Source: Bacillota bacterium (lineage in GTDB: Bacteria > Bacillota > SHA-98 > Ch115). From it: DNA of 64,000 nucleotides. The translations under genes and the position numbers were made by a program. Location: assembly GCA_013178415.1 (NCBI GenBank), contig JABLXA010000010.1, forward strand, positions 26,815 through 90,814, read 5' to 3'. The notes beneath the pieces are model-generated. The model did not search any database. It saw nothing but the letters and a program-made list of their open reading frames with translations, and was not told the DNA's origin. Shown in pieces: positions 1 to 64,000 of this stretch (position 1 is the first letter of the stretch; every line of letters starts with the position of its first letter).

Positions 1-27
1 CTCCTGGAATTAGGCGTTCTCCGGGAG

Positions 28-1167
28 GTGGCTTCCCCTTTCGCCCAAATCGAGAGCAAAGCGCCGGGGAGCACGAATCTTCCCCAAGGTGAGGGCGCGA
101 ATACCCTGAGCGGAACCTGGCCAGAGGGGTCACAGCTGAGTGCGCCCGAAACCGTGCATTGGGCGCTTACTTATCGCTGTGAGGCGAATTGCCCTGATTG
201 TTATGCCACTCGCCATAGGAAGCGATTCTCCAAGGAATTAGACACCAGGGAAGCTATGCACGTGATGGAACGGATTGCCGCCTGGGGTGTTTTTCAGCTC
301 GCCTTTGGCGGCGGAGAGCCTTTGCTCCGTCGTGACCTGACAGAGCTGGCAGCGTATGCGCGAGGAATCGGCTTTGTTGTCCATCTTACTACTGGGGTGG
401 AAGAGATAGATGACTTGACCTGGCGAAAGTTGGCCCGGGGGGTCACCACTGTCCAAATCGGGGTCAAACCGGAGCGACTGCTGGCGCAACCGCTGGAGGA
501 GGTGGCACGATTGCAGCGTTTAGTGGTGGGGGCGAAGGAAGTCGGCCTGCCAGTTGGCGCGAATCTTATGCTCTCAGCGTCGGTAATGCGAAATTTCCTA
601 GATTTAGTCCTCAGGCTTACGGAAGCGGGATTTATGCGCTTTACCCTCCTTCGCTATAAACCGCCTGCGTCTGCCACGCGCTGGCGGACAGAAAATCCAA
701 CGCCTGAAGCGATGGGCGCCTTTGAAAAGAATCTGCCGAAAATCCTGGCGCGCCAAGGCCGGGCGCTACAATGGCGGATTGACTGTGCGCTCGGTTTTCT
801 CCAGCGCCGTCTGGCGCCCGTGCAGGCCTTGGTCGCCGGGATTCGGGGTTGCGCGGCGGCGAGTCGGATTGTTGCCCTCGCGCCGGACGGCTCTGTTTTT
901 CCCTGCTCACAGCTGGTCGCTCCAGCTCTGTTGGCCGGTAATATCTTGGCCGATGAGCCGACGCGGCTCTGGGCGGAAGCAATTCCGTTGCAGAGATACC
1001 GGGGTTTCAGGGCGACGGACGAGTTTATGCAGAGCGCGTGCGGTATCTGCGGGGCCAGGGAGCAGTGCGGCGGCTGCCGGGCCCTGGCTGAAGATGCCCT
1101 TGGGGGCGATAGCGGCTGCCCGGGACCTCTTTTCCCGCCCCGGACGCAACCGGGGGGAGGCGGATGA
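28..1167 (+). CDS. radical SAM/SPASM domain protein (possibly 5' partial)
   Basis: Predicted radical S-adenosylmethionine enzyme. The N-terminal half has the CX3CX2C cluster-binding motif (Cys51, Cys55, Cys58 counted from the GTG at 28), followed by a Gly-Gly-Gly-Glu stretch typical of SAM binding. The C-terminus is a SPASM/twitch region with an early Cys, a DGSVFPCSQ segment, then a CGIC...CGGC cluster and a final GCPGP, which would bind auxiliary Fe-S clusters. Such proteins often modify peptides or make cofactors; the substrate here is unknown. The frame is open to base 1 without a stop, so the real start may lie outside the window; the GTG at 28 has GGGAGG right against it. It overlaps the next ORF by ATGA, which suggests coupled translation. 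Confidence 0.85.
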   Translation: MASPFAQIESKAPGSTNLPQGEGANTLSGTWPEGSQLSAPETVHWALTYRCEANCPDCYATRHRKRFSKELDTREAMHVMERIAAWGVFQLAFGGGEPLLRRDLTELAAYARGIGFVVHLTTGVEEIDDLTWRKLARGVTTVQIGVKPERLLAQPLEEVARLQRLVVGAKEVGLPVGANLMLSASVMRNFLDLVLRLTEAGFMRFTLLRYKPPASATRWRTENPTPEAMGAFEKNLPKILARQGRALQWRIDCALGFLQRRLAPVQALVAGIRGCAAASRIVALAPDGSVFPCSQLVAPALLAGNILADEPTRLWAEAIPLQRYRGFRATDEFMQSACGICGAREQCGGCRALAEDALGGDSGCPGPLFPPRTQPGGGG

Positions 1168-1256
1168 TTGACCTACGGGAATACTGCGGTTATCCTCTCT
1201 GGTTGATCGAGAATCTAGAAAGGGAACCTCAAGAGAGTTCAAGTGCTTATGATTGA
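1164..1256 (+). CDS. 30-residue ORF between radical SAM gene and acidic protein
   Basis: Small ORF whose ATG overlaps the stop of the radical SAM gene (ATGA at 1164-1167) and whose stop sits beside the Shine-Dalgarno of the next gene. The peptide begins MIDLREYCGYPLWLIE and ends with a Ser-rich SSSAYD tail. It has one Cys and two Trp/Pro-flanked aromatic positions. I do not recognise the family. Its size and position, directly behind a radical SAM/SPASM enzyme, are those of a possible modified-peptide precursor. It could equally be a leader that couples translation to the downstream gene. Seen: overlap, length, position. Inferred: any precursor role. Confidence 0.4.
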   Translation: MIDLREYCGYPLWLIENLEREPQESSSAYD

Positions 1257-1270
1257 GGAGGGAATTGTTG

Positions 1271-2044
1271 GTGAAGATCATCAGTGTCCGGAAAGGTTTT
1301 ACCGCTGATCATAGTTCCACCTCATACGAGTTTCTGGCGATTGACCGTCCTTTGGACCCGCAAGCAAGGAGCGCCGTTGCTAGCCTCTCGCGGCGGGCGA
1401 GACCCACATCTCGGCGGGTTAGTTTTGTCTACAATGTGGACGGCTATGATATCCCTGGTGGATGGGAAGCCTTAATGGAGAAATATTACGATGTGATGTA
1501 TATGGAAAGTTACGGCTGGTGGTTGCTGGCCATGGCCTTTAACGCTTCCCCTGGACAGCGGCAGGCATTAAAGGAATATGCCTTTGACGGGGTTGAGGAC
1601 TTAGGCGTCGAGATTCTCACGCGAGGTAACAGGGTGATCGTGGCGATTCATTGCCAACTTGAGGAGGGCTTTGCGCCAGACGAAGGCTGGGAGGCCTATG
1701 ACGAAGATCCTGACGAGGAAGAGGAAGAAGGTAATGGTGAGGATGGGGATGAGGATGAAGACCACGGGGAATCGGTAGCCAGAAATAAGGCAGAGCAAGT
1801 GGTTGTGGTCGAGACCGATAATTACCTTCTTAATCTATTAGGACAAATCCGCCGCCAGCTTATGGCCGGGGACTATCGCGCCCTCTATGCGGTTTGGGAA
1901 AAGTACCGCTATTATGATGACGAGGAGGGAGAGAGCGAGGACGAGGCCGAAGGGGAGAAAGAGGAAGGACCTCCAGTGCCGCCGGAGAAGGAAACTGGCA
2001 AGCAAGTCATCTCGGCCCTACGTGATTTATTAGTAGTGCCTTAG
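1271..2044 (+). CDS. acidic protein with conserved SSTSYEF-type N-terminus, unknown function
   Basis: A 257-residue protein I cannot assign. GTG at 1271 is preferred because GAGGAGGGA (1255-1263) lies 8 nt upstream; an open frame back to a TTG at 1253 would place that site inside the gene. The N-terminus (MKIISVRKGFTADHSSTSYE) and a central block rich in Trp/Tyr (GGWEALMEKYYDVMYMESYG) look conserved rather than random. Two long Asp/Glu runs follow, at about residues 145-160 and 219-232. No signal peptide or membrane segment is visible. It is the third gene of the radical SAM operon, so it may be a partner or substrate of that enzyme; this is inference. Confidence 0.7.
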   Translation: MKIISVRKGFTADHSSTSYEFLAIDRPLDPQARSAVASLSRRARPTSRRVSFVYNVDGYDIPGGWEALMEKYYDVMYMESYGWWLLAMAFNASPGQRQALKEYAFDGVEDLGVEILTRGNRVIVAIHCQLEEGFAPDEGWEAYDEDPDEEEEEGNGEDGDEDEDHGESVARNKAEQVVVVETDNYLLNLLGQIRRQLMAGDYRALYAVWEKYRYYDDEEGESEDEAEGEKEEGPPVPPEKETGKQVISALRDLLVVP

Positions 2045-2118
2045 TCAAAGGCTTATCCGATGTGTTGAAAGAAAAATGCAGCAGTACCCATCAGACCGCG
2101 TCGTTCATATGCTTTGCC

Positions 2119-2523
2119 TCAGGATTGCACTCCGTAAGGAATAAAGCCATATTGGGGAAAGTGTTGGTCAAAAGCCACGGCCTTGGTTATACCTAACCGC
2201 TCCATAGCTGCAAAGGTGGTTGCATCGGTGTAGGAAAAGGCCTTGTCGCGGTAAGTAAATATGATTACCCTGGCTTTCTCTTCGTCTTCTTCTGTGATTC
2301 GTTCCACAGGCCAACATAGCCCCTTTAACCAGCCCCTAGCTATCTCTGGGCCTAGTCTACTCATGAGCAAGGCATGACACTCAGCAACAATGAAATTCGT
2401 AATTACCACCGCGACCTGGTGCTTCGCCAACTCTCTGAATAGGGATATGGCCTGTTGATGGAAGCCGTCGGACCGGTCCAACAACGCGTAGACTCCGCTT
2501 GTATCTATCATTATTTTTTCCAT
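2119..2523 (-). CDS. PIN-domain ribonuclease toxin (VapC-like)
   Basis: A 134-residue PIN-domain protein. It shows the expected acidic residues: Asp near the N-terminus in MIDTSGVYALLD, Glu in IVAECHAL, Asp in SYTDATTFAAM and Asp in AFDQHF. Together these form the metal site of VapC-type RNases, which cleave RNA when free of antitoxin. The gene overlaps the upstream AbrB-type gene by 13 bp, the usual antitoxin-first order. The C-terminus (HFPQYGFIPYG) is intact and the length is normal, so the pair is probably functional. Confidence 0.88.
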   Translation of the reverse strand: MEKIMIDTSGVYALLDRSDGFHQQAISLFRELAKHQVAVVITNFIVAECHALLMSRLGPEIARGWLKGLCWPVERITEEDEEKARVIIFTYRDKAFSYTDATTFAAMERLGITKAVAFDQHFPQYGFIPYGVQS

Positions 2524-2783
2524 CGTTCGACCTCCCCCTCGGCAAGATAATGGTCATGGTTTACGGAGATATCCGTGTAGCCGCTTGCTCCTGCACCGAC
2601 TAAACGCCAGATAGGATCATCTGCACTCAAAGGGCGTACTGGCTCGACCTTTCGCAAACGGATCTCGTCGCCTTCCAGATAGATCTGGATATAGTCACCC
2701 TCACGGATGTTCAACCTCCTCCTAATCGAGATAGGGATTGTCAACTGCCCCTTGGCCGTCATTCGCATAAGCTCGTGGCTCAT
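2511..2783 (-). CDS. AbrB/MazE-type antitoxin
   Basis: A 90-residue protein starting with a SpoVT/AbrB swapped-hairpin domain (MTAKGQLTIPISIRRRLNIR at about residues 8-27), a DNA-binding fold common in antitoxins. The C-terminal half should wrap the PIN toxin encoded by the overlapping downstream gene. A Shine-Dalgarno AGGAGGGAG precedes the ATG on the minus strand. A palindrome and a clean promoter lie just upstream, which fits autoregulation by the antitoxin or the complex. Confidence 0.88.
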   Translation of the reverse strand: MSHELMRMTAKGQLTIPISIRRRLNIREGDYIQIYLEGDEIRLRKVEPVRPLSADDPIWRLVGAGASGYTDISVNHDHYLAEGEVERWKK

Positions 2784-2800
2784 CCTTCTTCTCCCTCCTG

Positions 2801-2848
2801 GTAAGATATTCTTACTTTAAGTATACCATTACCCTGTTGAAGGATCAA
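2801..2848 (-). promoter_or_regulatory. promoter and operator of the AbrB/PIN pair
   Basis: Reading the minus strand, -35 TTGATC (2843-2848) and -10 TATACT (2820-2825) are separated by 17 nt. Immediately downstream, over the expected transcription start, is the palindrome GTAAGA-TAT-TCTTAC (2801-2815), ending a few bases before the Shine-Dalgarno. This is where a self-repressing antitoxin would be expected to bind. Confidence 0.6.
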
Positions 2849-2923
2849 TACATCATCGCATGTCACAGCCTAAACTCGCCATCAGCCTCAGAGTATGAGA
2901 TCATGAATCCGGAGGTGTTTGCT

Positions 2924-3246
2924 ATGCTATTATCCACGACCCCATATATCGAAGGAAGGCCTGTCCGCGAATAGCGAATACCTTGGCGTTGTGGCCGGAG
3001 AAGCTATATATAATGGGCGCCAACATTGTCAGGGATATTTTCGCAAGTATCACCGATATCTTCGGAGGGAGATCAGGCGCTTATGAGGAGAAGCTTGCGC
3101 AAGCCCGCCGCGTGGCGCTCCAGGAAATGGCTGATCAAGCAACCCACCTTGGAGCAAATGCGGTAATCGGTATAGATATCGATTACGAAGTCGTCAGGGA
3201 AGGAATGCTGATGGTGACCGCGAGCGGGACTGCGGTGCGAATTGAC
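2924..3246 (+). pseudogene. YbjQ/UPF0145 family gene broken by two small insertions
   Basis: Remnant of a YbjQ-like putative heavy-metal-binding protein. ATG at 2924 reads [13 protein letters not shown], then hits a stop. The cause is a perfect 7-bp tandem duplication (GCGAATA at 2967-2973 and 2974-2980). Removing one copy restores [13 protein letters not shown] second lesion, an extra 4 bp in the TA run at 3006-3012, restores entry into [20 protein letters not shown] and the rest of the family sequence as far as SGTAVRID. The downstream frame then runs on to a late stop at 3393. Two independent frameshifts make a functional protein unlikely. Confidence 0.75.
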
Positions 3247-3273
3247 TCGCCATCCGGACAGTGCTGTGTCGCC

Positions 3274-3571
3274 TCAGAAATTATACGTGACCTGCGTTTT
3301 CAGCACGGTGCCTGGCCGGTTGACGGTCATACCAGGGATAGTCCCTCCCGCAAACTCCCCACCTTCATCCCCCGAGAAGGCCGTTGCCGATAAGGATAGC
3401 TGCCATCGCTCGCTGAGGAGGATATGGGTCCCTAATGATTTGTTTCGCCGTTGGCTCGGCTGCGCGAGCATTCCCGGCTCCAGCGACTGATATAAACAGT
3501 AGTGCCGGCAGTAGTGCCAAAAAGATGATTCTGCTCAACCGTAATTTTTTTCTCATGCCTGTCTCCCCCAA
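3274..3571 (-). pseudogene. remnant of an exported protein (signal peptide plus fragments)
   Basis: On the minus strand a 68-codon frame begins with a good signal peptide (MRKKLRLSRIIFLALLPALL..., cleavage near NARAAEPTA) and stops early at 3365. An overlapping frame continues to 3274 and ends in a TQVTYNF-like tail. The arrangement suggests a frameshifted and partly deleted exported protein. It lies behind ABC-permease remains, where a lipoprotein-sorting (LolA-like) gene is common, but the fragment is too short for a firm family call. Confidence 0.3.
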
Positions 3572-3655
3572 TCCATTATTAAGCCTGGGCCCTCAAGGCC
3601 TGCGTCGGCTCAATCCTGGCGGCACTTCGAGCCGGCCAGTAGACTGATATCAATG

Positions 3656-4130
3656 TTACAAGGTAAATTTATCGCCCACACCGAGTCCGAGCTTATCCAG
3701 GGTCCTGTAGCCCATAACCGCCCCTCGCTCTCCGGGCTCGAGAAACCGGCCATCCACGAGATAGCGATAAGGCCGTATCATCTTTTCTTCTGCCGCGGGA
3801 TCGACCCCCATAGCCATCATGCCCCTGAGCTGCGCTCCCTCGCTCGCCATCGCCCCAAAACGCAAGCGCGGGACGACGTTTTCTACGGAATCTATCTGTT
3901 TCAGGGCTTCAACCATCGCCTGGTAACCTTCCCCATTGAAACCGTCAACAGGGTAGTTGAGAGAAAGGAGCCTTTCTTTGATCTGATATCCCCTGTCGAT
4001 AATCCGCACATGGCCTGAACCCAGCCTGATGGAGTTATCTGTAAGCATCTCGATAGATCCATCTGCAGTCCCTTATACTGGCCCAGGTCAAATACCCGGC
4101 GGTCTCTCTCGAGGTCGATCCCCACAGCTA
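3656..4130 (-). pseudogene. MacB/FtsX-type ABC permease, decayed
   Basis: Fragment of a MacB-like permease. The frame 4048-3656 holds part of the extracytoplasmic core (IRLGSGHVRIIDRGYQ..., then FLEPGERGAVMGYRTLDKLG), ending at DKFTL without the rest of the core or the other membrane helices. Short out-of-frame pieces up to 4130 carry the expected N-terminal end. It lies directly behind an ABC ATPase fragment in the same orientation, so the two are remains of one LolCD/MacB-type export operon. Confidence 0.55.
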
Positions 4131-4394
4131 TTAGCGGGCGTAATCCATGACCATTGGATCGTGGGTGCTGAATATGAACGTCGTACCCTTTGTCTCATTC
4201 ATGTTCCTCATCAAGCCCAGGATTGCCTTTCCCGTCTCCGAATCCAGGTTGGCCGTGGGTTCATCCGCGAGGACGAGATCCGGGTCCTTTACAAGGGCCC
4301 TGGCTATAGCCACCCTCTGTTGCTGGCCTCCAGAGAGATCGCTGGGTCTTCGTCCTTCAAGACCCTCGAGCCCCACGTCAGCCAGGATCTTCAT
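4131..4394 (-). pseudogene. ABC transporter ATPase, 3' fragment
   Basis: The C-terminal half of a LolD/MacB-type ATPase. The ABC signature [15 protein letters not shown], Walker [13 protein letters not shown] and the switch His in FSTHDP are all present. The Walker A half is missing: homology begins abruptly at about 4394. The protein also stops right after VMDYAR, before the usual tail. It is flanked by a permease remnant and a CPBP remnant, and cannot hydrolyse ATP as it stands. Confidence 0.7.
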
Positions 4395-4432
4395 AACCCT
4401 ATTCTACCGGGAATTCTGGAACTATCCGTTGT

Positions 4433-4559
4433 ACTAGTTTCTAACGGCATCCGTGTTCGGGCTCGTTCTAGGGTGGGTCTACTGGGAGATGGGCTGGAAG
4501 CCGCAATCCTCGGACACACCCTTTATGATTTCGTTGCGGTAGTGTGGCTGTTGAGATAG
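4433..4559 (+). pseudogene. C-terminal remnant of a CPBP membrane protease
   Basis: Plus-strand reading gives ASVFGLVLGWVYW in one frame. After a frameshift near 4490 it gives LEAAILGHTLYDFVAVVWLL and a stop at 4559. Joined, these match the last membrane helices of CPBP (Abi) intramembrane proteases, including the conserved His and the Asp of the H...D segment. Only about 40 codons survive. Confidence 0.5.
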
Positions 4560-4865
4560 CTCATCCTCGGTGCGCGCCCTCGTCACCTCTAACCTCCAAG
4601 GCTCATGCCTTTCAGGGTTCCAGGGAACACTTCGACGCCAGAGAGCAGGCTACGCTATTTCGGGGGCTGATGAAGGAAACATGTGGCAGGTGGCGAATTG
4701 TTACCCGAAAGGGGGGTGTTTAGCGTATTCCTAATCGCTGCCCGGCGCGGTGCTTAGAAGTGGTATGGTATAATTAACCTGTACGTGATGGAGTATATAC
4801 TTGGGTCTAACAGGACAACATGGAAAATCGTATTTATCTAAAGGTGCTCAAGGGAGGGCATGGCA
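4560..4865. other. leader region of the first AAA-nuclease gene
   Basis: There is no gene here. A TATAAT hexamer at 4769-4774 is a candidate -10, but no good -35 is seen at 17 nt. The stretch AGGTGGCGAATTGTTACCCG at 4687-4706 resembles the palindromic repeats near 48.7 kb. Confidence 0.35.
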
Positions 4866-6743
4866 ATGGTCGAGGCTGTCGAGGCTAAGGTATTGCCGGT
4901 TGAGGAGCTGGTCTCTGAGGAGGAGTTCACCGACCGGGTGGAGGTGCTGAGGGAGCTCGAGGACTGGTACCGCAATATCAAGCGCAGGATCTCGAGCAGC
5001 CTTGCGCTCATCTCCCCTCGGCGGATGGGCAAGACCACTGTGCTCGACAGGTTGGTCAATATCGTATTCTTCAAAGACTATGACGTGGCTCCCTTCTACT
5101 TCAAGATGAAACGCGAGGAAACCACGCTGCGGAAGTTCCTGCTGGAATACTACACCACATTCTTCAGGCAGTATATTGCATACATGTTGAAGGATCCCTC
5201 GCTCTATAAGAATGAAGAGATGGATCTCAAGAGTCTATTGAATTTACGAACCAACAATGAGAAAGTAAGGTTCATTCAGAAAGAGAATCTGAGAAGATTC
5301 ATCGAGAGATATGAGGAATACGACTGGCAAGACGCCCGTAATCACTGGGAGGCTATGATCAAGACCCCTGAATTTCTTGGTGCGATGCTCGGGGTTCATG
5401 TGGCAGTTATTATTGATGAATTCCAGGACATGAAGTTCTATGTTTACGATACTGACCAAATCCCACCGGATAAGAGGAACATTCCAGGATTGATAAACCT
5501 CACCGCCACATACGACCGCCAATCCCAGAGCAGGCGTGCTCCCATGCTGGTCGCTGGCTCCGCTGTAACCATGATATTCCGCACCGTCATGGGTGGGCCC
5601 CTTGGAGGGCGCTTTGGCTTTAAGTATTTGAAGCCCATGTCAATCGAGGATGGCGCCACCCTGATGAAGAAGCTCCTCAGGATGCGAGATTCAGACATCA
5701 CCGATGAGCTTGCCATTTATTTGAGCTCCAGAGTAAACGGCCACCCTTACTACGTATACTGCTGCGCCGACTCTGACTGCCCCGACAAGGATTTCACAAT
5801 AAAGGAAGGCATCGACAGGGTCATAGAATACGAGGTCACAAGGGGCAAGATATTTGGCTTCTGGGAGACCCACTTTGCGGAGAACCGGCAGTATATAAAT
5901 CAGGATAATGACATAGAGCTTGGGAAGAAGATCATCTACTATTTCACCAAGTACAACAACGCCCCTGTAGACATAGAGGAGATAGCAAATAAGCTCAAGG
6001 TGAACAAGTATGCGGTGGAGGAGAAGATAGAAAAGCTCTACCAGGCAGACTTGGTCTACAGAAGCGACTTCAAGTATTACACCTTCAACGACATCATGCT
6101 CATGCGCTACATCCAGCACCGGTATGAGAATGAGCTAAAGGATGTTGAGAAGGTGGATCTCAAGGAGCAGGGAACCTTCAACTATGTAAAGGGCAAGTTC
6201 CTGGAGATGGTGGTCCAGAATGTAATGTCCAGGTTCAACAACGAGGAGCTCGATGGGAGACTCTTCGGCCTCCCTGGAGAGGTTATCATAGCTCCCCTCT
6301 TCAGGGCACGGGGAGATATGGTCGTGAAGCTTCCCACATCCGGCGAATATCAGGTTGATGCATACGGGGACTATGAGCGGGATGGGGTAAAGCATATATG
6401 GGTGGCGGAGTGCAAGTACCGGAAGGGCGAGCCCATGACCGCCCAGGAGGTAAAGAAAGCCCTTGAGGCAGCGGATGCGCTGAAGGAGATGCGGAGAGGC
6501 CAGGATCTTACGGTATGGCTTGTGTCGACGGGCGGGTTTACAAAGGATGCACTGGCTCTGATAAAAGAGTGTGAGATGCAAGGCGGTGGCGTGCAGGAGG
6601 GCGAGTTGCAAGGTGAGGCGCAAAAGAGCGGGGCAAAGAAGAGAGAGATTCAAAAGAGACGCTGCCTCTTCTCAGGCCAGGATGAGATAAACGAGATCGC
6701 CAAGCTGTATGGCGTAGGGGTGAAAGTCGTAGAGCTGAAATAA
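4866..6743 (+). CDS. AAA ATPase fused to PD-(D/E)XK nuclease-like domain (copy 1)
   Basis: A 625-residue two-domain protein. The N-terminal archaeal-type ATPase has a P-loop SPRRMGKTT (about residues 50-58) and Walker B VAVIIDEFQDM (Asp184), then a GSAVTMIFRTVMGG sensor-like block. A winged-helix region follows (about 370-425). The C-terminus is restriction-endonuclease-like: Asp498 in YQVDAYGD, then Glu515-X-Lys517 in VAECKYR, then VWLVSTGGF. ATG at 4866 is chosen because GGGAGGG (4851-4857) is 8 nt upstream; the ATG at 4860 is too close. A Gln/Glu/Lys-rich insert near the C-terminus is absent from copies 2 and 3. The role is unknown; the architecture suggests ATP-driven DNA processing, as in defence or mobile-element proteins. 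Confidence 0.85.
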   Translation: MVEAVEAKVLPVEELVSEEEFTDRVEVLRELEDWYRNIKRRISSSLALISPRRMGKTTVLDRLVNIVFFKDYDVAPFYFKMKREETTLRKFLLEYYTTFFRQYIAYMLKDPSLYKNEEMDLKSLLNLRTNNEKVRFIQKENLRRFIERYEEYDWQDARNHWEAMIKTPEFLGAMLGVHVAVIIDEFQDMKFYVYDTDQIPPDKRNIPGLINLTATYDRQSQSRRAPMLVAGSAVTMIFRTVMGGPLGGRFGFKYLKPMSIEDGATLMKKLLRMRDSDITDELAIYLSSRVNGHPYYVYCCADSDCPDKDFTIKEGIDRVIEYEVTRGKIFGFWETHFAENRQYINQDNDIELGKKIIYYFTKYNNAPVDIEEIANKLKVNKYAVEEKIEKLYQADLVYRSDFKYYTFNDIMLMRYIQHRYENELKDVEKVDLKEQGTFNYVKGKFLEMVVQNVMSRFNNEELDGRLFGLPGEVIIAPLFRARGDMVVKLPTSGEYQVDAYGDYERDGVKHIWVAECKYRKGEPMTAQEVKKALEAADALKEMRRGQDLTVWLVSTGGFTKDALALIKECEMQGGGVQEGELQGEAQKSGAKKREIQKRRCLFSGQDEINEIAKLYGVGVKVVELK

Positions 6744-6813
6744 CGCCAGCTCCCTATCCAAGCCCAAGCCCTCCGGGATGCTAAGCTCCATCCGCATGAG
6801 TCTGTGCTCACTG

Positions 6814-7224
6814 TCACGGTTCCACCCGCACCACGTCGGGGATTCGGTCAAAATCCCGGTCGTAAGAGTAGATGGTCCCCGCTTCCTGGGAGATGAGCTG
6901 TGCAGCCACGAAGGCGTCAGTCCAATCGATGTTGTAGCGCACGTAAAGGCGCAAAGCCAGGAAAACGGCCTCCTTCCCCGAGCAGTGCAGACCACGCAGG
7001 TTCATAATCGGCGTAAGCAGATCGGCGATCTCTGCCTTACTCTGCCGGTAGAACTTCTCCAGGGTCCAGATTACGTCCGCTAACACCAGGTCTGGAAGCC
7101 AAACCTGTTCCTCGTTGCGCTCCACCTTCTCAAGCAGAGCTGAGCAGGCTTCCGCTTTCTGCGGGTTATCATTGGTCAGGAAGCGTAGGATGATGTTGGC
7201 ATCAAGCACGGGTATTTTTCGCAT
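6814..7224 (-). CDS. PIN-domain ribonuclease toxin (VapC-like)
   Basis: A 136-residue PIN protein: VLDANIILRFL gives the first Asp, LVLADVIWTLE the second acidic position, and DWTDAFVAAQL and YSYDRDFD the last ones. The ATG at 7224 is chosen over the longer frame because the homology begins exactly there and because it overlaps the antitoxin by 23 bp. The C-terminus (DRIPDVVRVEP) is typical and complete. It is probably an RNase held in check by the AbrB-type partner. Confidence 0.88.
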   Translation of the reverse strand: MRKIPVLDANIILRFLTNDNPQKAEACSALLEKVERNEEQVWLPDLVLADVIWTLEKFYRQSKAEIADLLTPIMNLRGLHCSGKEAVFLALRLYVRYNIDWTDAFVAAQLISQEAGTIYSYDRDFDRIPDVVRVEP

Positions 7225-7453
7225 TGATACGGTCCTCCATGGCGGCGTGACGGGCTTTCTTAAAGTCCTGAGGGCCGCTGACGGCGACCTTCCCGCGCAG
7301 GCTGGCAATCCCCTGAGGCGCGAGGGTCACCCGGAAATCGCGCTCCCCCTCAATGAAGCGAAGGTAGGTCCCGGGTTTGATATTGAACCGTTTCCGCAAC
7401 CCCGCCGGAAGCGTGATCTGCCCCTTACTCGAGACTTTGACGATTTCCGACAT
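7202..7453 (-). CDS. AbrB-type antitoxin
   Basis: An 83-residue protein with an AbrB/SpoVT DNA-binding hairpin at its start (VKVSSKGQITLPAGLRKRFN, about residues 5-24) and a basic C-terminus that would contact the PIN toxin. It is the first gene of the pair and overlaps the toxin. A near-consensus promoter lies upstream (7501-7529). Confidence 0.87.
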   Translation of the reverse strand: MSEIVKVSSKGQITLPAGLRKRFNIKPGTYLRFIEGERDFRVTLAPQGIASLRGKVAVSGPQDFKKARHAAMEDRINAKNTRA

Positions 7454-7500
7454 TCACCACATCTCCTTTACTGTTGCCGCTTTTACTTTACCTATACTAT

Positions 7501-7529
7501 ATTATATGACATCCTTAGGGCGATGTAAA
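7501..7529 (-). promoter_or_regulatory. promoter of the second AbrB/PIN pair
   Basis: On the minus strand, TTTACA (7524-7529) and TATAAT (7501-7506) are 17 nt apart. This is a near-consensus sigma-A promoter about 50 bp before the antitoxin start. Confidence 0.6.
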
Positions 7530-7757
7530 CGTCTCGAGTTGGTTCACTTAAAATCCAAACGAGACGTAATCGTTGTCGCACGCAAGAATCCAAACGAAAT
7601 AGTAGGCTATAAGGGGGAAGGCGGGGTATAAGGGGAACATCCGGGACAGGCCCCCGGCGCCATAGAGCTCGAAACGAATAGCAGGGAAGCGTGGTTAGGC
7701 GGAGAATTATATACAATATTTCTCGATGCCGTACATAGACTCAAGGGGGCATAGCTG
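7530..7757. other. gap upstream of helicase stump
   Basis: No intact gene. A short frame reading RDVIVVARKNPNEIVGYKGE (about 7560-7620) has a coding look but no recognised family. AATCCAAACGA occurs twice (7553-7563 and 7590-7600). The last 20 bases (GGGGGCATAGCTGGTGATGG) match the leader of the second helicase stump at 44.4 kb. Confidence 0.25.
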
Positions 7758-8690
7758 GTGATGGATGTTTTTAAGCTGCGCGACAGTCTGGTGGCAGATT
7801 ATGGCCATTATGTGCGTAGTTTTATCCACATTCAAGACGAGAGGATCCAGGAGATGGTTGGGCGGGCACTGGAAGAAGGATTGCTTTGGCCAGACCCGCT
7901 AATTCAGCTCAACCCGTCTTTTGAACCCGGCGAGTCCATCGATGAATTAGTAGAAAGCGGCATCCTCCACCCCGAATGTGGCCGCATCTTTCGCCTAAAG
8001 AAAGGTGAGGGCAGTACGGGGAAACCGCTACGCCTCCACAGGCACCAGGCGGATGCCATCAAGATCGCGCGGACCGGGGCCAATTACGTTCTGACGACCG
8101 GCACCGGCTCGGGCAAGAGTTTAGCCTATATTATTCCCATGGTCGACTGGGTGCTTCGTCGAGGCCCCGGGCGAGGGATCTAAGGGCTTGTGGTCTATCC
8201 CATGAACGCCCTGGCCAACAGGCAGTTTGGGGCACTCGAGAAATTCCTCAATCAGGGAGACCCTGATGGCAAAGGACCTGTCACATTTGCGCGCTATACC
8301 GGCCAGGAGGACGCCGCCGAAAGAGAACGGATCCTCACGAATCCGCCGGATATTCTTCTTACGAATTACGTCATGCTTGAGCTCATCCTTACACGGCCTG
8401 ATGAAAGGAAACTGGTTCAGGCTGCGCAGGATTTGCGTTTCCTGGTTTTGGACGAGCTACATACCTACCGGGGCCGTCAGGGGGCGGACGTGGCGATGCT
8501 GGTCCGTAGGGCCCGGGATGCGTTTGCCGCCGAAATCCTCCAGTGCGTGGGCACCTCTGCAACCCTGGCGGGGCCGGGTGCGTTTGATGAGCAGCGGGAC
8601 GAGGTCGCCCGTGTGGCTTCGCTGATGTTCGGCGCGTCTATGAAGCCTGAGCATGTCATCAGCGAGACTCTCAGGTATGTTCACCCTTAA
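7758..8690 (+). pseudogene. YprA-like DEAD/DEAH helicase, 5' fragment with in-frame stop (copy A)
   Basis: N-terminal part of a large DEAD/DEAH-box helicase. Walker A is in TTGTGSGKSLAYIIP, motif Ia in VVYPMNALANRQFG and the DEAH-type box in FLVLDELHTYRG, with GTSATL as motif III. A TAA at 8181-8183 interrupts the frame (GI-stop-GLVVYPMNAL) where Lys or Gln is expected. The reading frame resumes without shift and ends at 8690, long before helicase domain 2 and the DUF1998/MZB region such proteins carry. An AbrB/PIN pair follows at once, as if it had replaced the 3' part. YprA-type helicases are core parts of DISARM and related defence systems; this copy is dead. Confidence 0.75.
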
Positions 8691-8694
8691 TATT

Positions 8695-8703
8695 TGATAT
8701 AAT
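8695..8703 (+). promoter_or_regulatory. extended -10 promoter of third AbrB/PIN pair
   Basis: TGATATAAT is an extended -10 element (TGn-TATAAT). It lies about 45 bp before the antitoxin ATG and directly after the helicase fragment. No good -35 is seen. Confidence 0.45.
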
Positions 8704-8748
8704 ACAAGTAAGAAAAATAGAGAATGTAAAGAATCGGGGTGATGTCCG

Positions 8749-9027
8749 ATGTTTGACCTGGCGAAGGTCAGTTCCAAAGGACAGGTTACTATTCCGGTCG
8801 ATATCAGGAGAAAGCTTAAGCTCAAGGAAGGAGACAAGGTGCTGTTCATGGCGGAAGGAGACAGGGTGTTTCTAGCAAATGCCTCATTGGTAGCGCTCAA
8901 AGACATGCAGCAGGCCATGAAGGGCCTGGCAGAGAAACAGGGCCTGGTATCGGAAGCTGATGTCTCCAGACTGGTAAAAGAGGTTCGGAAGGAGCTCTGG
9001 GAACAACGTCATGAGGGTAATGATTGA
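8749..9027 (+). CDS. AbrB-type antitoxin
   Basis: A 92-residue protein. The N-terminal AbrB hairpin (VSSKGQVTIPVDIRRKLKLK) is followed by a helical, charged C-terminus (LKDMQQAMKGLAEKQGLVSE...) that would bind the toxin. It overlaps the PIN gene by 17 bp. The spacing and GGGGTGATG leader before the ATG fit a Shine-Dalgarno. The unit sits against the end of the truncated helicase. Confidence 0.87.
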   Translation: MFDLAKVSSKGQVTIPVDIRRKLKLKEGDKVLFMAEGDRVFLANASLVALKDMQQAMKGLAEKQGLVSEADVSRLVKEVRKELWEQRHEGND

Positions 9028-9418
9028 CACTAACGTGCTCATATCAGCACTCCTATTCCCCGAGTCTCGGCCGGCGGCACTGGTAGCACTGCTGGCCGAG
9101 GAACATACTATTGTGTTGTGTACTCAGGTAGTTTTGGAGCTCCGCAAAGTCTTCCGTCGGAAATTCCCAGACAGATTGCTAAATCTTGAACGCTTTCTAT
9201 CGGAGTTTGCATTTGAATTGGCTTATACGCCCGAAAATGGTGTTTCTCTTGGTCATCTTCAGATGAGAGATAAGGCCGATTTGCCAATATTAGCTTCTGC
9301 TATCCTGGCTGACGTTGATGTGATTATAAGTGGTGATCAAGATTTCTTGAGCCTTAGCCTGGAAAGGCCGGAGATACTCACGGTGAATGAGTTCCAAGAG
9401 CGATATGGGGGTAGTTGA
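9011..9418 (+). CDS. PIN-family toxin (COG1569 type)
   Basis: A 135-residue PIN protein: VMIDTNVLISALLFP at the start, RDKADLPILASAI in the middle and DVIISGDQDFL with the terminal Asp residues. The ending EILTVNEFQERY is typical of the putative-toxin PIN family COG1569. It is expressed with the overlapping antitoxin. A short decayed stretch of a similar gene is found at about 47.1 kb. Confidence 0.87.
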   Translation: MRVMIDTNVLISALLFPESRPAALVALLAEEHTIVLCTQVVLELRKVFRRKFPDRLLNLERFLSEFAFELAYTPENGVSLGHLQMRDKADLPILASAILADVDVIISGDQDFLSLSLERPEILTVNEFQERYGGS

Positions 9419-9432
9419 GCCTCATGGTTTTA

Positions 9433-9745
9433 AATGAAGTTTGTTTGAGCCATACAGGCAGTTTGCCACTGACCAGCACGCATTCGATCGCCTGATTGCT
9501 ATCGCCGTTCTAGCTTGGAATGCCGCCTTGCTCGATGAAACGGACAGCCGCGATTTGATAGATCAAGCCGTGGAAGCAGGCATATAACACGATGATAAGC
9601 AGGTCCGGGCAGAGGCGCAGCAGATCATCACGAGCTGATTGAACGCAAGAAACGGCATTTCCCCGAATGCAACCGGTTTGTTCTCGACTACCATGTATCA
9701 GAAACTCAAGACCGCCTTCACTTATCCGTCGTATCAATTCTATAG
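9433..9745 (+). pseudogene. conserved hypothetical protein, decayed
   Basis: Three short readings in series look like one broken gene: FEPYRQFATDQHAFDRLIAI..., then HDDKQVRAEAQQIITS, then LIERKKRHFPECNRFVLDYH...SETQDRLHLSV. They are separated by a TAA, a TGA and a frame change. The parts fit a small conserved Bacillota protein often found beside HTH-ImmA/IrrE genes; I know no function for it. The HTH-ImmA remnant follows directly. Confidence 0.45.
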
Positions 9746-9746
9746 G

Positions 9747-10596
9747 AAGGAGGATCAGGCAGGCGAGGGTTGCGTGCGGCTTGTCCATGCGTGAGCTTGC
9801 TGGTAAGATCGGCGTGTCGCCCACAGCGATTGCTAAGTATGAACACAATGAAATCTTGCCGCGTCCGTCCGTGCTGCTCGTCTTGCCCGTGCACTCGGAG
9901 TGGATACCGGTTATTTCTTCCGCAGGATGCAGGTGGAGCTGTGTGCTCCTGCATACCGTAGACATGCTCGCTTCCCCATCAAGATTCAGCATTCCATCGA
10001 AGCCATCGTGGCGAACGTGCTGGAGAACTACTTGACGGTTGAATCTCTATTCCCCGAGGGAAAGCGTGTCCAGTTTGATGTGCGGCTCGATCCTGTGGTC
10101 TCGGTTGACGAGGCCGAGAAGGCGGCGGAGTCCTACGCATCTTGACCTAGATGAATTAATGATCTTGAAACAGGAATACGGGGTAAGTATGCAAGCATGG
10201 GCGAGACGCGCTTACGATCTGGGCGTCATCTCTCAATACGTTTACAGGAAGACCTGCCAGGAGTTTAGCAGGATGGGATGGCGTAAAGAAGAGCCCGGAG
10301 ATCAATTACCAGAGGAATCGCCTCTCAGGATTCTCCTCCTGGTTCGTCAGGCGCTAGCCGAGAACCTTGTCTCCAAGGCGACGGCGAATGAGTTGCTTGG
10401 GAAAGAGCCCCGCAAGAGAGTTAGAGCCTCCGAGAAGAGGCTTCGCGCCGCGGCCGACAGCCTAGCTACGAAATATGAGTCCGATAGGGACCTTGTGCAC
10501 TTCAGTGTGGCTGACGATCCCGAGTTCGACAGTGACAAGGCACAAAGAGGATGGAGATCGATCCGAGGGCGAGATACCGCCCGGCCTATTCATTAG
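9747..10596 (+). pseudogene. HTH_XRE-ImmA/IrrE protein with deleted protease core
   Basis: Remains of a COG2856-type regulator/metalloprotease. An XRE helix-turn-helix is readable (GRRIRQARVACGLSMREL..., VSPTAIAKYEHNE). A one-base shift near 9880 leads into RLARALGVDTGYFFRRMQ and the linker as far as VVSVDEAEKAAESYAS. The sequence then jumps to the C-terminal helices (LDLDELMILKQEYGVSMQAW...ISQYVYRKTCQEFSRMGWRK). The whole HExxH peptidase segment between them is missing. The last part is an open frame of about 150 codons but lacks the catalytic core. Confidence 0.6.
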
Positions 10597-10630
10597 TCAG
10601 AATCCTAACTTAAGAATAGATGCTGGAATT

Positions 10631-12493
10631 TTACATCTCCCGCTGCCGCCGGAGCCATTCCAATACAGGGTCGCGGCCTTCGCGGATGTCCCGCATGGTG
10701 GCGGAGATAGGGACGTCCGGGTAGAGCGCGTCCGCTGGGTCGCGGGCCGGGTCGGGCCGGACGAAGCGGGTGGTGGAGACGTTGAAAGCCCAGCCGGTGT
10801 TGGGTGTCCTGAAATTCAGGATGTCACCATATTCGCTGGGCGTCCCGCCGGTGGGAGTACCGACTACCTGGGCCAGATGGTTGTCGGAGAGGAGCGCAGC
10901 GAAGTCCACGGCAGAGCTGAATGAATGCCACGAGGTCAGGACGTATACCTGGCCCCGGAACAGCTGGTTCGCGCGCGCCCGCGGCTGGATGGGATAAGGG
11001 AACCACCGCCCGTTGAAAAAGGTCTGGCTTAAGAATGTGAGTACGCTCAACCAGAAGCTGCGCTGTTGGGCCAATTGCGGCGAAAAGCGTGTCCACCGGG
11101 ATACGGCGCGCAGGTTGCTATAGGGCAGGTATTTTAGAAAGGCGCTTACCACCATGGAATTGCCGCCGCCGTTGCGTCGGAGATCGATAGCGACACTCTG
11201 GATGTCGTCCTTTTGGACGGCAGCGAAAAACTCATCTACGGCTTGGCGGTAGGCCTTCGTATTATCGCACCTATCCAGCCAAAAAAGACCATATTCTGCT
11301 GAGCGGTCCACAGTCCAGCCGAACCAGGGACGTGGTTCGGCCGCCGGGACCCCGCCGGATGCCACGCCGATCACGTATACCGTCTCGGGAGCGCCGGGAT
11401 CACGCCGGGGGATGGGATGGACGGTGAACGTAAGCCGCTGCCCCCGCCGGAGCACTTCGAGGTGGATAGCGCGGCCCTGGCTCCCGCATTCCTGGATGGC
11501 GCGGCCAAGGTCGTCAGTGGAAAGAACCGGCGCACCTTCTACCTTCAAGATCCGGTCGCCCGGCCGAAGACCAGCTTCTGCTGCAGGGGAAGATGTGCGC
11601 CCCGTGGCGGCATCGGTGTCTTCCACGGTCTGGGTGATAGTCAGTCCATCCCATATTGGGATCCGGGCGCTAATGTTAGTGCCGGTGCTGGCGCTGGCAG
11701 TTGTGCCGTCGGTAGCGGTGACCCCAGCGCTGGCGGCGGCGTCGGACGGAGCTCGCCGGGATACCACAGGGTGGGGACGGCGGACAACCATGTGAACGGT
11801 CTCCCCTCCGGCGCCCTGCTCTCGCTCCCGCTCCCGCTTCTGCCCCTGCTCTTGCTCTTGCTCTTGCTCCTGCACCAAGCCCAGGCCTTGCAGGACTATG
11901 CCGTTCCCTAAGTATTGGCCGCCTACGGCTTTGACCCAATACAGATTCCCATGGGGGATCCAGGCACTGAGCTCTGTCAACAACTGCTCAGGCGTGCGAC
12001 CGCCCAGGCTGACCAGCTCATCCCCTGGACGCACAGGAAGGGTGGGGTCGAGGACCTGGGTGACCACGATCCCGTCTTCGGCCCAGGTCAGGCCCACCGG
12101 AAGCAACCCTGCGTCAGGGGGCCAGAGAATGGTGTGTGCATCCTGCAGGGAAGAGACTAGGGCATTAGCCAGGGCGAAAAACCTCCATGCTGATAAGGGC
12201 TGCTGTAGCTGCGCTTTCATAGCACCGGCGCGTGCCGCGAATTCATCACGTGCAAAGCGGCTGGTCAGGGCGGGGTGGACTTGCTGTATGACCGAGGTAA
12301 TATAACTCAGGTCCTCCAGCATCTCTTGAGGCTGCAGCAACTCCTTGCCTGGCAACGATGTCTCCCCAGGAGTAGCCGCAGTTGCAGGGGACGTTGCCGT
12401 CCGCAGGCCCGCCGGCAGGCCTGCCACCACCAACAGTAACGTCAGTGGGAGAGCCAGGATCCAAACTTTAAGCCGTAACCAGCTTGGGTTCAA
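10631..12493 (-). CDS. S41 family C-terminal processing peptidase with PDZ domain
   Basis: A 620-residue exported serine protease. The TTG at 12493 is preceded by GGAGG. Residues 8-40 form a hydrophobic signal/anchor, followed by an S41 N-terminal helical domain. The PDZ domain is around residues 290-360 (SPAAEAGLRPGDRILKVEG). The catalytic domain holds VAIDLRRNGGGNS and SWHSFSSAVDFAALL, where the nucleophilic Ser is expected. A Gln-Glu tandem stretch (VQEQEQEQEQ, about residue 208) and an Ala/Thr-rich linker interrupt the middle, so this is a loosely organised member. It would act outside the membrane. No operon partner is evident. Confidence 0.8.
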   Translation of the reverse strand: MNPSWLRLKVWILALPLTLLLVVAGLPAGLRTATSPATAATPGETSLPGKELLQPQEMLEDLSYITSVIQQVHPALTSRFARDEFAARAGAMKAQLQQPLSAWRFFALANALVSSLQDAHTILWPPDAGLLPVGLTWAEDGIVVTQVLDPTLPVRPGDELVSLGGRTPEQLLTELSAWIPHGNLYWVKAVGGQYLGNGIVLQGLGLVQEQEQEQEQGQKREREREQGAGGETVHMVVRRPHPVVSRRAPSDAAASAGVTATDGTTASASTGTNISARIPIWDGLTITQTVEDTDAATGRTSSPAAEAGLRPGDRILKVEGAPVLSTDDLGRAIQECGSQGRAIHLEVLRRGQRLTFTVHPIPRRDPGAPETVYVIGVASGGVPAAEPRPWFGWTVDRSAEYGLFWLDRCDNTKAYRQAVDEFFAAVQKDDIQSVAIDLRRNGGGNSMVVSAFLKYLPYSNLRAVSRWTRFSPQLAQQRSFWLSVLTFLSQTFFNGRWFPYPIQPRARANQLFRGQVYVLTSWHSFSSAVDFAALLSDNHLAQVVGTPTGGTPSEYGDILNFRTPNTGWAFNVSTTRFVRPDPARDPADALYPDVPISATMRDIREGRDPVLEWLRRQREM

Positions 12494-12988
12494 CCATGTT
12501 CAACCTCCGTAACTATCCAGGACTTCTCGAAAAATCTGGTGCCTGACGATTTCGGCCTTGAATTCGGTGGCAGTAATGGGCTGAGCATTGAGACTACCCC
12601 TATAAGTATTGTGCACTTCCATTGTACTCAAATCGCATGGAAACGGCAACGAGGATCGCACATAGGCCTCCTCCTTCTTCAGCGCACCAGCCACCCCTCC
12701 GCCGGCTCAGAGGGCTCAGACAACTCATACGCATCAGCACCTATCCACTGGGCTGTCCGGTAGCGATTCTACAATTTTACACCAACGTAATATACAGACT
12801 GGCAGCGCAGTGATAAAATTTGAATAGAAGGGCCGCCTAACGTGCTAGTAGTTGGGTTGGCTGTATAGTTGGCGGTGCAGTATAGTTGCCAGTATGGAAG
12901 GGCCAAAATAGCGAAGGAGGGGGGAAGCGGCGTCTTCCCCACATGCCTGAATGCCTGAAAGCATGGGCTTCCGACGCCGCGTAATTCG
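12494..12988. other. intergenic region between S41 protease and ABC exporter
   Basis: A 64-codon minus-strand frame (12694-12500) ends just before the protease start, but I see no family or coding signal in it. The rest holds short direct repeats (TATAGTTG at 12867 and 12884) and a GC-rich hairpin (next entry). Confidence 0.3.
12921..12940. terminator. perfect 7-bp hairpin upstream of ABC exporter
   Basis: GGGGAAG (12921-12927), a 6-nt loop CGGCGT and CTTCCCC (12934-12940) form a strong small hairpin. There is no T tract on either strand, so it could be a regulatory leader stem rather than a terminator. Confidence 0.3.
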
Positions 12989-13855
12989 TTGAGTGGATCT
13001 TTCCTATTGAATTTGGAGGGAGTTACCAAGACCTATCGTGGGAGCGCGCGACCCGCGGTTGACAGCCTCGACCTTGGGGTTAGATCAGGCGAGATATTTG
13101 GATTCCTTGGCCCGAATGGCGCCGGGAAAACCACCACCATAAAAATAGTTGTGGGGCTTCTGAGGCCTGATAAGGGGCGAGTCATTCTGGACGGTTTTGA
13201 CGCAGCAAGAGATCCAATTCGCGTCAAACGCCAGATTGGATATGTCCCTGATAATCCGGACCTATATGACAGGCTCACCGGAATTGAGTACCTCAATTTC
13301 ATCGCGGATGTGTTTGGTGTTTCACAAGATGAAAGAAGGCGACGAATTCAGGATCTTGCAGATATGTTTGAGTTGAGCGGGGCAATCACTGATATAATCC
13401 AGAGTTACTCGCATGGGATGAAGCAAAAGCTGGCGCTCATGGGCGCCCTGTTGCACGACCCTCGCCTATTCATCCTGGACGAGCCCATGGTCGGCCTCGA
13501 CCCCAGATCCTCCCACCTCTTCAAGGAGCTCATGCGAAAACACTGCGACCGCGGAAATGCAGTATTCTTTTCCACCCACATACTCGAGGTTGCAGAAAGG
13601 CTATGTGACAGGGTGGGCATCATCAACCGGGGGCGCCTCATCGCCTCCGGCACAATGGAAGAGCTTCGCGCCATGCACAAGACAGATGAATCCCTCGAGG
13701 ATATCTTCCTCGAGTTGACAGAAACCAGATCGCTCGAGACCGCATCGCTCGATACCACTATGGAAACCGGGTCTCCAAATCTAAAGGCCGGGATAAAAAC
13801 CGGAAAGGCCGGGACCAGGCTGCCCGGGGCAGGGAAGGGGGATCGAGGCCGGTGA
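12989..13855 (+). CDS. ABC transporter ATP-binding protein
   Basis: A 288-residue ABC-2-type ATPase: Walker A GPNGAGKTTT (residues 41-50), signature SHGMKQK (a variant of LSGGQ usual in exporter ATPases), Walker B LFILDEP and the switch His in FSTHILE. The TTG start at 12989 has no strong ribosome site; a later start near 13013 is possible. The C-terminal tail after the DIFLELT block is a low-complexity Thr/Gly/Lys stretch. Its stop overlaps the GTG of the permease gene, so the two are translated together as one exporter of unknown substrate. Confidence 0.88.
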   Translation: MSGSFLLNLEGVTKTYRGSARPAVDSLDLGVRSGEIFGFLGPNGAGKTTTIKIVVGLLRPDKGRVILDGFDAARDPIRVKRQIGYVPDNPDLYDRLTGIEYLNFIADVFGVSQDERRRRIQDLADMFELSGAITDIIQSYSHGMKQKLALMGALLHDPRLFILDEPMVGLDPRSSHLFKELMRKHCDRGNAVFFSTHILEVAERLCDRVGIINRGRLIASGTMEELRAMHKTDESLEDIFLELTETRSLETASLDTTMETGSPNLKAGIKTGKAGTRLPGAGKGDRGR

Positions 13856-15561
13856 AAACACGCCTTTTATCCTTGATCCTCACCCAGCTAAATATGAATT
13901 TCGGTATATCGCATTCGCGCTACTACTATCTAAAAAAGCGCGAACGCCTCTGGGAGCCAATCCTTATTGCGTTTTCTATCGGTATCCTCGCCGTCTTGCT
14001 GGCTATCGGGGTCTTCAAGCTTGCATCTATGTATTATGATGCCACCGCCGCCCTGGGGCAGGAGGATTTGACCCTGATCCTTGGCATACTGCTATCCCAG
14101 GTCATAGTGATGATCCTGGGTTTTGTCCTGGTTATAGCGGTCTTTTACTTCTCAAACGACCTGCTCATCTTGATTCCATTGCCCTTCCGGCCAGCGGAGG
14201 TGCTTCTGGGGAAGTTTTCAGTAATCCTCGCAAATGAATATGTCGGGCTCGCAGTGTTTCTCATCCCCCTGATCATTGCCTACGCCATTAAGGCTGGTGT
14301 GAACCCACTGGTGTATGGACTGACAGCAATAGCGATATTCCTCTCGCTTCCCGTAATTCCATTGGTCATCGCCGCCATCCCGGCGGTGCTCCTGATGCGA
14401 GTGACGAATCTCTCCCGGAGAAAAGACGCTCTTATCATGATTGGTGGATTTCTGTTCATCACCCTTGTACTAGGGTTTCAGATCCTTGTGCAGACGACGA
14501 TTCCGGCACCTGGTGAGGAGAGCGAGTTCGTAAGAAAGATGCTTTCGGCGGCCAATAGCCTCGTGGACATCGCGGGGAGACAGTTCCCTCCCAGCATATG
14601 GGCGACAAAGGCCCTCGCAGAGGCGGGGACAGCGCCAGGTCTATCCAATCTCGTCCTTTTTCTTGGGGCATCAGTCTTGGGAGTCGCAGCGCTTCTCGCG
14701 ATAGGAAACAAGGTCTTTTACGAAGGGGTTATCAGCGGTTTTGAGGCGGGGGCGCGAACGAGACGGAAATCCCTCGTGCTCGTAAATGAGCTTCCCGTTT
14801 CAAGATACCTTGAACACTCCCCATATGTGGCCATTGCGCTCACTGAAATGCGGCTGTTCGTCAGGACACCTGCTTTCGTGCTCAACGGTTTTGCCGGTTT
14901 TGTGATATTCCCGGTGATGATGATCATGATGTCTACTGTGGGCAAATCCGGACTCCAGCAGTTCTGGGAAATGCTATATTCCGTCCCTGATATAAGGGCA
15001 GTGGGCGCGCTAGTCGTCGGCGCGTATTTTTTTGTCATGGCGGCCATGTCTTCCATCCCGGTTACGCCTTTTTCACGAGAGGGGATGAGGAATATATGGA
15101 TTCCGATGAGCTTGCCCCTGAGCGGCAGGATGGTTGCTCTAGGTAAGGCACTCGGAGCTGAATGGATGATTATCCTTGGTGCTTTGCCCGGGCTTGCCGC
15201 TATCGAGTATATCCTCAGGCTCCCTTTGTGGTCCTTATTGGCAGGGACGATCATCGGGATATTGGCATCCTCCAGCTTTTGCCTGTGGGGCGTGGTCATT
15301 GACATGGCGCGCCCGATGTTAAACTGGAACGATCCTCAGAAGGCCATCAAGTCGAATCTCAATACAGTCTTGGGGATGCTGGTGGGCTTTGTTATTGTTG
15401 TAATATTAGGGTTCGCTGTGATGCTGGCCCTTGATGCAGGGCTCCCAGGCTGGGCAGTAGTGGCGGCAATGATTCTGCTTATTATAGTCGCGTCAGCTTT
15501 GACACTCAGGATCGCAGGCACGATTGCCGACCACGTCTGGGGGGCGGGCATCACCTCCTGA
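13852..15561 (+). CDS. ABC-2 type transporter permease
   Basis: A 569-residue integral membrane protein with about twelve hydrophobic segments (for example PILIAFSIGILAVLLAIGVF near the N-terminus and TVLGMLVGFVIVVILGFAVM near the C-terminus). It starts with GTG inside the stop of the ATPase gene (GTGA). The size and pattern match the large putative ABC exporter permeases of Bacillota that pair with this ATPase type. Substrate unknown. No terminator is obvious before the next gene. Confidence 0.85.
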   Translation: MKTRLLSLILTQLNMNFGISHSRYYYLKKRERLWEPILIAFSIGILAVLLAIGVFKLASMYYDATAALGQEDLTLILGILLSQVIVMILGFVLVIAVFYFSNDLLILIPLPFRPAEVLLGKFSVILANEYVGLAVFLIPLIIAYAIKAGVNPLVYGLTAIAIFLSLPVIPLVIAAIPAVLLMRVTNLSRRKDALIMIGGFLFITLVLGFQILVQTTIPAPGEESEFVRKMLSAANSLVDIAGRQFPPSIWATKALAEAGTAPGLSNLVLFLGASVLGVAALLAIGNKVFYEGVISGFEAGARTRRKSLVLVNELPVSRYLEHSPYVAIALTEMRLFVRTPAFVLNGFAGFVIFPVMMIMMSTVGKSGLQQFWEMLYSVPDIRAVGALVVGAYFFVMAAMSSIPVTPFSREGMRNIWIPMSLPLSGRMVALGKALGAEWMIILGALPGLAAIEYILRLPLWSLLAGTIIGILASSSFCLWGVVIDMARPMLNWNDPQKAIKSNLNTVLGMLVGFVIVVILGFAVMLALDAGLPGWAVVAAMILLIIVASALTLRIAGTIADHVWGAGITS

Positions 15562-15715
15562 GCACTGAGCACCTTGACGGTCCCCTCCGGGGCACCCAAC
15601 ATCTGTCACCGTAGTCCGGGTAACGCCCTGGCGGGCAAAGAGCAAGTCCATGTTGGCAATTGACTGACGCCAGTGATCTTATGGTGGACCCCAAGCTAAA
15701 GGAGATGATGTACCA

Positions 15716-16462
15716 ATGAGTTTCGCCGATAAGGTCGTTATAGTTACGGGAGCCGGTAGAGGAATCGGGAAATGCATTGCCATGACATATGCATCCCACG
15801 GCGCGAAGGTGGTCATAGCAGAAAAAGATTCAGCCTTTGGTGAAGAGACTCTCAAATCGATAAGAGAATCCGGTGGAGAGGCCATTTTCTGTCCGACGGA
15901 CGTGACAAAGCCCGGAGATATTCAGAGGTTGATGAAAGAAGTCGATGAGGCTTATTGTGGAATCGATATTTTGATTAACAATGCTGGCATTTCTATACCG
16001 AAATCTCCCTATGAGTTAACCGTCGAGGACTGGAATCTTGTGTTGAATACCAATCTACGCAGCATCTTTCTCTGCTCTCGCGAGGCGGCGAAGGTCATGC
16101 GAAGACGGGGCAGGGGATCGATCGTAAATATCGCCTCCACCCGGGCTTTCATGTCTGAGCCGAATACAGAGGCTTATGCAGCTTCAAAGGGCGGGATCAT
16201 CGCATTGACCCATGCTTTGGCTGTTTCGCTTGGGCCGGATCATATTCAGGTGAATGCCATCAGCCCGGGCTGGATCGAAACAGGAGATTACAGCCAGTTG
16301 CGCGAGATTGATCACCTTCAGCATCCAGCCGGGCGGGTTGGAAAACCCGACGATATAGCCAGGGCCTGCCTCTATCTCACCAAAGAAGAAAATGATTTCA
16401 TCACCGGAGCCAATATCGTGATCGATGGGGGAATGACACGCAAGATGATCTATGTTCCTTGA
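15716..16462 (+). CDS. short-chain dehydrogenase/reductase (SDR)
   Basis: A complete 248-residue classical SDR: cofactor motif TGAGRGIG (11-18), NNAG (88-91) and the catalytic set Ser141, Tyr154, Lys158 (YAASK). The ending DFITGANIVIDGGMTRKM is the usual dimer-interface tail. Asp/Glu after the second strand (IAEKD) suggests NAD(H) preference. AAAGGAGATGATG precedes the ATG. The substrate cannot be read from the sequence. A short SDR remnant at 22.05 kb belongs to the same superfamily. Confidence 0.9.
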   Translation: MSFADKVVIVTGAGRGIGKCIAMTYASHGAKVVIAEKDSAFGEETLKSIRESGGEAIFCPTDVTKPGDIQRLMKEVDEAYCGIDILINNAGISIPKSPYELTVEDWNLVLNTNLRSIFLCSREAAKVMRRRGRGSIVNIASTRAFMSEPNTEAYAASKGGIIALTHALAVSLGPDHIQVNAISPGWIETGDYSQLREIDHLQHPAGRVGKPDDIARACLYLTKEENDFITGANIVIDGGMTRKMIYVP

Positions 16463-16557
16463 CACTGTGATATCAGTCCGCCAGGGCAACCTCCCAGAGA
16501 TGTGCGGTTGCGCAGTACCCTACCCCATTATGCGACCCTATTATGCGACGAAGCAAA

Positions 16558-16760
16558 TTAGCGGGCGGACCAATGGAGGCCGGCTTCGCGTGCAAGGCGC
16601 ATCGCCTCCTGGTATTCGCGCCGGGTTATCGGGCGGTCGAGGGGCGGATGTTCCCTGGCGCGGTATTCAGGCCGGTACTGGACCATGATGTTGATATAGG
16701 TGTCGCGCGAGATCTCGTCTGCAATGAACCTGACGATCTCGGCCATTCCTGCTTTGCAAA
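16558..16760 (-). pseudogene. 3' fragment of a COG1313 (PflX-like) radical SAM gene
   Basis: The minus-strand C-terminus reads AEIVRFIADEISRDTYINIM, then VQYRPEYRAREHPPLDRPIT and a helix ending GLHWSAR. This matches the end of uncharacterised PflA/PflX-type Fe-S proteins, where NIMxQYRP is characteristic. The SAM-binding N-terminal two thirds are absent. The upstream part of the open frame does not look related. Confidence 0.45.
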
Positions 16761-16888
16761 AACCAGGATAGCTGGCAAACTGCCTGTAGCCTTTTAGCCC
16801 GAGTACCTGAACGATATCTGAAAGGCGGCGAGAAAAGCTCGCAGATCTGGGGCGCAGAGGAGGATTTGGAGAGAGTGGGGGTTTTCTC

Positions 16889-17068
16889 ATGCGAAGGAAA
16901 TTGAAGCAAATGCCCATAGGGATAGACAGCTTCAAGAATGTATATACGTTCTCAAGTAAGACGGCGGAGGAAGCGGCAAGGGAAGCATTGCAGCAGATAG
17001 AGAGCCGCAGGTATGACGGAGGGATAAAGAATATAGGCGTGAAGGAACGGAGTCATTGCGGCCATTGA
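16889..17068 (+). pseudogene. internally deleted AAA-ATPase-like/PD-(D/E)XK protein remnant
   Basis: A 59-codon ORF whose start (MRRKLKQMPIGIDSFKNVYT) resembles the beginning, and whose second half (TAEEAAREALQQIESRRYDG) resembles the end, of bacterial AAA-ATPase-like proteins with a PD-(D/E)XK C-terminal domain (PF09820/PF08011 type). Some 450-500 codons that should lie between are gone, yet the junction is in frame. It is a deletion scar rather than a gene. Confidence 0.5.
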
Positions 17069-17100
17069 TTTTTGCAGATATGTTGATATGTTGCAGCGCC

Positions 17101-17129
17101 TTGTCGTCAGCAGCCCTGCATGTTATAAT
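17101..17129 (+). promoter_or_regulatory. promoter of the MNT/HEPN pair
   Basis: TTGTCG (17101-17106), a 17-nt spacer and TATAAT (17124-17129), with a TG one base before the -10 (TGTTATAAT). It stands 48 bp before the MNT start. Confidence 0.55.
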
Positions 17130-17176
17130 GCACATGATTGATATGCCTACCATTGTCAGAAGAGGCGAGTGCATTC

Positions 17177-17605
17177 ATGCTGGAATATGATCGGCAAAAG
17201 GAGATTGTGCGTTACCTCGCGTCCGATTCCAGGGTCATACTAGCATTTCTTTTTGGTTCATTTGCAAAAGACAGAGCTAGGTCCAGTTCAGATCTGGATA
17301 TTGCCGTCTATCTAGCGTCGCCTTATTTAGACCAGGATGTTGCCGACATCTGGAATCATTTGGAAGATATTTCACACCGAGATGTAGATCTTATCGTGTT
17401 AAATGACGCCCCACCCGGTATATCCTGGACCGCAATGCGGGGGAGAATTCTTGTTGACAAAAATCCGAAGCTGCGGCTAGAACTCATGCTTGCAAAATCA
17501 CGCGAAGCTGAGGATTTCCGCGAGTTCCAAATGGATTTTTTGCGCGAAAGAAGCCGGCATTGGGGGAAGAAGCATGTTCAGCCTATCAGCAGAGCAGATC
17601 AATAG
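17177..17605 (+). CDS. MNT-type nucleotidyltransferase antitoxin (MntA-like)
   Basis: A 142-residue minimal nucleotidyltransferase: GSFAKDRARSSSDLDIAV carries the Gly27-Ser28 and Asp39-X-Asp41 catalytic motif, with a third Asp in HRDVDLIVL. ATG at 17177 is chosen from homology; the open frame begins 13 codons earlier. In type VII toxin-antitoxin systems such proteins AMPylate, and so block, the HEPN RNase encoded next. The gene overlaps the HEPN gene by 32 bp. All catalytic residues are present. Confidence 0.85.
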   Translation: MLEYDRQKEIVRYLASDSRVILAFLFGSFAKDRARSSSDLDIAVYLASPYLDQDVADIWNHLEDISHRDVDLIVLNDAPPGISWTAMRGRILVDKNPKLRLELMLAKSREAEDFREFQMDFLRERSRHWGKKHVQPISRADQ

Positions 17606-18014
17606 CATTGCGTTAAGGTTGGATTTTCTTCGAGTAGAAGCGGGGGATCTTCTCCGATTTGCCACCATGACCCAGGCGGATTATATTACAGATAGAGATC
17701 GTAGGCGCAGCTTGGAAAGATTGGTCGAAAACATTGTGAATGCCTGCACTGATATAGTCAAAATCGTATTATCTTCAGAAGATCTCCCTGTGCCGGAAAC
17801 TTATCGTGATGCTATGGTGCAGGCCGGGATAGTAGGGCTTCTTGAAGAGAGCCTTGCTGAGAAGCTCGCGGAATTCACCCGCATGAGAAATATCATTGCG
17901 CATCAATATCTTGATATTCGTTGGGCAGCGCTTCGCAACTTCATCGATGACAGCCCTGCCGCTTTGCGGCAATTTATCAGTAATGTAGAGGCTCTACTAA
18001 ATAAGGCCACCTGA
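17574..18014 (+). CDS. HEPN-domain RNase toxin (HepT-like)
   Basis: A 146-residue all-helical HEPN protein with the RNase motif R-X4-H (Arg105...His110 in MRNIIAHQYLD). The Tyr a short distance after the His is the usual AMPylation site in HepT proteins. The ATG at 17574 lies inside the end of the MNT gene. The length is full for the family, and the preceding promoter and partner are intact, so this should be a working toxin pair. Confidence 0.85.
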   Translation: MFSLSAEQINSIALRLDFLRVEAGDLLRFATMTQADYITDRDRRRSLERLVENIVNACTDIVKIVLSSEDLPVPETYRDAMVQAGIVGLLEESLAEKLAEFTRMRNIIAHQYLDIRWAALRNFIDDSPAALRQFISNVEALLNKAT

Positions 18015-18181
18015 AATATTAGAGAGAAAGTCATCACCTATACATTTAGGCTGGGAAGCTATGGTGGGGGCTGTTGATATCGGTGACACCTGGGCGACCA
18101 GACGTGGACGGGGAGAAGCCGGTAGCCCAAGAGATCACGTAAGCGACTATTTGGCGCCGCGAGATGTGTCCTACGAGCTCT

Positions 18182-18826
18182 CTAGCGGAAATAGATCAGA
18201 GCTCCAAGGCCAGAAAAGTCAAAGAGAATATGAGAGATGGTCGTCCAGAGAATCGAGCCAGTGCGTCTCGCTACCCAACCCCACATCAGGCCCACCAGCC
18301 CAGCTACAATCACCAAGGAAACGCTTCCCCCGGGCGCGGTATTTGGGAATACAGATTGGGGTGAAAAATGCCAGACCCCAAAGCCAATGGCCGGATAGAT
18401 ATAGCCAAGGAACAAATGACCTGGAAATATTTTAACATAAGTTCCTCGCCAAAGGACTTCCTCGAGGGTTCCATTGACCAGGGCGATACCGGACGACGCT
18501 AGAATGATCACTAGATCTGCTCTTGGCAATACTTTCGGGAAGGCATAGCCAAAACCCAAAATCAGAGGTATCATCAAGAGGGTCAAACCTAACCATGCCG
18601 GCCGCCCGAAACGGAAAGGCGTATCCCGGAATGACTCTCGGAAACCCTGGCGTCCTAGAATCCATAGAGAAAAGAATAGGCCCCAACAAATCCAGTAGAA
18701 TAGGAAACCGCCGAAATAGCCGGCCTTGGGGCCGAAGAGCGCAACCAGCCACTGATAACAAAGATAGGTGCTTATGGAGAGCACTAGTGGCATCAAAATC
18801 AAAGCCTTCTGTTTCAAGGAAAACAT
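18182..18826 (-). CDS. CPBP family intramembrane metalloprotease
   Basis: A 214-residue membrane protein with about six hydrophobic helices. The CPBP motifs are in order: Glu-Glu-X3-Arg in GTLEEVLWRG, His in FGVWHFSP, and His...Asp in ISHILFDFSG. It is a putative site-2-like protease, Rce1/Abi type. ATG at 18826 is chosen because GGAGGGGAGA lies just upstream on the minus strand; the TTG at 18844 would put that site inside the gene. Members in Gram-positives are linked to bacteriocin immunity or regulated proteolysis; no peptide gene is visible beside it. Confidence 0.85.
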   Translation of the reverse strand: MFSLKQKALILMPLVLSISTYLCYQWLVALFGPKAGYFGGFLFYWICWGLFFSLWILGRQGFRESFRDTPFRFGRPAWLGLTLLMIPLILGFGYAFPKVLPRADLVIILASSGIALVNGTLEEVLWRGTYVKIFPGHLFLGYIYPAIGFGVWHFSPQSVFPNTAPGGSVSLVIVAGLVGLMWGWVARRTGSILWTTISHILFDFSGLGALIYFR

Positions 18827-19182
18827 TGATCGTCTCCCCTCCAAACTGGTTTCGTTCTTGGTCGCACATGGCGGAGAAGGATGTCTCAGTAGTTATGGGG
18901 TTCAGGCTGTCAGCTACATCATGCAATTGGAAATGGGTCGCAGATATGAGTATATCATGGAAGAAGCTGGTTTACAACATGCGTATTCGGCCAAACTGGG
19001 AATATCCCATGGCCTCCCATGGATGATGGTATGCCCCTGGCAATTGGCGGCGCTAAGTTCAGATACATGCAAAACAGGTAGACAGAAAAGAGTGCAGGGG
19101 CTATCCTAGGTTGGAACTCGCTTACAGACAGGAGACACAAAGAACTTAACGCCTTTCTTCAATGATTGGAGGTTTATGCGAA
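18827..19182. other. gap between CPBP and methyltransferase genes
   Basis: Short frames run through it (for example plus-strand MEEAGLQHAYSAKLGISHGL near 18955-19015), but nothing is recognisable. GGAGG at 19168-19172 serves the methyltransferase. Confidence 0.3.
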
Positions 19183-19860
19183 ATGAGTAATCACGGGCCT
19201 GCAAATATCGAAAGGATGTCTGAATTCTTTGACAGAAGGGCGGAAGGCTATGACTCGCATATGAGGGAGGTACTTGCAGCCGATTTTCAACCTTTCTATA
19301 GAGCGGTGGCCACCCCCATGACTCCAACGAGCGAACGGATTTCCATCCTCGACCTTGGTTGCGGGACCGGTCTTGAGCTCGAAGATATCTTTGCCAGAAT
19401 TCCAAACGCTCGCGTTACTTGCATAGATTTATCAGCAAATATGCTGGATAGATTAAAAGCTAAATATCTCGGAAGGTCACATCAGCTCACTATCATCCAT
19501 GGGTCATATCTGACGACCCATTTCTCAGAAGGGAAATTCGACTATGCAGTGTCGGTCCAGGCGATGCATCACTTCGTAAAGGACATAAAACGAGGGTTGT
19601 ATGAAAGGATCAAAAATGCTCTCAAGCCAGGCGGCAAATATATAGAAGGTGACTATGTGGTATCCCCCGAGGAGGAAGAGCGTTATCTCGCTGAATATGC
19701 TGCAAAGATGGCCGGGGACCCTAGTGAGGCCATTTATCATGTAGATATCCCATTTTCGGTCGATACCCAGAGGAGACTTTTGTTAGAGGTAGGTTTCGCC
19801 AGAGTGGACGTTATCTTCAATAAGGAACGAGCCGCTGTCTATTCTGCCGCCCGATCATAG
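19183..19860 (+). CDS. class I SAM-dependent methyltransferase
   Basis: A 225-residue methyltransferase. Motif I ISILDLGCGTGLELEDIF, the acidic end of strand 2 in VTCIDLSANML and post-motif FDYAVSVQAMHHFV fit the UbiE/Methyltransf_25 group acting on small molecules. ATG at 19183 is chosen because GGAGG sits 10 nt before it. The C-terminal beta hairpin (VGFARVDVIFNKERAAVYSA) is present, so the fold is complete. Substrate unknown and no clear operon partner. Confidence 0.85.
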   Translation: MSNHGPANIERMSEFFDRRAEGYDSHMREVLAADFQPFYRAVATPMTPTSERISILDLGCGTGLELEDIFARIPNARVTCIDLSANMLDRLKAKYLGRSHQLTIIHGSYLTTHFSEGKFDYAVSVQAMHHFVKDIKRGLYERIKNALKPGGKYIEGDYVVSPEEEERYLAEYAAKMAGDPSEAIYHVDIPFSVDTQRRLLLEVGFARVDVIFNKERAAVYSAARS

Positions 19861-20161
19861 TGATTTGTTTCTATCTGGATGCATAAATGATAAAGTGCAG
19901 CGTATCTCGCCCTGGCTGAAAGAGAGAAATGTGAGCTTTGGACGGCTGATGCGCCTTTTGCCAGGGTCGCATCAGTCAGCTATCCATTGGTTCGAAGCCT
20001 GGCGCAGGGTTAGGTTCGATAAAGGCCGGGCAGCGCGCAGCTTAAGATCTTTCGGTTTTTAAAGGTGAATGGTATAATAAATTTAATCCTTTTAATAATG
20101 TCTAGGATTTTGTGGCTCCCAGAGCCACGCAGTTCTATTGTCTTGCGAAAGGAGAATGTGA
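19861..20161. other. leader of the second AAA-nuclease gene
   Basis: No gene recognised. TATAAT at 20073-20078 lies in the context TGGTATAAT, shared with the leader of copy 1 (4766-4774). GAAAGGAG precedes the ATG at 20162. Confidence 0.35.
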
Positions 20162-21943
20162 ATGATCGCGCCCAAGATTCCACCGGTAGAGGAATTAGTC
20201 TCCGAAGAGGAATTTACCGACCGGGTGGAGATCCTGCGGGAACTGGAAGGCTGGGTTCGAAATATCAAACGCCGCATCTCCAGCAGCCAGGCGCTCATCT
20301 CTCCGCGCCGTCTGGGCAAGACCGCCGTATTGGACCGGCTGGTCAATACGGTTTTCTTTAAGGATTATGAGGTGGCGCCCTTCTACTTTAAGATGAAGCG
20401 GGAGGAGACCACGCTACATAAATTTCTGCTCGAATACTACACAACCTTTTTTCGACAATATATCGCCTATATCCTCAAGGATTCGGCGTTATATGGAAAT
20501 AGATCCACAGATCTCAAAGATCTATTGGACATAAAGACAGATGACGAAAGGATTCGGTATATTCAAGAACAGCATATAAAGAAGTTTGTAAAAAGATATC
20601 ACCACTATGGTTGGCAGGACGCGCGCAACCATTGGGAGGACATGATCGCCACCCCCGAATACCTTGGGTCCGCTCTGGGGATCAATGTGGCGGTGATTAT
20701 CGACGAGTTCCAGGACATGAAATTCTACATATACGATGCCGAGGATGAGATGAAAGTAGACCCAAAGACCGATAGGCCAACGGACCTCACGGCCACCTAT
20801 GACCGCCAGTCCCAGAGCCGGCGCGCCCCTATGCTGGTCTCAGGCTCGGCGGTGACCGTGATCTTTCGCACCGTCATGGGTGGTCCTTTGGGTGGACGGT
20901 TTGGCTTTAAGTATCTGAAGCCCCTGACAATCGAGGACGGGGCCGCGCTGCTAAAAAAGCTGCTCAAAGTCCGGGACGCTGAGACTACGGATGAACTCGC
21001 CATCTATCTGAGTTCCCAGGTGAACGGTCATCCATATTACGTTTACTGCTGCGCCGAATCAGATTGTCCCGGCAAGAGCTTTCTCACCAGAGAGGAGATT
21101 GACAGGGTCATCGAATATGAAGCCACCAGGGGCAAGATCTTCGGCTTTTGGGAGACCCATTTTGCGGAGAACCGGCAGTTCATCAACCAGGATAACGACA
21201 TGGAACTCGGCAAGAAGATCATCTACTACTTTACGAAATACAACAACGCTCCTGTGAACATAGATGAAATCGCTGGCAAGCTCAAAGTGAGCAAGCACGC
21301 CGTGGAAGAAAAGATCGAGAAGCTCTACCAGGCGGACTTGGTATACCGGAGCGACTTCAAGTATTACACCTTCAACGACATTATGCTCATGCGCTACATC
21401 CAGAACCGGTATGAAAACGAGCTGAAGGACATAGAGAAGGTGGATTTAAGTGAGCAGGGGCTTTTCAACTATGTGAAAGGCAAGTTTTTGGAGATGGTGG
21501 TGCAAAATGTGATGTCCAGGTTCAACGGGGAAGAGTTGGACGGAGTCCTCTTCGGTCGCCCTGGAGAGAAGGTCACGGCTCCGCTTTTCAAGGCGCATGG
21601 CGACATCGTCGTAAAGCTGCCTGATTCGCAGGAATACCAGGTTGATGCGTATGGGGATTACGAGGCGGATGGGGCGAGGCACGTGTGGGTAGCGGAATGC
21701 AAGTACCGCAAGAAGGAACCAATGACTGCGCAGGAAGTGGAGAGGGCGCTTGCGGCGGCAAAAGCGGTTCAGGAAGCGCGCAGCAGTCATGACTTTGTGG
21801 TTTGGCTTGTTTCGACGGGCGGGTTTACCCAGGAGGCGCTTGCCATGGCGCGAGAAAAAGCATGCCTCATCTCCGGGCAGCAGGAGATCAACGAGATCGC
21901 CCGTCTGTATGGCATCGGCGTGAAGGTAGTTGAATTGGAGTGA
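20162..21943 (+). CDS. AAA ATPase fused to PD-(D/E)XK nuclease-like domain (copy 2)
   Basis: A 593-residue paralogue of the protein at 4.9 kb, very similar along its whole length. P-loop SPRRLGKT is at residues 47-54, Walker B in VAVIIDEFQDM, then GSAVTVIFRTVMGG, winged-helix KLKVSKHAVEEKIEKLYQAD and nuclease-like YQVDAYGDYE...WVAECKYRK. It lacks the Lys/Gln-rich C-terminal insert of copy 1 and differs most at about residues 110-140 and 195-215. Divergence is mainly in loops, with catalytic residues kept, so it is probably active. ATG has AAGGAG 7 nt upstream. Confidence 0.85.
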   Translation: MIAPKIPPVEELVSEEEFTDRVEILRELEGWVRNIKRRISSSQALISPRRLGKTAVLDRLVNTVFFKDYEVAPFYFKMKREETTLHKFLLEYYTTFFRQYIAYILKDSALYGNRSTDLKDLLDIKTDDERIRYIQEQHIKKFVKRYHHYGWQDARNHWEDMIATPEYLGSALGINVAVIIDEFQDMKFYIYDAEDEMKVDPKTDRPTDLTATYDRQSQSRRAPMLVSGSAVTVIFRTVMGGPLGGRFGFKYLKPLTIEDGAALLKKLLKVRDAETTDELAIYLSSQVNGHPYYVYCCAESDCPGKSFLTREEIDRVIEYEATRGKIFGFWETHFAENRQFINQDNDMELGKKIIYYFTKYNNAPVNIDEIAGKLKVSKHAVEEKIEKLYQADLVYRSDFKYYTFNDIMLMRYIQNRYENELKDIEKVDLSEQGLFNYVKGKFLEMVVQNVMSRFNGEELDGVLFGRPGEKVTAPLFKAHGDIVVKLPDSQEYQVDAYGDYEADGARHVWVAECKYRKKEPMTAQEVERALAAAKAVQEARSSHDFVVWLVSTGGFTQEALAMAREKACLISGQQEINEIARLYGIGVKVVELE

Positions 21944-22050
21944 CACGCGTTATTGCCACTCCTTGATTACCCGTTTCATAAACTCGGCCGGCACCTAGGT
22001 CCTTCTATGGACGGAACAGATCGTAACCGTACTTTATACTTGTAGGCGCA

Positions 22051-22200
22051 GTGAAAGACGTGGATATCAAGGTCTGGGATGCCAGTTAACGCGTGAACCT
22101 GCGCGGGCCGATCCTGCTGGCGCGCGCCTTCATTCCCGGGATGGTGGCCCGCAATTGGGGCGTATTCGTTTACGTGTCCTCCGCATCGCGGACAGGAGAC
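22051..22200 (+). pseudogene. short-chain dehydrogenase remnant
   Basis: About 50 codons in one frame with one internal stop. VWDAS-stop-RVNLRGPILLARAF, then IPGMVARNWGVFVYVSSASR, corresponds to the middle of an SDR (the N-X-RG helix and the strand with the catalytic Ser). Both ends are missing, including the cofactor and YxxxK motifs. Confidence 0.5.
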
Positions 22201-22207
22201 TTCATCC

Positions 22208-22612
22208 ATGCAGGCGTTGACTGACGCCGGAATTAATATTCCTGAACAGGGCCAGACGGTCGGGAGCCGCTCGCTGACGCCTGAGCAATTCGAGCAGGCG
22301 GCAGCGCTTTGCCATTCGGTGCGCACGACGCTTGCCGAGCAGTCAGCGGGCTGGAAGGAACGCTCCATCTTCGAACAACAATGGCTCATTCGTGCTTTTT
22401 GCCAGAAAGCCTCCCTGCCCGTGGACGAATGGTTTCGGGCGCTCGAACGGTTGGAGGCGGCTTTGCGGCAGCAGGACTCCACCGCACTGGCAATGATCAA
22501 TGCTCCATTGGACCGCCTGGCAGTTTACTACGACCATCTTTACGAGATGGCCAGGGGGTATGTGAAAGATCTAGTGCAACGTGATGAACAACTCCGTATT
22601 ATCAGGGGTTGA
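22208..22612 (+). CDS. hypothetical helical protein
   Basis: A 134-codon frame that I do not recognise. It is rich in Ala, Gln, Leu and Arg with alternating helix-like stretches (LTPEQFEQAAALCHSVRTTL, LPVDEWFRALERLEAALRQQ) and ends in a helix with MARGYVKDLVQRDEQ. No cysteine cluster or membrane segment. It follows immediately on an SDR remnant, has no clear Shine-Dalgarno, and may itself be a fragment of a longer protein. Confidence 0.4.
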   Translation: MQALTDAGINIPEQGQTVGSRSLTPEQFEQAAALCHSVRTTLAEQSAGWKERSIFEQQWLIRAFCQKASLPVDEWFRALERLEAALRQQDSTALAMINAPLDRLAVYYDHLYEMARGYVKDLVQRDEQLRIIRG

Positions 22613-22655
22613 CAGGCAGAAGTCGAACAGCTTCATTCGTTATTGGGATAGGCGT

Positions 22656-22914
22656 TCACACCTGCGTATTTGTGTCGCTGCAATGTGCGCTCTGCAACAG
22701 GTGGAATAAATGGCGAGTAACATTGGCTACTAAGAATGGATGATTATTGCAGATATGAAATGCATAAGCTGCCGCCATTTCAAAGATGTCTCTATGGAGG
22801 AACTCCCCGTTGAAGGAGGCCTGTGGCATCGCCAGGGCTGAAAGCAATAAATCGATGTCGCGAATGCCTGGGTGCCCCCCATAGCGTTCAATCTGGTCCT
22901 TATGAACTTCGATC
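22656..22914 (-). pseudogene. truncated duplicate of Doc/Fic toxin gene
   Basis: The minus strand carries the middle of a Doc toxin (IDLLLSALAMPQASFNGEFL, then HRDIFEMAAAYAFHICNNHP). After HPF it diverges to unrelated sequence before the catalytic D-X-NK part. The N-terminus is cut near 22914. The 179 bp at 22736-22914 align without gaps, with 4 mismatches, to the intact toxin gene at 47.99-48.17 kb. Confidence 0.7.
22736..22914. repeat. 179-bp near-identical repeat, partner at 47991-48169
   Basis: Same orientation, constant offset of 25255 bp and 4 substitutions by eye. It covers the middle of the Doc gene only. It marks a recent duplication, gene conversion or deletion event between two sites 25 kb apart that flank the helicase/methyltransferase island. 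Confidence 0.8.
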
Positions 22915-23064
22915 TATACTATAATGGTAGTGTTGTTGTTACTCGGGCACTCGTTGCTAGACATGATGCTCCATCTTTCTGATCTATGTAAGGTGCCTAC
23001 CAAGGGACGTGTTACACCCTACAGAGTATTATTTTGTGAGCTAAAGGTGAACGACAGTACCCGT

Positions 23065-23106
23065 CCGCTTTATGGACAGGTTACCATCAAACTGGTACAT
23101 AAGCGG
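23065..23106 (+). promoter_or_regulatory. imperfect hairpin over the ribosome-binding site of the helicase gene
   Basis: CCGCTTTATG (23065-23074) can pair with CATAAGCGG (23098-23106) around one bulged T. Inside it, GTTACCA pairs with TGGTAC around the loop TCAAAC. The 3' arm includes part of the weak Shine-Dalgarno GCGGGG, 10 nt before the ATG at 23117. It could hide the ribosome site of the first defence gene. Confidence 0.4.
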
Positions 23107-23116
23107 GGAACACATC

Positions 23117-26100
23117 ATGAGTACGCTCGAGGAACTCTTGCCCAACGCCGCGGTGCGCGGCATTCACCCTGACTGCCTGGTCACCGTCGTCGGAGCTCAA
23201 TGGTTTGGTTCAGACGCGGTTGAGCTGACATACAAGGATCCGACCGGCCGAGTAGCTAACGTGCTGCTTTTCAGGCAGGATGAATCCCGTCTCCAAGTGG
23301 TGGAGCATGGGCGGCCCTGGAGCTTCGATGGGGACGGCAGCCTTTTTCGGCTCGTTTCGGAAGCATACCGTATTCGGCTGACGCACCTCTTCGACCCGGT
23401 GATGGCTGTACATACCTCGCTGGTCGAGCCATTGCCACACCAGATCACCGCGGTTTATGAGACTATGCTGCCACGGCAACCGCTCCGCTTTCTCCTGGCC
23501 GATGATCCGGGAGCGGGTAAGACCATCATGGCTGGGCTCCTGATTAAGGAGCTAATCGCCCGTGGTGACCTACAGCGTTGCCTTGTGGTGTGCCCGGGAA
23601 GTCTTGCCGAACAGTGGCAGGATGAGCTTTACCGGCGCTTCCAGCTAAACTTCGAAATCATGACCAACGATAAGCTGGAGGCCGCCCGAACCGGGAACTG
23701 GTTTCGCGAAAACAACCTGGTTATTGCCAGGCTCGATAAGCTCTCTCGTGACGAGGATGTCCAGGCGAAGCTTAAGGCCCCCGAATGCCAATGGGACCTG
23801 GTAGTAGTCGACGAGGCGCACAAATTGTCGGCGACGTTCTTTGCAGGTGAGGTCAAGTATACCAAGCGTTACAGATTGGGACAGTTACTCTCGACGCTCA
23901 CTCGCCACTTCCTTCTTATGACCGCCACGCCGCATAACGGCAAGGAGGCAGATTTTCAGCTTTTCATGGCCCTTCTGGACGGAGATCGGTTTGAAGGGCG
24001 TTACCGTGATGGCGTGCACACCGTGGATGTCTCTGACCTGATGCGTCGCATGGTGAAGGAGAAGCTACTCAAGTTCGATGGAACGCGGCTATTCCCCGAG
24101 CGTATCGCCTACACCGTACCCTACAGGCTGTCAGATGCCGAGGCGAGGCTTTACAAAGAAGTAACCGGGTACGTCCGAGAGGAGTTCAATCGGGCAGATG
24201 CTTTGCAAAACGAGAAGCGGGCCGGCACGGTAGGGTTCGCGCTCACCATTCTTCAACGGCGGCTGGCCTCCTCGCCAGAGGCCATCTACCAGTCCCTTAG
24301 ACGGCGACGGGAACGGCTGGAAAAACGGCTTCGCGAACTCGAATTGCTCCAGCGTGGAGCGACCGTGGTTCTTCCAATCGAAGGCCCGGTTTTGGATGCC
24401 GAGGATGTGGAGGACCTGGAGGATGCTCCGGAAACTGAAGTTGCCGTCGCCGAGGAACAGGTTCTGGACCAAGCTACGGCCGCGCGCACCATAGGCGAGC
24501 TCAGGGCCGAAATCGAGGTGCTCAACCGCCTTGAGCGCCTGGCTCAATCCGTACGCCATAATGGCGAGGACCGCAAGTGGTGCGAGCTGGCCAACTTGCT
24601 GAGCGAGATCTTTACGCCTTCCGTTCTGGTCGGCCGCGTGGCTGAAGAAGCCGCACCATATGGGTCAGGCGATATCCCCCGTCCCGCGCCGTCGCCCCAG
24701 GAGAAGCTGGTCATCTTTACCGAGCACCGGGATACGCTGTTCTACCTTCATGAGCGAATTAGCACGCTTCTCGGACGCCCGGAGGCGGTGGTGTGCATCC
24801 ATGGTGGCATGGGCCGCGAAGAGCGGATGAAGGCGCAAGAGGCCTTCAGGATGGATCCAGAGGTGCGGGTGCTCGTTGCAACTGACGCGGCCGGCGAAGG
24901 CATCAACCTTCAACGCTCCCACCTCATGATTAATTATGACCTACCTTGGAATCCCAATCGTCTTGAGCAGCGCTTTGGGCGTATCCATCGCATCGGTCAG
25001 ACGGAGGTCTGCCATCTGTGGAATTTGGTGGCCGAGGAAACGCGTGAAGGTGAGGTCTACCAGACCCTGCTCAAGAAGCTTGAAGAGGCTCGCAAGGCTC
25101 TGGGCGGGCAGGTGTTTAATGTTCTTGGCAAGGTGCAGTTTGAGGGCCGGCCCTTGCGCGATCTGTTGATCGAGGCGATTCGCTATGGCGAGATGCCTGA
25201 GATTCGGGAACGCATCACCCGCGTCGTGGCCAATGCGTTCGACCAGGGTCGGCTTCAAGATCTCCTAGAGGAACGCGTACTCGCTGTCGAAGCTATGGAC
25301 ATGAGTCGGGTGCAACGCGTCCGGGAGGAGATGGAGCGGGCTGAGGCTCGGCGCTTGCAGCCGCACTACATCGAGTCATTCTTTTTGGAAGCCTTCCGGC
25401 AACTTGGAGGCACCATTAGGCAGCGTGAACCGCACCGCTACGAGATTACCCATGTACCTGCACAAATACGTAGCCGCGACCACCTGATAGGCACTGGCGA
25501 GCCCGTGCTGCCACCATATGAACGAGTCGTCTTTGACAAGCCGTTGATCGCACCCCAAGGTCAACCGCTGGCAGCTTTTCTGTGCCCAGGTCACCCCTTG
25601 CTCGACGCCACACTGGATCTTATCCTCGAACGCCACCGCGACCTGCTGCGCCACGGAACTGTGCTGGTCGACGAGCGCGACTCAGGGGACGCTCCTCGGC
25701 TGTTGTTTTACCTGGAACACGCCGTTCAAGACGCCAGCCGTACACGTACTGGTCAGCAGCGCGTCATCTCAAAGCGCATGCTGTACGTAGAACTAGATGC
25801 GGCAGGCCGCGCTCACCACATTGACTATGCGCCCTACCTGGACTACCGCCCGCTTAAGCCGGATGAACCAGATGTCGAGACTATTCTTAAACGCCCCGAG
25901 TGTGCCTGGATCACGCACGACCTGGAACAGAAGGCGCTGGGCTACGCCATTGCCCAGGTCGTGCCGGAACATCTGCAAGAGGTTCGTTCTCGCCGCCTGG
26001 CGCTCATTGACAAGACCCGCGCGGCGGTAAAGGATCGCCTGGCTAAGGAGATCAGCTACTGGGATCACAGGGCGGAGGAGCTCAAGATACAAGAACAGGC

Positions 26101-26692
26101 CGGCAAGCCCAACGCCCGTTTAAATTCGCAAGAGGCGCGCCGGCGGGCCGATGAACTACAGGCACGTCTCGAGCGGCGCATGGAGCAACTCAGCCTGGAA
26201 GGGCAAATCTCGGCTCTGCCACCGGTGGTGCTTGGGGGTCTGGTGGTCATTCCTATAGGGTTACTAGCGAAAATGATGGGCATTACCCCGAGCACCCCAG
26301 TTGGCGCTACCGATACACAAGCCGCAGCCACTCGCGCCCGCGCTATTGTGATGGAGGTTGAGCGGCGGCTGGGCTTTGAGCCGGTCGACCGGGAGGCTGA
26401 TAAGGTCGGCTACGATATTGAAAGCCATATACCCGGCACCGGCAAGCTCCGTTTCATCGAAGTCAAAGGGCGGGTGAGCGGCGCCACTACGGTCACCATG
26501 ACCAAGAACGAGATTCTATATTCGCTCAACAAGCCCGACGACTATATTCTAGCCGTCGTCGAGTTTCTCGATGGCGATCAGTATCGCGTCCACTACATAC
26601 GCGCTCCATTCCAGCGCGAGCCGGATTTCGGGGTGACGAGCGTGAACTATGATTTCGCCGAGCTGTTGGCGAGGGCGGAGGAACCAGCATGA
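23117..26692 (+). CDS. SNF2-type helicase with DUF3883-like C-terminus (defence island)
   Basis: A 1191-residue superfamily 2 ATPase: Walker A DDPGAGKT (129-136), DEAH box (232-235) and MTATPHNGKEADF as motif III. The C-terminal helicase half has VIFTEHRDTL, VLVATDAAGEGINLQ and LEQRFGRIHRIGQ. A long helical region follows, and the last about 120 residues (LGFEPVDREADKVGYDIESH...LRFIEVKGR) resemble DUF3883, a restriction-endonuclease-like fold often attached to defence helicases. ATG at 23117 is preferred over the frame start at 23072 because homology begins at STLEELLPNAAVRG. It is first in a row of four large genes and overlaps the next by ATGA. It probably translocates on DNA; DrmD of DISARM is a relative by domain type. 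Confidence 0.88.
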   Translation: MSTLEELLPNAAVRGIHPDCLVTVVGAQWFGSDAVELTYKDPTGRVANVLLFRQDESRLQVVEHGRPWSFDGDGSLFRLVSEAYRIRLTHLFDPVMAVHTSLVEPLPHQITAVYETMLPRQPLRFLLADDPGAGKTIMAGLLIKELIARGDLQRCLVVCPGSLAEQWQDELYRRFQLNFEIMTNDKLEAARTGNWFRENNLVIARLDKLSRDEDVQAKLKAPECQWDLVVVDEAHKLSATFFAGEVKYTKRYRLGQLLSTLTRHFLLMTATPHNGKEADFQLFMALLDGDRFEGRYRDGVHTVDVSDLMRRMVKEKLLKFDGTRLFPERIAYTVPYRLSDAEARLYKEVTGYVREEFNRADALQNEKRAGTVGFALTILQRRLASSPEAIYQSLRRRRERLEKRLRELELLQRGATVVLPIEGPVLDAEDVEDLEDAPETEVAVAEEQVLDQATAARTIGELRAEIEVLNRLERLAQSVRHNGEDRKWCELANLLSEIFTPSVLVGRVAEEAAPYGSGDIPRPAPSPQEKLVIFTEHRDTLFYLHERISTLLGRPEAVVCIHGGMGREERMKAQEAFRMDPEVRVLVATDAAGEGINLQRSHLMINYDLPWNPNRLEQRFGRIHRIGQTEVCHLWNLVAEETREGEVYQTLLKKLEEARKALGGQVFNVLGKVQFEGRPLRDLLIEAIRYGEMPEIRERITRVVANAFDQGRLQDLLEERVLAVEAMDMSRVQRVREEMERAEARRLQPHYIESFFLEAFRQLGGTIRQREPHRYEITHVPAQIRSRDHLIGTGEPVLPPYERVVFDKPLIAPQGQPLAAFLCPGHPLLDATLDLILERHRDLLRHGTVLVDERDSGDAPRLLFYLEHAVQDASRTRTGQQRVISKRMLYVELDAAGRAHHIDYAPYLDYRPLKPDEPDVETILKRPECAWITHDLEQKALGYAIAQVVPEHLQEVRSRRLALIDKTRAAVKDRLAKEISYWDHRAEELKIQEQAGKPNARLNSQEARRRADELQARLERRMEQLSLEGQISALPPVVLGGLVVIPIGLLAKMMGITPSTPVGATDTQAAATRARAIVMEVERRLGFEPVDREADKVGYDIESHIPGTGKLRFIEVKGRVSGATTVTMTKNEILYSLNKPDDYILAVVEFLDGDQYRVHYIRAPFQREPDFGVTSVNYDFAELLARAEEPA

Positions 26693-28359
26693 ATGGATCA
26701 AGTCATCAGAGCGAAACGGATCTTCTAGAGAAGCTTGAACAATGGATTCAGGGTCAGGAGGGTGAGCGCCTCGAATTTAAGGAGGCGCGGATACGATTCT
26801 CTTTTGAGGACCTGGGCAGATACTGTTGCGCTCTGGCGAACGAGGGTGGGGGTATGGTGATCCTAGGTGTCACCGATCAACGGCCGCGTAGGATTGTTGG
26901 TACCCAAGCGTTCATGCAGCCAGAACGGACGCGCAGCGAATTGATACAGAAATTGCGATTGCTTATTAAGGTGCAGGAGATCTTTCACCCTAATGGTCGG
27001 GTGCTCGTCTTTCAGGTGCCAAACCGTCCGCTAGGTACTCCGCTTAAGTGGGATGGGGTTTATTGGTCCCGACAGGCTGATAGCCTCGTGCCGATGTCCG
27101 AGGATAAGCTAAGGGGCATTTTCGCCGAGACTGGCCACGACTTCTCGGCTGAAGTATGTCCAGGTATAGGAATGAAAGATCTCGACGGGCAAGCCATCGA
27201 GAACTTCCGACGGCGCTGGATCGACAAGTCGAGAAACAGCGCCCTCGCCGGCATTGGGGCCGAACAGCTTCTACGCGATGCCGAGCTTCTTTTGCCGAAC
27301 GGCTTCACTTACGCTGCCCTCATCCTATTCGGAACGCGCGCAGCACTCAGTCGGTTCCTCGCCCAGGCTGAGGTGATCTTTGAATATCGTCCTTCGGAAG
27401 CTGCTGGTCCAGCCGCTCAACGTGTCGAGTACCGACAAGGTTTCTTTTCTTTCTATGAGGACCTATGGACCGCGATCAATCTACGGAACGATTTACAACA
27501 CTATCAGGAGGGGTTCTTCGTTCATGACGTTCCGACATTCGCTGAGCGCCCGGTGCGCGAAGCGATCCTAAACGCTATAAGCCATCGGGATTATCAACTA
27601 GGCGGAAGTGTCTTCGTCCGTCAATACCCGCGCCGGTTAGTGGTCGAGAGTCCCGGCGGACTTCCTGTGGGTATTACTGTCGAGAATATCTTAGACCGCC
27701 AGGCTCCCCGTAACCGGCGTATTGCGGAAGCGTTTGCCCGTTGTGGACTGGTCGAACGCTCCGGCCAGGGCGTGAATTTGATGTTTGAAGAGAGCATTAA
27801 GCAGGGGAAACCCAGACCCGATTTCTCCGGCACAGACGCGTATCAGGTGACGCTTACCCTCCATGGTCAGGTTCAGGATCCCCGTTTTATCGCCTTTTTG
27901 GAGCAGGTCAACCGCGAGGTTCAGGTCAGCTTCGACGTTCAAGACCTGCTTCTTCTAGACCTGATTCACCACGAGGAGCCCATTTCATTACATTTGCAGC
28001 ACCGCCTTCGGCGGCTAGCCGATCTGGGGGTAATCGAAACGGTCGGGCGCGGGCGAGGAACGCGCTATCTGCTTGCTAGACGGTTCTATGTTGCGAGTGG
28101 TCAGCGAGGGCTCTACACCCGTCGGAGGGGACTGGACCGGGATCAAAATAAGGCACTTCTACTTAAGCACCTTCAGGAGGCCTTTCCAGAGGGCTGCGCG
28201 ATTAGTGAACTTCAGCAAGTCGTACCGGCCTTGTCGCGCGCCCACATTAAGCGTCTTCTAGACGAGCTTCGGCGTGAAGATAAAGTGCGAGTTGAAGGGC
28301 GGAAGCGGGGGTCAAGATGGTGCGCCATGGAGTCACGGCCAAGAGGGGAACGTGGTTGA
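26689..28359 (+). CDS. AlbA_2 (Schlafen-type) and HATPase_c_4 domain protein
   Basis: A 556-residue protein. N-terminal AlbA_2 putative nucleic-acid-binding domain (ERLEFKEAR..., CALANEGGGMVILGVTD), then an RecG/HATPase_c_4-like block (AILNAISHRDYQLGGSVFVR, VESPGGLPVGITVENI, ARCGLVERSGQGVNLMFEE). Two winged-helix segments end the protein (LLLLDLIHHEEPISLHLQHR..., AISELQQVVPALSRAHIKRL). The ATGA overlap with the helicase gene indicates coupled translation. In the DUF1156/DUF499 gene groups I know of, other accessory genes may fill this slot, so the protein could be a regulator or specificity subunit; that is inference. A second AlbA_2 protein lies at 53-54 kb. Confidence 0.85.
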   Translation: MNGSSHQSETDLLEKLEQWIQGQEGERLEFKEARIRFSFEDLGRYCCALANEGGGMVILGVTDQRPRRIVGTQAFMQPERTRSELIQKLRLLIKVQEIFHPNGRVLVFQVPNRPLGTPLKWDGVYWSRQADSLVPMSEDKLRGIFAETGHDFSAEVCPGIGMKDLDGQAIENFRRRWIDKSRNSALAGIGAEQLLRDAELLLPNGFTYAALILFGTRAALSRFLAQAEVIFEYRPSEAAGPAAQRVEYRQGFFSFYEDLWTAINLRNDLQHYQEGFFVHDVPTFAERPVREAILNAISHRDYQLGGSVFVRQYPRRLVVESPGGLPVGITVENILDRQAPRNRRIAEAFARCGLVERSGQGVNLMFEESIKQGKPRPDFSGTDAYQVTLTLHGQVQDPRFIAFLEQVNREVQVSFDVQDLLLLDLIHHEEPISLHLQHRLRRLADLGVIETVGRGRGTRYLLARRFYVASGQRGLYTRRRGLDRDQNKALLLKHLQEAFPEGCAISELQQVVPALSRAHIKRLLDELRREDKVRVEGRKRGSRWCAMESRPRGERG

Positions 28360-28387
28360 GCACTACCGCAATTGAGCCTGGAATCAG

Positions 28388-28451
28388 TTATGGCTCAGAA
28401 AGAGTTTAAATGAGCCATAAATGAGCCATAAATGAGCCATAAATGAGCCAT
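28388..28451 (+). repeat. four tandem AAATGAGCCAT units with an inverted copy
   Basis: Four perfect 11-bp units (28408-28418, 28419-28429, 28430-28440, 28441-28451) stand between the AlbA_2 and methyltransferase genes. TTATGGCTCA at 28388-28397 is the exact inverse of TGAGCCATAA at 28411-28420, so a 10-bp stem can form. A further ATGGCTCA occurs at 28605-28612. It reads as an iteron-like operator array. All frames across it contain stops, so it is not a coding repeat. Confidence 0.7.
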
Positions 28452-28707
28452 AAGGGACGATGGAATGGGCGAACGATGGATAAATCATTTGAGTGAAACG
28501 CTGTAGTAAGCCACGCCAGCCGTATCGCGCGCTTACCAAGTGTCTATTGGACGGGTTCCGGTTTAGCGGTCAAGCACGAGCTGATGCGCGAAAACGGGAT
28601 GGACCATGGCTCAAAAAGAATATAACGGAGCCACAGATAGAGGTATAGAGGGCGCTACACCAGCAATCCTTGGGTGCCGCTATTGCTCAGGAAGGAGATC
28701 TGCACAA

Positions 28708-31563
28708 ATGACACAGCATCAGAGAAAGCTCATCGAAGTCGCTCTCCCGTTGCCGGAAATCAACGACGCGTCAGCGTACGATAAGATGCCCGGCATCGGG
28801 CCGCATCCAAAGGGGATTCATCACTGGTGGGCGCGCCTTCCTCTTCCCACTGCCCGCGCTATCCTGTTTGCCTCGGTGGTCGATGACCCGAGCGCGCATC
28901 CAGATAGGTTCGCCACGGAGGAGGCGCAGAATGCCGAACGGGAGCGGCTGTTCGGGATCATCCGCCGGATGATGCAGAAGCAATTGCACCGCCATCCAGA
29001 GGTCTACGCTGAAGCACGGGCTGAGATGCTGAAGCACTGCGGAGGGCGCCTTCCCGCGATTCTCGACCCGTTTGCCGGTGGTGGTTCTATCCCTCTTGAA
29101 GCGGCTCGGCTTGGCTTTAAGGCGTACGCGGGCGACCTTAACCCGATCGCGGTGCTGTTGAATAAGTGTAACCTTGAGCTTGTGCCCCGGTGGGCCGGCA
29201 GACCTCCGGTAAACCCCGAGGATAGGCAAAAAATCGGCGGAACAGACTCTTGGCCTGGAGCCTCAGGACTAGCGGCTGACGTGCGCTACTATGGGCGTGT
29301 CGTCCTGGGGCGGGCGCGGGAGAAGATCGGGCATCTCTACCCACCGGTGAAGGTGACCAAGGAGATGGCGGAAGACCGGCCCGATTTGAAGCCCTATGTC
29401 GGGAAAGAGTTGCCCGTCATCGCATGGATCTGGGCGCGCACCGTGGCTAGTCCGAACCCGGCCGCTCGGAGAGCGCACGTTCCGCTGCTAAGTACCTTTT
29501 GGCTTTCGAGTAAGAAGGGGAGCGAGGCTTGGCTCGAGCCCATCGTGGACCGGACAACCGGTATCTGGCGCTTTGCGGTGCGCATCGGCCCCCCCAAAGA
29601 CCGTGCGGCGGTGAAGGCGGGGACGAAGAGCGGCACGGGTGGGTTTCGGTGCTTGGTTTCGGACTCGCCCATTCCCTTCGACTACATCCGTGCCGAAGGG
29701 GAACGGCGGCGACTCGGCTTCGCGATGGTCGCCATTGTTGCACAGCTTCCACGGGGTCGGGCTTATCTGCCAGTGAGCGACGAACAGGTAAAAGCAGCCG
29801 CATCTGTGTCGCCGTCTGACTTCCCCGACAGCGACCTGCCGGCGGAAGCCTTGGGTTTTCGTATCCAGAACTACGGCATCACGAAGCACTGGCAGATGTT
29901 CACCCCCCGCCAGCTCACCGCGGTGGTGACGCTCTCGGACCTGGTGAAGGCGATCCGAGAGGATGTGCGGCGGGATGCAGGCGCCGCGGGACTTTCAGAC
30001 GAGGACGCGGAGGCTTACGCTGCCATGGTGGTGACATTTCTGGCGCTGAATCTGAATCGCTGCGCGGACCTCGGCAACTCGCTTTGCACATGGAATCACT
30101 GTGACCAAGTGCTGCGAAATCTCTTCAAGCGTCAGGCAATCCCGATGGTGTGGGACTTCGCTGAAGCAAACATCCTGGAAGGTGTTGTCGGCGGCTGGTC
30201 AACCTGCATTGAACGAACAGCAAGATCCATCGAAACGATGTCCACACGTCGGGCAGGCCACGCCCGCCAGATTGACGCGGCGAGTCCTTGGAACGGACTC
30301 AGAAACGTCCTCGTCAGTACCGATCCGCCCTACTACGACAACATCGGCTACGCCGCCTTAAGTGACTTCTTCTATGTCTGGCTGCGACGCACGGTAGGTG
30401 ATCTCTACCCTGATCTTTTCAAGACGATCCTCGTGCCCAAGGAGCCAGAGCTGGTCGCCGCTCCGGAACGCTTCAGTGGCGATAAATACAAAGCCAAGGA
30501 ACACTTTGAATCCGGCTTTCGCAAAGCTTTTGTCGCGTTGCGCGAGAAAATGGACCCGCGGTTTCCGTTGACGGTTTACTACGCCTTCAAGCAGGATGAC
30601 GAGGAAAGCGGTGCGGGCGAGGAAGAGGCGGACGCAAGCAACGGCTTAACGATCGACCGCACCACCGGGTGGGAAACGATGCTGGAATCTCTCATCGGCA
30701 CCGGTTTTCAAATCACGGCTACTTGGCCGGTGCGCGCGTCGCAGGCATGGCGGATGCGAGCTATGAGGTCGAATGCCCTCGCCTCCTACAGCGTGTTCGC
30801 CTGCCGACCCCGGCCGGCAGATGCCCCGCAGACCGACCGGCGTTCGTTTGTGGCGGAACTAAAGCGGGAGCTCCCGGCGGCGCTGCGCCGCCTCCGGCAG
30901 GGCAACATCGCCCCGGTGGACTTTGCCCAGGCCGCCATCGGCCCGGGCATGGCGATCTACTCACGGTATCGCCGCATTCTGGAGTCGAGCGGGAGACCTA
31001 TGACCGTACGCACGGCGCTCGCCCTCATTAACCAGACCTTGACTGAGGTGCTGTCGGAGCAGGAGGATGAGTTTGACGCCGATACCCGCTGGGCGCTGGC
31101 TTGGTTCGAGCAGTTGGGTTTTGCTGAGGGTGAATTCGGTGTGGCTGAGACGCTTTCCAAGGCCAAAAACACCAGTGTCAGCGGCATGGTTCAGGCGGGG
31201 ATCCTCTCGTCGAAGGGCGGCAAGGTGCGTCTGCTGCGTCCCGACGAATTGCCCAAGGAGTGGGATCCAGTTGCTGACCTGCGTTTGACGGTGTGGGAAA
31301 TGGTGCATCACCTGATTCGCGCGTTGGAGGCGGGCGGTGAGGGCGCGGCTGCGGAGTTGGTGCGTAAGTTCGGCTCTAAGGCCGAGATGGCCCGTGATCT
31401 GGCCTACCGGCTTTACACTATATGCGAGCGCAAGAAGCGAGCCCAGGAGGCGCTTTCCTATAACGGCCTCGTTCAGAGTTGGCCGGAGATCACACGGCTG
31501 GCGCGCGAGGGCAGTGAGTCCGGACAAGCACAAAGATCATTGTTCGAAGAGAGTGGGGAATAA
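28708..31563 (+). CDS. DUF1156 DNA methyltransferase (defence island)
   Basis: A 951-residue putative DNA amino-methyltransferase. The N-terminus (RKLIEVALPLPEINDASAYD..., HHWWARLPLPTARA) is the DUF1156 signature. SAM-binding motif I is DPFAGGGSIPLEA (from residue 120) and catalytic motif IV is DPPYYDN (from residue 539). The ATG at 28708 has GGAAGGAG 10 nt upstream; an in-frame ATG at 28606 lacks one. Motif order suggests a permuted or beta-type N6-adenine/N4-cytosine enzyme. It is followed after 3 bp by the DUF499 gene. By analogy with restriction and BREX/DISARM-like systems it should mark host DNA as self; that role is inference. Confidence 0.88.
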   Translation: MTQHQRKLIEVALPLPEINDASAYDKMPGIGPHPKGIHHWWARLPLPTARAILFASVVDDPSAHPDRFATEEAQNAERERLFGIIRRMMQKQLHRHPEVYAEARAEMLKHCGGRLPAILDPFAGGGSIPLEAARLGFKAYAGDLNPIAVLLNKCNLELVPRWAGRPPVNPEDRQKIGGTDSWPGASGLAADVRYYGRVVLGRAREKIGHLYPPVKVTKEMAEDRPDLKPYVGKELPVIAWIWARTVASPNPAARRAHVPLLSTFWLSSKKGSEAWLEPIVDRTTGIWRFAVRIGPPKDRAAVKAGTKSGTGGFRCLVSDSPIPFDYIRAEGERRRLGFAMVAIVAQLPRGRAYLPVSDEQVKAAASVSPSDFPDSDLPAEALGFRIQNYGITKHWQMFTPRQLTAVVTLSDLVKAIREDVRRDAGAAGLSDEDAEAYAAMVVTFLALNLNRCADLGNSLCTWNHCDQVLRNLFKRQAIPMVWDFAEANILEGVVGGWSTCIERTARSIETMSTRRAGHARQIDAASPWNGLRNVLVSTDPPYYDNIGYAALSDFFYVWLRRTVGDLYPDLFKTILVPKEPELVAAPERFSGDKYKAKEHFESGFRKAFVALREKMDPRFPLTVYYAFKQDDEESGAGEEEADASNGLTIDRTTGWETMLESLIGTGFQITATWPVRASQAWRMRAMRSNALASYSVFACRPRPADAPQTDRRSFVAELKRELPAALRRLRQGNIAPVDFAQAAIGPGMAIYSRYRRILESSGRPMTVRTALALINQTLTEVLSEQEDEFDADTRWALAWFEQLGFAEGEFGVAETLSKAKNTSVSGMVQAGILSSKGGKVRLLRPDELPKEWDPVADLRLTVWEMVHHLIRALEAGGEGAAAELVRKFGSKAEMARDLAYRLYTICERKKRAQEALSYNGLVQSWPEITRLAREGSESGQAQRSLFEESGE

Positions 31564-31566
31564 GAA

Positions 31567-34500
31567 ATGGCGATCACCAATTACGAACGCGTCGGCAAGG
31601 CGCTGGAGCTGCTTAAGGATGGGCTCGCGCCGTTTGTCGAGCGCGAACTCAAATCGCAATACGGTAAGTACTGGATTACAGAGGTGACTGCTAACTGGCC
31701 CAATGATGTGTTGTGGACCGGCGATGGCGAGCAACCTCATTTAGACTCCGCCGCGCTGCTACGGCTCATGTGGGAGCAGTGGAACGACGTCTTCCGCAAA
31801 ACCCTGGGCCAGGCTGAACGCAGTCTGGTAAGTGAATTGCATCAGGTTCGCAACAAGTGGGCGCATCAGGAACGGTTTTCCAGTGATGACGCCTATCGTG
31901 CCCTCGACTCTGCCAGCAGACTTCTGACAGCTATTTCCGCTTCGCAGGCTGCAGATCTTGAGAAGATGAAGATGGAGCTGCTCCGTGTGCGCTTTGATGA
32001 ACAGGTACGCACCGAGCAGCGTAGGAGCGCGGGTACGGCTATTCAGGGTGTAGCGACGGGGAATCTAAAACCCTGGCGTGAAGTGGTTACCCCGCATCGG
32101 GACGTGGCCAGCGGACGTTACCAGCAAGCTGAATTCGCGGCCGACCTTTGGCAAGTTTATTTGGGTGAGGGCAGTGACGAATATAGAAACCCGGTGGAGT
32201 TCTATCGGCGGACCTATCTCACAGAGAGTCTCAAACGCCTGTTGGTGCAGGGCGTGCAGCGACTGACAGGCGAAGGTGGCGACCCCGTGGTTCAACTACA
32301 GACAAATTTCGGCGGTGGCAAGACCCACGCCATGCTAGCGCTTTATCACCTTTTCTCTGACACTCAGCCCCATGAGCTGATGGGCATCGACGGCGTACTA
32401 CGAGATGCCGGTGTAGACAAACTGCCGGCAGCCCGACGAGTGGTGCTGGTTGGAAATAAGATTTCACCCGGAAATCCGGTGACCAAGCCCGATGGGACGG
32501 TTGTGCGAACGCTGTGGGGCGAGCTGGCATGGCAGCTCGGGGGGAAAGAAGCCTTTGACCGGGTGCGGGCCGACGATGAGAATGCAACAAGCCCCGGGGA
32601 TGTGCTACGCGAGCTGTTCAATCGGTATAGGCCTTGCCTGATACTAATTGACGAGTGGGTGGCCTATGCTCGGCAGCTTCATGACCAAAGCGATTTACCG
32701 GCGGGCAGTTTTGAAACGCAGTTCACTTTCGCGCAAGTCCTAACGGAGTCGGCCAAATCGGCAAAACAGTGCCTGCTCGTGATCAGCCTTCCTGCATCGG
32801 ATACTGCAGGGTCGCCCCACATACAGGCTGATGACGTGGAAGTCGGTGGGCATCGCGGCAGGGAGGCGCTGGATCGTCTGCGCAATGTAGTCGGACGCGT
32901 GGAGTCATCATGGCGTCCAGCCAGCCGTGAAGAGGGCTTTGAGATTGTCCGTAGGCGCCTGTTTGAACCGCTGGTAACGCAGGAGCAGTTTGTGGCACGG
33001 GACACGGTGGCCCGCGCATTCCACGACCTTTATGAAACACAGCATCAGGAGTTTCCGCTCGAATGCCGCGGGGCGGAATATGAGCAGTGGCTCAAGGCGG
33101 CCTACCCGATCCACCCGGAGGTATTCACCAGGCTTTATGATGATTGGTCGACACTGCTGAAATTCCAGCGCACCCGGGGCGTTCTACGCCTCATGGCTGC
33201 GGTGATTCATAGCTTGTGGGAAAAGGGCGATCGCAATCCACTGATTCTGCCGGCGAGTATTCCCATTGATGACCCCCGCGTCCAATTTGAACTCACCCGC
33301 TACCTTTCGGACAACTGGGTCCCGGTGATCGAGAAAGACGTGGATGGGCCAAATTCCCTTCCCCTTCACCTGGATGGTGAACTGCCGAACCTAGGCAAAT
33401 TCTCTGCCTGCCGCCGCGCTGCGCGGACGATCTACCTGGGGTCAGCCCCGACGGCTACGGCTGCAAATCGCGGAATCGAGGACAGGCGCGTTAAGCTGGG
33501 CTGCGTTATGCCAGGCGAAACGCCAGCCGTGTTTGGCGATGCATTGCGCCGCCTTGCAGCCTCGGCCACTTACCTTTACCAGGATGGTCCCCGCTACTGG
33601 TATTCAACCCAGCCCACCGTGACTAAACTGGCCGACGACCGGGCCGAGCAACTCAAACGCAATCCCGATGCTGTCAAGCAAGCACTCGATAAGCGCTTGC
33701 GCGCCGACGCGCGCGAAAAAGGCGACTTCGGCAGAATCCATCCTCTCCCTCAGTCTCCTCAGGACGTTCCGGATGATTTGGATGCCCGGCTGGTGGTTCT
33801 CGGAATCGATCACCCATACAGCAAGGAGCCTGATAGCCCCGCAGAAGTCGCAGCCAGGGAGATCCTGGAATCGCGCGGGACTTCGCCCCGCCTTTACCGC
33901 AATACGCTTGCCTTCCTCGCCGTGGATAGGACTCGGCTACAGGACCTGGACGAGGCGGTTCGCCGATTTTTGGCCTGGGAATCGATTCTGGCGGAGAAGG
34001 AGATCCTCGACCTTTCGCCTCACCAGGTGAAGCAGGCCGAGACCCAGAGGGATATTGCGGACAGCACGGTGGCCGCGCGCATCCCCGAGGCCTATCAATG
34101 GTTGCTGGTCCCTGTTCAGGATTCCCCGCAGCCGGAGGTAAAATGGCAGGCTCTCCGCCTCTCCGGCCAGGAGCCTTTGGCTGTGCGAGCCAGCAAGAGA
34201 CTACGCAACGAAGAGCTTCTGGTGACCAGTTTTGCTCCTACACGCTTGCGGATGGAACTAGACCGCGTGCCGCTGTGGCGAGGTGATCACGTCGCTATTG
34301 GGCAGCTTGTGGAGGACTTCGCACGCTACAACTATTTACCCCGGCTTAGGGGTCCAGAGGTCTTACTCGCTGCCATACGCGACGGGCTAGCCCTCTTGAC
34401 CTGGGAGATAGATTCTTTTGCCTACGCTGATAGCTACGATGAAGCAGTGGGCCGCTATCGTGGGTTGCGTTACGCGCAGCAGGTACCCACCGTGGGCTCT

Positions 34501-34914
34501 GATGCATCAGGGTTGATCGTAAAGCCCGAAGTGGCACTCAGACAGATCGAGGCGACGATGGCGCCATCACCCCAACCCAAGCCGCCGGGGGGCCCGAACG
34601 GTGGTCCAAAGGTACCGACGCCGCCAGGGCCGCAGCCCGGCCCGGGTGCGCCGCCCCCTGGTTCGCCTGATCCGGTTCTCTTGAAGCGCTTCCATGGTAC
34701 CGTGTTACTCGATCCAGAGCGCGTCGGCCGTGATGCCAGCGTGGTTGCTGACGAGGTTATCGCCCACCTTGTTGGGCTGGTGGGTGCAAAGGTGAAGGTA
34801 ACCTTGGAGATCGAAGCGGAAATCCCTTCAGGCGCTCCTGAACAGGTTGTGCGGACTATCACGGAAAACAGCCGGACGCTTAAGTTCGACGGCCATGGGT
34901 TTGAGCGGGAGTAG
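31567..34914 (+). CDS. Swt1-type HEPN / DUF499 ATPase (defence island)
   Basis: A 1115-residue protein. The N-terminal 120 residues form a Swt1-family HEPN domain with the RNase motif RNKWAH (95-100). The DUF499 ATPase follows: P-loop NFGGGKTH (about 247-254) and Walker B LILIDEW (about 358-364). A Pro/Gly-rich linker (PSPQPKPPGGPNGGPKVPTP..., about 1000-1035) leads to a small C-terminal domain containing FHGTVLLDPERVGRD. It lies 3 bp after the DUF1156 methyltransferase, a pairing known from defence islands. The HEPN motif is intact, so an RNA-targeting effector role is plausible; DUF499 may be the sensing or translocating motor. Both roles are inferred. Confidence 0.88.
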   Translation: MAITNYERVGKALELLKDGLAPFVERELKSQYGKYWITEVTANWPNDVLWTGDGEQPHLDSAALLRLMWEQWNDVFRKTLGQAERSLVSELHQVRNKWAHQERFSSDDAYRALDSASRLLTAISASQAADLEKMKMELLRVRFDEQVRTEQRRSAGTAIQGVATGNLKPWREVVTPHRDVASGRYQQAEFAADLWQVYLGEGSDEYRNPVEFYRRTYLTESLKRLLVQGVQRLTGEGGDPVVQLQTNFGGGKTHAMLALYHLFSDTQPHELMGIDGVLRDAGVDKLPAARRVVLVGNKISPGNPVTKPDGTVVRTLWGELAWQLGGKEAFDRVRADDENATSPGDVLRELFNRYRPCLILIDEWVAYARQLHDQSDLPAGSFETQFTFAQVLTESAKSAKQCLLVISLPASDTAGSPHIQADDVEVGGHRGREALDRLRNVVGRVESSWRPASREEGFEIVRRRLFEPLVTQEQFVARDTVARAFHDLYETQHQEFPLECRGAEYEQWLKAAYPIHPEVFTRLYDDWSTLLKFQRTRGVLRLMAAVIHSLWEKGDRNPLILPASIPIDDPRVQFELTRYLSDNWVPVIEKDVDGPNSLPLHLDGELPNLGKFSACRRAARTIYLGSAPTATAANRGIEDRRVKLGCVMPGETPAVFGDALRRLAASATYLYQDGPRYWYSTQPTVTKLADDRAEQLKRNPDAVKQALDKRLRADAREKGDFGRIHPLPQSPQDVPDDLDARLVVLGIDHPYSKEPDSPAEVAAREILESRGTSPRLYRNTLAFLAVDRTRLQDLDEAVRRFLAWESILAEKEILDLSPHQVKQAETQRDIADSTVAARIPEAYQWLLVPVQDSPQPEVKWQALRLSGQEPLAVRASKRLRNEELLVTSFAPTRLRMELDRVPLWRGDHVAIGQLVEDFARYNYLPRLRGPEVLLAAIRDGLALLTWEIDSFAYADSYDEAVGRYRGLRYAQQVPTVGSDASGLIVKPEVALRQIEATMAPSPQPKPPGGPNGGPKVPTPPGPQPGPGAPPPGSPDPVLLKRFHGTVLLDPERVGRDASVVADEVIAHLVGLVGAKVKVTLEIEAEIPSGAPEQVVRTITENSRTLKFDGHGFERE

Positions 34915-35037
34915 CTGTTCCCCGTTCCCCTGCCAGACCCGCGTTGGGGGTTGGTGTCGTTACCGGTGTAATATCACGTTGGAGTAGAGGAAGCCAGCCA
35001 AGGCATAAGAGGGGCATAGAATAGGAGAGTAGGACAC

Positions 35038-35616
35038 ATGAAACAAAAGGCATTTGCGCTTTGCGGCATCTTTGCCGTAGCGCTGTATGTGGCGGCAGTA
35101 ATTATTGGAGGCATAGTCACGCCCGGCTATAGTCACATAGCGAACGCAGTGAGCGAGTTGATAGCTTCAGGCGCGCCGGCAAAGGCTGTCCTTGATTCGC
35201 TTTTCATTGGATATAACCTGCTTCTCGTGGCATTTGCGGCGGGTTTCTGGAAGGGGGCCGGGGGAAAAGGCCAAAAGGCTGCGCGCCTTGCCGCCATATT
35301 CATCTGGGTCGCTGGGATACTTGGGGTGCTTATGGCCCAGCCATTCCCAATGGACCAGAGAAATACGCCCGCGACATTCGCTGGGATCATGCACATAGCG
35401 GCAGCCGGGCTATGTTTTTTATCCACCATGCTGGCAGTCCTGTTTGCCGGGATATCCTTTGGTAAGGCTCCAGAGGGAAGGAGTTATGCATTCTATTCAT
35501 ATATAACGCTCGCCATTATTTTTGTGACCGGCGGGCTTGCGGCAGCCAGCGCTGGGATGGGCTCGGCATTAATGGGGTTTGCAGAAAGAGCCACGATAGG
35601 CGCATTTTTGCAATGA
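35038..35616 (+). CDS. DUF998 family membrane protein, probably cut short
   Basis: A 192-residue integral membrane protein with six hydrophobic helices and the DUF998 pattern (GYSHIANAVSELIASGAPAK, then FPMDQRNTPATFAGIMHIAA). AGGAGAG lies before the ATG. The frame ends at FLQ-TGA. In the family a Trp follows, and the codon after would restore VSFVALRWL, so a TGG-to-TGA change seems to have removed the last helix end. Function unknown. It stands alone after the defence group and is probably not part of it. Confidence 0.75.
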   Translation: MKQKAFALCGIFAVALYVAAVIIGGIVTPGYSHIANAVSELIASGAPAKAVLDSLFIGYNLLLVAFAAGFWKGAGGKGQKAARLAAIFIWVAGILGVLMAQPFPMDQRNTPATFAGIMHIAAAGLCFLSTMLAVLFAGISFGKAPEGRSYAFYSYITLAIIFVTGGLAAASAGMGSALMGFAERATIGAFLQ

Positions 35617-35659
35617 GTTTCCTTTGTCGCGCTTCGGTGGCTATCCGACCTAGCTAGGT

Positions 35660-36058
35660 TTACCGGATCCGGCCGGTTCCGGTTAGTCCGATAGGTAAAT
35701 GCGCAATTAGCCCTATGCCTAGCCCGGTGCCTGAACGCAGTGAGAATCCCCATCCGATGGATATCAGGATGGGCTTGCTATACATAGTATGATGGGATTG
35801 GCTGTAATAACCTGATGGGGATATAGAGGGCTCTTCTTCGGACCGCCTTTGGTCCGGCTTGCGCACAGGCGCTATGAAGATGCGAAGATGCATTGTGCCC
35901 GCGCGCCGAAAACACTCTAGCCCGTTCAGCATACCGCATCCGGCTGTGAATTCGGCGTGCCAATGGTTCATCCACCTGGGGTCGGATATCACTGCTTCTA
36001 AAAATTGGGCCTCCACTAGCCTTGCGGTCTCCACATCTTCAAAGGATTTTCTTTCCAT
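35660..36058 (-). CDS. hypothetical ORF with a coding-like N-terminus
   Basis: A 132-codon frame. The first 45 residues (MERKSFEDVETARLVEAQFL..., SDPRWMNHWHAEFTAGCGML) look like a real helical protein. The rest, rich in Ser, Gly and His, looks random. I recognise no family. It may be a 5' fragment of a gene truncated near 35900. Confidence 0.25.
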   Translation of the reverse strand: MERKSFEDVETARLVEAQFLEAVISDPRWMNHWHAEFTAGCGMLNGLECFRRAGTMHLRIFIAPVRKPDQRRSEEEPSISPSGYYSQSHHTMYSKPILISIGWGFSLRSGTGLGIGLIAHLPIGLTGTGRIR

Positions 36059-36103
36059 AACATGGTATCAGTGACAGGCTGAATATCCAACACTGAAAAG
36101 GAT

Positions 36104-36131
36104 ACCTCCGATTCGTAGAGGAATCGAAGGT
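36104..36131. other. 11-bp hairpin with one mismatch
   Basis: ACCTCCGATTC (36104-36114), loop GTAGAG, GAATCGAAGGT (36121-36131). No T run follows. Nothing else is visible in 36059-36342. Confidence 0.35.
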
Positions 36132-36342
36132 GTTATTCGCTGGGGAGTAGATCAATTCTTGCTCGGCGCTACTAGATCATTTTATCACCGGTGCTGACAC
36201 ATACCCTATTGACGAGGCGATATTCATGTCCTATCCTTAGTTATATGAGTTCCCGCGGGACTTTTCCCTCTGGCTAAGGCCGCTATTAAGTGGTTATACG
36301 GAAGACCTGCAACCTTTGCGAACTGCGGTGGGGTTCTGATTA

Positions 36343-36546
36343 TCATGGTTGTTCGATCCAGAGATAATTTTTGTATTGTTCCTCGGCCTTCATGTGTCTC
36401 AGCATTCCTTTCAAGGCCAGCTCAACTATTTCCTGAGCTTCGCGGACTACGTCCGAATAATCTTCCTCCGCAAATAGCACATCAAGAGCCTTAAGGCGTT
36501 TCTCGGCCTTGATCAGGTAGCTTCCGCCGAGAGTCAGGCCAGTCAT
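36343..36546 (-). pseudogene. HEPN-domain gene, N-terminal half
   Basis: The first about 50 residues (LIKAEKRLKALDVLFAEEDY, SDVVREAQEIVELALKGMLR) are the N-terminal helices of a small HEPN protein. After GMLR the sequence becomes unrelated and ends at 36343. It overlaps the end of the nucleotidyltransferase gene by 4 bp (ATGA), the usual MNT-HEPN arrangement. The missing C-terminal half of exactly this family lies on the other strand at 39455-39745, suggesting an inversion between them. Confidence 0.7.
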
Positions 36547-36983
36547 AGGTCGATTATCTCCCCCCTTCTGAAATCAGGTTTTAGGTCCCAATACCAGGCT
36601 CCTTTCCACTTTACCTTTTTCGCACCCAGCGCCTGAAGCTTCCTTTTTAGTTCATCCAGGTAGTCCGCGAAAAAGCCATTCCTATCATAGAGAATCCTTG
36701 CATCTTCAATCATGTCCAAGAACAGAAGACTTCCCGACTTTACCTCATGCGGGGTTTTGATCGCAGGCGAGAGTTCGGGCGTTATTCCGCGCTTCTTCAT
36801 GTCATTGAGAACATCACTCAGGGACTCCTCCAGCTGAGAGAATTCCTCCATACGTTTCAATCTGCCCTCCGGGAGGGGGGATGCCACGACTAGCAAATCC
36901 ACGTCCGAATCAGGCCGCGGGACTCCACGTCCCACTGAGCCATAGACCGCCAGGGTGATCAGGCGTTCTCCATAGAGCTCCAA
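36543..36983 (-). CDS. nucleotidyltransferase (MNT-type), start disrupted
   Basis: A 146-residue nucleotidyltransferase-domain protein: VYGSVGRGVPRPDSDVDLLV has the Gly-Ser and Asp-X-Asp motif, followed by a helical part and a C-terminal KWKGAWYWDLKPDFRRGEII. The listed TTG start is poor. Upstream in frame, an ATG reads MEFLNGLL and is followed by TAA at the position before AIKERALELYGERL. A nonsense change therefore probably broke the original 5' end. The gene precedes a truncated HEPN gene, so the pair is damaged at both ends. Confidence 0.6.
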   Translation of the reverse strand: MELYGERLITLAVYGSVGRGVPRPDSDVDLLVVASPLPEGRLKRMEEFSQLEESLSDVLNDMKKRGITPELSPAIKTPHEVKSGSLLFLDMIEDARILYDRNGFFADYLDELKRKLQALGAKKVKWKGAWYWDLKPDFRRGEIIDL

Positions 36984-37141
36984 CGCTCTTTCTTTGATCG
37001 CTTAAAGCAAGCCGTTGAGGAATTCCATCAACATGGAAATCGCTCCTCTCCCGAATATCTTTCTGCACAAAGAGCAAGATCTCCTCCCAAATATCATGTC
37101 CGAGATCCCTGCCAATGATGATCCACGTTCCGCGCGTCACT

Positions 37142-37414
37142 TTAGGTCTCTGGACTCATAAAGAACCCGCCCGGTATGGATAATCCAAAGAGGTAAACGG
37201 CCACCGGTGAAAGTCCGAGGAGTGCGGAAGTGAGGCGTTTGAGGACAGTGCCCAAATCTCCACTGGCCTTTATCATAGAGTACACCCCCTTGGGATGTGG
37301 TACGAAGGCGGGAAAACCCAACTCAAGCATAGCAGTGACGGGATCTGCTGTCAATGTTTGGGATAGCGGGGGATATATTTTTTCAATCCATATTCTTGTG
37401 GCGGCCCGTCTCAT
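37142..37414 (-). CDS. unrecognised ORF, possibly nucleotidyltransferase fragment
   Basis: A 90-codon frame. The middle (LELGFPAFVPHPKGVYSMIK) is coding-like, and the end SPVAVYLFG resembles the strand before the GS motif of a nucleotidyltransferase. The motif itself is lost and the frame stops after SPET. TATAAT on the opposite strand at 37418-37423 is not a promoter for it. Most likely the remains of a third NTase gene. Confidence 0.3.
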   Translation of the reverse strand: MRRAATRIWIEKIYPPLSQTLTADPVTAMLELGFPAFVPHPKGVYSMIKASGDLGTVLKRLTSALLGLSPVAVYLFGLSIPGGFFMSPET

Positions 37415-37484
37415 GGTATAATTGACGTGCTATGTCCGAGATTGTAATTCTTATCTAGGATCGTAAAGGAGGCAGTCGATTCGA

Positions 37485-37964
37485 ATGAAAACTCTGATAG
37501 TATATGATTCGATCTTTGGTAATACAGAGCAAATAGCTCTAGCAATTGGCAATGCTCTTGGTTCTAAAGGGAACGTTGAAACCCTCCGCGTAAGTGATGT
37601 AAAGCCAAAGCACTTGAATGGACTGGAGTTATTGATCGTTGGCTCCCCTACCCGAGCATTTAGACCAACAAAGGCAATTACTGACTTCCTGAATAAAATT
37701 CCTGCAAATGGCCTTAAAGGTACCAGGGTAGCGGCCTTTGATACCAGGGTTTCTACAGTCGACGTAAATTCACGCTTCCTAAACATGATGGTGAGACTAT
37801 TTGGGTATGCTGCCAAACCCATAGCAGATAAACTTGAGAAAAGGGGGGGATCGCTGATAATTCCACCTGAAGGGTTTTTCGTAAAAGGTTCCGAAGGCCC
37901 ACTAAAAGATGGCGAACTTGAACGGGCCGCAAACTGGGCAAGGCTGGCCATGAAGGCGCAATGA
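37485..37964 (+). CDS. flavodoxin family protein
   Basis: A 159-residue flavodoxin: phosphate-binding loop DSIFGNTEQIA at residues 8-18, GSPTRAFRPT in the 50s loop and AAFDTRVSTVD near residue 88. It binds FMN and carries electrons. AAGGAGG lies 11 nt before the ATG. A weak promoter (TTGACG 37422-37427, TAATTC 37445-37450) precedes it. The next gene encodes an FMN-binding-domain protein in the same direction, 73 bp on, which suggests a small flavin redox operon. Confidence 0.85.
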   Translation: MKTLIVYDSIFGNTEQIALAIGNALGSKGNVETLRVSDVKPKHLNGLELLIVGSPTRAFRPTKAITDFLNKIPANGLKGTRVAAFDTRVSTVDVNSRFLNMMVRLFGYAAKPIADKLEKRGGSLIIPPEGFFVKGSEGPLKDGELERAANWARLAMKAQ

Positions 37965-38037
37965 CCCCTCAACCGATCCCCGTCGCTTCCCCATAGATAC
38001 CGGGTGCGCTCTTTGGAACTACGAGGGGGTGGATTAC

Positions 38038-38451
38038 ATGAGAAGAAGACAAGTGATAATCCTGACCATCTTGATGGTGGTGATCATTGGAGCATACCTC
38101 GGAGTAACAGGCATTAAATCGTACATAAAGACTCTTGATGCAAATCTAAAGCAATTGGCAAATCTACCTATATCAGATGTCGACATTTCTAAAATAGCGG
38201 ATGGCACCTACGCTGGTACTTACGAAGTATTCCCGGTAGCCGCCGAAGTCAAAGTGACTATAAAGAACCATAGGATAACAGGGATTGAACTGGTAAAACA
38301 CAGACATGGTCGGGGGGCTCCGGCCGGGATAATACCAAGTAAAGTTGTAGAAGCTCAGACATTGAACGTAGATATGGTCACCGGCGCTACGTACAGTAGC
38401 AAGGTCATATTGAAAGCAATAGAGAATGCGCTAAATAGTGCCGGCAAATAG
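38038..38451 (+). CDS. membrane-anchored FMN-binding domain protein
   Basis: A 137-residue protein: an N-terminal membrane anchor (VIILTILMVVIIGAYLGVTG) and an FMN-binding domain (DGTYAGTYEVFPVAAEVKVT...). The motif TGATYSSKVILKAIENAL is where FMN is attached through phosphoester to a Thr in RnfG/NqrC-type domains. ATG at 38038 is preferred over GTG 38029 because GAGGGGGTGG precedes it. It is probably extracytoplasmic and may exchange electrons with the flavodoxin partner. Confidence 0.85.
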   Translation: MRRRQVIILTILMVVIIGAYLGVTGIKSYIKTLDANLKQLANLPISDVDISKIADGTYAGTYEVFPVAAEVKVTIKNHRITGIELVKHRHGRGAPAGIIPSKVVEAQTLNVDMVTGATYSSKVILKAIENALNSAGK

Positions 38452-38466
38452 ACGGCGATTAACAGC

Positions 38467-38736
38467 CTATGCCTGTAGTTTGGTGGTGGCAACTAAACCG
38501 GGTTTCTTTGCGACCTTATCAACCCTATTATGGTCACCATGATCGTGCGTGACCAATATTAGGTCAGCTGGCCCGCCATAGTCATCCCCGGCAAAGGGGT
38601 CGATATAAATGACCGTATTTTGGGCGGTCCTAATCCTTACACTGGCATGACCGAGATACTTCATGGTGGGTGAATCAGCAGCTATCCATCTTGCGCTCCT
38701 TGAATCCGCCTTTTGAATTTCCCGCGCTGTATCCAT
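38467..38736 (-). pseudogene. MBL-fold hydrolase, 5' fragment
   Basis: About 60 codons match the start of the MBL-fold protein at 62.2-62.9 kb (TMKYLGHASVRIR, YIDPFAGDDYGGPADLILVT, HDHGDHNRVDKVAKKPG). The zinc motif HXHXDH is present, but the frame ends at once (LVATTKLQA) and three quarters of the domain are missing. No signal peptide is visible, unlike the intact paralogue. DNA similarity to that copy is moderate, so this is an old paralogue. Confidence 0.75.
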
Positions 38737-38747
38737 CGCTATGTGGT

Positions 38748-39317
38748 ATGCTTTTGCTCAAACAGACCGAGATTCAGGGCCGCGTCGAGGAAGCTCATGC
38801 CCAGTTGGCGCGTGTCGAGGCTAGACTGAGACGAATCGAGAAGGAGGGCATGTTTTCCATGTACGAAGTAGTTTTGAAGAAGGTCCCCGCCCAGAATGTG
38901 GCGTCCATCAGAAGGGTTTTGCCCAACTATGGTGAACTTGGCGCGCTCTTTGGCCAACTCCTCGGTCCCTTGTTTGGAAGGGCTAAATTCGCCGGACCGA
39001 CCATGGCAATCTACCATGACCGGGAATTTAAGGAAGAAAATGCGGATGTGGAGGCGGCGATCCCCATCGAAGGGAATCTTCCGCCCGGTGTGCCAGCCCA
39101 GGCTAGGGAGCTGCCGGGGGGCGAGATGGCCTGTGCCGTATATCAAGGCCCATATGAAGGAATAGGTGAGGCCTACAACGCCGTCATGGCCTGGCTCGAG
39201 CCCAATGGATATCGTATAGCCGGGCCAGTGCGTGAAAACTACCTGCGTAGTCCAGGGGACACCAATGATCCGAAGCAGTATGTCACGGAGATCCGGGTGC
39301 CCGTCGAGAAAGCATGA
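38748..39317 (+). pseudogene. MerR-type regulator without its DNA-binding domain (GyrI-like domain kept)
   Basis: The frame begins in the coiled-coil (LLLKQTEIQGRVEEAHAQLA, RVEARLRRIEKEG) that follows the HTH of BmrR-like MerR regulators, and continues into a complete GyrI-like effector-binding domain (VVLKKVPAQNVASIRRVLPN..., ACAVYQGPYEGIGEAYNAVM, TEIRVPVE). The HTH is absent: upstream is the head of an MBL gene on the other strand. It could persist as a stand-alone ligand-binding protein from an internal start such as MFSMYEVV (38850), but it cannot act as a MerR regulator. Confidence 0.65.
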
Positions 39318-39454
39318 GTCCCATGTAGTCCGCATAGCCCGGTCCCCGGGCGCCCGCTCCGGGGGCCGAACTATACATATCCATGCTGTGATTGATGTCC
39401 TGTCTGAAGAATGGGATCCCGATCCGGCTGAGTGTCTAAACACGGCCTTGCAAC

Positions 39455-39745
39455 ATGAAATCTTCGTCCAAATTTACTTCCGCTATCGGCGTTGAACCAC
39501 CCAAACAACATGATGTCGGTGGCTTGCTACTGGAGCATGCGGTAAGGTTCCAAGAGGACGTCAAGGCTGAGCTCCAGCGGCTTGCCGATATCTCCAAATG
39601 GCTGCGCAAGGAGAGAGAATTTGCCTTCTACGGCGATGTGGATTTTATCCCCACTGATGAGTATAGCGAGGAAGATGCCGAAAGGGCACGCGAGGACGCA
39701 AGGTTTGCGGTGACGATTGCGCGGAGGGCAATGCTGGCGGATTGA
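39455..39745 (+). pseudogene. HEPN-domain gene, C-terminal half
   Basis: From IGVEPPKQHDVGGLLLEHAV on, this is the second half of a small HEPN protein. It includes ISKWLRKEREFAFYGDVDFI and EEDAERAREDARFAVTIARR. The N-terminal helices are missing; they are found inverted at 36.4-36.55 kb. The two halves neither overlap nor leave a gap relative to the family, and together give its normal length of about 140 residues. Confidence 0.7.
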
Positions 39746-39971
39746 TGCCATTTCTTCTGTAGTAGCCCCATTTGCGCACATAATAAGGTACAGCCCTGGT
39801 TGGTCCTCGTCTTGGCGACAGAAGGGTTGGAGCTGTTTGCCCGCGCGTAGGCGGAGGATCGAAGCGTCGGCCTATGCTGGGCACTTCGCCCGGTTTGGTT
39901 GCCAGCTGCAGTTGTCTTGGGCGTCTTTGAGTGGTTTTACGTAACCATAACGAAGGGAAAGATGCTTCACG
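39746..39971. other. gap before beta-lactamase fragment
   Basis: No gene or clear signal recognised apart from CGAAGGGAAAG, a possible ribosome site for the following ATG region. Confidence 0.3.
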
Positions 39972-40325
39972 ATGCGCCGGGTGAGTCTTAGCGCCTGCCT
40001 ATTGCCTATAATGATAGTAATCATGTTGCTTGTACCGATACATAGCTTCGCAACCCGGGAAGACCCAGCCCCCTCTGCGGATTGCCCCCTCAATCCGGCC
40101 GATCTGGAGGCTTTTTTTGATGGAATCATGGCGACCCACTTCCAAACCTATCACATTCCGGGCGCGGCAGTGGCGGTTGTCAAGGACGGAAAGATTCTTC
40201 TCGCTAAGGGTTACGGCTACGCCGACATCGAAACTCGCACACCCGTTGACGCGACAAAGACCCTCTTTCGGATCGGTTCAGTATCAAAGCTCTTCACTGT
40301 CGATGTAGAACTTTGGGGACGATAG
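39972..40325 (+). pseudogene. serine hydrolase (class C beta-lactamase family), 5' fragment
   Basis: A signal peptide (LSACLLPIMIVIMLLVPIHS) and the first part of a beta-lactamase/PBP-like domain (FQTYHIPGAAVAVVKDGKIL, LAKGYGYADIETRTPVD) are kept up to the catalytic S-X-X-K (SVSK). Beyond KLFT the sequence belongs to a nucleotidyltransferase gene read on the other strand. The YxN and HxG motifs and about two thirds of the domain are gone. Confidence 0.75.
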
Positions 40326-40499
40326 TGCTTTGATGAGCCTGTCCACCGCAACCCTTTCGACGGAGATAACTAGATCAATATCATGCGTAGACCGGGGTTC
40401 GCCCTGTAGACTCGAAGCAAGCGAGCCTGTCACCATGTAGTCTATACCGGAGTCTTCGAGAGCCTTTATGACTTTTCTCAGTAGTTCCTGTTGTGGCAT
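40284..40499 (-). pseudogene. nucleotidyltransferase (AbiEii/DUF6036-like), 5' fragment
   Basis: The N-terminal 65 residues are kept: LRKVIKALEDSGIDYMVTGS, LASSLQGEPRSTHDIDLVIS with the catalytic Gly-Ser and Asp-X-Asp. The gene is cut in KFYIDSEEL, head-on against the beta-lactamase fragment. It overlaps the preceding gene (40478-40693) by 22 bp, the arrangement of a two-gene toxin-antitoxin-like unit. Confidence 0.7.
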
Positions 40500-40693
40500 T
40501 TTGCAATACGCTCCAGGTATATGCTTCTAATCTCATTGTCAGACAAATGAGGGTATCGCCTTCGTAAGCCATGAAGAAACAGGCCCTTTGTGAAATCAGA
40601 TAGCTCAAAGGCCTTCTGTAGCCGCTGTTCGGGCGACATACGGCGCAGCACGCTTATGTATATACCGTGATTTGGATGTGGCTTGATTTGCAT
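40478..40693 (-). CDS. small helical protein paired with nucleotidyltransferase
   Basis: A 71-residue protein. The C-terminal 50 residues (MSPEQRLQKAFELSDFTKGL, FLHGLRRRYPHLSDNEIRSI, YLERIAKCHNRNY) form a recognisable family of small proteins encoded just before AbiEii-like nucleotidyltransferases. It is probably the partner (antitoxin-like) subunit. It looks intact although the nucleotidyltransferase is truncated. Function not known to me beyond this association. Confidence 0.6.
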   Translation of the reverse strand: MQIKPHPNHGIYISVLRRMSPEQRLQKAFELSDFTKGLFLHGLRRRYPHLSDNEIRSIYLERIAKCHNRNY

Positions 40694-41001
40694 AACCCGC
40701 CGCCTTCACATCGCAATTGCAGCCGGGCCTGAATAACCAGCTCCATGCTATAGAGAAGCCGGAGTATTTCGTTTTCTGTATGCTTTTGCAGGCCGTTTGC
40801 GGGATTTTCCGGTATTGAGCATACCATATGCTACCATATGTGTCAATGGACACTTTCGCGGATGAGAGAGATCTTGCCGCGCCTGGAGGGGATACGGTAG
40901 ACTGTGAACGAGAAGGCCAGGATCGTGGAATTTGGTTACTACGCGCAATCTTTTAGAAGATTTCAGAGACGCGCCCGCACGTTGAGCCCCTGCGCGCCAA
41001 A

Positions 41002-41877
41002 TTGGGGAGACTATTAGGGATCGGATATTCAGCCTGTCACTGGTATCATGTCATGGCGCGGGAATCCTTTGAATGCCTGGAGATCGCAAGGCTGATGAAC
41101 GACCATTTCGTTAACATCAAAGTGGACTGTGAGGAGCGCCCCGATATCGACCATGTTTACCAGGCCGCGGCACAGATCATTTCGGGACAAGGAGGTTGGC
41201 CGCTGACTGTCTTTCTCACTCCTGACAAAAAACCATTTTACGCTGGCACGTATTTCCCGCCACAAGATCGCTACGGCCGTCCAGGATTTAAGCTGGTCTT
41301 GAGCGAGCTGGCCAGGCTATGGGAGCATGCCCCCGAACAGATCGAAGAAGCAGCCAAAGAAATCTCAGAGGCTCTTCAGGAAGGAATCAGATACAATCAC
41401 AAGGAAATCGCCGGTTCAGTAATCTCCGCCGATCTACCGTCGACCGCGCCCATCCGCCAATTGAAGCGTGCCTATGACCCTGACAATGGCGGATTTGGCG
41501 GCGCTCCGAAATTTCCCCTAAACATTCTGAACCTTTTCCTCCAGCAGAGTAAAACTCAGCCGGAGTTGCTTCACATCGTCACTGAATCCCTGTCAAAAAT
41601 GGCGCAGGGCGGTATATGCGACCAGCTGGGAGGCGGGTTCCATCGCTATTCCACCGACGCCCGGTGGCTGGTCCCCCATTTCGAAAAAATGCAGGTGGCT
41701 GTCATCCTTGGCAGCCTTCAAATTATGGACGCCGAAGTCCCGAAGTCAGTGCACTTGCATAGCTATTTGGAATATGCTAAAGTTGAGCTGGACGACGTAA
41801 AATATTCCCAAGAAGGAGGTCACCATTTTTGGGTTTTCCCCCACGCCGGCCACTGGAATTGGCGCGTCCTCCATTGA
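41002..41877 (+). pseudogene. DUF255/YyaL thioredoxin-domain protein, truncated at both ends
   Basis: The middle of a YyaL-type protein: GYSACHWYHVMARESFECLE, VDCEERPDIDHVYQAAAQII, GGWPLTVFLTPDKKPFYAGT, FGGAPKFP and LGGGFHRYSTDARWLVPHFE. The N-terminal 30 residues and everything after HFEKM (more than half of the protein) are missing. The thioredoxin-like CHWCH motif reads CHWYH, so the second Cys is Tyr. After about 41700 the frame runs through unrelated sequence into the Shine-Dalgarno of the next gene. Confidence 0.75.
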
Positions 41878-42626
41878 TTCCGCCTTGGGATAGCCTCTTG
41901 GATCGCGGTATTGCCTACCTCGCGCAGCATGATGTCCTGGCGAAAGTTCGCGCCGCCGCCTTAATTGGTAGTGTGGCCGAAGCTAAAGCGGAACCTGGCT
42001 CAGACCTCGATATGGTACTTGTGGCCGAGGGAAAAATCCCCTGGAACTTGACGGGCGACCTTCTCGAATGGTCACCTCGTTTTCAGGTGGTTGATTTGGA
42101 ACCGGGTGAGCTGGCAAAGCATTTCGACAGGAACACGATCATGGCTTGGTCCATTCGTCGGGGGATTATCTTGGCCGATCCAGACGGAATACTACAGGAG
42201 CAGTTGGCCCGACCGGCGGCGTTGCCAAGCCGTGAATGGTTACAAGAGTTATGGCAACATATATGGCACGATTACCTATTCGGCCTGGAGCTTTGGCGAC
42301 GGGCTCGACAAGAGCACCGTCAGTTTTGCACATCCGAATGCTGGGGGCATAACGCCATCTTCCTTGCACGAGCCGCGATAAACTTCAGTCTCATCTGGGC
42401 TTGCCTCCATAGTCAAGTGCCGACTACGAAGCCGGCACTGCGCGAAGCCCTGCGCCAACTGGCTGTTCCTTCCCACATCCTTGCAGGCTGGGAAGTGGCG
42501 GTACGAATCCGGCGGGAAGACGAAGATACGTCCCCGGACCAAATCGCCGCGATAGGGGCAGCGGCCTCGTGGTTCTCCCGCTCCCTCATCCGTACTTTTA
42601 GCCGCCCCTCATACCGCGGGCAATAG
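41829..42626 (+). CDS. nucleotidyltransferase-domain protein
   Basis: A 265-residue protein: IGSVAEAKAEPGSDLDMVLV has the GS...DLD catalytic motif (about residues 47-62), then a third acidic strand (FQVVDLEPGE) and a helical C-terminal domain rich in Trp/Arg (WQHIWHDYLFGLELWRRARQ), like aminoglycoside-type or HEPN-fused nucleotidyltransferases. The TTG start at 41829 is supported by AGGAGGT (41814-41820) 8 nt before it. Stand-alone gene. Substrate unknown. Confidence 0.75.
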   Translation: MGFPPRRPLELARPPLIPPWDSLLDRGIAYLAQHDVLAKVRAAALIGSVAEAKAEPGSDLDMVLVAEGKIPWNLTGDLLEWSPRFQVVDLEPGELAKHFDRNTIMAWSIRRGIILADPDGILQEQLARPAALPSREWLQELWQHIWHDYLFGLELWRRARQEHRQFCTSECWGHNAIFLARAAINFSLIWACLHSQVPTTKPALREALRQLAVPSHILAGWEVAVRIRREDEDTSPDQIAAIGAAASWFSRSLIRTFSRPSYRGQ

Positions 42627-42737
42627 AAAAAAATAGCCTCGTCCTTTATAGAGCGTTCTTTCCGCTGCTGCATTAGGGCTTGCGCCCGGGGGTGATCATG
42701 AGCACTCAGGTCAAAAAAGCACAGCCGGAGGAAGCGC

Positions 42738-43055
42738 TTATATCAGCCAGGCATAATCCTGACGGCAATCCACAATGTATTCGATGTACACTGTATCATC
42801 CTTGACTTGATAAATGAGTAAATATCGCTTATCCACAAGCAGTTTTCTATATTTATTTGCGGGCAATGCCGGATCGGTAAGCCGGGAACCCTGCTCCGGA
42901 AAATCCCGCAGGGATTTTGCAGCCTCGATTACATCTACCCTTAGCTTGTCCGCCACTTGGGTGCTGACCTGTGCTAAAAAGTGGGCGTGCTGCACGAGCA
43001 TCTCTCCCGCTCTTTCCGAGATAATGACACGGTACCATTTATCCACGCTGCTCAC
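42738..43055 (-). CDS. RelE/ParE-family toxin
   Basis: A 105-residue RelE/ParE-fold protein: YRVIISERAGEMLVQHAHFL at the start, SLRDFPEQGSRLTDP in the middle and YRKLLVDKRYLLIYQVKDDT with YIEYIVDCRQDY at the end, the pattern of the ParE/RelE beta sheet and C-terminal strand. It probably targets ribosome-bound mRNA or gyrase. It overlaps the upstream Phd/YefM-like gene by 17 bp; antitoxin-first order. Confidence 0.85.
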   Translation of the reverse strand: MSSVDKWYRVIISERAGEMLVQHAHFLAQVSTQVADKLRVDVIEAAKSLRDFPEQGSRLTDPALPANKYRKLLVDKRYLLIYQVKDDTVYIEYIVDCRQDYAWLI

Positions 43056-43323
43056 CGGCAGCCTCCATAATGGCTTTTTTCATCATTTCATCCACTTCGC
43101 CGATTGAAAATCCCTTTTTACCCATCAACCGGTCCTCCTCGACCGCCACAAGCTGTTCCCGCAGCCTCAGCATGCTTTCCCGCCGGGAAAACGTGGCGAT
43201 ATCCATGACCACTAAATCGCCCTCGCCGTTTTTTGTTAGGAAAACAGGCTCTTTGGTGGTCTTGCAGAGCGTGGAGATCTCGTTGTAGTTCTTGCGAATT
43301 GCCGCCGACGGCTTTATGTTCAT
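43039..43323 (-). CDS. Phd/YefM-family antitoxin
   Basis: A 94-residue protein. The N-terminal Phd/YefM fold (IKPSAAIRKNYNEISTLCKT, EPVFLTKNGEGDLVVMDIAT) binds DNA; the C-terminal acidic helix (GFSIGEVDEMMKKAIMEA) would cover the toxin. An inverted-repeat operator lies just upstream. Both genes look intact. Confidence 0.86.
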   Translation of the reverse strand: MNIKPSAAIRKNYNEISTLCKTTKEPVFLTKNGEGDLVVMDIATFSRRESMLRLREQLVAVEEDRLMGKKGFSIGEVDEMMKKAIMEAAGEQRG

Positions 43324-43337
43324 TACAGAGCCCTCCT

Positions 43338-43377
43338 GTAGCAGTATATTATGCTTATCATATGCTTATACTACTAC
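43338..43377 (-). promoter_or_regulatory. operator region of the Phd/RelE pair
   Basis: GTAGCAGTATA (43338-43348) and TATACTACTAC (43367-43377) form an inverted repeat with one mismatch. Between and overlapping them is the direct repeat TATGCTTAT (43349-43358 region and 43361-43369). On the minus strand it contains TATACT/TATGAT hexamers suited to a -10. It fits binding by a Phd dimer. Confidence 0.5.
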
Positions 43378-43420
43378 AACTATTCTTAAAAATCAAGATC
43401 ACCTGCCCAATGTCACGTTT

Positions 43421-43612
43421 TCATGTTCCCCCTTGACACACCACATAAACACGGTGCGCGCGGAAATCACCGTGCGCACATTCTAATATACCCCATCCCT
43501 GAGAGCCCATGATTTCTGGTTTTCGGCATAGCTTCTCAAGTGCTAACTCGGATTCCTCCTCGTCAACAAGCCACTTTACGACGAGGCTTGCATCCACGCA
43601 GACGACGCCCAT
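43421..43612 (-). pseudogene. PIN-domain toxin, 5' fragment
   Basis: The first about 28 residues (MGVVCVDASLVVKWLVDEEE, SELALEKL) are the start of a VapC-type PIN domain including its first Asp. The remaining sequence is unrelated and the frame ends at 43421. It begins immediately after the stop of the HTH gene, so the two once formed a toxin-antitoxin unit. Confidence 0.6.
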
Positions 43613-44083
43613 TTACGACCGCTCCCCTCTGAGTTCCAACAGCGCATCCTCGGAGGTGTATGTCATGGGTTCTCTCCGGGCCTTCCGTTCTTGCCGCATC
43701 TCACGCAACCTTTTTCTTAATGCTGCAACAAGCTCGCGTGGTGAAAGCTCCCTCTCTGTTGTGGAATCCGCACCGTAGATAGACAAGGTCTCCTTTACCT
43801 GAATCGGCCAGGGCTTACTTCCGGGTGATATCGCATGGGCCTGAGGATCTCCTCCCGCGACGGTGTCTACTTCTTGGGGGAGCGGGCTCCCTTCATCTCG
43901 CCCCATGTCGATAATAGAAGCAATCTCGTCAGCGGAGAACCTTCGTGTGTTGCCTATCTTTATGCCTTTTAGCTTGCCCTCTCGAATCCATCGCCATATT
44001 GTGGGCTCCGAGACCCTGAGGTAATCCGATACCTCCCGGACCGTCATTAATGGCGGAAGGCTTGGTGGTTGAGGCTTTTGCAT
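43613..44083 (-). CDS. excisionase-type HTH protein, antitoxin-like
   Basis: A 156-residue protein. The N-terminal MerR/excisionase-like helix-turn-helix (LMTVREVSDYLRVSEPTIWR, WIREGKLKGIKIGNTRRFSA) is followed by a Pro/Gly linker and a charged C-terminal helix (LVAALRKRLREMRQERKARR). ATG at 44083 is preferred to the GTG at 44092 because AGAGGTG lies upstream. It precedes a PIN gene with no gap and probably served as its antitoxin; the toxin is now truncated. Confidence 0.7.
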   Translation of the reverse strand: MQKPQPPSLPPLMTVREVSDYLRVSEPTIWRWIREGKLKGIKIGNTRRFSADEIASIIDMGRDEGSPLPQEVDTVAGGDPQAHAISPGSKPWPIQVKETLSIYGADSTTERELSPRELVAALRKRLREMRQERKARREPMTYTSEDALLELRGERS

Positions 44084-44449
44084 GATCGTCACCTCTCAGG
44101 TATATTATACCAAACCGAGTCATCGCCTATCAATAACTATCAATGCCTATCGTCCACAATCATGGAAACTCAGAGAAATTCATAACCCTTCTTATCCTCA
44201 TCCCTTAGCGGCGATCTGCTTTTGCAGACAGTCGCCTCATGATATGACATCATGGCAACCACTGCCTGCTTGGATCTAGCATGATTATACCATGATCTGT
44301 ACCGCCGTGAGGGGAATTTAGCACGCCCTGTTAACAACCAAATGAGCAGCAGGTGAGAGTGCTTAAATGCAGAATATAGAATCGTAGAATCGGATGCAGG
44401 AGGATGCAGGACTTCCTGACACGGCACGTCGATATGGGGGGCGTAGCTG

Positions 44450-44914
44450 GTGATGGATGTATTCAGATTGCGCGACAGCCTGATATCGGATTACGGCAGC
44501 TATGTGCGTAGCTTCATCAACATTCAGGATGAGCGGATTCGCACGACAGTGGAGCATGCTCTTGATGGCGGTTTGCTTTGGCCGGAGCCCTTGATCCAGC
44601 TCAACCCGTCTTTCGAGCCCGGCGAGTCTATTGACGAACTCGTAGACGGGGGCGTTTTGCACCCTGAATGTCGCCATATCTTTCGTCTCAAGAAGAACGA
44701 GGGCAGTCCGGGAAAGCCGCTCCGCCTTCACAGGCACCAGTCTGACGCTATCAGAGCTGCGCGGACCGGGGCGCATTATATTCTGACGACGGGCACCGGA
44801 TCGGGTAAGAGCCTGGCTTATATCATCCCCATAGTCGATCCGCTCCGCAGGCATGGTTTCCCCGGTTTCGCACCTCATGAAGTCAGGTTTTCGGTTAGGG
44901 GGAGCGCGGCTTGA
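44450..44914 (+). pseudogene. YprA-like DEAD/DEAH helicase, 5' fragment (copy B)
   Basis: The first about 138 residues closely match the fragment at 7.76 kb (LRDSLISDYGSYVRSFINIQ, LIQLNPSFEPGESIDELVDG, LRLHRHQSDAIRAARTGAHY, TTGTGSGKSLAYIIPIVD). The sequence breaks off right after the Walker A helix and ends in an unrelated tail. The leader GGGGGCGTAGCTGGTGATGG is shared with copy A. Both stumps keep only the 5' end. Confidence 0.75.
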
Positions 44915-45156
44915 ATGTTAACCTGACTGCTGAAGAATTGAAGCGCACTATTACTGCCGAAGGTTGGGCTTCACCGGAGATTACGAAAGAATAGGCATGA
45001 GGGCTTATATGGGCGCTCTCGTTCATAAGTCCAATGGATATCGTGGCGCACGTAGACCCTTAGATCCGAGAATATGCGAGAAGCACGACGAATTCACATG
45101 CCATGACGCGCCGTCTCTCCAGGCGCGGTTCAAGAATGGGGGATAGATATCAGATT
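44915..45156. other. gap with a short coding-like fragment
   Basis: A frame from 44914 reads NVNLTAEELKRTITAEGWAS and stops at 44993; no family recognised. Otherwise it is only the leader of the DUF262 gene. Confidence 0.25.
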
Positions 45157-46950
45157 ATGACTACTCAACTCTATTCGGTGACTCAACCATCAATTGATAT
45201 GCTCATGGCTTGGGTTAAATCCGGCGAGATCGCCATTCTCGAGATCCAGCGCCCTTTCGTATGGAGCGCAGTCCAGGTGCGGAATCTTCTGGACTCGCTC
45301 TTTCGGGGATATCCCGTAGGCTATCTCATCGCATGGCGTAATCCTGATGTCAAACTCAAGGATGGCACTTCATCTGCAGGAAAGCGTATACTCATCGATG
45401 GCCAGCAACGCGTGACCGCTCTTATGGCGGCGCTCTTGGGACGCGAGGTCGTGAATAAGGACTACAAAAAAGTGCGTATCCGCATTGCTTTTCATCCCGG
45501 CCAGCGCCGATTCGAGGTCTCCAACCCAGCCATTGAGAAGGATGTCTCCTGGATTCCTGATATAGCCGTAGTTTTTGATCCGCATACTATGCTGCTGGAT
45601 TTGATCGGCCGTTATTGTCAGCTGAATCCCGGCACTACACAGGATGATGTCTTTCGAAGTCTAGAACTCTTGCGGGGTATCACCAGCAATCAGATCGGCC
45701 TGATAGAATTGGCTCCAGATCTGGATATCGAGACCGTCACCGAAATCTTCATCCGTGTTAACTCAGAGGGTGTGCCATTGAGTCAGGCAGATTTCGCCAT
45801 GTCAAAGATTGCAGTCAACGAGACCTACGGCGGCCCGATTCTGCGCAAGGCCATTGATTATTTTTGCCATCTTGCGGCAAAACCAGAGTTCTTCGAAAGC
45901 CTGAGCGGCGACGAGGAGTTTGCCGCAAGTGAGTTCTTCCCTCAGATGACGTGGCTGCGCAATGAGAATAGCGACCTGTATGACCCCTCCTATACAGATA
46001 TGTTACGGGTAGCTTTCACTTCAGAATTCAAGCGTGGCCGGCTGGAAGACCTGGTTGCTCTACTCTCAGGCAGGAATTTCGAGACCCGACAGTACGAGGG
46101 GCGCATCATGGAGGAATCCTTCTCACGCCTCAAAAAAGGCATCAGTCGTTTCATGAACGAAACTCATTTCAAGCGATTTCTGATGATCATCCGTTCGGCT
46201 GGCTTTGTGGATTCATCAATGATAGGGTCGAAGAACGCCTTGAATTTCGCGTACATCTTGTATCTGACTCTTCGCCAGATTGGGGTGGCGGACGGCGATA
46301 TTGAACATTATGTACGTCGCTGGTTTGTTATGTCTCTTCTGACAGGCAGGTACTCCAGCCAACCGGAGACAACGTTCGATTATGATATTCGACAAATCTA
46401 TGCCCAGGGCATTGTAAACTACGCCCAGAACTTGATTCAGGGCGAATTGTCAAATGCTTTTTGGGAGACCTCCCTGCCTCAGTCCATGGACACGTCCGTT
46501 GCGTCAAGCCCATACTTCCGGCTCTTCGAAGCGGCGCAGATTAAAGCCAACGACCGGGGATTCCTCTCGCGGGATATCACTGTGCGTGAGCTGGTTGAGG
46601 TAAGGTCAGATGTCCATCATATCTTTCCCAGGGGGTACCTCAAGAAAAATGGCTTGTCACGGGGTGAGTACAATCAGATTGCCAATTATGTGGTGGCGCA
46701 GAGCGAGGTCAACATCGCTATTGGCAGCAAAGAACCGCGCGTGTATTTCGGCCAATTCCTGGAGCAGTGCCAGGGTGGACCAAGACGCTACGGCAGCATC
46801 ACGAGTCTGGACGAGCTACACGTGAATCTGCAAATGCACTGTATTCCTCAAGGGATAGAGGAAATGACCGTCGCGGATTACCCCAGATTTCTCGCGGAGA
46901 GGCGCAGGCTCATGGCAGACAAGATTCGTCGCTATTTTGAGGCGTTGTGA
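45157..46950 (+). CDS. DUF262 / GmrSD-type protein with HNH-like end
   Basis: A 597-residue protein: the N-terminal DUF262 (ParB-like) domain with [10 protein letters not shown] (Asp81 and following) and [20 protein letters not shown], a central helical part, and a C-terminal HNH-like motif [15 protein letters not shown] (His487-His488). GmrSD and related DUF262 proteins are NTP-dependent, modification-dependent or phage-directed nucleases. The start at 45157 ([12 protein letters not shown]) is chosen from family similarity; ATGs at 45103 and 45136 are in frame. It stands directly behind the second helicase stump and may be what remains of another defence locus. Confidence 0.8.
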
Positions 46951-47084
46951 AAATAGGCGGGCGTTAAACCGGAGGCTGACGCAGAGAAGGTGCCTTGATT
47001 TGGACAAGCCCGGGGCTGTGGGGCAATTATACTTGTGGCTATATTAATTTTGGTCATGTGCGTGGTTACTCTATACTGGCTGGT

Positions 47085-47153
47085 TTAGGAGTAAAGTCTC
47101 CCGTCGGAAATTCCTGAGCAGATTATAAATATTAACGCTTTCTATAAAGTTTG
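47085..47153 (+). pseudogene. short remnant of a COG1569-type PIN toxin gene
   Basis: The stretch from AGGAGTAAAGTCTCCCGTCG through AACGCTTTCTATAAAGTTTG matches 9145-9216 in the intact PIN gene, with roughly four fifths of the bases equal by eye. It contains stops in every frame. Confidence 0.5.
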
Positions 47154-47173
47154 GTCTATAGGGAGGTACCGCC

Positions 47174-47708
47174 GTGACCTACGAGTCAATTACTGAAGAG
47201 ATGATTCAAGCCCTTGATGATGAAATCGACGCCATCAAGAAAGGTGCCGGGGACAACAGATTAGCCTTGAACATCCTTTCTCATAGCCATACCACCGAAC
47301 AAATGATCAGGCTTGACAATCCGCGATTGACCACAGCCTTCCTTGATTTCAATGGAATTACTGGGGCTCTCAACAGGGAAAAGAGAAGAAAGCGAGGCTT
47401 TACTGAAACGTATTTCAGCAATTCTGGAGAAAAGTATGAGTTGGCCAAGGTGCCCCAATCCAAAATGCGGGCGGCCAATGGTACTGAGGACTGGCAGATT
47501 CGGTCCCTTTTTTGGGTGCCCGGGCTATCCGCACTGCAAAGAGACTGTAAATGTACCAAGGCCAGTGCTTGAAGCAATCATCGAGGAACTCGATATCCCT
47601 TGCCCGGTCTGTGGGGACGGGCGAATGCGATTCAGGGTCGGATCGAAAGGGGCATTTCTGGGATGCAGCAGGTACGATGACTGCAAAGCGACGTTGCCGT
47701 TGGGGTGA
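47174..47708 (+). pseudogene. topoisomerase-type C4 zinc-finger protein with frameshift
   Basis: Frame 1 from ATG 47174 (MTYESITEEMIQALDDEIDA...FLDFNGITGALNREK) runs into frame 3 near 47390, where LLKRISAILEKSMSWPRCPN begins. Two C4 fingers follow: CPNPKCGRPMVLRTGRFGPF with GCPGYPHC, and CPVCGDGRMRFRVGSKGAFL with GCSRYDDC. A +1 change in the A-rich stretch GGGAAAAGAGAAGAAAG would join them. Without it the frame-1 product ends at 47572 and lacks the fingers. It could be a plain mutation, an assembly error or a programmed shift. Confidence 0.55.
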
Positions 47709-47796
47709 GTGAGTTACTATTCCCTGATGCGGAAACCGTGCCGAAATCAGGATTACCCAAAGGGGTAGTGAACCTGGCTTATTATCTTATTCTGGA

Positions 47797-48204
47797 TCAT
47801 AAGGACGACCATAATTTGTCATCTGAAAGCTTGCGGAAGACGGTAGCGAGCCCTTGCTTATCCAGGCGTCCTGAAGCAACATCCATCATCGTGCCATAAA
47901 GCATTCCATCCGGGTCGGCTATCCTTACGGCGTTCAATTCCAGGAATACCAGAGCGCAAACCAGAGCGGTCCGTTTATTGTCATCGATAAATGGATGATT
48001 ATTGCAGATATGAAATGCATAAGCTGCCGCCATTTCAAAGATGTCTCTATGGAGGAATTCCCCGTTGAAGGAGGCCTGTGGCATCGCCAGGGCTAAGAGC
48101 AATAAATCGATGTCGCGAATGCCTGGGTGCCCCCCATAGCGTTCAATCTGGTCCTTATGAATTTCGATCGCCTCGGCCAAAGTCAAAAAGGTTCTGTCAT
48201 CCAC
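47797..48204 (-). CDS. Doc-type death-on-curing toxin (Fic fold)
   Basis: A 135-residue Fic/Doc protein starting at GTG 48204. The Fic motif is HPFIDDNKRT (residues 70-79), close to HPFxDANKR of Doc, which phosphorylates EF-Tu. The N-terminal TLAEAIEIHKDQIERYGGHP helix and the LALAMPQASF segment are typical. It follows the AbrB-like antitoxin gene by 48 bp. A truncated duplicate of its middle lies at 22.7-22.9 kb. Confidence 0.85.
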   Translation of the reverse strand: MDDRTFLTLAEAIEIHKDQIERYGGHPGIRDIDLLLLALAMPQASFNGEFLHRDIFEMAAAYAFHICNNHPFIDDNKRTALVCALVFLELNAVRIADPDGMLYGTMMDVASGRLDKQGLATVFRKLSDDKLWSSL

Positions 48205-48252
48205 GCCCGAGCCATCCCCCCCACAACTTGTTGCCTTCGCGAAGATCGCGCC

Positions 48253-48480
48253 TTATTCTGCAAGCTTTCTTAGAGTGGATTCATGTTCGGCGTTTATCTT
48301 GGCAAGCGCGCTCTTGAACCGCTCCTCGCGTGTCACATCGTCTATAGGGGAGATAATCAGGTTCTTGCCATCCGTGACGATTTTCAAGGGCGTATTCATG
48401 GTGATATTCAGTAGCTCTAGTATCGGCTTATCGATGATCAGCGCCGCGCTGTTTCCATGCGTAGTTAAGGTTTTAATCAC
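48253..48480 (-). CDS. AbrB/MazE-type antitoxin of the Doc pair
   Basis: A 75-residue protein. The GTG at 48480 is chosen because AGGAGG ends 7 nt before it; the ATG at 48486 would be too close. The N-terminus MIKTLTTHGNSAALIIDKPI is an AbrB/MazE hairpin and the C-terminal helix (REERFKSALAKINAEHESTL) would bind the toxin. A consensus-like promoter precedes it. Confidence 0.82.
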   Translation of the reverse strand: MIKTLTTHGNSAALIIDKPILELLNITMNTPLKIVTDGKNLIISPIDDVTREERFKSALAKINAEHESTLRKLAE

Positions 48481-48512
48481 AGTCATCCCTCCTATGGATC
48501 CATTGTGATTAC

Positions 48513-48541
48513 AATATATCACCAAGAACATGATCAGTCAA
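48513..48541 (-). promoter_or_regulatory. promoter of the Doc toxin-antitoxin pair
   Basis: On the minus strand TTGACT (48536-48541), a 17-nt spacer and TATATT (48513-48518), 33 bp before the antitoxin start. Confidence 0.6.
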
Positions 48542-48561
48542 GTAGTATCTTCTCGAGGGGC

Positions 48562-48612
48562 GTGTAACTTCTTTGTGTCCCAAAAAATGAATTTATTGGC
48601 GACATATTCCTT
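48562..48612. repeat. dispersed sequence, second copy at 63876-63926
   Basis: TGTAACTTCTTTGTGTCCC followed by AAAATGAATTTATTGGCGA resembles ATAACTTCTTTATGATCC, AGAAGATGAACTCATTGGCAA at 63.88 kb. On the minus strand both read as a related peptide (VANKFIFWDTKKLHA and IANEFIFWIIKKLCA). It may be the end of a gene or of a mobile element. Confidence 0.45.
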
Positions 48613-48673
48613 CACACTATGCTGGTGGCTTGGCGGGGTAGGAGTATCATAGGAGCACTTCCGTAGTGAGGTC

Positions 48674-48891
48674 AGGTGGCGAATAATTCGCCACCTTTGC
48701 GCGAGGACCGACGAAATTATCACCACCTTCCCATAGGGGAAAGACCATTTACACAAAGAAGTTTGCGTTCTCGCTCAGACTGACTAAAATATCGTTACCT
48801 TGACCCAATATATGCCATAAATTCTATTATCATGGACAATTATCTCCTTAAATCTTCCAATTTAGGTTTGGTGTGGCGAGAATTTCGCCAC
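48674..48891. repeat. palindromic GGTGGCGAAT elements
   Basis: AGGTGGCGAAT (48674-48684), a central A, and ATTCGCCACCT (48686-48696) form a perfect 23-bp palindrome. GTGGCGA (48873-48879) and TCGCCAC (48885-48891) form a second one. Each is followed by a diverged tail with GCGA and GACGA boxes. A third, more decayed unit follows at about 48944-48985. No gene is seen in 48697-49078. Confidence 0.55.
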
Positions 48892-49078
48892 CCAAGAGCG
48901 AAGACTGGCGACGATGTCGTCACCTCTCAGCAAAACCTGACGAGATTTTAGCCACCTGCATGCGAGATCAACGAAGGTACTGGGATATCTGAGGCTACTG
49001 TGGACCATCGAAGATTCATATCACGAGTGGGATCCAGCCCGGGCGCATCTTCTATTGGCGTAAGCACAGCGCAGTCCC

Positions 49079-49266
49079 TTAATCAGCAAGGGCCATAGAT
49101 TGATCGCGGAGGCTGCGGTGCATATCGCCGATGGGGACGTGGGCGGGGCAATGCCGCTCCTGGACCAAGCCGAACGCGAGGCGGATCGGGCGATCTTTGC
49201 ATGGGATGCTGAGATCCAGCGCCATCGCCTCAAGGCCTTACGCGAATGGGCTGCAAAGCAGGGGTG
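49079..49266 (+). pseudogene. 3' fragment of an unknown helical protein
   Basis: One frame reads LISKGHRLIAEAAVHIADGD, VGGAMPLLDQAEREADRAIF, AWDAEIQRHRLKALREWAAK and stops. It is clearly protein-like but without a start. No family recognised. Confidence 0.35.
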
Positions 49267-49415
49267 AAATCCTCCACTGACTCAATGGGGCTCATTTCAC
49301 CTGGACTTCTGTAATAGGTAGCCGTATATTTCCCGACGCCTAAGACTAATAACCGGTGGCAAACCTCTTTCACATGCTCCGCGCTACATAGCACATAGAG
49401 TGCCCGATGCGGCAT
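49267..49415 (-). pseudogene. fragment of an unknown protein, convergent with previous
   Basis: Reads MPHRALYVLCSAEHVKEVCH, RLLVLGVGKYTATYYRSPGE and a SPIESVEDF end, then runs into the opposing fragment. It looks coding by composition. No family recognised. Confidence 0.3.
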
Positions 49416-49609
49416 TGGAAAAATAGTCAGATCCTGGAGGAATCTCTCACTAAATGAAGAATAACCTACTTACACCACCATTCCTATAAGCGCCGCACAA
49501 TATCTCATGCCATAGTTCATTTCGATTTAGCTGGTTTCAGGAGTGTGTGGGCCTTTATGTGTGGTTGAATCCGGAATTAGAGGTAGCATATCTCGGGGTG
49601 AGGGAAAGC

Positions 49610-50164
49610 ATGAGGATCCTGCATACCTCCGATTGACACCTTGGGCGGCCCCTCGAGGGCCGTTCAAGGCTAGATGAGCAACGCGAGTTCATCGATGAGC
49701 TGTGCGGAATTGCCGATGATCAGAAGATTCAACTCGTCCTCGTGGCAGGTGACGTGTTCGATACGTATAATCCTCCTGCCGAAGCCGAAGTACTCTTCTT
49801 CGAAACGATGGAAAGGCTGGCCCGTGGAGGCGCGCGAGCCGTAGTAGTCATTGCGGGCAATCATGACAGCCCCGACCGGCTGCGCGCTGCAAACCCGCTT
49901 GCCTGGAGGCATGGCATCTCCATCGTTGGGTATCCGATGGAGCAGCTTTGCTCGGTAGACGCCGCTGAACGACATGCTATCGACCCGTGCGCAGAATCTG
50001 AGGTCGCGGCTGCCGCCGGGCGGACGGAACGTGCTGGTAAGCTCTGGCAGCAGGTTTTTGAGATAGCGATAGAGTTGCTTCCTGATGTCCCGCCGCATGA
50101 TGGCACACTACTTGCAAAACTTGCGGATGACCAATTAGCTGGAGTGGCACAGGCATGTACGTAG
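49610..50164 (+). pseudogene. sbcD-like nuclease gene, broken
   Basis: ATG 49610 reads MRILHTSD, then TGA where SbcD/Mre11 proteins have Trp (SDWHLG), then HLGRPLEGRSRLDEQREFID. Metallophosphoesterase motifs VLVAGDVFDTYNPP and VVVIAGNHDSPDRL follow. After GISIVGYP the sequence no longer fits SbcD: the last His motifs and the capping domain are missing. The frame continues through an Ala-rich stretch of another origin to 50164. Confidence 0.7.
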
Positions 50165-50240
50165 GCGGAACAGGCCTGGCGAGACACGCTCACGCGAGAG
50201 CAAGCGGCCGCGCTCGCCGCAGAGCTTCGCCATTCGCGGG

Positions 50241-50768
50241 GACTATGACCGGGAAGGCCTCGCACGCCGAAAAGAGGAGATAGAACGTCAAGACAGGGAC
50301 CTTTCCAGTCTGGAAGAACGGTTCCGGAAAGCTCAGCAGAAACAGCAGGAGCTAGAGCAAGAGGTCAAACAGCTGGAGAAGCACTCTCAAGATGTCCGTG
50401 AAAAGGTCAGTGCGGTGAGCCAGGCGCTAGAGGGACTACAGCAACGCCTGGCCGAGCTTCAAAGCGAACTTGAGAACACAACCGGCGGACAGGACCTGGA
50501 TCGGCTCATTACAGATAACGAGAAGGCGATCTCAGGTCTCAATCGCGCGGAACAAGATGCCAGGGCTCGGGAGTCTGCTGTCCGCGAGAAGCTCGAGATG
50601 CTAGGTAAAAAGGTGGCTTCGCTAGATTCGGGCATCAGGAGGAGCAGGGAGGTTCTGGACGACGTACGGCAGCGCCTCCGAGATGGTCTTGCCGAATCTG
50701 GCTTCGCCTGTCTCGAGGAAGCCCGCGAGGACGGAACCGGTAGCGAAATCCGGCCTCACTACATCTGA
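50241..50768 (+). pseudogene. sbcC-like coiled-coil fragment
   Basis: One open frame without a start: YDREGLARRKEEIERQDRDL, FRKAQQKQQELEQEVKQLEK, SQALEGLQQRLAELQSELEN and SAVREKLEMLGKKVASLDSG give long heptad repeats. This is one arm of an SbcC/Rad50-type coiled coil, ending in unrelated residues at 50768. Neither ATPase half nor the Zn-hook CxxC is present. With the sbcD remnant upstream it marks a collapsed sbcDC operon. Confidence 0.6.
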
Positions 50769-50899
50769 CCTATTCGACCCAAAGACCGAGTAAGAAGGCT
50801 TTAGTCTAAGCGAAGAGGCATCGTTCAAATGGTGTAGATGGGAGTACGAACGGGCAGTTGCGATATCATAATAGAGGAATTTCATAAGACCCTTATACT

Positions 50900-52690
50900 C
50901 TATGCCCCTTCTTCCTCTACAGGAATGATCTTCACATCAATCCCATAATCATGGATGAGCGCATTGATCTCCTCAAGCCCGGAAAAATAGCAGTCATGCT
51001 CCCGGCATAGTGCCACAGCATCCGCAGTAAAACCAGCTGTCGACACCAGCCAGATTTGTACTTTTTCTGCTCCTCTCTCCGACTTCAGTACCGCCGCAGC
51101 CTCCAGAACCCGAGCCACCTCCGGCCGCGTCATAGGCTTATCCTTACGATACTTACATTCTGCCGCCCAAACGAACGTCCCTTCAGGCGTGGTATACTCC
51201 CCAAAACCGTCAATCTGAAACTCCCTGCTGTCGGGAAGCTTCACCTTATAGTCCCCGGTCATGTGGAAGCGTGGTAATATCACCTTTCCCTGGCGGCCGA
51301 AAAGCTCCCCGGGAAGTTCCTCATTATTTGCATGCGAGAGGAGGTTTTGCACCACTTGCTCCAGGAGTTTCCCCTTGAGATAATTGAAAGCGCCTCGCCA
51401 TTCCAGTTCCACCTTGTCTAAGCCCTTTAACTCATGTTCATAACGATGCCGGATATACCTCATAAGCAGCGGGTCGTTGAAGGTGTAATACCTAAAGTCG
51501 CTACGATAAACCAAATCAGCCAGATAGAGCTTCTCGATCTTTTCCTCGACCATCGCCGGAGGTACCTTTAGCTTGGCAGCGATGGCCTCGATGTCTACCG
51601 GCGCATCGGTATACTTGGTGAAGTAGTAGATAATCTTTTTCCCTAGCTCCACGTCATTATCCTGGTTGAGTAGCGCTTGGTTCTCCGCAAAATGTGTTTC
51701 CCAGAAGCCGAAAATCTTCCCGCGGGTAACCTCATATTCTACTACTCGATCGATATCATCCAGAGTGAGAAAACGCCTCCCCGGACAGGTCGAAGTCACA
51801 CAACAATAGATATAATAGGGGTGCCCGGCTGTCTGCATACTAAGGTAGAGGGCTGCCTCATCCGTGGTCGGCGCGTCACCCGCATAAAGATGAAGCAAGA
51901 CTTTTAGGAGCGTTGCCCCGTCCACCAGCGCCATGGGCTTAAGGTAGCGAAAATCGAAACGCCCGCCCAACGGCCCGCCCATCACGGTGCGAAAGATCAT
52001 AGTCACCGCCGAGCCGGTGACGAGCATCGGCGCACGCCGACTTTGGGCCGCGCGATCGTAAGTCGCTGTAAGATCGGTGGCAAAACTCTTGCCGGGTTTG
52101 ATGTCTTCCGGGTCCGCTATATCATAGACATAGAATTTCATGTCCTGAAATTCGTCGATAATCACAGCGACATGGATCCCCAGGCGCACGCCAAGCTCCT
52201 CTGGAGCAAACAACATATCTTCCCAGTGATTACGTGCATCCTGCCAGCCGGCTTCTGTATAGCGCGTAAGGAATCTTTTGATAAAATCCTCTTGAATAAA
52301 GCGGACCCGCGTGTCAGTAGTCTCTAACGCCAGCAGATCTTTCAGACTCATGCGGCGTGAGCCATAAAGCACCGGGTCACGTAAAAGGTAGGCAATGTAT
52401 TGCCTGAAAAATGTAGTGTAATACTCCAGCAGGAATTTATGGAGAGTGGTCTCCTCCCGTTTCATTTTGAAGTAAAACGGCGCCACCCCATAATCCTCGA
52501 AAAAGACCTTGTTCACCAAACGATCCAGGAGAGCAGTTTTTCCCATGCGCCTCGGGGATATCAGGGCAAGACTACCGGAAACTAGATTCTTGATGTTACG
52601 ATACCACTCTTCCAGTTCACGCAAGATCTCTAGGCGGTCTGTGAATTCGCCTTCCAGGAGTAGTTCCTCCACAGGGTTGACCTTCCCCAT
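50900..52690 (-). CDS. AAA ATPase fused to PD-(D/E)XK nuclease-like domain (copy 3)
   Basis: A 596-residue paralogue of the proteins at 4.9 and 20.2 kb, more diverged. P-loop SPRRMGKTALL, Walker B VAVIIDEFQDM, GSAVTMIFRTVMGGPLGG, a winged helix (LKVPPAMVEEKIEKLYLADL) and the nuclease-like end FQIDGFGEYTTPEGTFVWAA with ECKYRKDKPMTRPEV are all kept. ATG at 52690 is chosen because GGAGGGCGG precedes it; the frame opens 9 codons earlier. It has no insert near the C-terminus. A chain of hairpins stands in its leader on the genomic 3' side. Confidence 0.84.
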   Translation of the reverse strand: MGKVNPVEELLLEGEFTDRLEILRELEEWYRNIKNLVSGSLALISPRRMGKTALLDRLVNKVFFEDYGVAPFYFKMKREETTLHKFLLEYYTTFFRQYIAYLLRDPVLYGSRRMSLKDLLALETTDTRVRFIQEDFIKRFLTRYTEAGWQDARNHWEDMLFAPEELGVRLGIHVAVIIDEFQDMKFYVYDIADPEDIKPGKSFATDLTATYDRAAQSRRAPMLVTGSAVTMIFRTVMGGPLGGRFDFRYLKPMALVDGATLLKVLLHLYAGDAPTTDEAALYLSMQTAGHPYYIYCCVTSTCPGRRFLTLDDIDRVVEYEVTRGKIFGFWETHFAENQALLNQDNDVELGKKIIYYFTKYTDAPVDIEAIAAKLKVPPAMVEEKIEKLYLADLVYRSDFRYYTFNDPLLMRYIRHRYEHELKGLDKVELEWRGAFNYLKGKLLEQVVQNLLSHANNEELPGELFGRQGKVILPRFHMTGDYKVKLPDSREFQIDGFGEYTTPEGTFVWAAECKYRKDKPMTRPEVARVLEAAAVLKSERGAEKVQIWLVSTAGFTADAVALCREHDCYFSGLEEINALIHDYGIDVKIIPVEEEGA

Positions 52691-52837
52691 TAGTGCTCCG
52701 CCCTCCTCTATTTCCAAACTATACTATATTCTAGCCTAATTCCCCATGAGAAACAAGGGCGCGCCGGACACCGCTCGTTCGGCGGGTAGCCGGGCGAATG
52801 CTAAGAATCTAAATATGTGCCTGATGTTACGATACAC

Positions 52838-52963
52838 CTCAGGGCTTCCCAGGAGGCCCTGAGCGGGTCCCGGTATCATTACCGAGGACATGCTCTCATC
52901 ATAGAGGGCACTACCCTCTTCCGGGGTCCCCTCTCCGGGGTACTTCCCGCTCCAGCGGGTACT
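52838..52963. other. row of consecutive small hairpins
   Basis: Five short stems occur in 126 bp: CTCAGGGC/GCCCTGAG (52838-52863, 8 bp), CGGTA/TACCG (52871-52884), AGAGGG/CCCTCT (52903-52919), CCCC/GGGG (52928-52940) and CCCGC/GCGGG (52946-52959). Several share a GGG-NACT-ACCC-like core. It lies between a gene ending at 53080 and the start of the third AAA-nuclease, both on the minus strand. It could be a structured leader, a small RNA or a degenerate repeat cluster. Confidence 0.45.
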
Positions 52964-53079
52964 ACCCTCCCGGGCTACCTTTACACAGAAGGGAGATGAC
53001 TATAGCTTAAACTTACCCCAAATTGTGTCTTGACATCGGGGACCACCTCGCGGGGCGAAACCTTACAAGAGCGTTCGAT

Positions 53080-54300
53080 TTACGAGTGAGTGGCGGTATG
53101 GGGAGTGGCGGCATTCGGATTGGTTTTTGGGTTTGGCGCCGGATAGAGGGTAAGGATGAATTCTTCACCGGAGACCTCTAATCTTGGTTCGCGTGCGCCT
53201 GCCATGCGCATTTCTTTGAGGATCATAGGGATTCCTCTTCCCAGCCGCTCGATATAACCTAGATTCTGCATATAACGCAGGAGCTGAGGATTCCGCGCAA
53301 AAGAAACACCGATCTTCATCTTTTCGATTGTCACGGTATTGGGCAGCCGGCCGGGGCTGTGAAACTCTACCCGGTCGTCGAAGACCAGAACCCGGATTTG
53401 AGATCCGGCGATGCTGTAGTTCCGGTGAACCACGGCATTGACAACGGCTTCACGTAGCACCTTGGCCGGGTAGGGCTGATGATCGATTCTGCGTGTGCCT
53501 GCGAAATAGACAGGGGTTGGTACGCCTACTCTGATCCTTTCTACAGTCTTATCTACGACGTCAGGCAATCGCCCATTAATGACCGTCCGGTCCACAAGTT
53601 CATCCGCTAGCGTTATTCCGCGGATGCGTGCCACCGTTAACCCGCTTTGCGGCAGGTTTACTTCGGGACGAAGGCCAAAAAGGAGCAAACCTCCCACTGT
53701 AGCCACGATGCTCTTGGTCGTTTCCTCGCGGATCAGAATGCTTGCATTGATGAGAATTCTTTCGGTGGATTCAGGTTCGGCAAAGGGATCGAAATCGTGA
53801 AAGCGTTGGAAATAGTCGGCGACGGCATAACGGTCAATATCCGCGATAGATGTGCCAAGAACGGGTGTTTCATCGTAGGTGACCATCCCGGAGCTCTGAA
53901 AAAGCCGGCTTAGTTCTTCGCGCGTTGCCTCTCTTTTCTGGCTTCCTACACGAACGTAATAGTGGCCGGTGCTGCTTTGATAGGGTGCTACTACCCCTTT
54001 AGGGATGGTCAACACGGCTATATCCTTATGATCAGGGAATTTTACAATCTCAAAACCAGGAATAACCCCGGGGATAACTCCAGTTCGACAAATATTCAGG
54101 CACCACTCTTCCAGATCATGACGCGTTAGCCCCACTCGCTGACCATGATCATCCACGCCCAAAAGGATTCGTCCGCCTTCGGTGTTGGCGAAAGCGACGA
54201 TTTCTTCGGCAAGATGATGGGGCAATATGCGATCTTCCTTGAATTCAACATAGGAATTCTCCCCGGCTTCGATCATCTCTTCCAGTTCTGCGCGTGTCAT
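53080..54300 (-). CDS. AlbA_2 / HATPase_c_4 (RecG C-terminal-like) protein
   Basis: A 406-residue protein: the N-terminal AlbA_2 domain (ENSYVEFKEDRILPHHLAEE, IVAFANTEGGRILLGVDDHG), then a second domain (KVLREAVVNAVVHRNYSIAG, VEFHSPGRLPNTVTIEKMKI, GYIERLGRGIPMILKEMRMA) of the COG2865 type. A low-complexity Asn/Thr/Pro tail ends it. Such proteins are predicted transcriptional regulators or nucleic-acid binders, common in defence neighbourhoods. It lacks the winged-helix extension of the homologue at 26.7 kb. It begins at ATG 54300 and looks intact. Confidence 0.85.
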   Translation of the reverse strand: MTRAELEEMIEAGENSYVEFKEDRILPHHLAEEIVAFANTEGGRILLGVDDHGQRVGLTRHDLEEWCLNICRTGVIPGVIPGFEIVKFPDHKDIAVLTIPKGVVAPYQSSTGHYYVRVGSQKREATREELSRLFQSSGMVTYDETPVLGTSIADIDRYAVADYFQRFHDFDPFAEPESTERILINASILIREETTKSIVATVGGLLLFGLRPEVNLPQSGLTVARIRGITLADELVDRTVINGRLPDVVDKTVERIRVGVPTPVYFAGTRRIDHQPYPAKVLREAVVNAVVHRNYSIAGSQIRVLVFDDRVEFHSPGRLPNTVTIEKMKIGVSFARNPQLLRYMQNLGYIERLGRGIPMILKEMRMAGAREPRLEVSGEEFILTLYPAPNPKTNPNAATPHTATHS

Positions 54301-54668
54301 CTATTATTCTCCCCAATCTCCCCAATCTTGTTCCGCTGTTATAGGGAATAATATAGCCTGCTACTCTATGCCTTTACGCCGCCACCTCGTTCAGGATATC
54401 GCCAGTTGGCACTATCTGGTATAATCATACAATAGGTTCACAAAAGAGGCAAGAATGATATGATGCTCCCGCAGGGCTTCATGTCGTTATATTAGTTTCT
54501 CCGTTTCTCCTCGCCTCCCTTGACGCGCGCGCCATATTGTGTCATCCTGTAAGCGTGGTGCCTAATCGTGGTGCCCTGTACAGCGAGGGCCATGGATGAT
54601 GGCAGTAGCACGGATGGTAGAAGCATGGGTGGCAGCAGGGTGCCGGGAGAGGGGGATCGCGGGTCAGG
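54301..54668. other. gap before the GC-rich radical SAM operon
   Basis: No gene recognised. Base composition becomes distinctly GC-rich from about 54.55 kb. GGGAGAGGGGG at 54648-54656 is purine-rich but 12 nt from the first ATG. Confidence 0.3.
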
Positions 54669-56096
54669 ATGAAGAGGTGGACCTGGGGGTCCGTCAGGGG
54701 CCCCGGGATGTTCCATGTGACGATAGACCCGGAAGGGCCGGGGGTGCTTCGACTTCACCTCAGGCGCGCTGGGGGCTCGAGGCGTTCGATGCTCGCCGCC
54801 CTCAGCGGGCGGCCCAGGAACCTTCTCTGGATCAACGGCAGCCAGCTCCTGCTCCTGGACGAGAGCAACGCCGACACAGTACAAGCCCTCATCGAGGTCG
54901 CCCACGAGCGCACTCGGCCGGGGCGCGAGGTGTCGGAGGAGACCTGGCTCGACGTCAAGCGAGAGACGGCGCGGCGGGTGCACCGGCTTTACCCCCGCGT
55001 GCCCGTTGACGAGATAGAGGGCGATATCGATTACCTGTATGGACTTGTCGTGGAGCTCTCGCGGGGGGCGTGCCCCAGCGAACGGGGCGTCCCGGGGCGC
55101 AGCATGGCCGGGGCCGAGTGGCAGGCGCCTGCGCGCATGGACCTCATGGTCTCGTCTATGGGCGGCTCGGGCTGCCAGAACGCGTGTGCCTGGTGCTATG
55201 CCTCGGATATGCCAGAGGTCCGCGAGCTCGACACCGCCTCATGGAAGCAGGTGATCGACCGGCTGTGGGACGCGGGGATACCGATGGTGAATTTCACCGG
55301 CGGCGAGCCGACGATGCGGCCCGACCTCGTGGAGCTCGTGCGCTATGCTGAGAGATTTGTCACCGGTCTCATCACGAATGGCAGGGCGCTCGCAGGGCTC
55401 GTGGGCAAGCTGAAGACGGCGAGCCTGGACTACATCCAGGTGAGCATCGAGTCGGCGGATAGGGACGTTCACGATGCGATCGTGGGCTCTAAAGGGGCGT
55501 GGGAAGAGACCGTCCGCGGCATCAGGGCCGCGCTGGATGCGGGCATGTACGTCTCTACAAACACCACGTTGACGCGGGCGAATGCAAAAGGGTTCCCCAA
55601 CCTGCTGCGCTTCCTCGCGGGCGCCGGCGTGAGATATGTGGGCTGCAATGCGCTGATCCCCGCCGGGCGCGGCGCGAGGCATCCCGACGCGCTCGAGGCC
55701 CCTGAGCTCAAGGCTCTCCTCACCGGGGCCATGGTGGTCGCGGGCGAGCTGGACCTCGAGTTAAGCTGGTTCACACCTACATGCTATAAAGACCTCGATC
55801 CGGTGGCACTCGATCTCGGGGCGAAATCGTGCTCGGCATGCCATACCAACATGGCGGTGAGGCCTGACGGCGTGGTTGTGCCGTGCCAGTCGTGGTTGCA
55901 CGATGAGGGGCTCGGCAACATCCTCACGACGTCCTGGAAGCGCATATTCAACCACCCGCTCGCCCGCAAGATCAGGGCCCACGGCTTTGCGCCCCAGGAG
56001 TGCAGGAAATGCGAGCATTTCGCCGTCTGCGGCGGGGCCTGCCCATTGGAGGAGTTAAATCGGCGTGGGACGGGTAACAGGAGGGGGATAAGATGA
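54669..56096 (+). CDS. radical SAM/SPASM protein next to Cys-rich membrane protein
   Basis: A 475-residue enzyme. About 130 N-terminal residues form a small alpha/beta region (FHVTIDPEGPGVLRLHLRRA..., LLLLDESNADTVQALIEVAH), possibly a PqqD-like peptide-binding module. The radical SAM core has CX3CX2C (Cys169, Cys173, Cys176 in GCQNACAWCYASD) and NFTGGEPTMRPDL. The C-terminus is SPASM: CSACHTNMAVRPDGVVVPCQ and CRKCEHFAVCGGACP. ATG at 54669 is used, but ATG 54708 (MFHVTIDPEG) may be the real start. Its stop overlaps the next ATG (ATGA at 56093-56096), so it is translationally coupled to the Cys-Ala-tailed protein, its likely substrate or partner. Confidence 0.88.
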   Translation: MKRWTWGSVRGPGMFHVTIDPEGPGVLRLHLRRAGGSRRSMLAALSGRPRNLLWINGSQLLLLDESNADTVQALIEVAHERTRPGREVSEETWLDVKRETARRVHRLYPRVPVDEIEGDIDYLYGLVVELSRGACPSERGVPGRSMAGAEWQAPARMDLMVSSMGGSGCQNACAWCYASDMPEVRELDTASWKQVIDRLWDAGIPMVNFTGGEPTMRPDLVELVRYAERFVTGLITNGRALAGLVGKLKTASLDYIQVSIESADRDVHDAIVGSKGAWEETVRGIRAALDAGMYVSTNTTLTRANAKGFPNLLRFLAGAGVRYVGCNALIPAGRGARHPDALEAPELKALLTGAMVVAGELDLELSWFTPTCYKDLDPVALDLGAKSCSACHTNMAVRPDGVVVPCQSWLHDEGLGNILTTSWKRIFNHPLARKIRAHGFAPQECRKCEHFAVCGGACPLEELNRRGTGNRRGIR

Positions 56097-57337
56097 GGCA
56101 GACGTTTCCCCGGACACTTCCCGTCATGGCGTTAGTGGGCCTCCTCCTATGCCTTGCGGTCGCGACGGCGGCCGGCCCTGTCGCCGCTCCGGTCTATGCA
56201 TCGGGGGACACTGGCACATACAGGATACTCAATTATGTCGTGACCATCGAGCCCCAGCCGGACGGGAGCTGGATAGCCGGCTACTCCCAGGAGTGGAAGG
56301 TGACCGGCGGGCATATCCCGTGGGTCACGGTAGGGCTTCCGGATTATAACTATAGCATCCTTTCGCAGGGGGGCGCCGCATCCCGGGTCTCGCGCGCCGA
56401 TTATGGCTCATGGAGCGGGGTCCGCGTTGATCTCGACCGCGATTATAGGAGCGGCGAAACCTTCAGGTTCAATTTTCAGGTGAAACAGGACGGCATGGGG
56501 CGCCGGAGAGGCGACGCGGTCGAATTTGCGTTTGTCCCCGGGTGGTATGACCGGGCCGAGACCGACAGGCTCGAGGTGCGGCTCAAGAACCCCGGGAGCC
56601 CTGAGGCTCTGCTGCACACCTCGCCGGAGCCGACCGAGAGGACGACCGGCGGGGAGGTGGTCTGGATCGCCCGCCTGGGTCGGGGTGAGCGCTTCAAGGT
56701 CGCGTTCGCATTCTCACCCGAGCTCTTCCCGGGCGTCAAGGCGCGGGCCGGTGGGACGGGGCCTTCTGACGCGGGCGGTGACATGCGCCCCGGCGGTGCC
56801 CCTATGGTATCATCTGTGATGCCGGCGGTCATCTTCATCGGAATCATAGTGTTCCTCATAGTCTTCGTAAGCCTCATCGCCCTCGCCAGCCTTGTCCGTC
56901 GCGGCGGCTACAAGGGCAGGCGCGGGATTTATTACGGCACTTATTTCCCAATCCCGCCGGTGGGTAGGTCCCCGTGGGGATCAGGGTCATCCCAACCTCG
57001 GGGCGGCATGGGCTCGCCCGGAGGCTCGCGCAACTCGAACGACTCGCGCAAGTCCGGCGGTGGGGGTGGATTTGGGGGGAGGGCCATCGGGTGCGCCTGC
57101 GTGTCGTGCGCATGTGCATGCGTCTCATGCGCTTGCGCCTGCGCGTGCGCTGGCGGCGGCGGGGCAGGCTGCGCGCGGAAGTTCGATGGCGCCCGCCCTA
57201 CCCACCCAGTCCACCCGGTGCGCCCAGTGCGCCCGGCGGCGCCGATGGAGCGCACTGCAAGCACGGGAGCTAGAGTGAACACCGACGTGAAGGTGCGGGC
57301 CAGGACGGAGACGGGATCAGGCGAGGGTCGGGAGTAA
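56093..57337 (+). CDS. membrane protein with ten-Cys Cys-Ala repeat tail
   Basis: A 414-residue protein: a signal peptide (LPVMALVGLLLCLAVATAAG), a DUF2207-like extracytoplasmic beta domain (about 40-220), a membrane helix (PAVIFIGIIVFLIVFVSLIA, about 242-265), then a Gly/Ser-rich stretch ending GGGGGFGGRAIG. The Cys block is residues 334-360: Cys at 334, 336, 339, 341, 343, 346, 348, 350, 352 and 360, alternating with Ala or Val-Ser. A Pro/Val/His-rich tail follows. Such a dense alternating Cys block beside a radical SAM/SPASM enzyme suggests thioether or other Cys modification; that is inference. AGGAGGGGG precedes the ATG. Confidence 0.82.
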   Translation: MRQTFPRTLPVMALVGLLLCLAVATAAGPVAAPVYASGDTGTYRILNYVVTIEPQPDGSWIAGYSQEWKVTGGHIPWVTVGLPDYNYSILSQGGAASRVSRADYGSWSGVRVDLDRDYRSGETFRFNFQVKQDGMGRRRGDAVEFAFVPGWYDRAETDRLEVRLKNPGSPEALLHTSPEPTERTTGGEVVWIARLGRGERFKVAFAFSPELFPGVKARAGGTGPSDAGGDMRPGGAPMVSSVMPAVIFIGIIVFLIVFVSLIALASLVRRGGYKGRRGIYYGTYFPIPPVGRSPWGSGSSQPRGGMGSPGGSRNSNDSRKSGGGGGFGGRAIGCACVSCACACVSCACACACAGGGGAGCARKFDGARPTHPVHPVRPVRPAAPMERTASTGARVNTDVKVRARTETGSGEGRE

Positions 57338-57352
57338 TGACCGGAGGGAGTG

Positions 57353-58096
57353 ATGGCGATGCCGGTGCCTCTAGCGATGCCAGCGATTCGCCGCCAGGGA
57401 GGTTCGCCACCTACCACCGGAGGCTCGCTGCCTATCACCGGCGCAGCTCCCCGAGGGGACGCATGGGCAGCCGGCCGGAGGCATGGGGACCGGTGGGGCT
57501 GGCGCATGCATATAGTGCGCAGCCTGCTGGTGGCAATGCTGTGCCTGGCGGTGCTGTCGGTCACGGCAGGATGCCGCCCTGGCGCCGTCACATCCGATCG
57601 GCCGCGCGGCGAAAGGCCATACGATGAGAATGTCGAGGTTCCCCCAGGCGATCCGGCCTTCCCGAGGTTGGGCCGGTACTGGGTGGTTGATCCAGAAGGT
57701 CTCGTGGGGCTCCGCGCCGTTCAGGCGGCGGACGAAACCCTGGAGGCCCTCAGGGCGGATGGTCTCGCTGAGACGGTCATAGTCATCCGGCGTGGGGTGA
57801 AGCACCCGGTGGAGTGGTCCACCCATTACGGCCGCTGGCTCATGCTGGGGGAGCGCGAAGGCCCGCGCAGGAACAACGGGCTGGTCTTCCTCATCGTTCC
57901 TGATGCCCGCCCTGAGGCGGGGCGGGTCTGGTATAGCGTCGGGCGCGGGCTTCCGAGACTCACCTCATCCGACCTCGGCCCGCTTCTCGAGGAGGCGGCT
58001 TCGTATGCGAACGCGGACGATTTCGACGGGGCTGTGGTTTCTATCGCAAGAAACATTGATGATATCCTTCGCAAGATCTATCGTAAATCATCATAA
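57353..58096 (+). CDS. TPM-domain exported protein
   Basis: A 247-residue protein. GGAGGG (57343-57348) favours the start at 57353, but a second start at 57506 would begin directly with the signal peptide (MHIVRSLLVAMLCLAVLSVT) and a TAGC lipobox-like site. The rest is a TPM domain (YWVVDPEGLVGLRAVQAADE, NNGLVFLIVPDARPEAGRVW, LGPLLEEAASYANADDFDGA). TPM-domain proteins are exported or membrane-bound and often encoded with LemA, as here. The 50 residues before the signal peptide are Pro/Gly/Arg-rich and may not be translated. Confidence 0.78.
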   Translation: MAMPVPLAMPAIRRQGGSPPTTGGSLPITGAAPRGDAWAAGRRHGDRWGWRMHIVRSLLVAMLCLAVLSVTAGCRPGAVTSDRPRGERPYDENVEVPPGDPAFPRLGRYWVVDPEGLVGLRAVQAADETLEALRADGLAETVIVIRRGVKHPVEWSTHYGRWLMLGEREGPRRNNGLVFLIVPDARPEAGRVWYSVGRGLPRLTSSDLGPLLEEAASYANADDFDGAVVSIARNIDDILRKIYRKSS

Positions 58097-58165
58097 ATCG
58101 TGAGATGTGGGGCTCCATAAGATTCCAAATATAAGATTTAAATGTAAGGTTTATGGGAGGGGAGA

Positions 58166-58804
58166 ATGTTGAGAAGGGGATACCTCATTGGAATCGCAGG
58201 CCTGATCGTCGTGGTGCTGATTGTCCTCATGGGGTTTTCGTGGGTCATGGGGATCCAGAGGAATATGGTCAGGCTCCAGCAGGGCGTGCTTGCGCAGGAG
58301 GGGCGATACGGCGCGGCGCTCGAGACCTTGAGCGAGAAGATCAAGGGAATCTGGTCAATAGAGAAGGATTTCCTGGAGCATGAGAAGGACACTCTTACGG
58401 GCGTCATAAGGGAGCGCGCCGCGGCACTAAACCGCGCCGGAGAGGAATTCGCGGCGGCGACCGCCGAAGGCGACCCGCAGAAGACCATCCAGGCCGCGAC
58501 GCGATTCCGCGAGGCGGCCGAGGGGCTTGCGCTCTCGGTCAATGTGAACGCGCTTCGCGAGGCCTACCCGCAGCTATTCTCCCCGCCGATCGTGCAGCAG
58601 ACCATGCGCGGGCTGGAGGAAGCGGTAAACGAGATCCGCACCGCGCTCGACGACTGGCAGGTGGCCATCAGGAACTATAATACCTTCAGATCGCAGTGGC
58701 CGCAGAGCTTCGTCGGAGGAGCCCTGAACTTCCCGGCCTCGTATGATTATTACAAGTCCGAGAAGGCGAAGCTCAACATGGATGAGCTGATGCCGAGGGG
58801 TTAA
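58166..58804 (+). CDS. LemA family protein
   Basis: A 212-residue protein: one N-terminal membrane helix (YLIGIAGLIVVVLIVLMGFS), then the antiparallel helical LemA core (MGIQRNMVRLQQGVLAQEGR, YGAALETLSEKIKG...AIRNYNTFRSQWPQSF) ending in PASYDYY, the usual LemA finish. GGGAGGGGAG stands before the ATG. It is the last gene of the radical SAM/Cys-tail/TPM operon. LemA proteins scaffold envelope processes; a link to Cys-tail maturation or display is possible but unproven. Confidence 0.85.
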   Translation: MLRRGYLIGIAGLIVVVLIVLMGFSWVMGIQRNMVRLQQGVLAQEGRYGAALETLSEKIKGIWSIEKDFLEHEKDTLTGVIRERAAALNRAGEEFAAATAEGDPQKTIQAATRFREAAEGLALSVNVNALREAYPQLFSPPIVQQTMRGLEEAVNEIRTALDDWQVAIRNYNTFRSQWPQSFVGGALNFPASYDYYKSEKAKLNMDELMPRG

Positions 58805-58897
58805 GGCTCGATTTCCTGGGCAGGGCAGCGTTCGTTTATAGGGTGAATATTTGGTAAACAAGCTGTAACATCCCGTCAGGGGATCGTACCCAGCCTT

Positions 58898-58935
58898 TAC
58901 GAAAAGGGCGGAGAGTATTTTGGGACCTTTTCGTA
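58898..58935. terminator. 10-bp perfect inverted repeat after lemA-like gene
   Basis: TACGAAAAGG (58898-58907) and CCTTTTCGTA (58926-58935) with an 18-nt loop. It lies between the LemA gene and the next promoter and may end transcription, although no T run follows. Confidence 0.4.
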
Positions 58936-58956
58936 GATTATGCACGCGAATGGTGC

Positions 58957-58985
58957 TTGACGTCCGCCCGTGTATACCTTATACT
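58957..58985 (+). promoter_or_regulatory. sigma-A-like promoter of small-protein gene
   Basis: TTGACG (58957-58962), 17-nt spacer, TATACT (58980-58985). Transcription would start near 58992, about 78 bp before the small ORF at 59070. Confidence 0.6.
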
Positions 58986-59069
58986 TGAACTTGGCAATGA
59001 TGGAAATTCTCTATACATTTGGCAGATAAAATTTCTGGAAATCTTGTGAGGAGAAGGGAGGTCGCGCAA

Positions 59070-59243
59070 GTGATCAGGACGATGCTCGCCGGAGCACGGC
59101 TCGCCATGGGCGCTATAATTGCTCTAATTGGCGTTATATCCTGCGCGCTCGTTCGCGAGCGGTCAGAGGGTGTTTACGGCGTTTATGGTGCTGATGGTGC
59201 TGATGGTGTTTATATTCATGCGCGGCCTGATCCTGCCTTCTAG
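59070..59243 (+). CDS. small membrane or secreted protein (57 residues)
   Basis: GTG at 59070 is preceded by AAGGGAGGT with 9-nt spacing. The product has one hydrophobic helix (LAGARLAMGAIIALIGVISC), then a short repetitive tail with GVYGVYGADGADGVY. It has its own promoter upstream and a GC-rich hairpin (59272-59295) downstream, the layout of a separate transcription unit. No family recognised. A longer frame from 59019 has no ribosome site. Confidence 0.4.
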   Translation: MIRTMLAGARLAMGAIIALIGVISCALVRERSEGVYGVYGADGADGVYIHARPDPAF

Positions 59244-59271
59244 CTGGTAGATTCGATTCCAGTAGGGTCGT

Positions 59272-59295
59272 GGGCCGCACAAAAGTTCGCGGCCC
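59272..59295 (+). terminator. GC-rich hairpin after small-protein gene
   Basis: GGGCCGC (59272-59278), 10-nt loop and GCGGCCC (59289-59295), followed by TTATCATTT. It is a plausible, rather weak intrinsic terminator. Confidence 0.5.
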
Positions 59296-59433
59296 TTATC
59301 ATTTGCTGCAGAAAATTCTGGCGCACCTATCTATGCAGGCAGCACAGGAGAGCCGCAGGCCAAAACCCGGTTCTCCTTTTCATTTTTCACCTGCGTTTCA
59401 TGGCGCGGTGTGCGAAAGCGAGGCTCAGGTAAG

Positions 59434-60417
59434 ATGCAGGCAGCGTTGGAATGTATAAATGCGAGAAAGGTGTTCTACGTAAAGAAGGGGGTGAAAACAG
59501 AATCAAAACCCTCTGCCGAGTGGCGTGCGGCGTCCGGTGAGAACGGCAGGTTCCCCGGCCGTCTGCCTCTCCCTCGGGTCATAACCACCCTGTTTTCCAC
59601 GAGTGTGCCGGTGGAGGCTGTGGCCGGAGTGACGTTCGAGGTCGGGCGCGGGGAGATTTTTGGCATTCTGGGGCCAAATGGATCGGGCAAGTCGACGCTC
59701 ATCAGGCTCATATCTACATTGCTCCTGCCCGACGAGGGCGAGATCAGGGTCTTCGGCCACGACGTGGTGCGCGAGAGATTCGCCGTGCGCCGCCTGATAA
59801 ACCGCGTTTCTGTTGAGGCCGCGTTTTTCAAAAAGCTCTCGGCCATGGAGAACCTGAGCTACGCTGCAAGGCTCTATGATCTTGACATCCGCGAGGCGCG
59901 AAAGACCGCCATCCATATCCTGGATCGCCTCGGGTTCAGCGAGAACAAGGTATATGAGCCGCTCGAGGACCTGTCCCGGGGGATGCAGCAAAAGGTGGCT
60001 GTCGCGCGGGCTCTCCTGACCTCTCCGCTGCTGCTCCTCCTCGACGAGCCAACCACAGGCCTTGATCCCGTATCGAAAAGGGAGGTTCAGGATTACGTCC
60101 TCGAAGTGAGGGAGGCGCGTGGTACCACCGTGATCCTGACCACTCACGACATGCAGGAGGCAGACAGGTTGTGCGACAGGGTAGCAATCATCGATCAGGG
60201 CAGGTTCGTTGCACTGGACACGCCAGCCCGGCTCAAGGCGGGGCTTTCGGTAAGTCTTTCGACAAATGGCGGCAAGACCGCAAATAGCGGCGGGACTGCA
60301 GATAATGGCGGAGTTGTAAATAGTAGCGAGACTGTAACCCTGGAGAATGTGTTCTTTGTCCTTACCGGAAGGGAGTTAAGGGAATTCAACCTGGGAAAGG
60401 GGGATCACGGTGATTGA
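59434..60417 (+). CDS. ABC transporter ATP-binding protein
   Basis: A 327-residue ABC-2 exporter ATPase. Walker A is GPNGSGKST (residues 80-88), signature LSRGMQQK, Walker B LLLLDEP, switch His in TTHDMQ. An unusual insert of about 35 residues (KTESKPSAEWRAASGENGRF...) separates the first strands. A Gly/Asn-rich stretch (NGGKTANSGGTADNGGVVNS) precedes the last helix. ATG at 59434 is chosen from homology; the frame opens at a GTG at 59410. It overlaps the permease gene by 8 bp. Confidence 0.85.
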   Translation: MQAALECINARKVFYVKKGVKTESKPSAEWRAASGENGRFPGRLPLPRVITTLFSTSVPVEAVAGVTFEVGRGEIFGILGPNGSGKSTLIRLISTLLLPDEGEIRVFGHDVVRERFAVRRLINRVSVEAAFFKKLSAMENLSYAARLYDLDIREARKTAIHILDRLGFSENKVYEPLEDLSRGMQQKVAVARALLTSPLLLLLDEPTTGLDPVSKREVQDYVLEVREARGTTVILTTHDMQEADRLCDRVAIIDQGRFVALDTPARLKAGLSVSLSTNGGKTANSGGTADNGGVVNSSETVTLENVFFVLTGRELREFNLGKGDHGD

Positions 60418-61255
60418 GTTTGTGAGGGAGGTGCGGAGGGGCTACGCCCTCGTCGAGCGGAATTTCAACCTCATCAAGAGGTATATAGGCTGGGAGATTG
60501 TATTCCTCATATACACGGTTGTGAACACTCTCACGATAGCATTCATAGGCGTGAACCCCGCCACCGGCGGGAGCGGGAGCGGGGGTTGGAGCGGAGGCGG
60601 GGGCGGGGGTGGCGACAGGGTCCTCTACCTCGTCGTGGGGGCGCTTCTCTGGGGGTTTCTTTCGGTCCTATTCCATGAAGTGGCCGAATCTGTGCAGTGG
60701 GAGCGCTGGGAGGGGACTATCGAATATTCCTTTATGGCCCCCATGAAGCGCCTGTCTTATCTCGGCGGGGTGTGCCTCTACGCGGCGACCTATGGAGCAG
60801 TGAGGACTATCATCGTCATGCTGGCCGTCGTGTCCCTGTTTAAGCTAGACCTCGGTAGTGCCAATCTGGGGGCGGCGTTTGTGGTGCTGCTCCTCTCCAG
60901 TTTATCCTTCATTGGGGTTGGGTTGATGGCTGCGGTGCTGCCGCTCCTATCCCCGGAGAAAGGCTCGCAGGCCGCGCATATCCTCGAGGCCGCGATCCTG
61001 CTGGTCTCGGGGGTCTATTACGAGGTCGATGTGTTGCCGGGGTGGCTCCAGCCACTCTCACGTCTATCGCCGGCCACATATACTCTGCGAGCTGCGCGGG
61101 CGGCTCTGCTTCGTAACGCCTCCTTCCGCGACATCGGGGGCGACCTCATGTTGCTCCTTGTCATCGGGGTGGTGCTCATACCCCTGGGGCTCAAGGTATT
61201 CAACTGGGGCGAGCTTCACGCGATGCGCACGGGCAAGCTCAAGAGAAGCGGTTGA
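60410..61255 (+). CDS. ABC-2 type permease
   Basis: A 281-residue membrane protein with about six helices (IVFLIYTVVNTLTIAFIGVN, YLVVGALLWGFLSVLFHEVA, VIGVVLIPLGLKVFNWGELH) and the ABC-2 pattern around PGWLQPLSRLSPATYTLRAA. A Gly/Ser-rich loop (GGSGSGGWSGGGGGGG) lies after the first helix. GTG start inside the end of the ATPase gene. Together they form an exporter of unknown substrate. Its position 1.6 kb after the Cys-tail operon makes a role in that system possible, but a promoter and hairpins separate them. Confidence 0.84.
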   Translation: MIEFVREVRRGYALVERNFNLIKRYIGWEIVFLIYTVVNTLTIAFIGVNPATGGSGSGGWSGGGGGGGDRVLYLVVGALLWGFLSVLFHEVAESVQWERWEGTIEYSFMAPMKRLSYLGGVCLYAATYGAVRTIIVMLAVVSLFKLDLGSANLGAAFVVLLLSSLSFIGVGLMAAVLPLLSPEKGSQAAHILEAAILLVSGVYYEVDVLPGWLQPLSRLSPATYTLRAARAALLRNASFRDIGGDLMLLLVIGVVLIPLGLKVFNWGELHAMRTGKLKRSG

Positions 61256-61340
61256 CGCCGCCGGCCGGAAGGATACTGCCGAATTCATCTGTTCTATTAG
61301 GTGGCTACGAGGTGGCTACCCGAAAACCCGAAGACGTAAC

Positions 61341-61369
61341 TTGACGGGTTTATGCATACATGTTATCAT
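61341..61369 (+). promoter_or_regulatory. promoter of the RHH/PIN pair
   Basis: TTGACG (61341-61346), 17-nt spacer, TATCAT (61364-61369), 37 bp before the antitoxin ATG. Confidence 0.6.
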
Positions 61370-61406
61370 TAATGCGTAAAAGTAATCGCCAAAGGGAGAA
61401 TTGATC

Positions 61407-61652
61407 ATGGTACGAACTCAAATCCAGCTTACGGAAGAACAGGCAGTGGCTCTTCGGCGGCTGGCAGTTCTTCAGGGGGTTCCCATTGCGGAGTTGGTTC
61501 GCCGCGGGGTAGAAATGGTAATTAACTCAGATGAAAGCATCGAAAAGAAAAAGAGATTTGCCAAGGCTAAGGAAGTAGCCGGGCGTTTTCAATCCGGATT
61601 GCCGGATCTTGCGGTGCGTCATGATGATTATTTTGCGGAGGATAGCTTATGA
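61407..61652 (+). CDS. ribbon-helix-helix (CopG-like) antitoxin
   Basis: An 81-residue protein with an RHH fold at its start: MVRTQIQLTEEQAVALRRLA, then VPIAELVRRGVEMVI. The acidic C-terminus (HDDYFAEDSL) is typical of antitoxins paired with PIN toxins. ATG at 61407 is chosen over TTG 61401 because AGGGAG lies upstream at good spacing. It overlaps the toxin by ATGA. Confidence 0.85.
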   Translation: MVRTQIQLTEEQAVALRRLAVLQGVPIAELVRRGVEMVINSDESIEKKKRFAKAKEVAGRFQSGLPDLAVRHDDYFAEDSL

Positions 61653-62053
61653 GTGTTTATATCGATACCTCTGCTTTTCTCGCTGTCCTTGCCCGCGATG
61701 ATATGTATCACGAACAGGCCAAAAGAGTCTGGTTTGAGTTGCTCGATCGTGAGGAAAGATTCGTCTGTAGCAGTTATGTCCTTGTGGAAAGTTATGCTTT
61801 GATCAAAAAGCGCTTAGGATGGGAGGCGCTCCAGGTTTTCCATGAAGCAGTTTATCCCTTGTTGGATGTGGAATGGGTCGATGCCGCCCTGCATGAAGGA
61901 GCAGCCAATGCGGTTCTCATTACCAAGCGTAAGCGCCTGAGTTTGGTAGATTGTACCAGCTTTGCGGTCATGCGTCGTTTGGGAATTGAAATAGCTTTCA
62001 CCTTCAATCCTCATTTTCATGAGCAGGGTTTCGCTTGCCTCCCATCCGCTTGA
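61649..62053 (+). CDS. PIN-domain ribonuclease toxin (VapC-like)
   Basis: A 134-residue PIN protein: YIDTSAFLAVLARDD, YVLVESYALIKKR, LSLVDCTSFAVMRRL and FTFNPHFHEQGF. The last position has Asn where many homologues have Asp (AFDxHF); the other three acidic residues are present. ATGA overlap with the RHH antitoxin. The length is complete. Confidence 0.87.
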   Translation: MSVYIDTSAFLAVLARDDMYHEQAKRVWFELLDREERFVCSSYVLVESYALIKKRLGWEALQVFHEAVYPLLDVEWVDAALHEGAANAVLITKRKRLSLVDCTSFAVMRRLGIEIAFTFNPHFHEQGFACLPSA

Positions 62054-62096
62054 ATTTCGCCTCCGCCCCGCCAGTGGCTGGATGTGCAGGCTCAGA

Positions 62097-62207
62097 CTAC
62101 GCTAGCCTTAGGGTGAATGCATCCCCAATGCCGGGCACCAGCGCTGGTACCCGAGTCAACACCAGCACCAGCACTAGCGCCAACGCCAGCGCAATTAATG
62201 CCACCAT
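62097..62207 (-). CDS. 36-residue hydrophobic ORF downstream of MBL gene
   Basis: Begins MVALIALALALVLVLVLTRV, 33 bp after the MBL hydrolase stop on the same strand, with AGAGAGGCGG before the ATG. The sequence comes from a GCTGGT-like repeat stretch, so the hydrophobic look may be a by-product. A perfect palindrome ACCAGCGCTGGT (62137-62148) lies inside it. Confidence 0.2.
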   Translation of the reverse strand: MVALIALALALVLVLVLTRVPALVPGIGDAFTLRLA

Positions 62208-62239
62208 CGCCGCCTCTCTTTCCCTACGCATAGAGGGAG

Positions 62240-62923
62240 TCAACCTTTCAGATCGAGTATTTCGCCCGGTTTCACGACGATCTTGCCTGCAGCTTTGAAC
62301 TTGGCGATATTGGCCTCGCTGAATACGCCATTCGGACCGGTATGGATGGGGATATAGTATTTGGCTTTGATCAACCCCGCACATTCGCTCGCTTCTTCGG
62401 GACCCATGTTGTACACCCCGTCCATGGGCAGTAAGGCATAGGCAATATTTTCCGAAGCTAGATCGGCCATCTCCTTGATTTTTGAGGTGTCACCGGCATG
62501 ATAGAGCTTGATGCCGTCAAACTCCAGGATGTAACCGACCGAGGCGTCTTTCTTATGGTTACGGTTGTATGCGGCGACCGCGCGGATATGGACGTCTGCC
62601 ATCGTGAAGGCCTGATAGGCTCCACTTTTTATTGCTTCCCGGTGGGTGATTATCCGGCAGCCGGGTTTCTTTGCGACTTTATCAACATTATTGTGGTCGC
62701 CATGGCCATGCGTAACCAGTATCAGGTCGGCCGGCTCGCTGTAATCATCGCCAGCAAAGGGGTCGATGTAAACGACTGTACCTTCGGCGGTTTTGATCTT
62801 CACGCTGGCATGGCCGAGGTATTTAAGAGTGGGCAAATGAGTAGCAGCTTGCGTCATTGTCCATAAATCTCCTATGATCAATGAGACGATCCCCAGAAAC
62901 GCTAGTAACCGTGAGCCTTTCAT
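62240..62923 (-). CDS. exported MBL-fold metal-dependent hydrolase
   Basis: A 227-residue metallo-beta-lactamase-fold protein of the UlaG/YtkL type. Zinc motif HGHGDH is at residues 72-77; the later ligands are in YHAGDTSKI and the final His in YYIPIHTGPNG. The N-terminus has a hydrophobic stretch (LLAFLGIVSLIIGDL) that could be a signal peptide or anchor. Substrate unknown. A truncated paralogue lies at 38.5-38.7 kb. Confidence 0.85.
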   Translation of the reverse strand: MKGSRLLAFLGIVSLIIGDLWTMTQAATHLPTLKYLGHASVKIKTAEGTVVYIDPFAGDDYSEPADLILVTHGHGDHNNVDKVAKKPGCRIITHREAIKSGAYQAFTMADVHIRAVAAYNRNHKKDASVGYILEFDGIKLYHAGDTSKIKEMADLASENIAYALLPMDGVYNMGPEEASECAGLIKAKYYIPIHTGPNGVFSEANIAKFKAAGKIVVKPGEILDLKG

Positions 62924-63087
62924 CTTAATCCCCCTTCCTAATTATTACTCTATTCGATGTGCGTAAAGGCCCGACCGAGTAACTGATGGAATGACGCCCA
63001 TGCCGCCAGGGCGGCGCATCGGAAGGGGAAAGTTGAAAAGCTCCAATAACATAGAACCAGCATCCTGCCCCAAGAAGTTGAACCAAC

Positions 63088-63780
63088 TCAGCGGAAAACG
63101 TTATCTATCTTCAATTTAAAGCCATCCAGCAAGGGGCTTTCCAGCGTTGTACCCAGTGGGTAAACCTGCACAGTGGCAAGTTCCCTGCTATTATGCGCGG
63201 CAACCTCGATGCTGCGACCCTCATGATCCACTATCCAGAATTCGCGCACGCCGTAGCGGCCATAAATCCGGCGTTTGGTCACCCGGTCCAACTCTGCCGT
63301 GGAGGGCGAGAGGATCTCCACCACAAGGTCAGGGGCACCCTGGATACAGGCATCCTTGATTATTCCAAGGCGTTCCCGGGAGATATACAGGATGTCAGGC
63401 TGGACCACATTATGCTCACTTAATACTACGTCAATGGGAGAATAATACACCTCGCCCAAGTCATGATCCTCAACCCAGTGTCGCAGTGCCCTTTCGATCC
63501 TGCCGGAGACTTTCTGGTGAAAAACAGATGGAGCCGGTGTCATCTTCCTCAGGTCCCCCTCCACGAGCTCGTATCGTTCCCCGAACGGTATCCGGCAATA
63601 ATCCTCGTATGTGAGGCGCAAGTCAGCCGGCGCATACTGGAGTGCCGTTTCCTTCAGCATGTCCGGGGCCTTTGGCTCCTCCGGCGGCATATCTAAGTCT
63701 TTCACCATATCGGGCTCCCTTGATACATTTGGACCCTTCGTCATATCCGGTTCCCTGGGCATAGCCGGGCCCTTCATCAT
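63088..63780 (-). CDS. Uma2 family (DUF820) restriction-endonuclease-fold protein
   Basis: A 230-residue protein. The Uma2 domain has YELVEGDLRKMTPAPS at its start, VVQPDILYISRERLG and GAPDLVVEILSPST as the PD-(D/E)XK-like core, and REFWIVDHEGRSIEV at its end. About 45 residues of EPDM/KGP-like repeats (REPDMTKGPNVSREPDMVKD) precede it and look like a slipped repeat. ATG 63780 is chosen because GGAG lies at proper spacing; GTG 63786 is too close. Uma2 proteins are abundant in mobile and repeat-rich genomes; the function is uncertain. Confidence 0.8.
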   Translation of the reverse strand: MMKGPAMPREPDMTKGPNVSREPDMVKDLDMPPEEPKAPDMLKETALQYAPADLRLTYEDYCRIPFGERYELVEGDLRKMTPAPSVFHQKVSGRIERALRHWVEDHDLGEVYYSPIDVVLSEHNVVQPDILYISRERLGIIKDACIQGAPDLVVEILSPSTAELDRVTKRRIYGRYGVREFWIVDHEGRSIEVAAHNSRELATVQVYPLGTTLESPLLDGFKLKIDNVFR

Positions 63781-63875
63781 AATCACTCCATTTGTTCATA
63801 TCCATCTAATTTTCATATTATCATCCTTATTCTACCAGAAGAAAAATGACCCGTCAAGGAGCCTTTGCCAAGCGG

Positions 63876-63926
63876 GCGCATAACTTCTTTATGATCCAGA
63901 AGATGAACTCATTGGCAATACAGGAG
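63876..63926. repeat. dispersed sequence, second copy at 48562-48612
   Basis: See the entry at 48562. On the minus strand this copy reads IANEFIFWIIKKLCARLAK. The remaining bases to the window end hold no gene that I recognise. Confidence 0.45.
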
Positions 63927-64000
63927 TTATGCTCCCAATCGGGATGGTAATCTTGCCAGATTCTCTCTAGCCACCCAGAGCATTACTCACGTGGAGACCT

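Follow-up and report, generated by a model that had tools for sequence, protein, structure and literature searches.

The closest described counterparts of the enzyme reported here are the sactisynthase SkfB, CteB and SuiB, which resemble it in a predicted RRE, a radical SAM core, a SPASM or Twitch end and Cys-containing substrates (accessible texts of PMC8172795 and PMC6231123). Their substrates are short precursor peptides, and in sactipeptide and ranthipeptide systems such a precursor lies beside the enzyme, whereas here the neighbour is a 414-residue membrane protein whose tail is the presumed substrate. The ACGX system (TIGR04340) also employs a radical SAM/SPASM enzyme, and its name points to Ala-Cys repeats, comparable to the Ala-Cys-His-Ser tails of some relatives described below.

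The membrane protein itself recalls the DUF2207 (PF09972) envelope proteins, with which it shares its layout and a remote homology. According to the accessible part of PMC10457818, these consist of an outer N-terminal domain, a TM segment and an inner Gly-rich C-terminus. Ordinary members end in a Gly run and a Trp and do not lie beside the enzyme, unlike the Cys-tailed proteins. Pairs of LemA and DUF2207 genes are mentioned in print, in a source whose accessible text speaks of neither a radical SAM enzyme nor a Cys tail (PMC12631010); searches of the open-licence literature returned no published account of the enzyme/Cys-tail system. In the present study we propose that an RRE-guided enzyme cross-links the cytosolic Cys-Ala tail of a DUF2207-like membrane protein, with a probability of about 0.55. 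If true, RiPP-type chemistry, which in similar RRE-bearing radical SAM maturases acts on short peptides, would enter the cell envelope as a modification of a resident part of membrane proteins, conserved over bacteria and archaea.

The operon and its radical SAM/SPASM enzyme

The window, that is the whole analysed stretch of 64,000 nucleotides, carries four genes in a row, for the radical SAM/SPASM enzyme, the Cys-tailed membrane protein, TPM and LemA (Table 1). The ATGA overlap of the first two genes pointed out in the earlier note is exact (54669-56096 against 56093-57337), and the ten Cys it counted within residues 334-360 are found at positions 334, 336, 339, 341, 343, 346, 348, 350, 352 and 360. 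Longer flanking stretches were retrieved for eight of the 16 enzyme-bearing genomes in a sample of 149 relatives, and the operon order is kept in all eight. All four genes are present in seven of them, three of which have TPM and the tail protein joined in a single frame; in L281, the eighth, TPM is cut short by the end of the contig. A Schlafen/AlbA_2 gene lies upstream (window 53080-54300, minus strand) and an ABC transporter pair downstream (59410-61255, plus strand). Flanking genes were rejected as members of the system: none of the ATPase, AlbA_2 and ABC genes accompanies the operon in the eight relatives, although L277 has a single weak ABC match some 5 kb away.

Table 1. Positions of the genes and features of the operon in the window.
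Feature	Positions	Strand	Basis or remark
Radical SAM/SPASM enzyme, 475 aa	54669..56096	+	Radical_SAM PF04055 residues 167-315, SPASM 388-449; AF2 pLDDT 87
Predicted RRE-like N-terminal domain of enzyme, residues 13-131	54705..55061	+	Strands and three helices in the model
CxxxCxxC motif of enzyme, C169 C173 C176	55173..55196	+	Invariant in 39 aligned relatives
Cys-tailed, DUF2207-like membrane protein, 414 aa	56093..57337	+	Predicted beta-sandwich and one TM helix
TM helix of Cys-tailed protein, residues 244-270, then basic stretch	56822..56902	+	Model; charge
Cys-Ala tail, residues 334-360, ten Cys	57092..57172	+	Nearly invariant among relatives listed
TPM-domain protein, start codon uncertain	57350..58096	+	PF04536 6.8e-8
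LemA-family protein	58166..58804	+	PF04011 1.1e-13

Both domains of the enzyme are recognised by Pfam above cut-off (Radical_SAM, PF04055, 7.4e-25; SPASM, PF13186, 7.9e-10), and the residues C169, C173, C176, C388, C406 and C458, which make up the CxxxCxxC motif and the auxiliary-cluster cysteines, are invariant across 39 aligned rows. The predicted model aligns with SuiB over model residues 9-468 (rmsd 5.7) and with SkfB over residues 29-460 (rmsd 7.1), and both alignments take in their N-terminal parts. Searched with Pfam, the N-terminal domain gave no match at the sequence level; that it is RRE-like is a prediction from the model. No NCBIfam equivalog emerged for the window enzyme, since among 77 matching families all 25 listed score below their own cut-offs, and the ACGX family TIGR04340 is absent among those 25. 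The enzyme of the remote relative L219 reaches 107.2 bits against TIGR04340, under the curated cut-off of 400.

The Cys-Ala tail and its membrane scaffold

The Cys-tailed protein of the window matched no Pfam or NCBIfam family. A search by shared words, which favours tail-bearing relatives, found 1037 homologues at E<=1e-3, and the tail is nearly invariant among the 120 listed; thus the tail is not a product of chance. In L003-L006 its residues are identical although 12-17 of the 81 tail nucleotides differ from the window, indicating that selection acts on the residues. Repeat slippage or a wrong reading frame is ruled out by the same residues being kept under synonymous codon changes.

The description of this protein as DUF2207-like in the earlier note holds in a remote sense: the window protein has no Pfam match, but the tailed relative L219 passes PF09972 (32.5 bits, cut-off 24.4) and the scaffold profiles match. 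Profiles of the tailed scaffolds match one another with hhalign probabilities of 70.8-100, their N-terminal domains being remotely homologous, and the idea of a tail wholly independent of its scaffold was dropped for this reason. Because of this homology, one scaffold superfamily with enzyme-matched tails appears to be a fair statement of the sequence comparisons, and for the same reason the target that the enzyme recognises or modifies might not be the tail.

The net charge of the window protein is -1 before the TM helix and +5 after it, and in some relatives TPM is fused to the tail protein. This charge bias and the TPM fusions predict that the tail very probably lies in the cytosol, so that its display by TPM and LemA, as the earlier note had it, is unlikely. 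A point against the proposed reading is that the Cys-Ala stretch itself is hydrophobic. In two relatives (L036:9911-11434 and L035:7201-8511) the TM helix and the tail are separated by zinc-ribbon sequence, a further hint of a cytosolic position.

A need for TPM and LemA is not supported either. In a phmmer check with the window proteins, for which flank lengths vary and from which remote homologues may escape, TPM with LemA, or TPM alone, appeared only in L018-L026, L031-L034, L138, L143 and L232-L234, and LemA alone in L225 and L226. Neither was detected beside most other enzyme-tail pairs, and both were therefore rejected as required partners; from their distribution they look accessory. 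The TPM protein is probably a lipoprotein.

Linkage of enzyme and tail

Starting from the tail, a profile scan of genome contigs, in which clostridia are over-represented, located at least 63 loci. The enzyme accompanies the tail protein in 60 (cut by the contig edge in some), two are contig-limited (L079, L080) and one, L068, is without it. In the L068 genome the tail protein occupies L068:10007-10813 and no enzyme was found anywhere at E<=1e-15; this is possibly an orphan or an incomplete assembly. Cys-tailed proteins regularly standing without a radical SAM gene, which the earlier note took as evidence against modification, were thus not encountered, a single case being present among at least 61 evaluable loci. 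In the 149 relatives 12 of 12 tail proteins are beside the enzyme. A codon-pattern search of the DNA of 249 genomes pointed to 18 places, nine of which were judged spurious low-complexity frames; eight of the nine real tails have the enzyme and one is at a contig edge. This test is not independent, since eight of those nine seem, from contig numbers and coordinates, to fall in genomes of the 149-relative sample. One enzyme gene is surrounded by two or three Cys-tail genes in L046, L051, L064 and L069.

Starting from the enzyme, five taxon samples yielded 76 genes of the clade; for 63 of them a Cys-periodic tail protein is encoded no more than a few genes away, 10 are contig-limited and 3 are without a tail. 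Sample (i), the 149 relatives searched with the window protein as query (E<=1e-60), contributed 16 genes, of which 14 have a tail and two are cut by contig ends inside the tail protein. The others were searched with the enzyme profile A2 (E<=1e-60). The phylum of a Krumholzibacteriia genome (sample ii, 80 genomes) has six genes, five with a tail and one at a contig end; that of an Eggerthellaceae genome (iii, 198 genomes) has four, three with a tail and one broken without it; that of L091, an Armatimonadetes record (iv, 201 genomes), has 40, with 31 tails, 7 contig-limited and 2 without, the first figure including L194 (tail in a shifted frame) and L222 (tail only at the contig edge); and that of an archaeal record (v, 194 genomes) has a tail in 10 of 10. 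The enzyme was seen without a tail in L202 and L217, and the pair is broken in L231; together with L068, these cases speak against the proposed cross-linking of the tail. Six of the 76 were already known (the window and five genomes first met via tails), and subtracting them leaves 70 genes, divided into 57, 10 and 3. As 9 of the 39 rows of A2 stem from tail-found loci, sample (i) is the cleanest.

The window genome has 31 radical-SAM matches, 30 of them above the Pfam cut-off, and around the other 30 the strict Cys-periodic pattern occurs in none of 28 stretches (about 3 kb per side, shorter at contig ends). A looser rule of five Cys in 20 residues gives two of 28, which by their letters are one Fe-S-binding end and one stray frame. 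DUF2207 itself gives 62 matches in the 201 genomes of sample (iv), two adjoining the enzyme and 60 not, with 54 of these 60 in genomes without an enzyme match. From the 60, 20 were fetched: 17 show a Gly-rich run with a Trp end, one a Gly run with Phe, one runs off the stretch and one has masked letters, and Cys never exceeds three in 30. G731, G879, G151 and G814 each combine a Cys-tailed protein in the neighbourhood of the enzyme with a paralogue at another locus that has a Gly run; such paralogues, differing in tail and in enzyme linkage, make clean tests possible.

Taken in both directions, a near-strict pairing of enzyme and Cys tail across several phyla, in both bacteria and archaea, is strongly supported. 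That the two genes are neighbours which do not act on each other could be argued from vertical inheritance, which holds genes together in close relatives, and from L068. We find this scarcely credible, as the pair is retained across phyla and in both domains although its other neighbours change, and the enzyme gene precedes the tail gene in some groups and follows it in others.

Tail types and the proposed modification

Four types of tail can be distinguished: Cys-Ala followed by a GC..K block (the window type, also in clostridia and some archaea), Cys-Ala ending in GGCT, Cys-Ala ending in GGGR, and repeats of Ala-Cys-His-Ser. On a quick tree of 116 enzymes, which takes in L036 as the one member of the archaeal sample (v) and in which 103 enzymes have a tail of assigned type, the types require three changes, the minimum possible, and none of 200 shuffles is as low.

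It is quite probable that the enzyme acts on the tail. In our proposal its predicted N-terminal RRE likely serves for docking on the DUF2207-like membrane protein encoded next door. A candidate docking site is the conserved stretch that follows the TM helix and reads YKGRRGIYYG in the window, and the docked enzyme would then cross-link the tail Cys radically in the cytosol. By analogy we lean slightly, at even odds or a little better, towards thioethers, in which a Cys sulfur would be bonded to carbon in a neighbouring residue, since a sactisynthase is among the best matches and the Ala alpha-carbon is a known acceptor in ruminococcin C1 (accessible text of PMC8172795). Another alteration by the enzyme, for example epimerisation of alternate residues, is quite improbable.

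Ten closely spaced Cys would also suit metal binding, and the tail could be a free thiol array that holds a metal or Fe-S cluster or senses redox, the enzyme making a minor change or helping to load it. The zinc ribbons near the tail in L035 and L036 and the peroxide sensitivity of a DUF2207 mutant of another bacterium (accessible text of PMC10457818) agree with such an array; on its own, however, it accounts neither for the pairing with a radical SAM enzyme that has an RRE-like domain nor for the tail type tracking the enzyme tree, and we consider it unlikely. The membrane protein might instead be an oversized precursor from which the modified tail is cleaved as a peptide product, as the position of the tail at the extreme C-terminus, behind a Gly run, in several groups could indicate. 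This is very improbable: no conserved peptidase or exporter was found, only enzyme and tail protein recurring widely across the at least 63 tail-found loci, and the window-type tail precedes a conserved block, or TPM in fused forms.

A tail cross-linked in place would stand where ordinary DUF2207 proteins have their Gly run, and in this operon it would join TPM and LemA in maintaining the envelope. Such an envelope role is tentative and drawn from association: sensitivity to acid and to peroxide is described for a Streptococcus mutans strain mutated in DUF2207, according to the accessible part of PMC10457818, and LemA genes are mentioned as paired with DUF2207 genes in PMC12631010. We rate at slightly less than an even chance the wider proposal of an unnamed pan-prokaryotic system, in which RRE-guided radical SAM enzymes, with a pseudo-enzyme partner in one phylum, would staple (Cys-Ala)n or (Ala-Cys-His-Ser)n tails on the cytosolic side of DUF2207-like membrane proteins, yielding a membrane-anchored cross-linked or redox-/metal-active element in place of the poly-glycine tail.

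The putative partner is a second, enzyme-like protein whose gene separates those of the enzyme and the tail protein in many L091-phylum loci (L191, L195-L198, L201, L203, L204, L215). The whole open frame lacks CxxxCxxC in 19 of 20 copies, and the remaining copy, in L215, forms the rear part of a fusion whose enzyme half has the motif; judged by these motifs, the protein is probably a pseudo-enzyme. In L218-L221 and L223-L228 (e.g. L219:4106-5773), DUF2207-like proteins ending in Ala-Cys-His-Ser repeats, a grammar unlike that of the window, adjoin an enzyme of the same clade. By eye, a shared protein of about 400 aa lies near the enzymes of this type in L217, L221, L222 and L228, and L217, L221 and L222 also have a sugar-transferase-like protein nearby.
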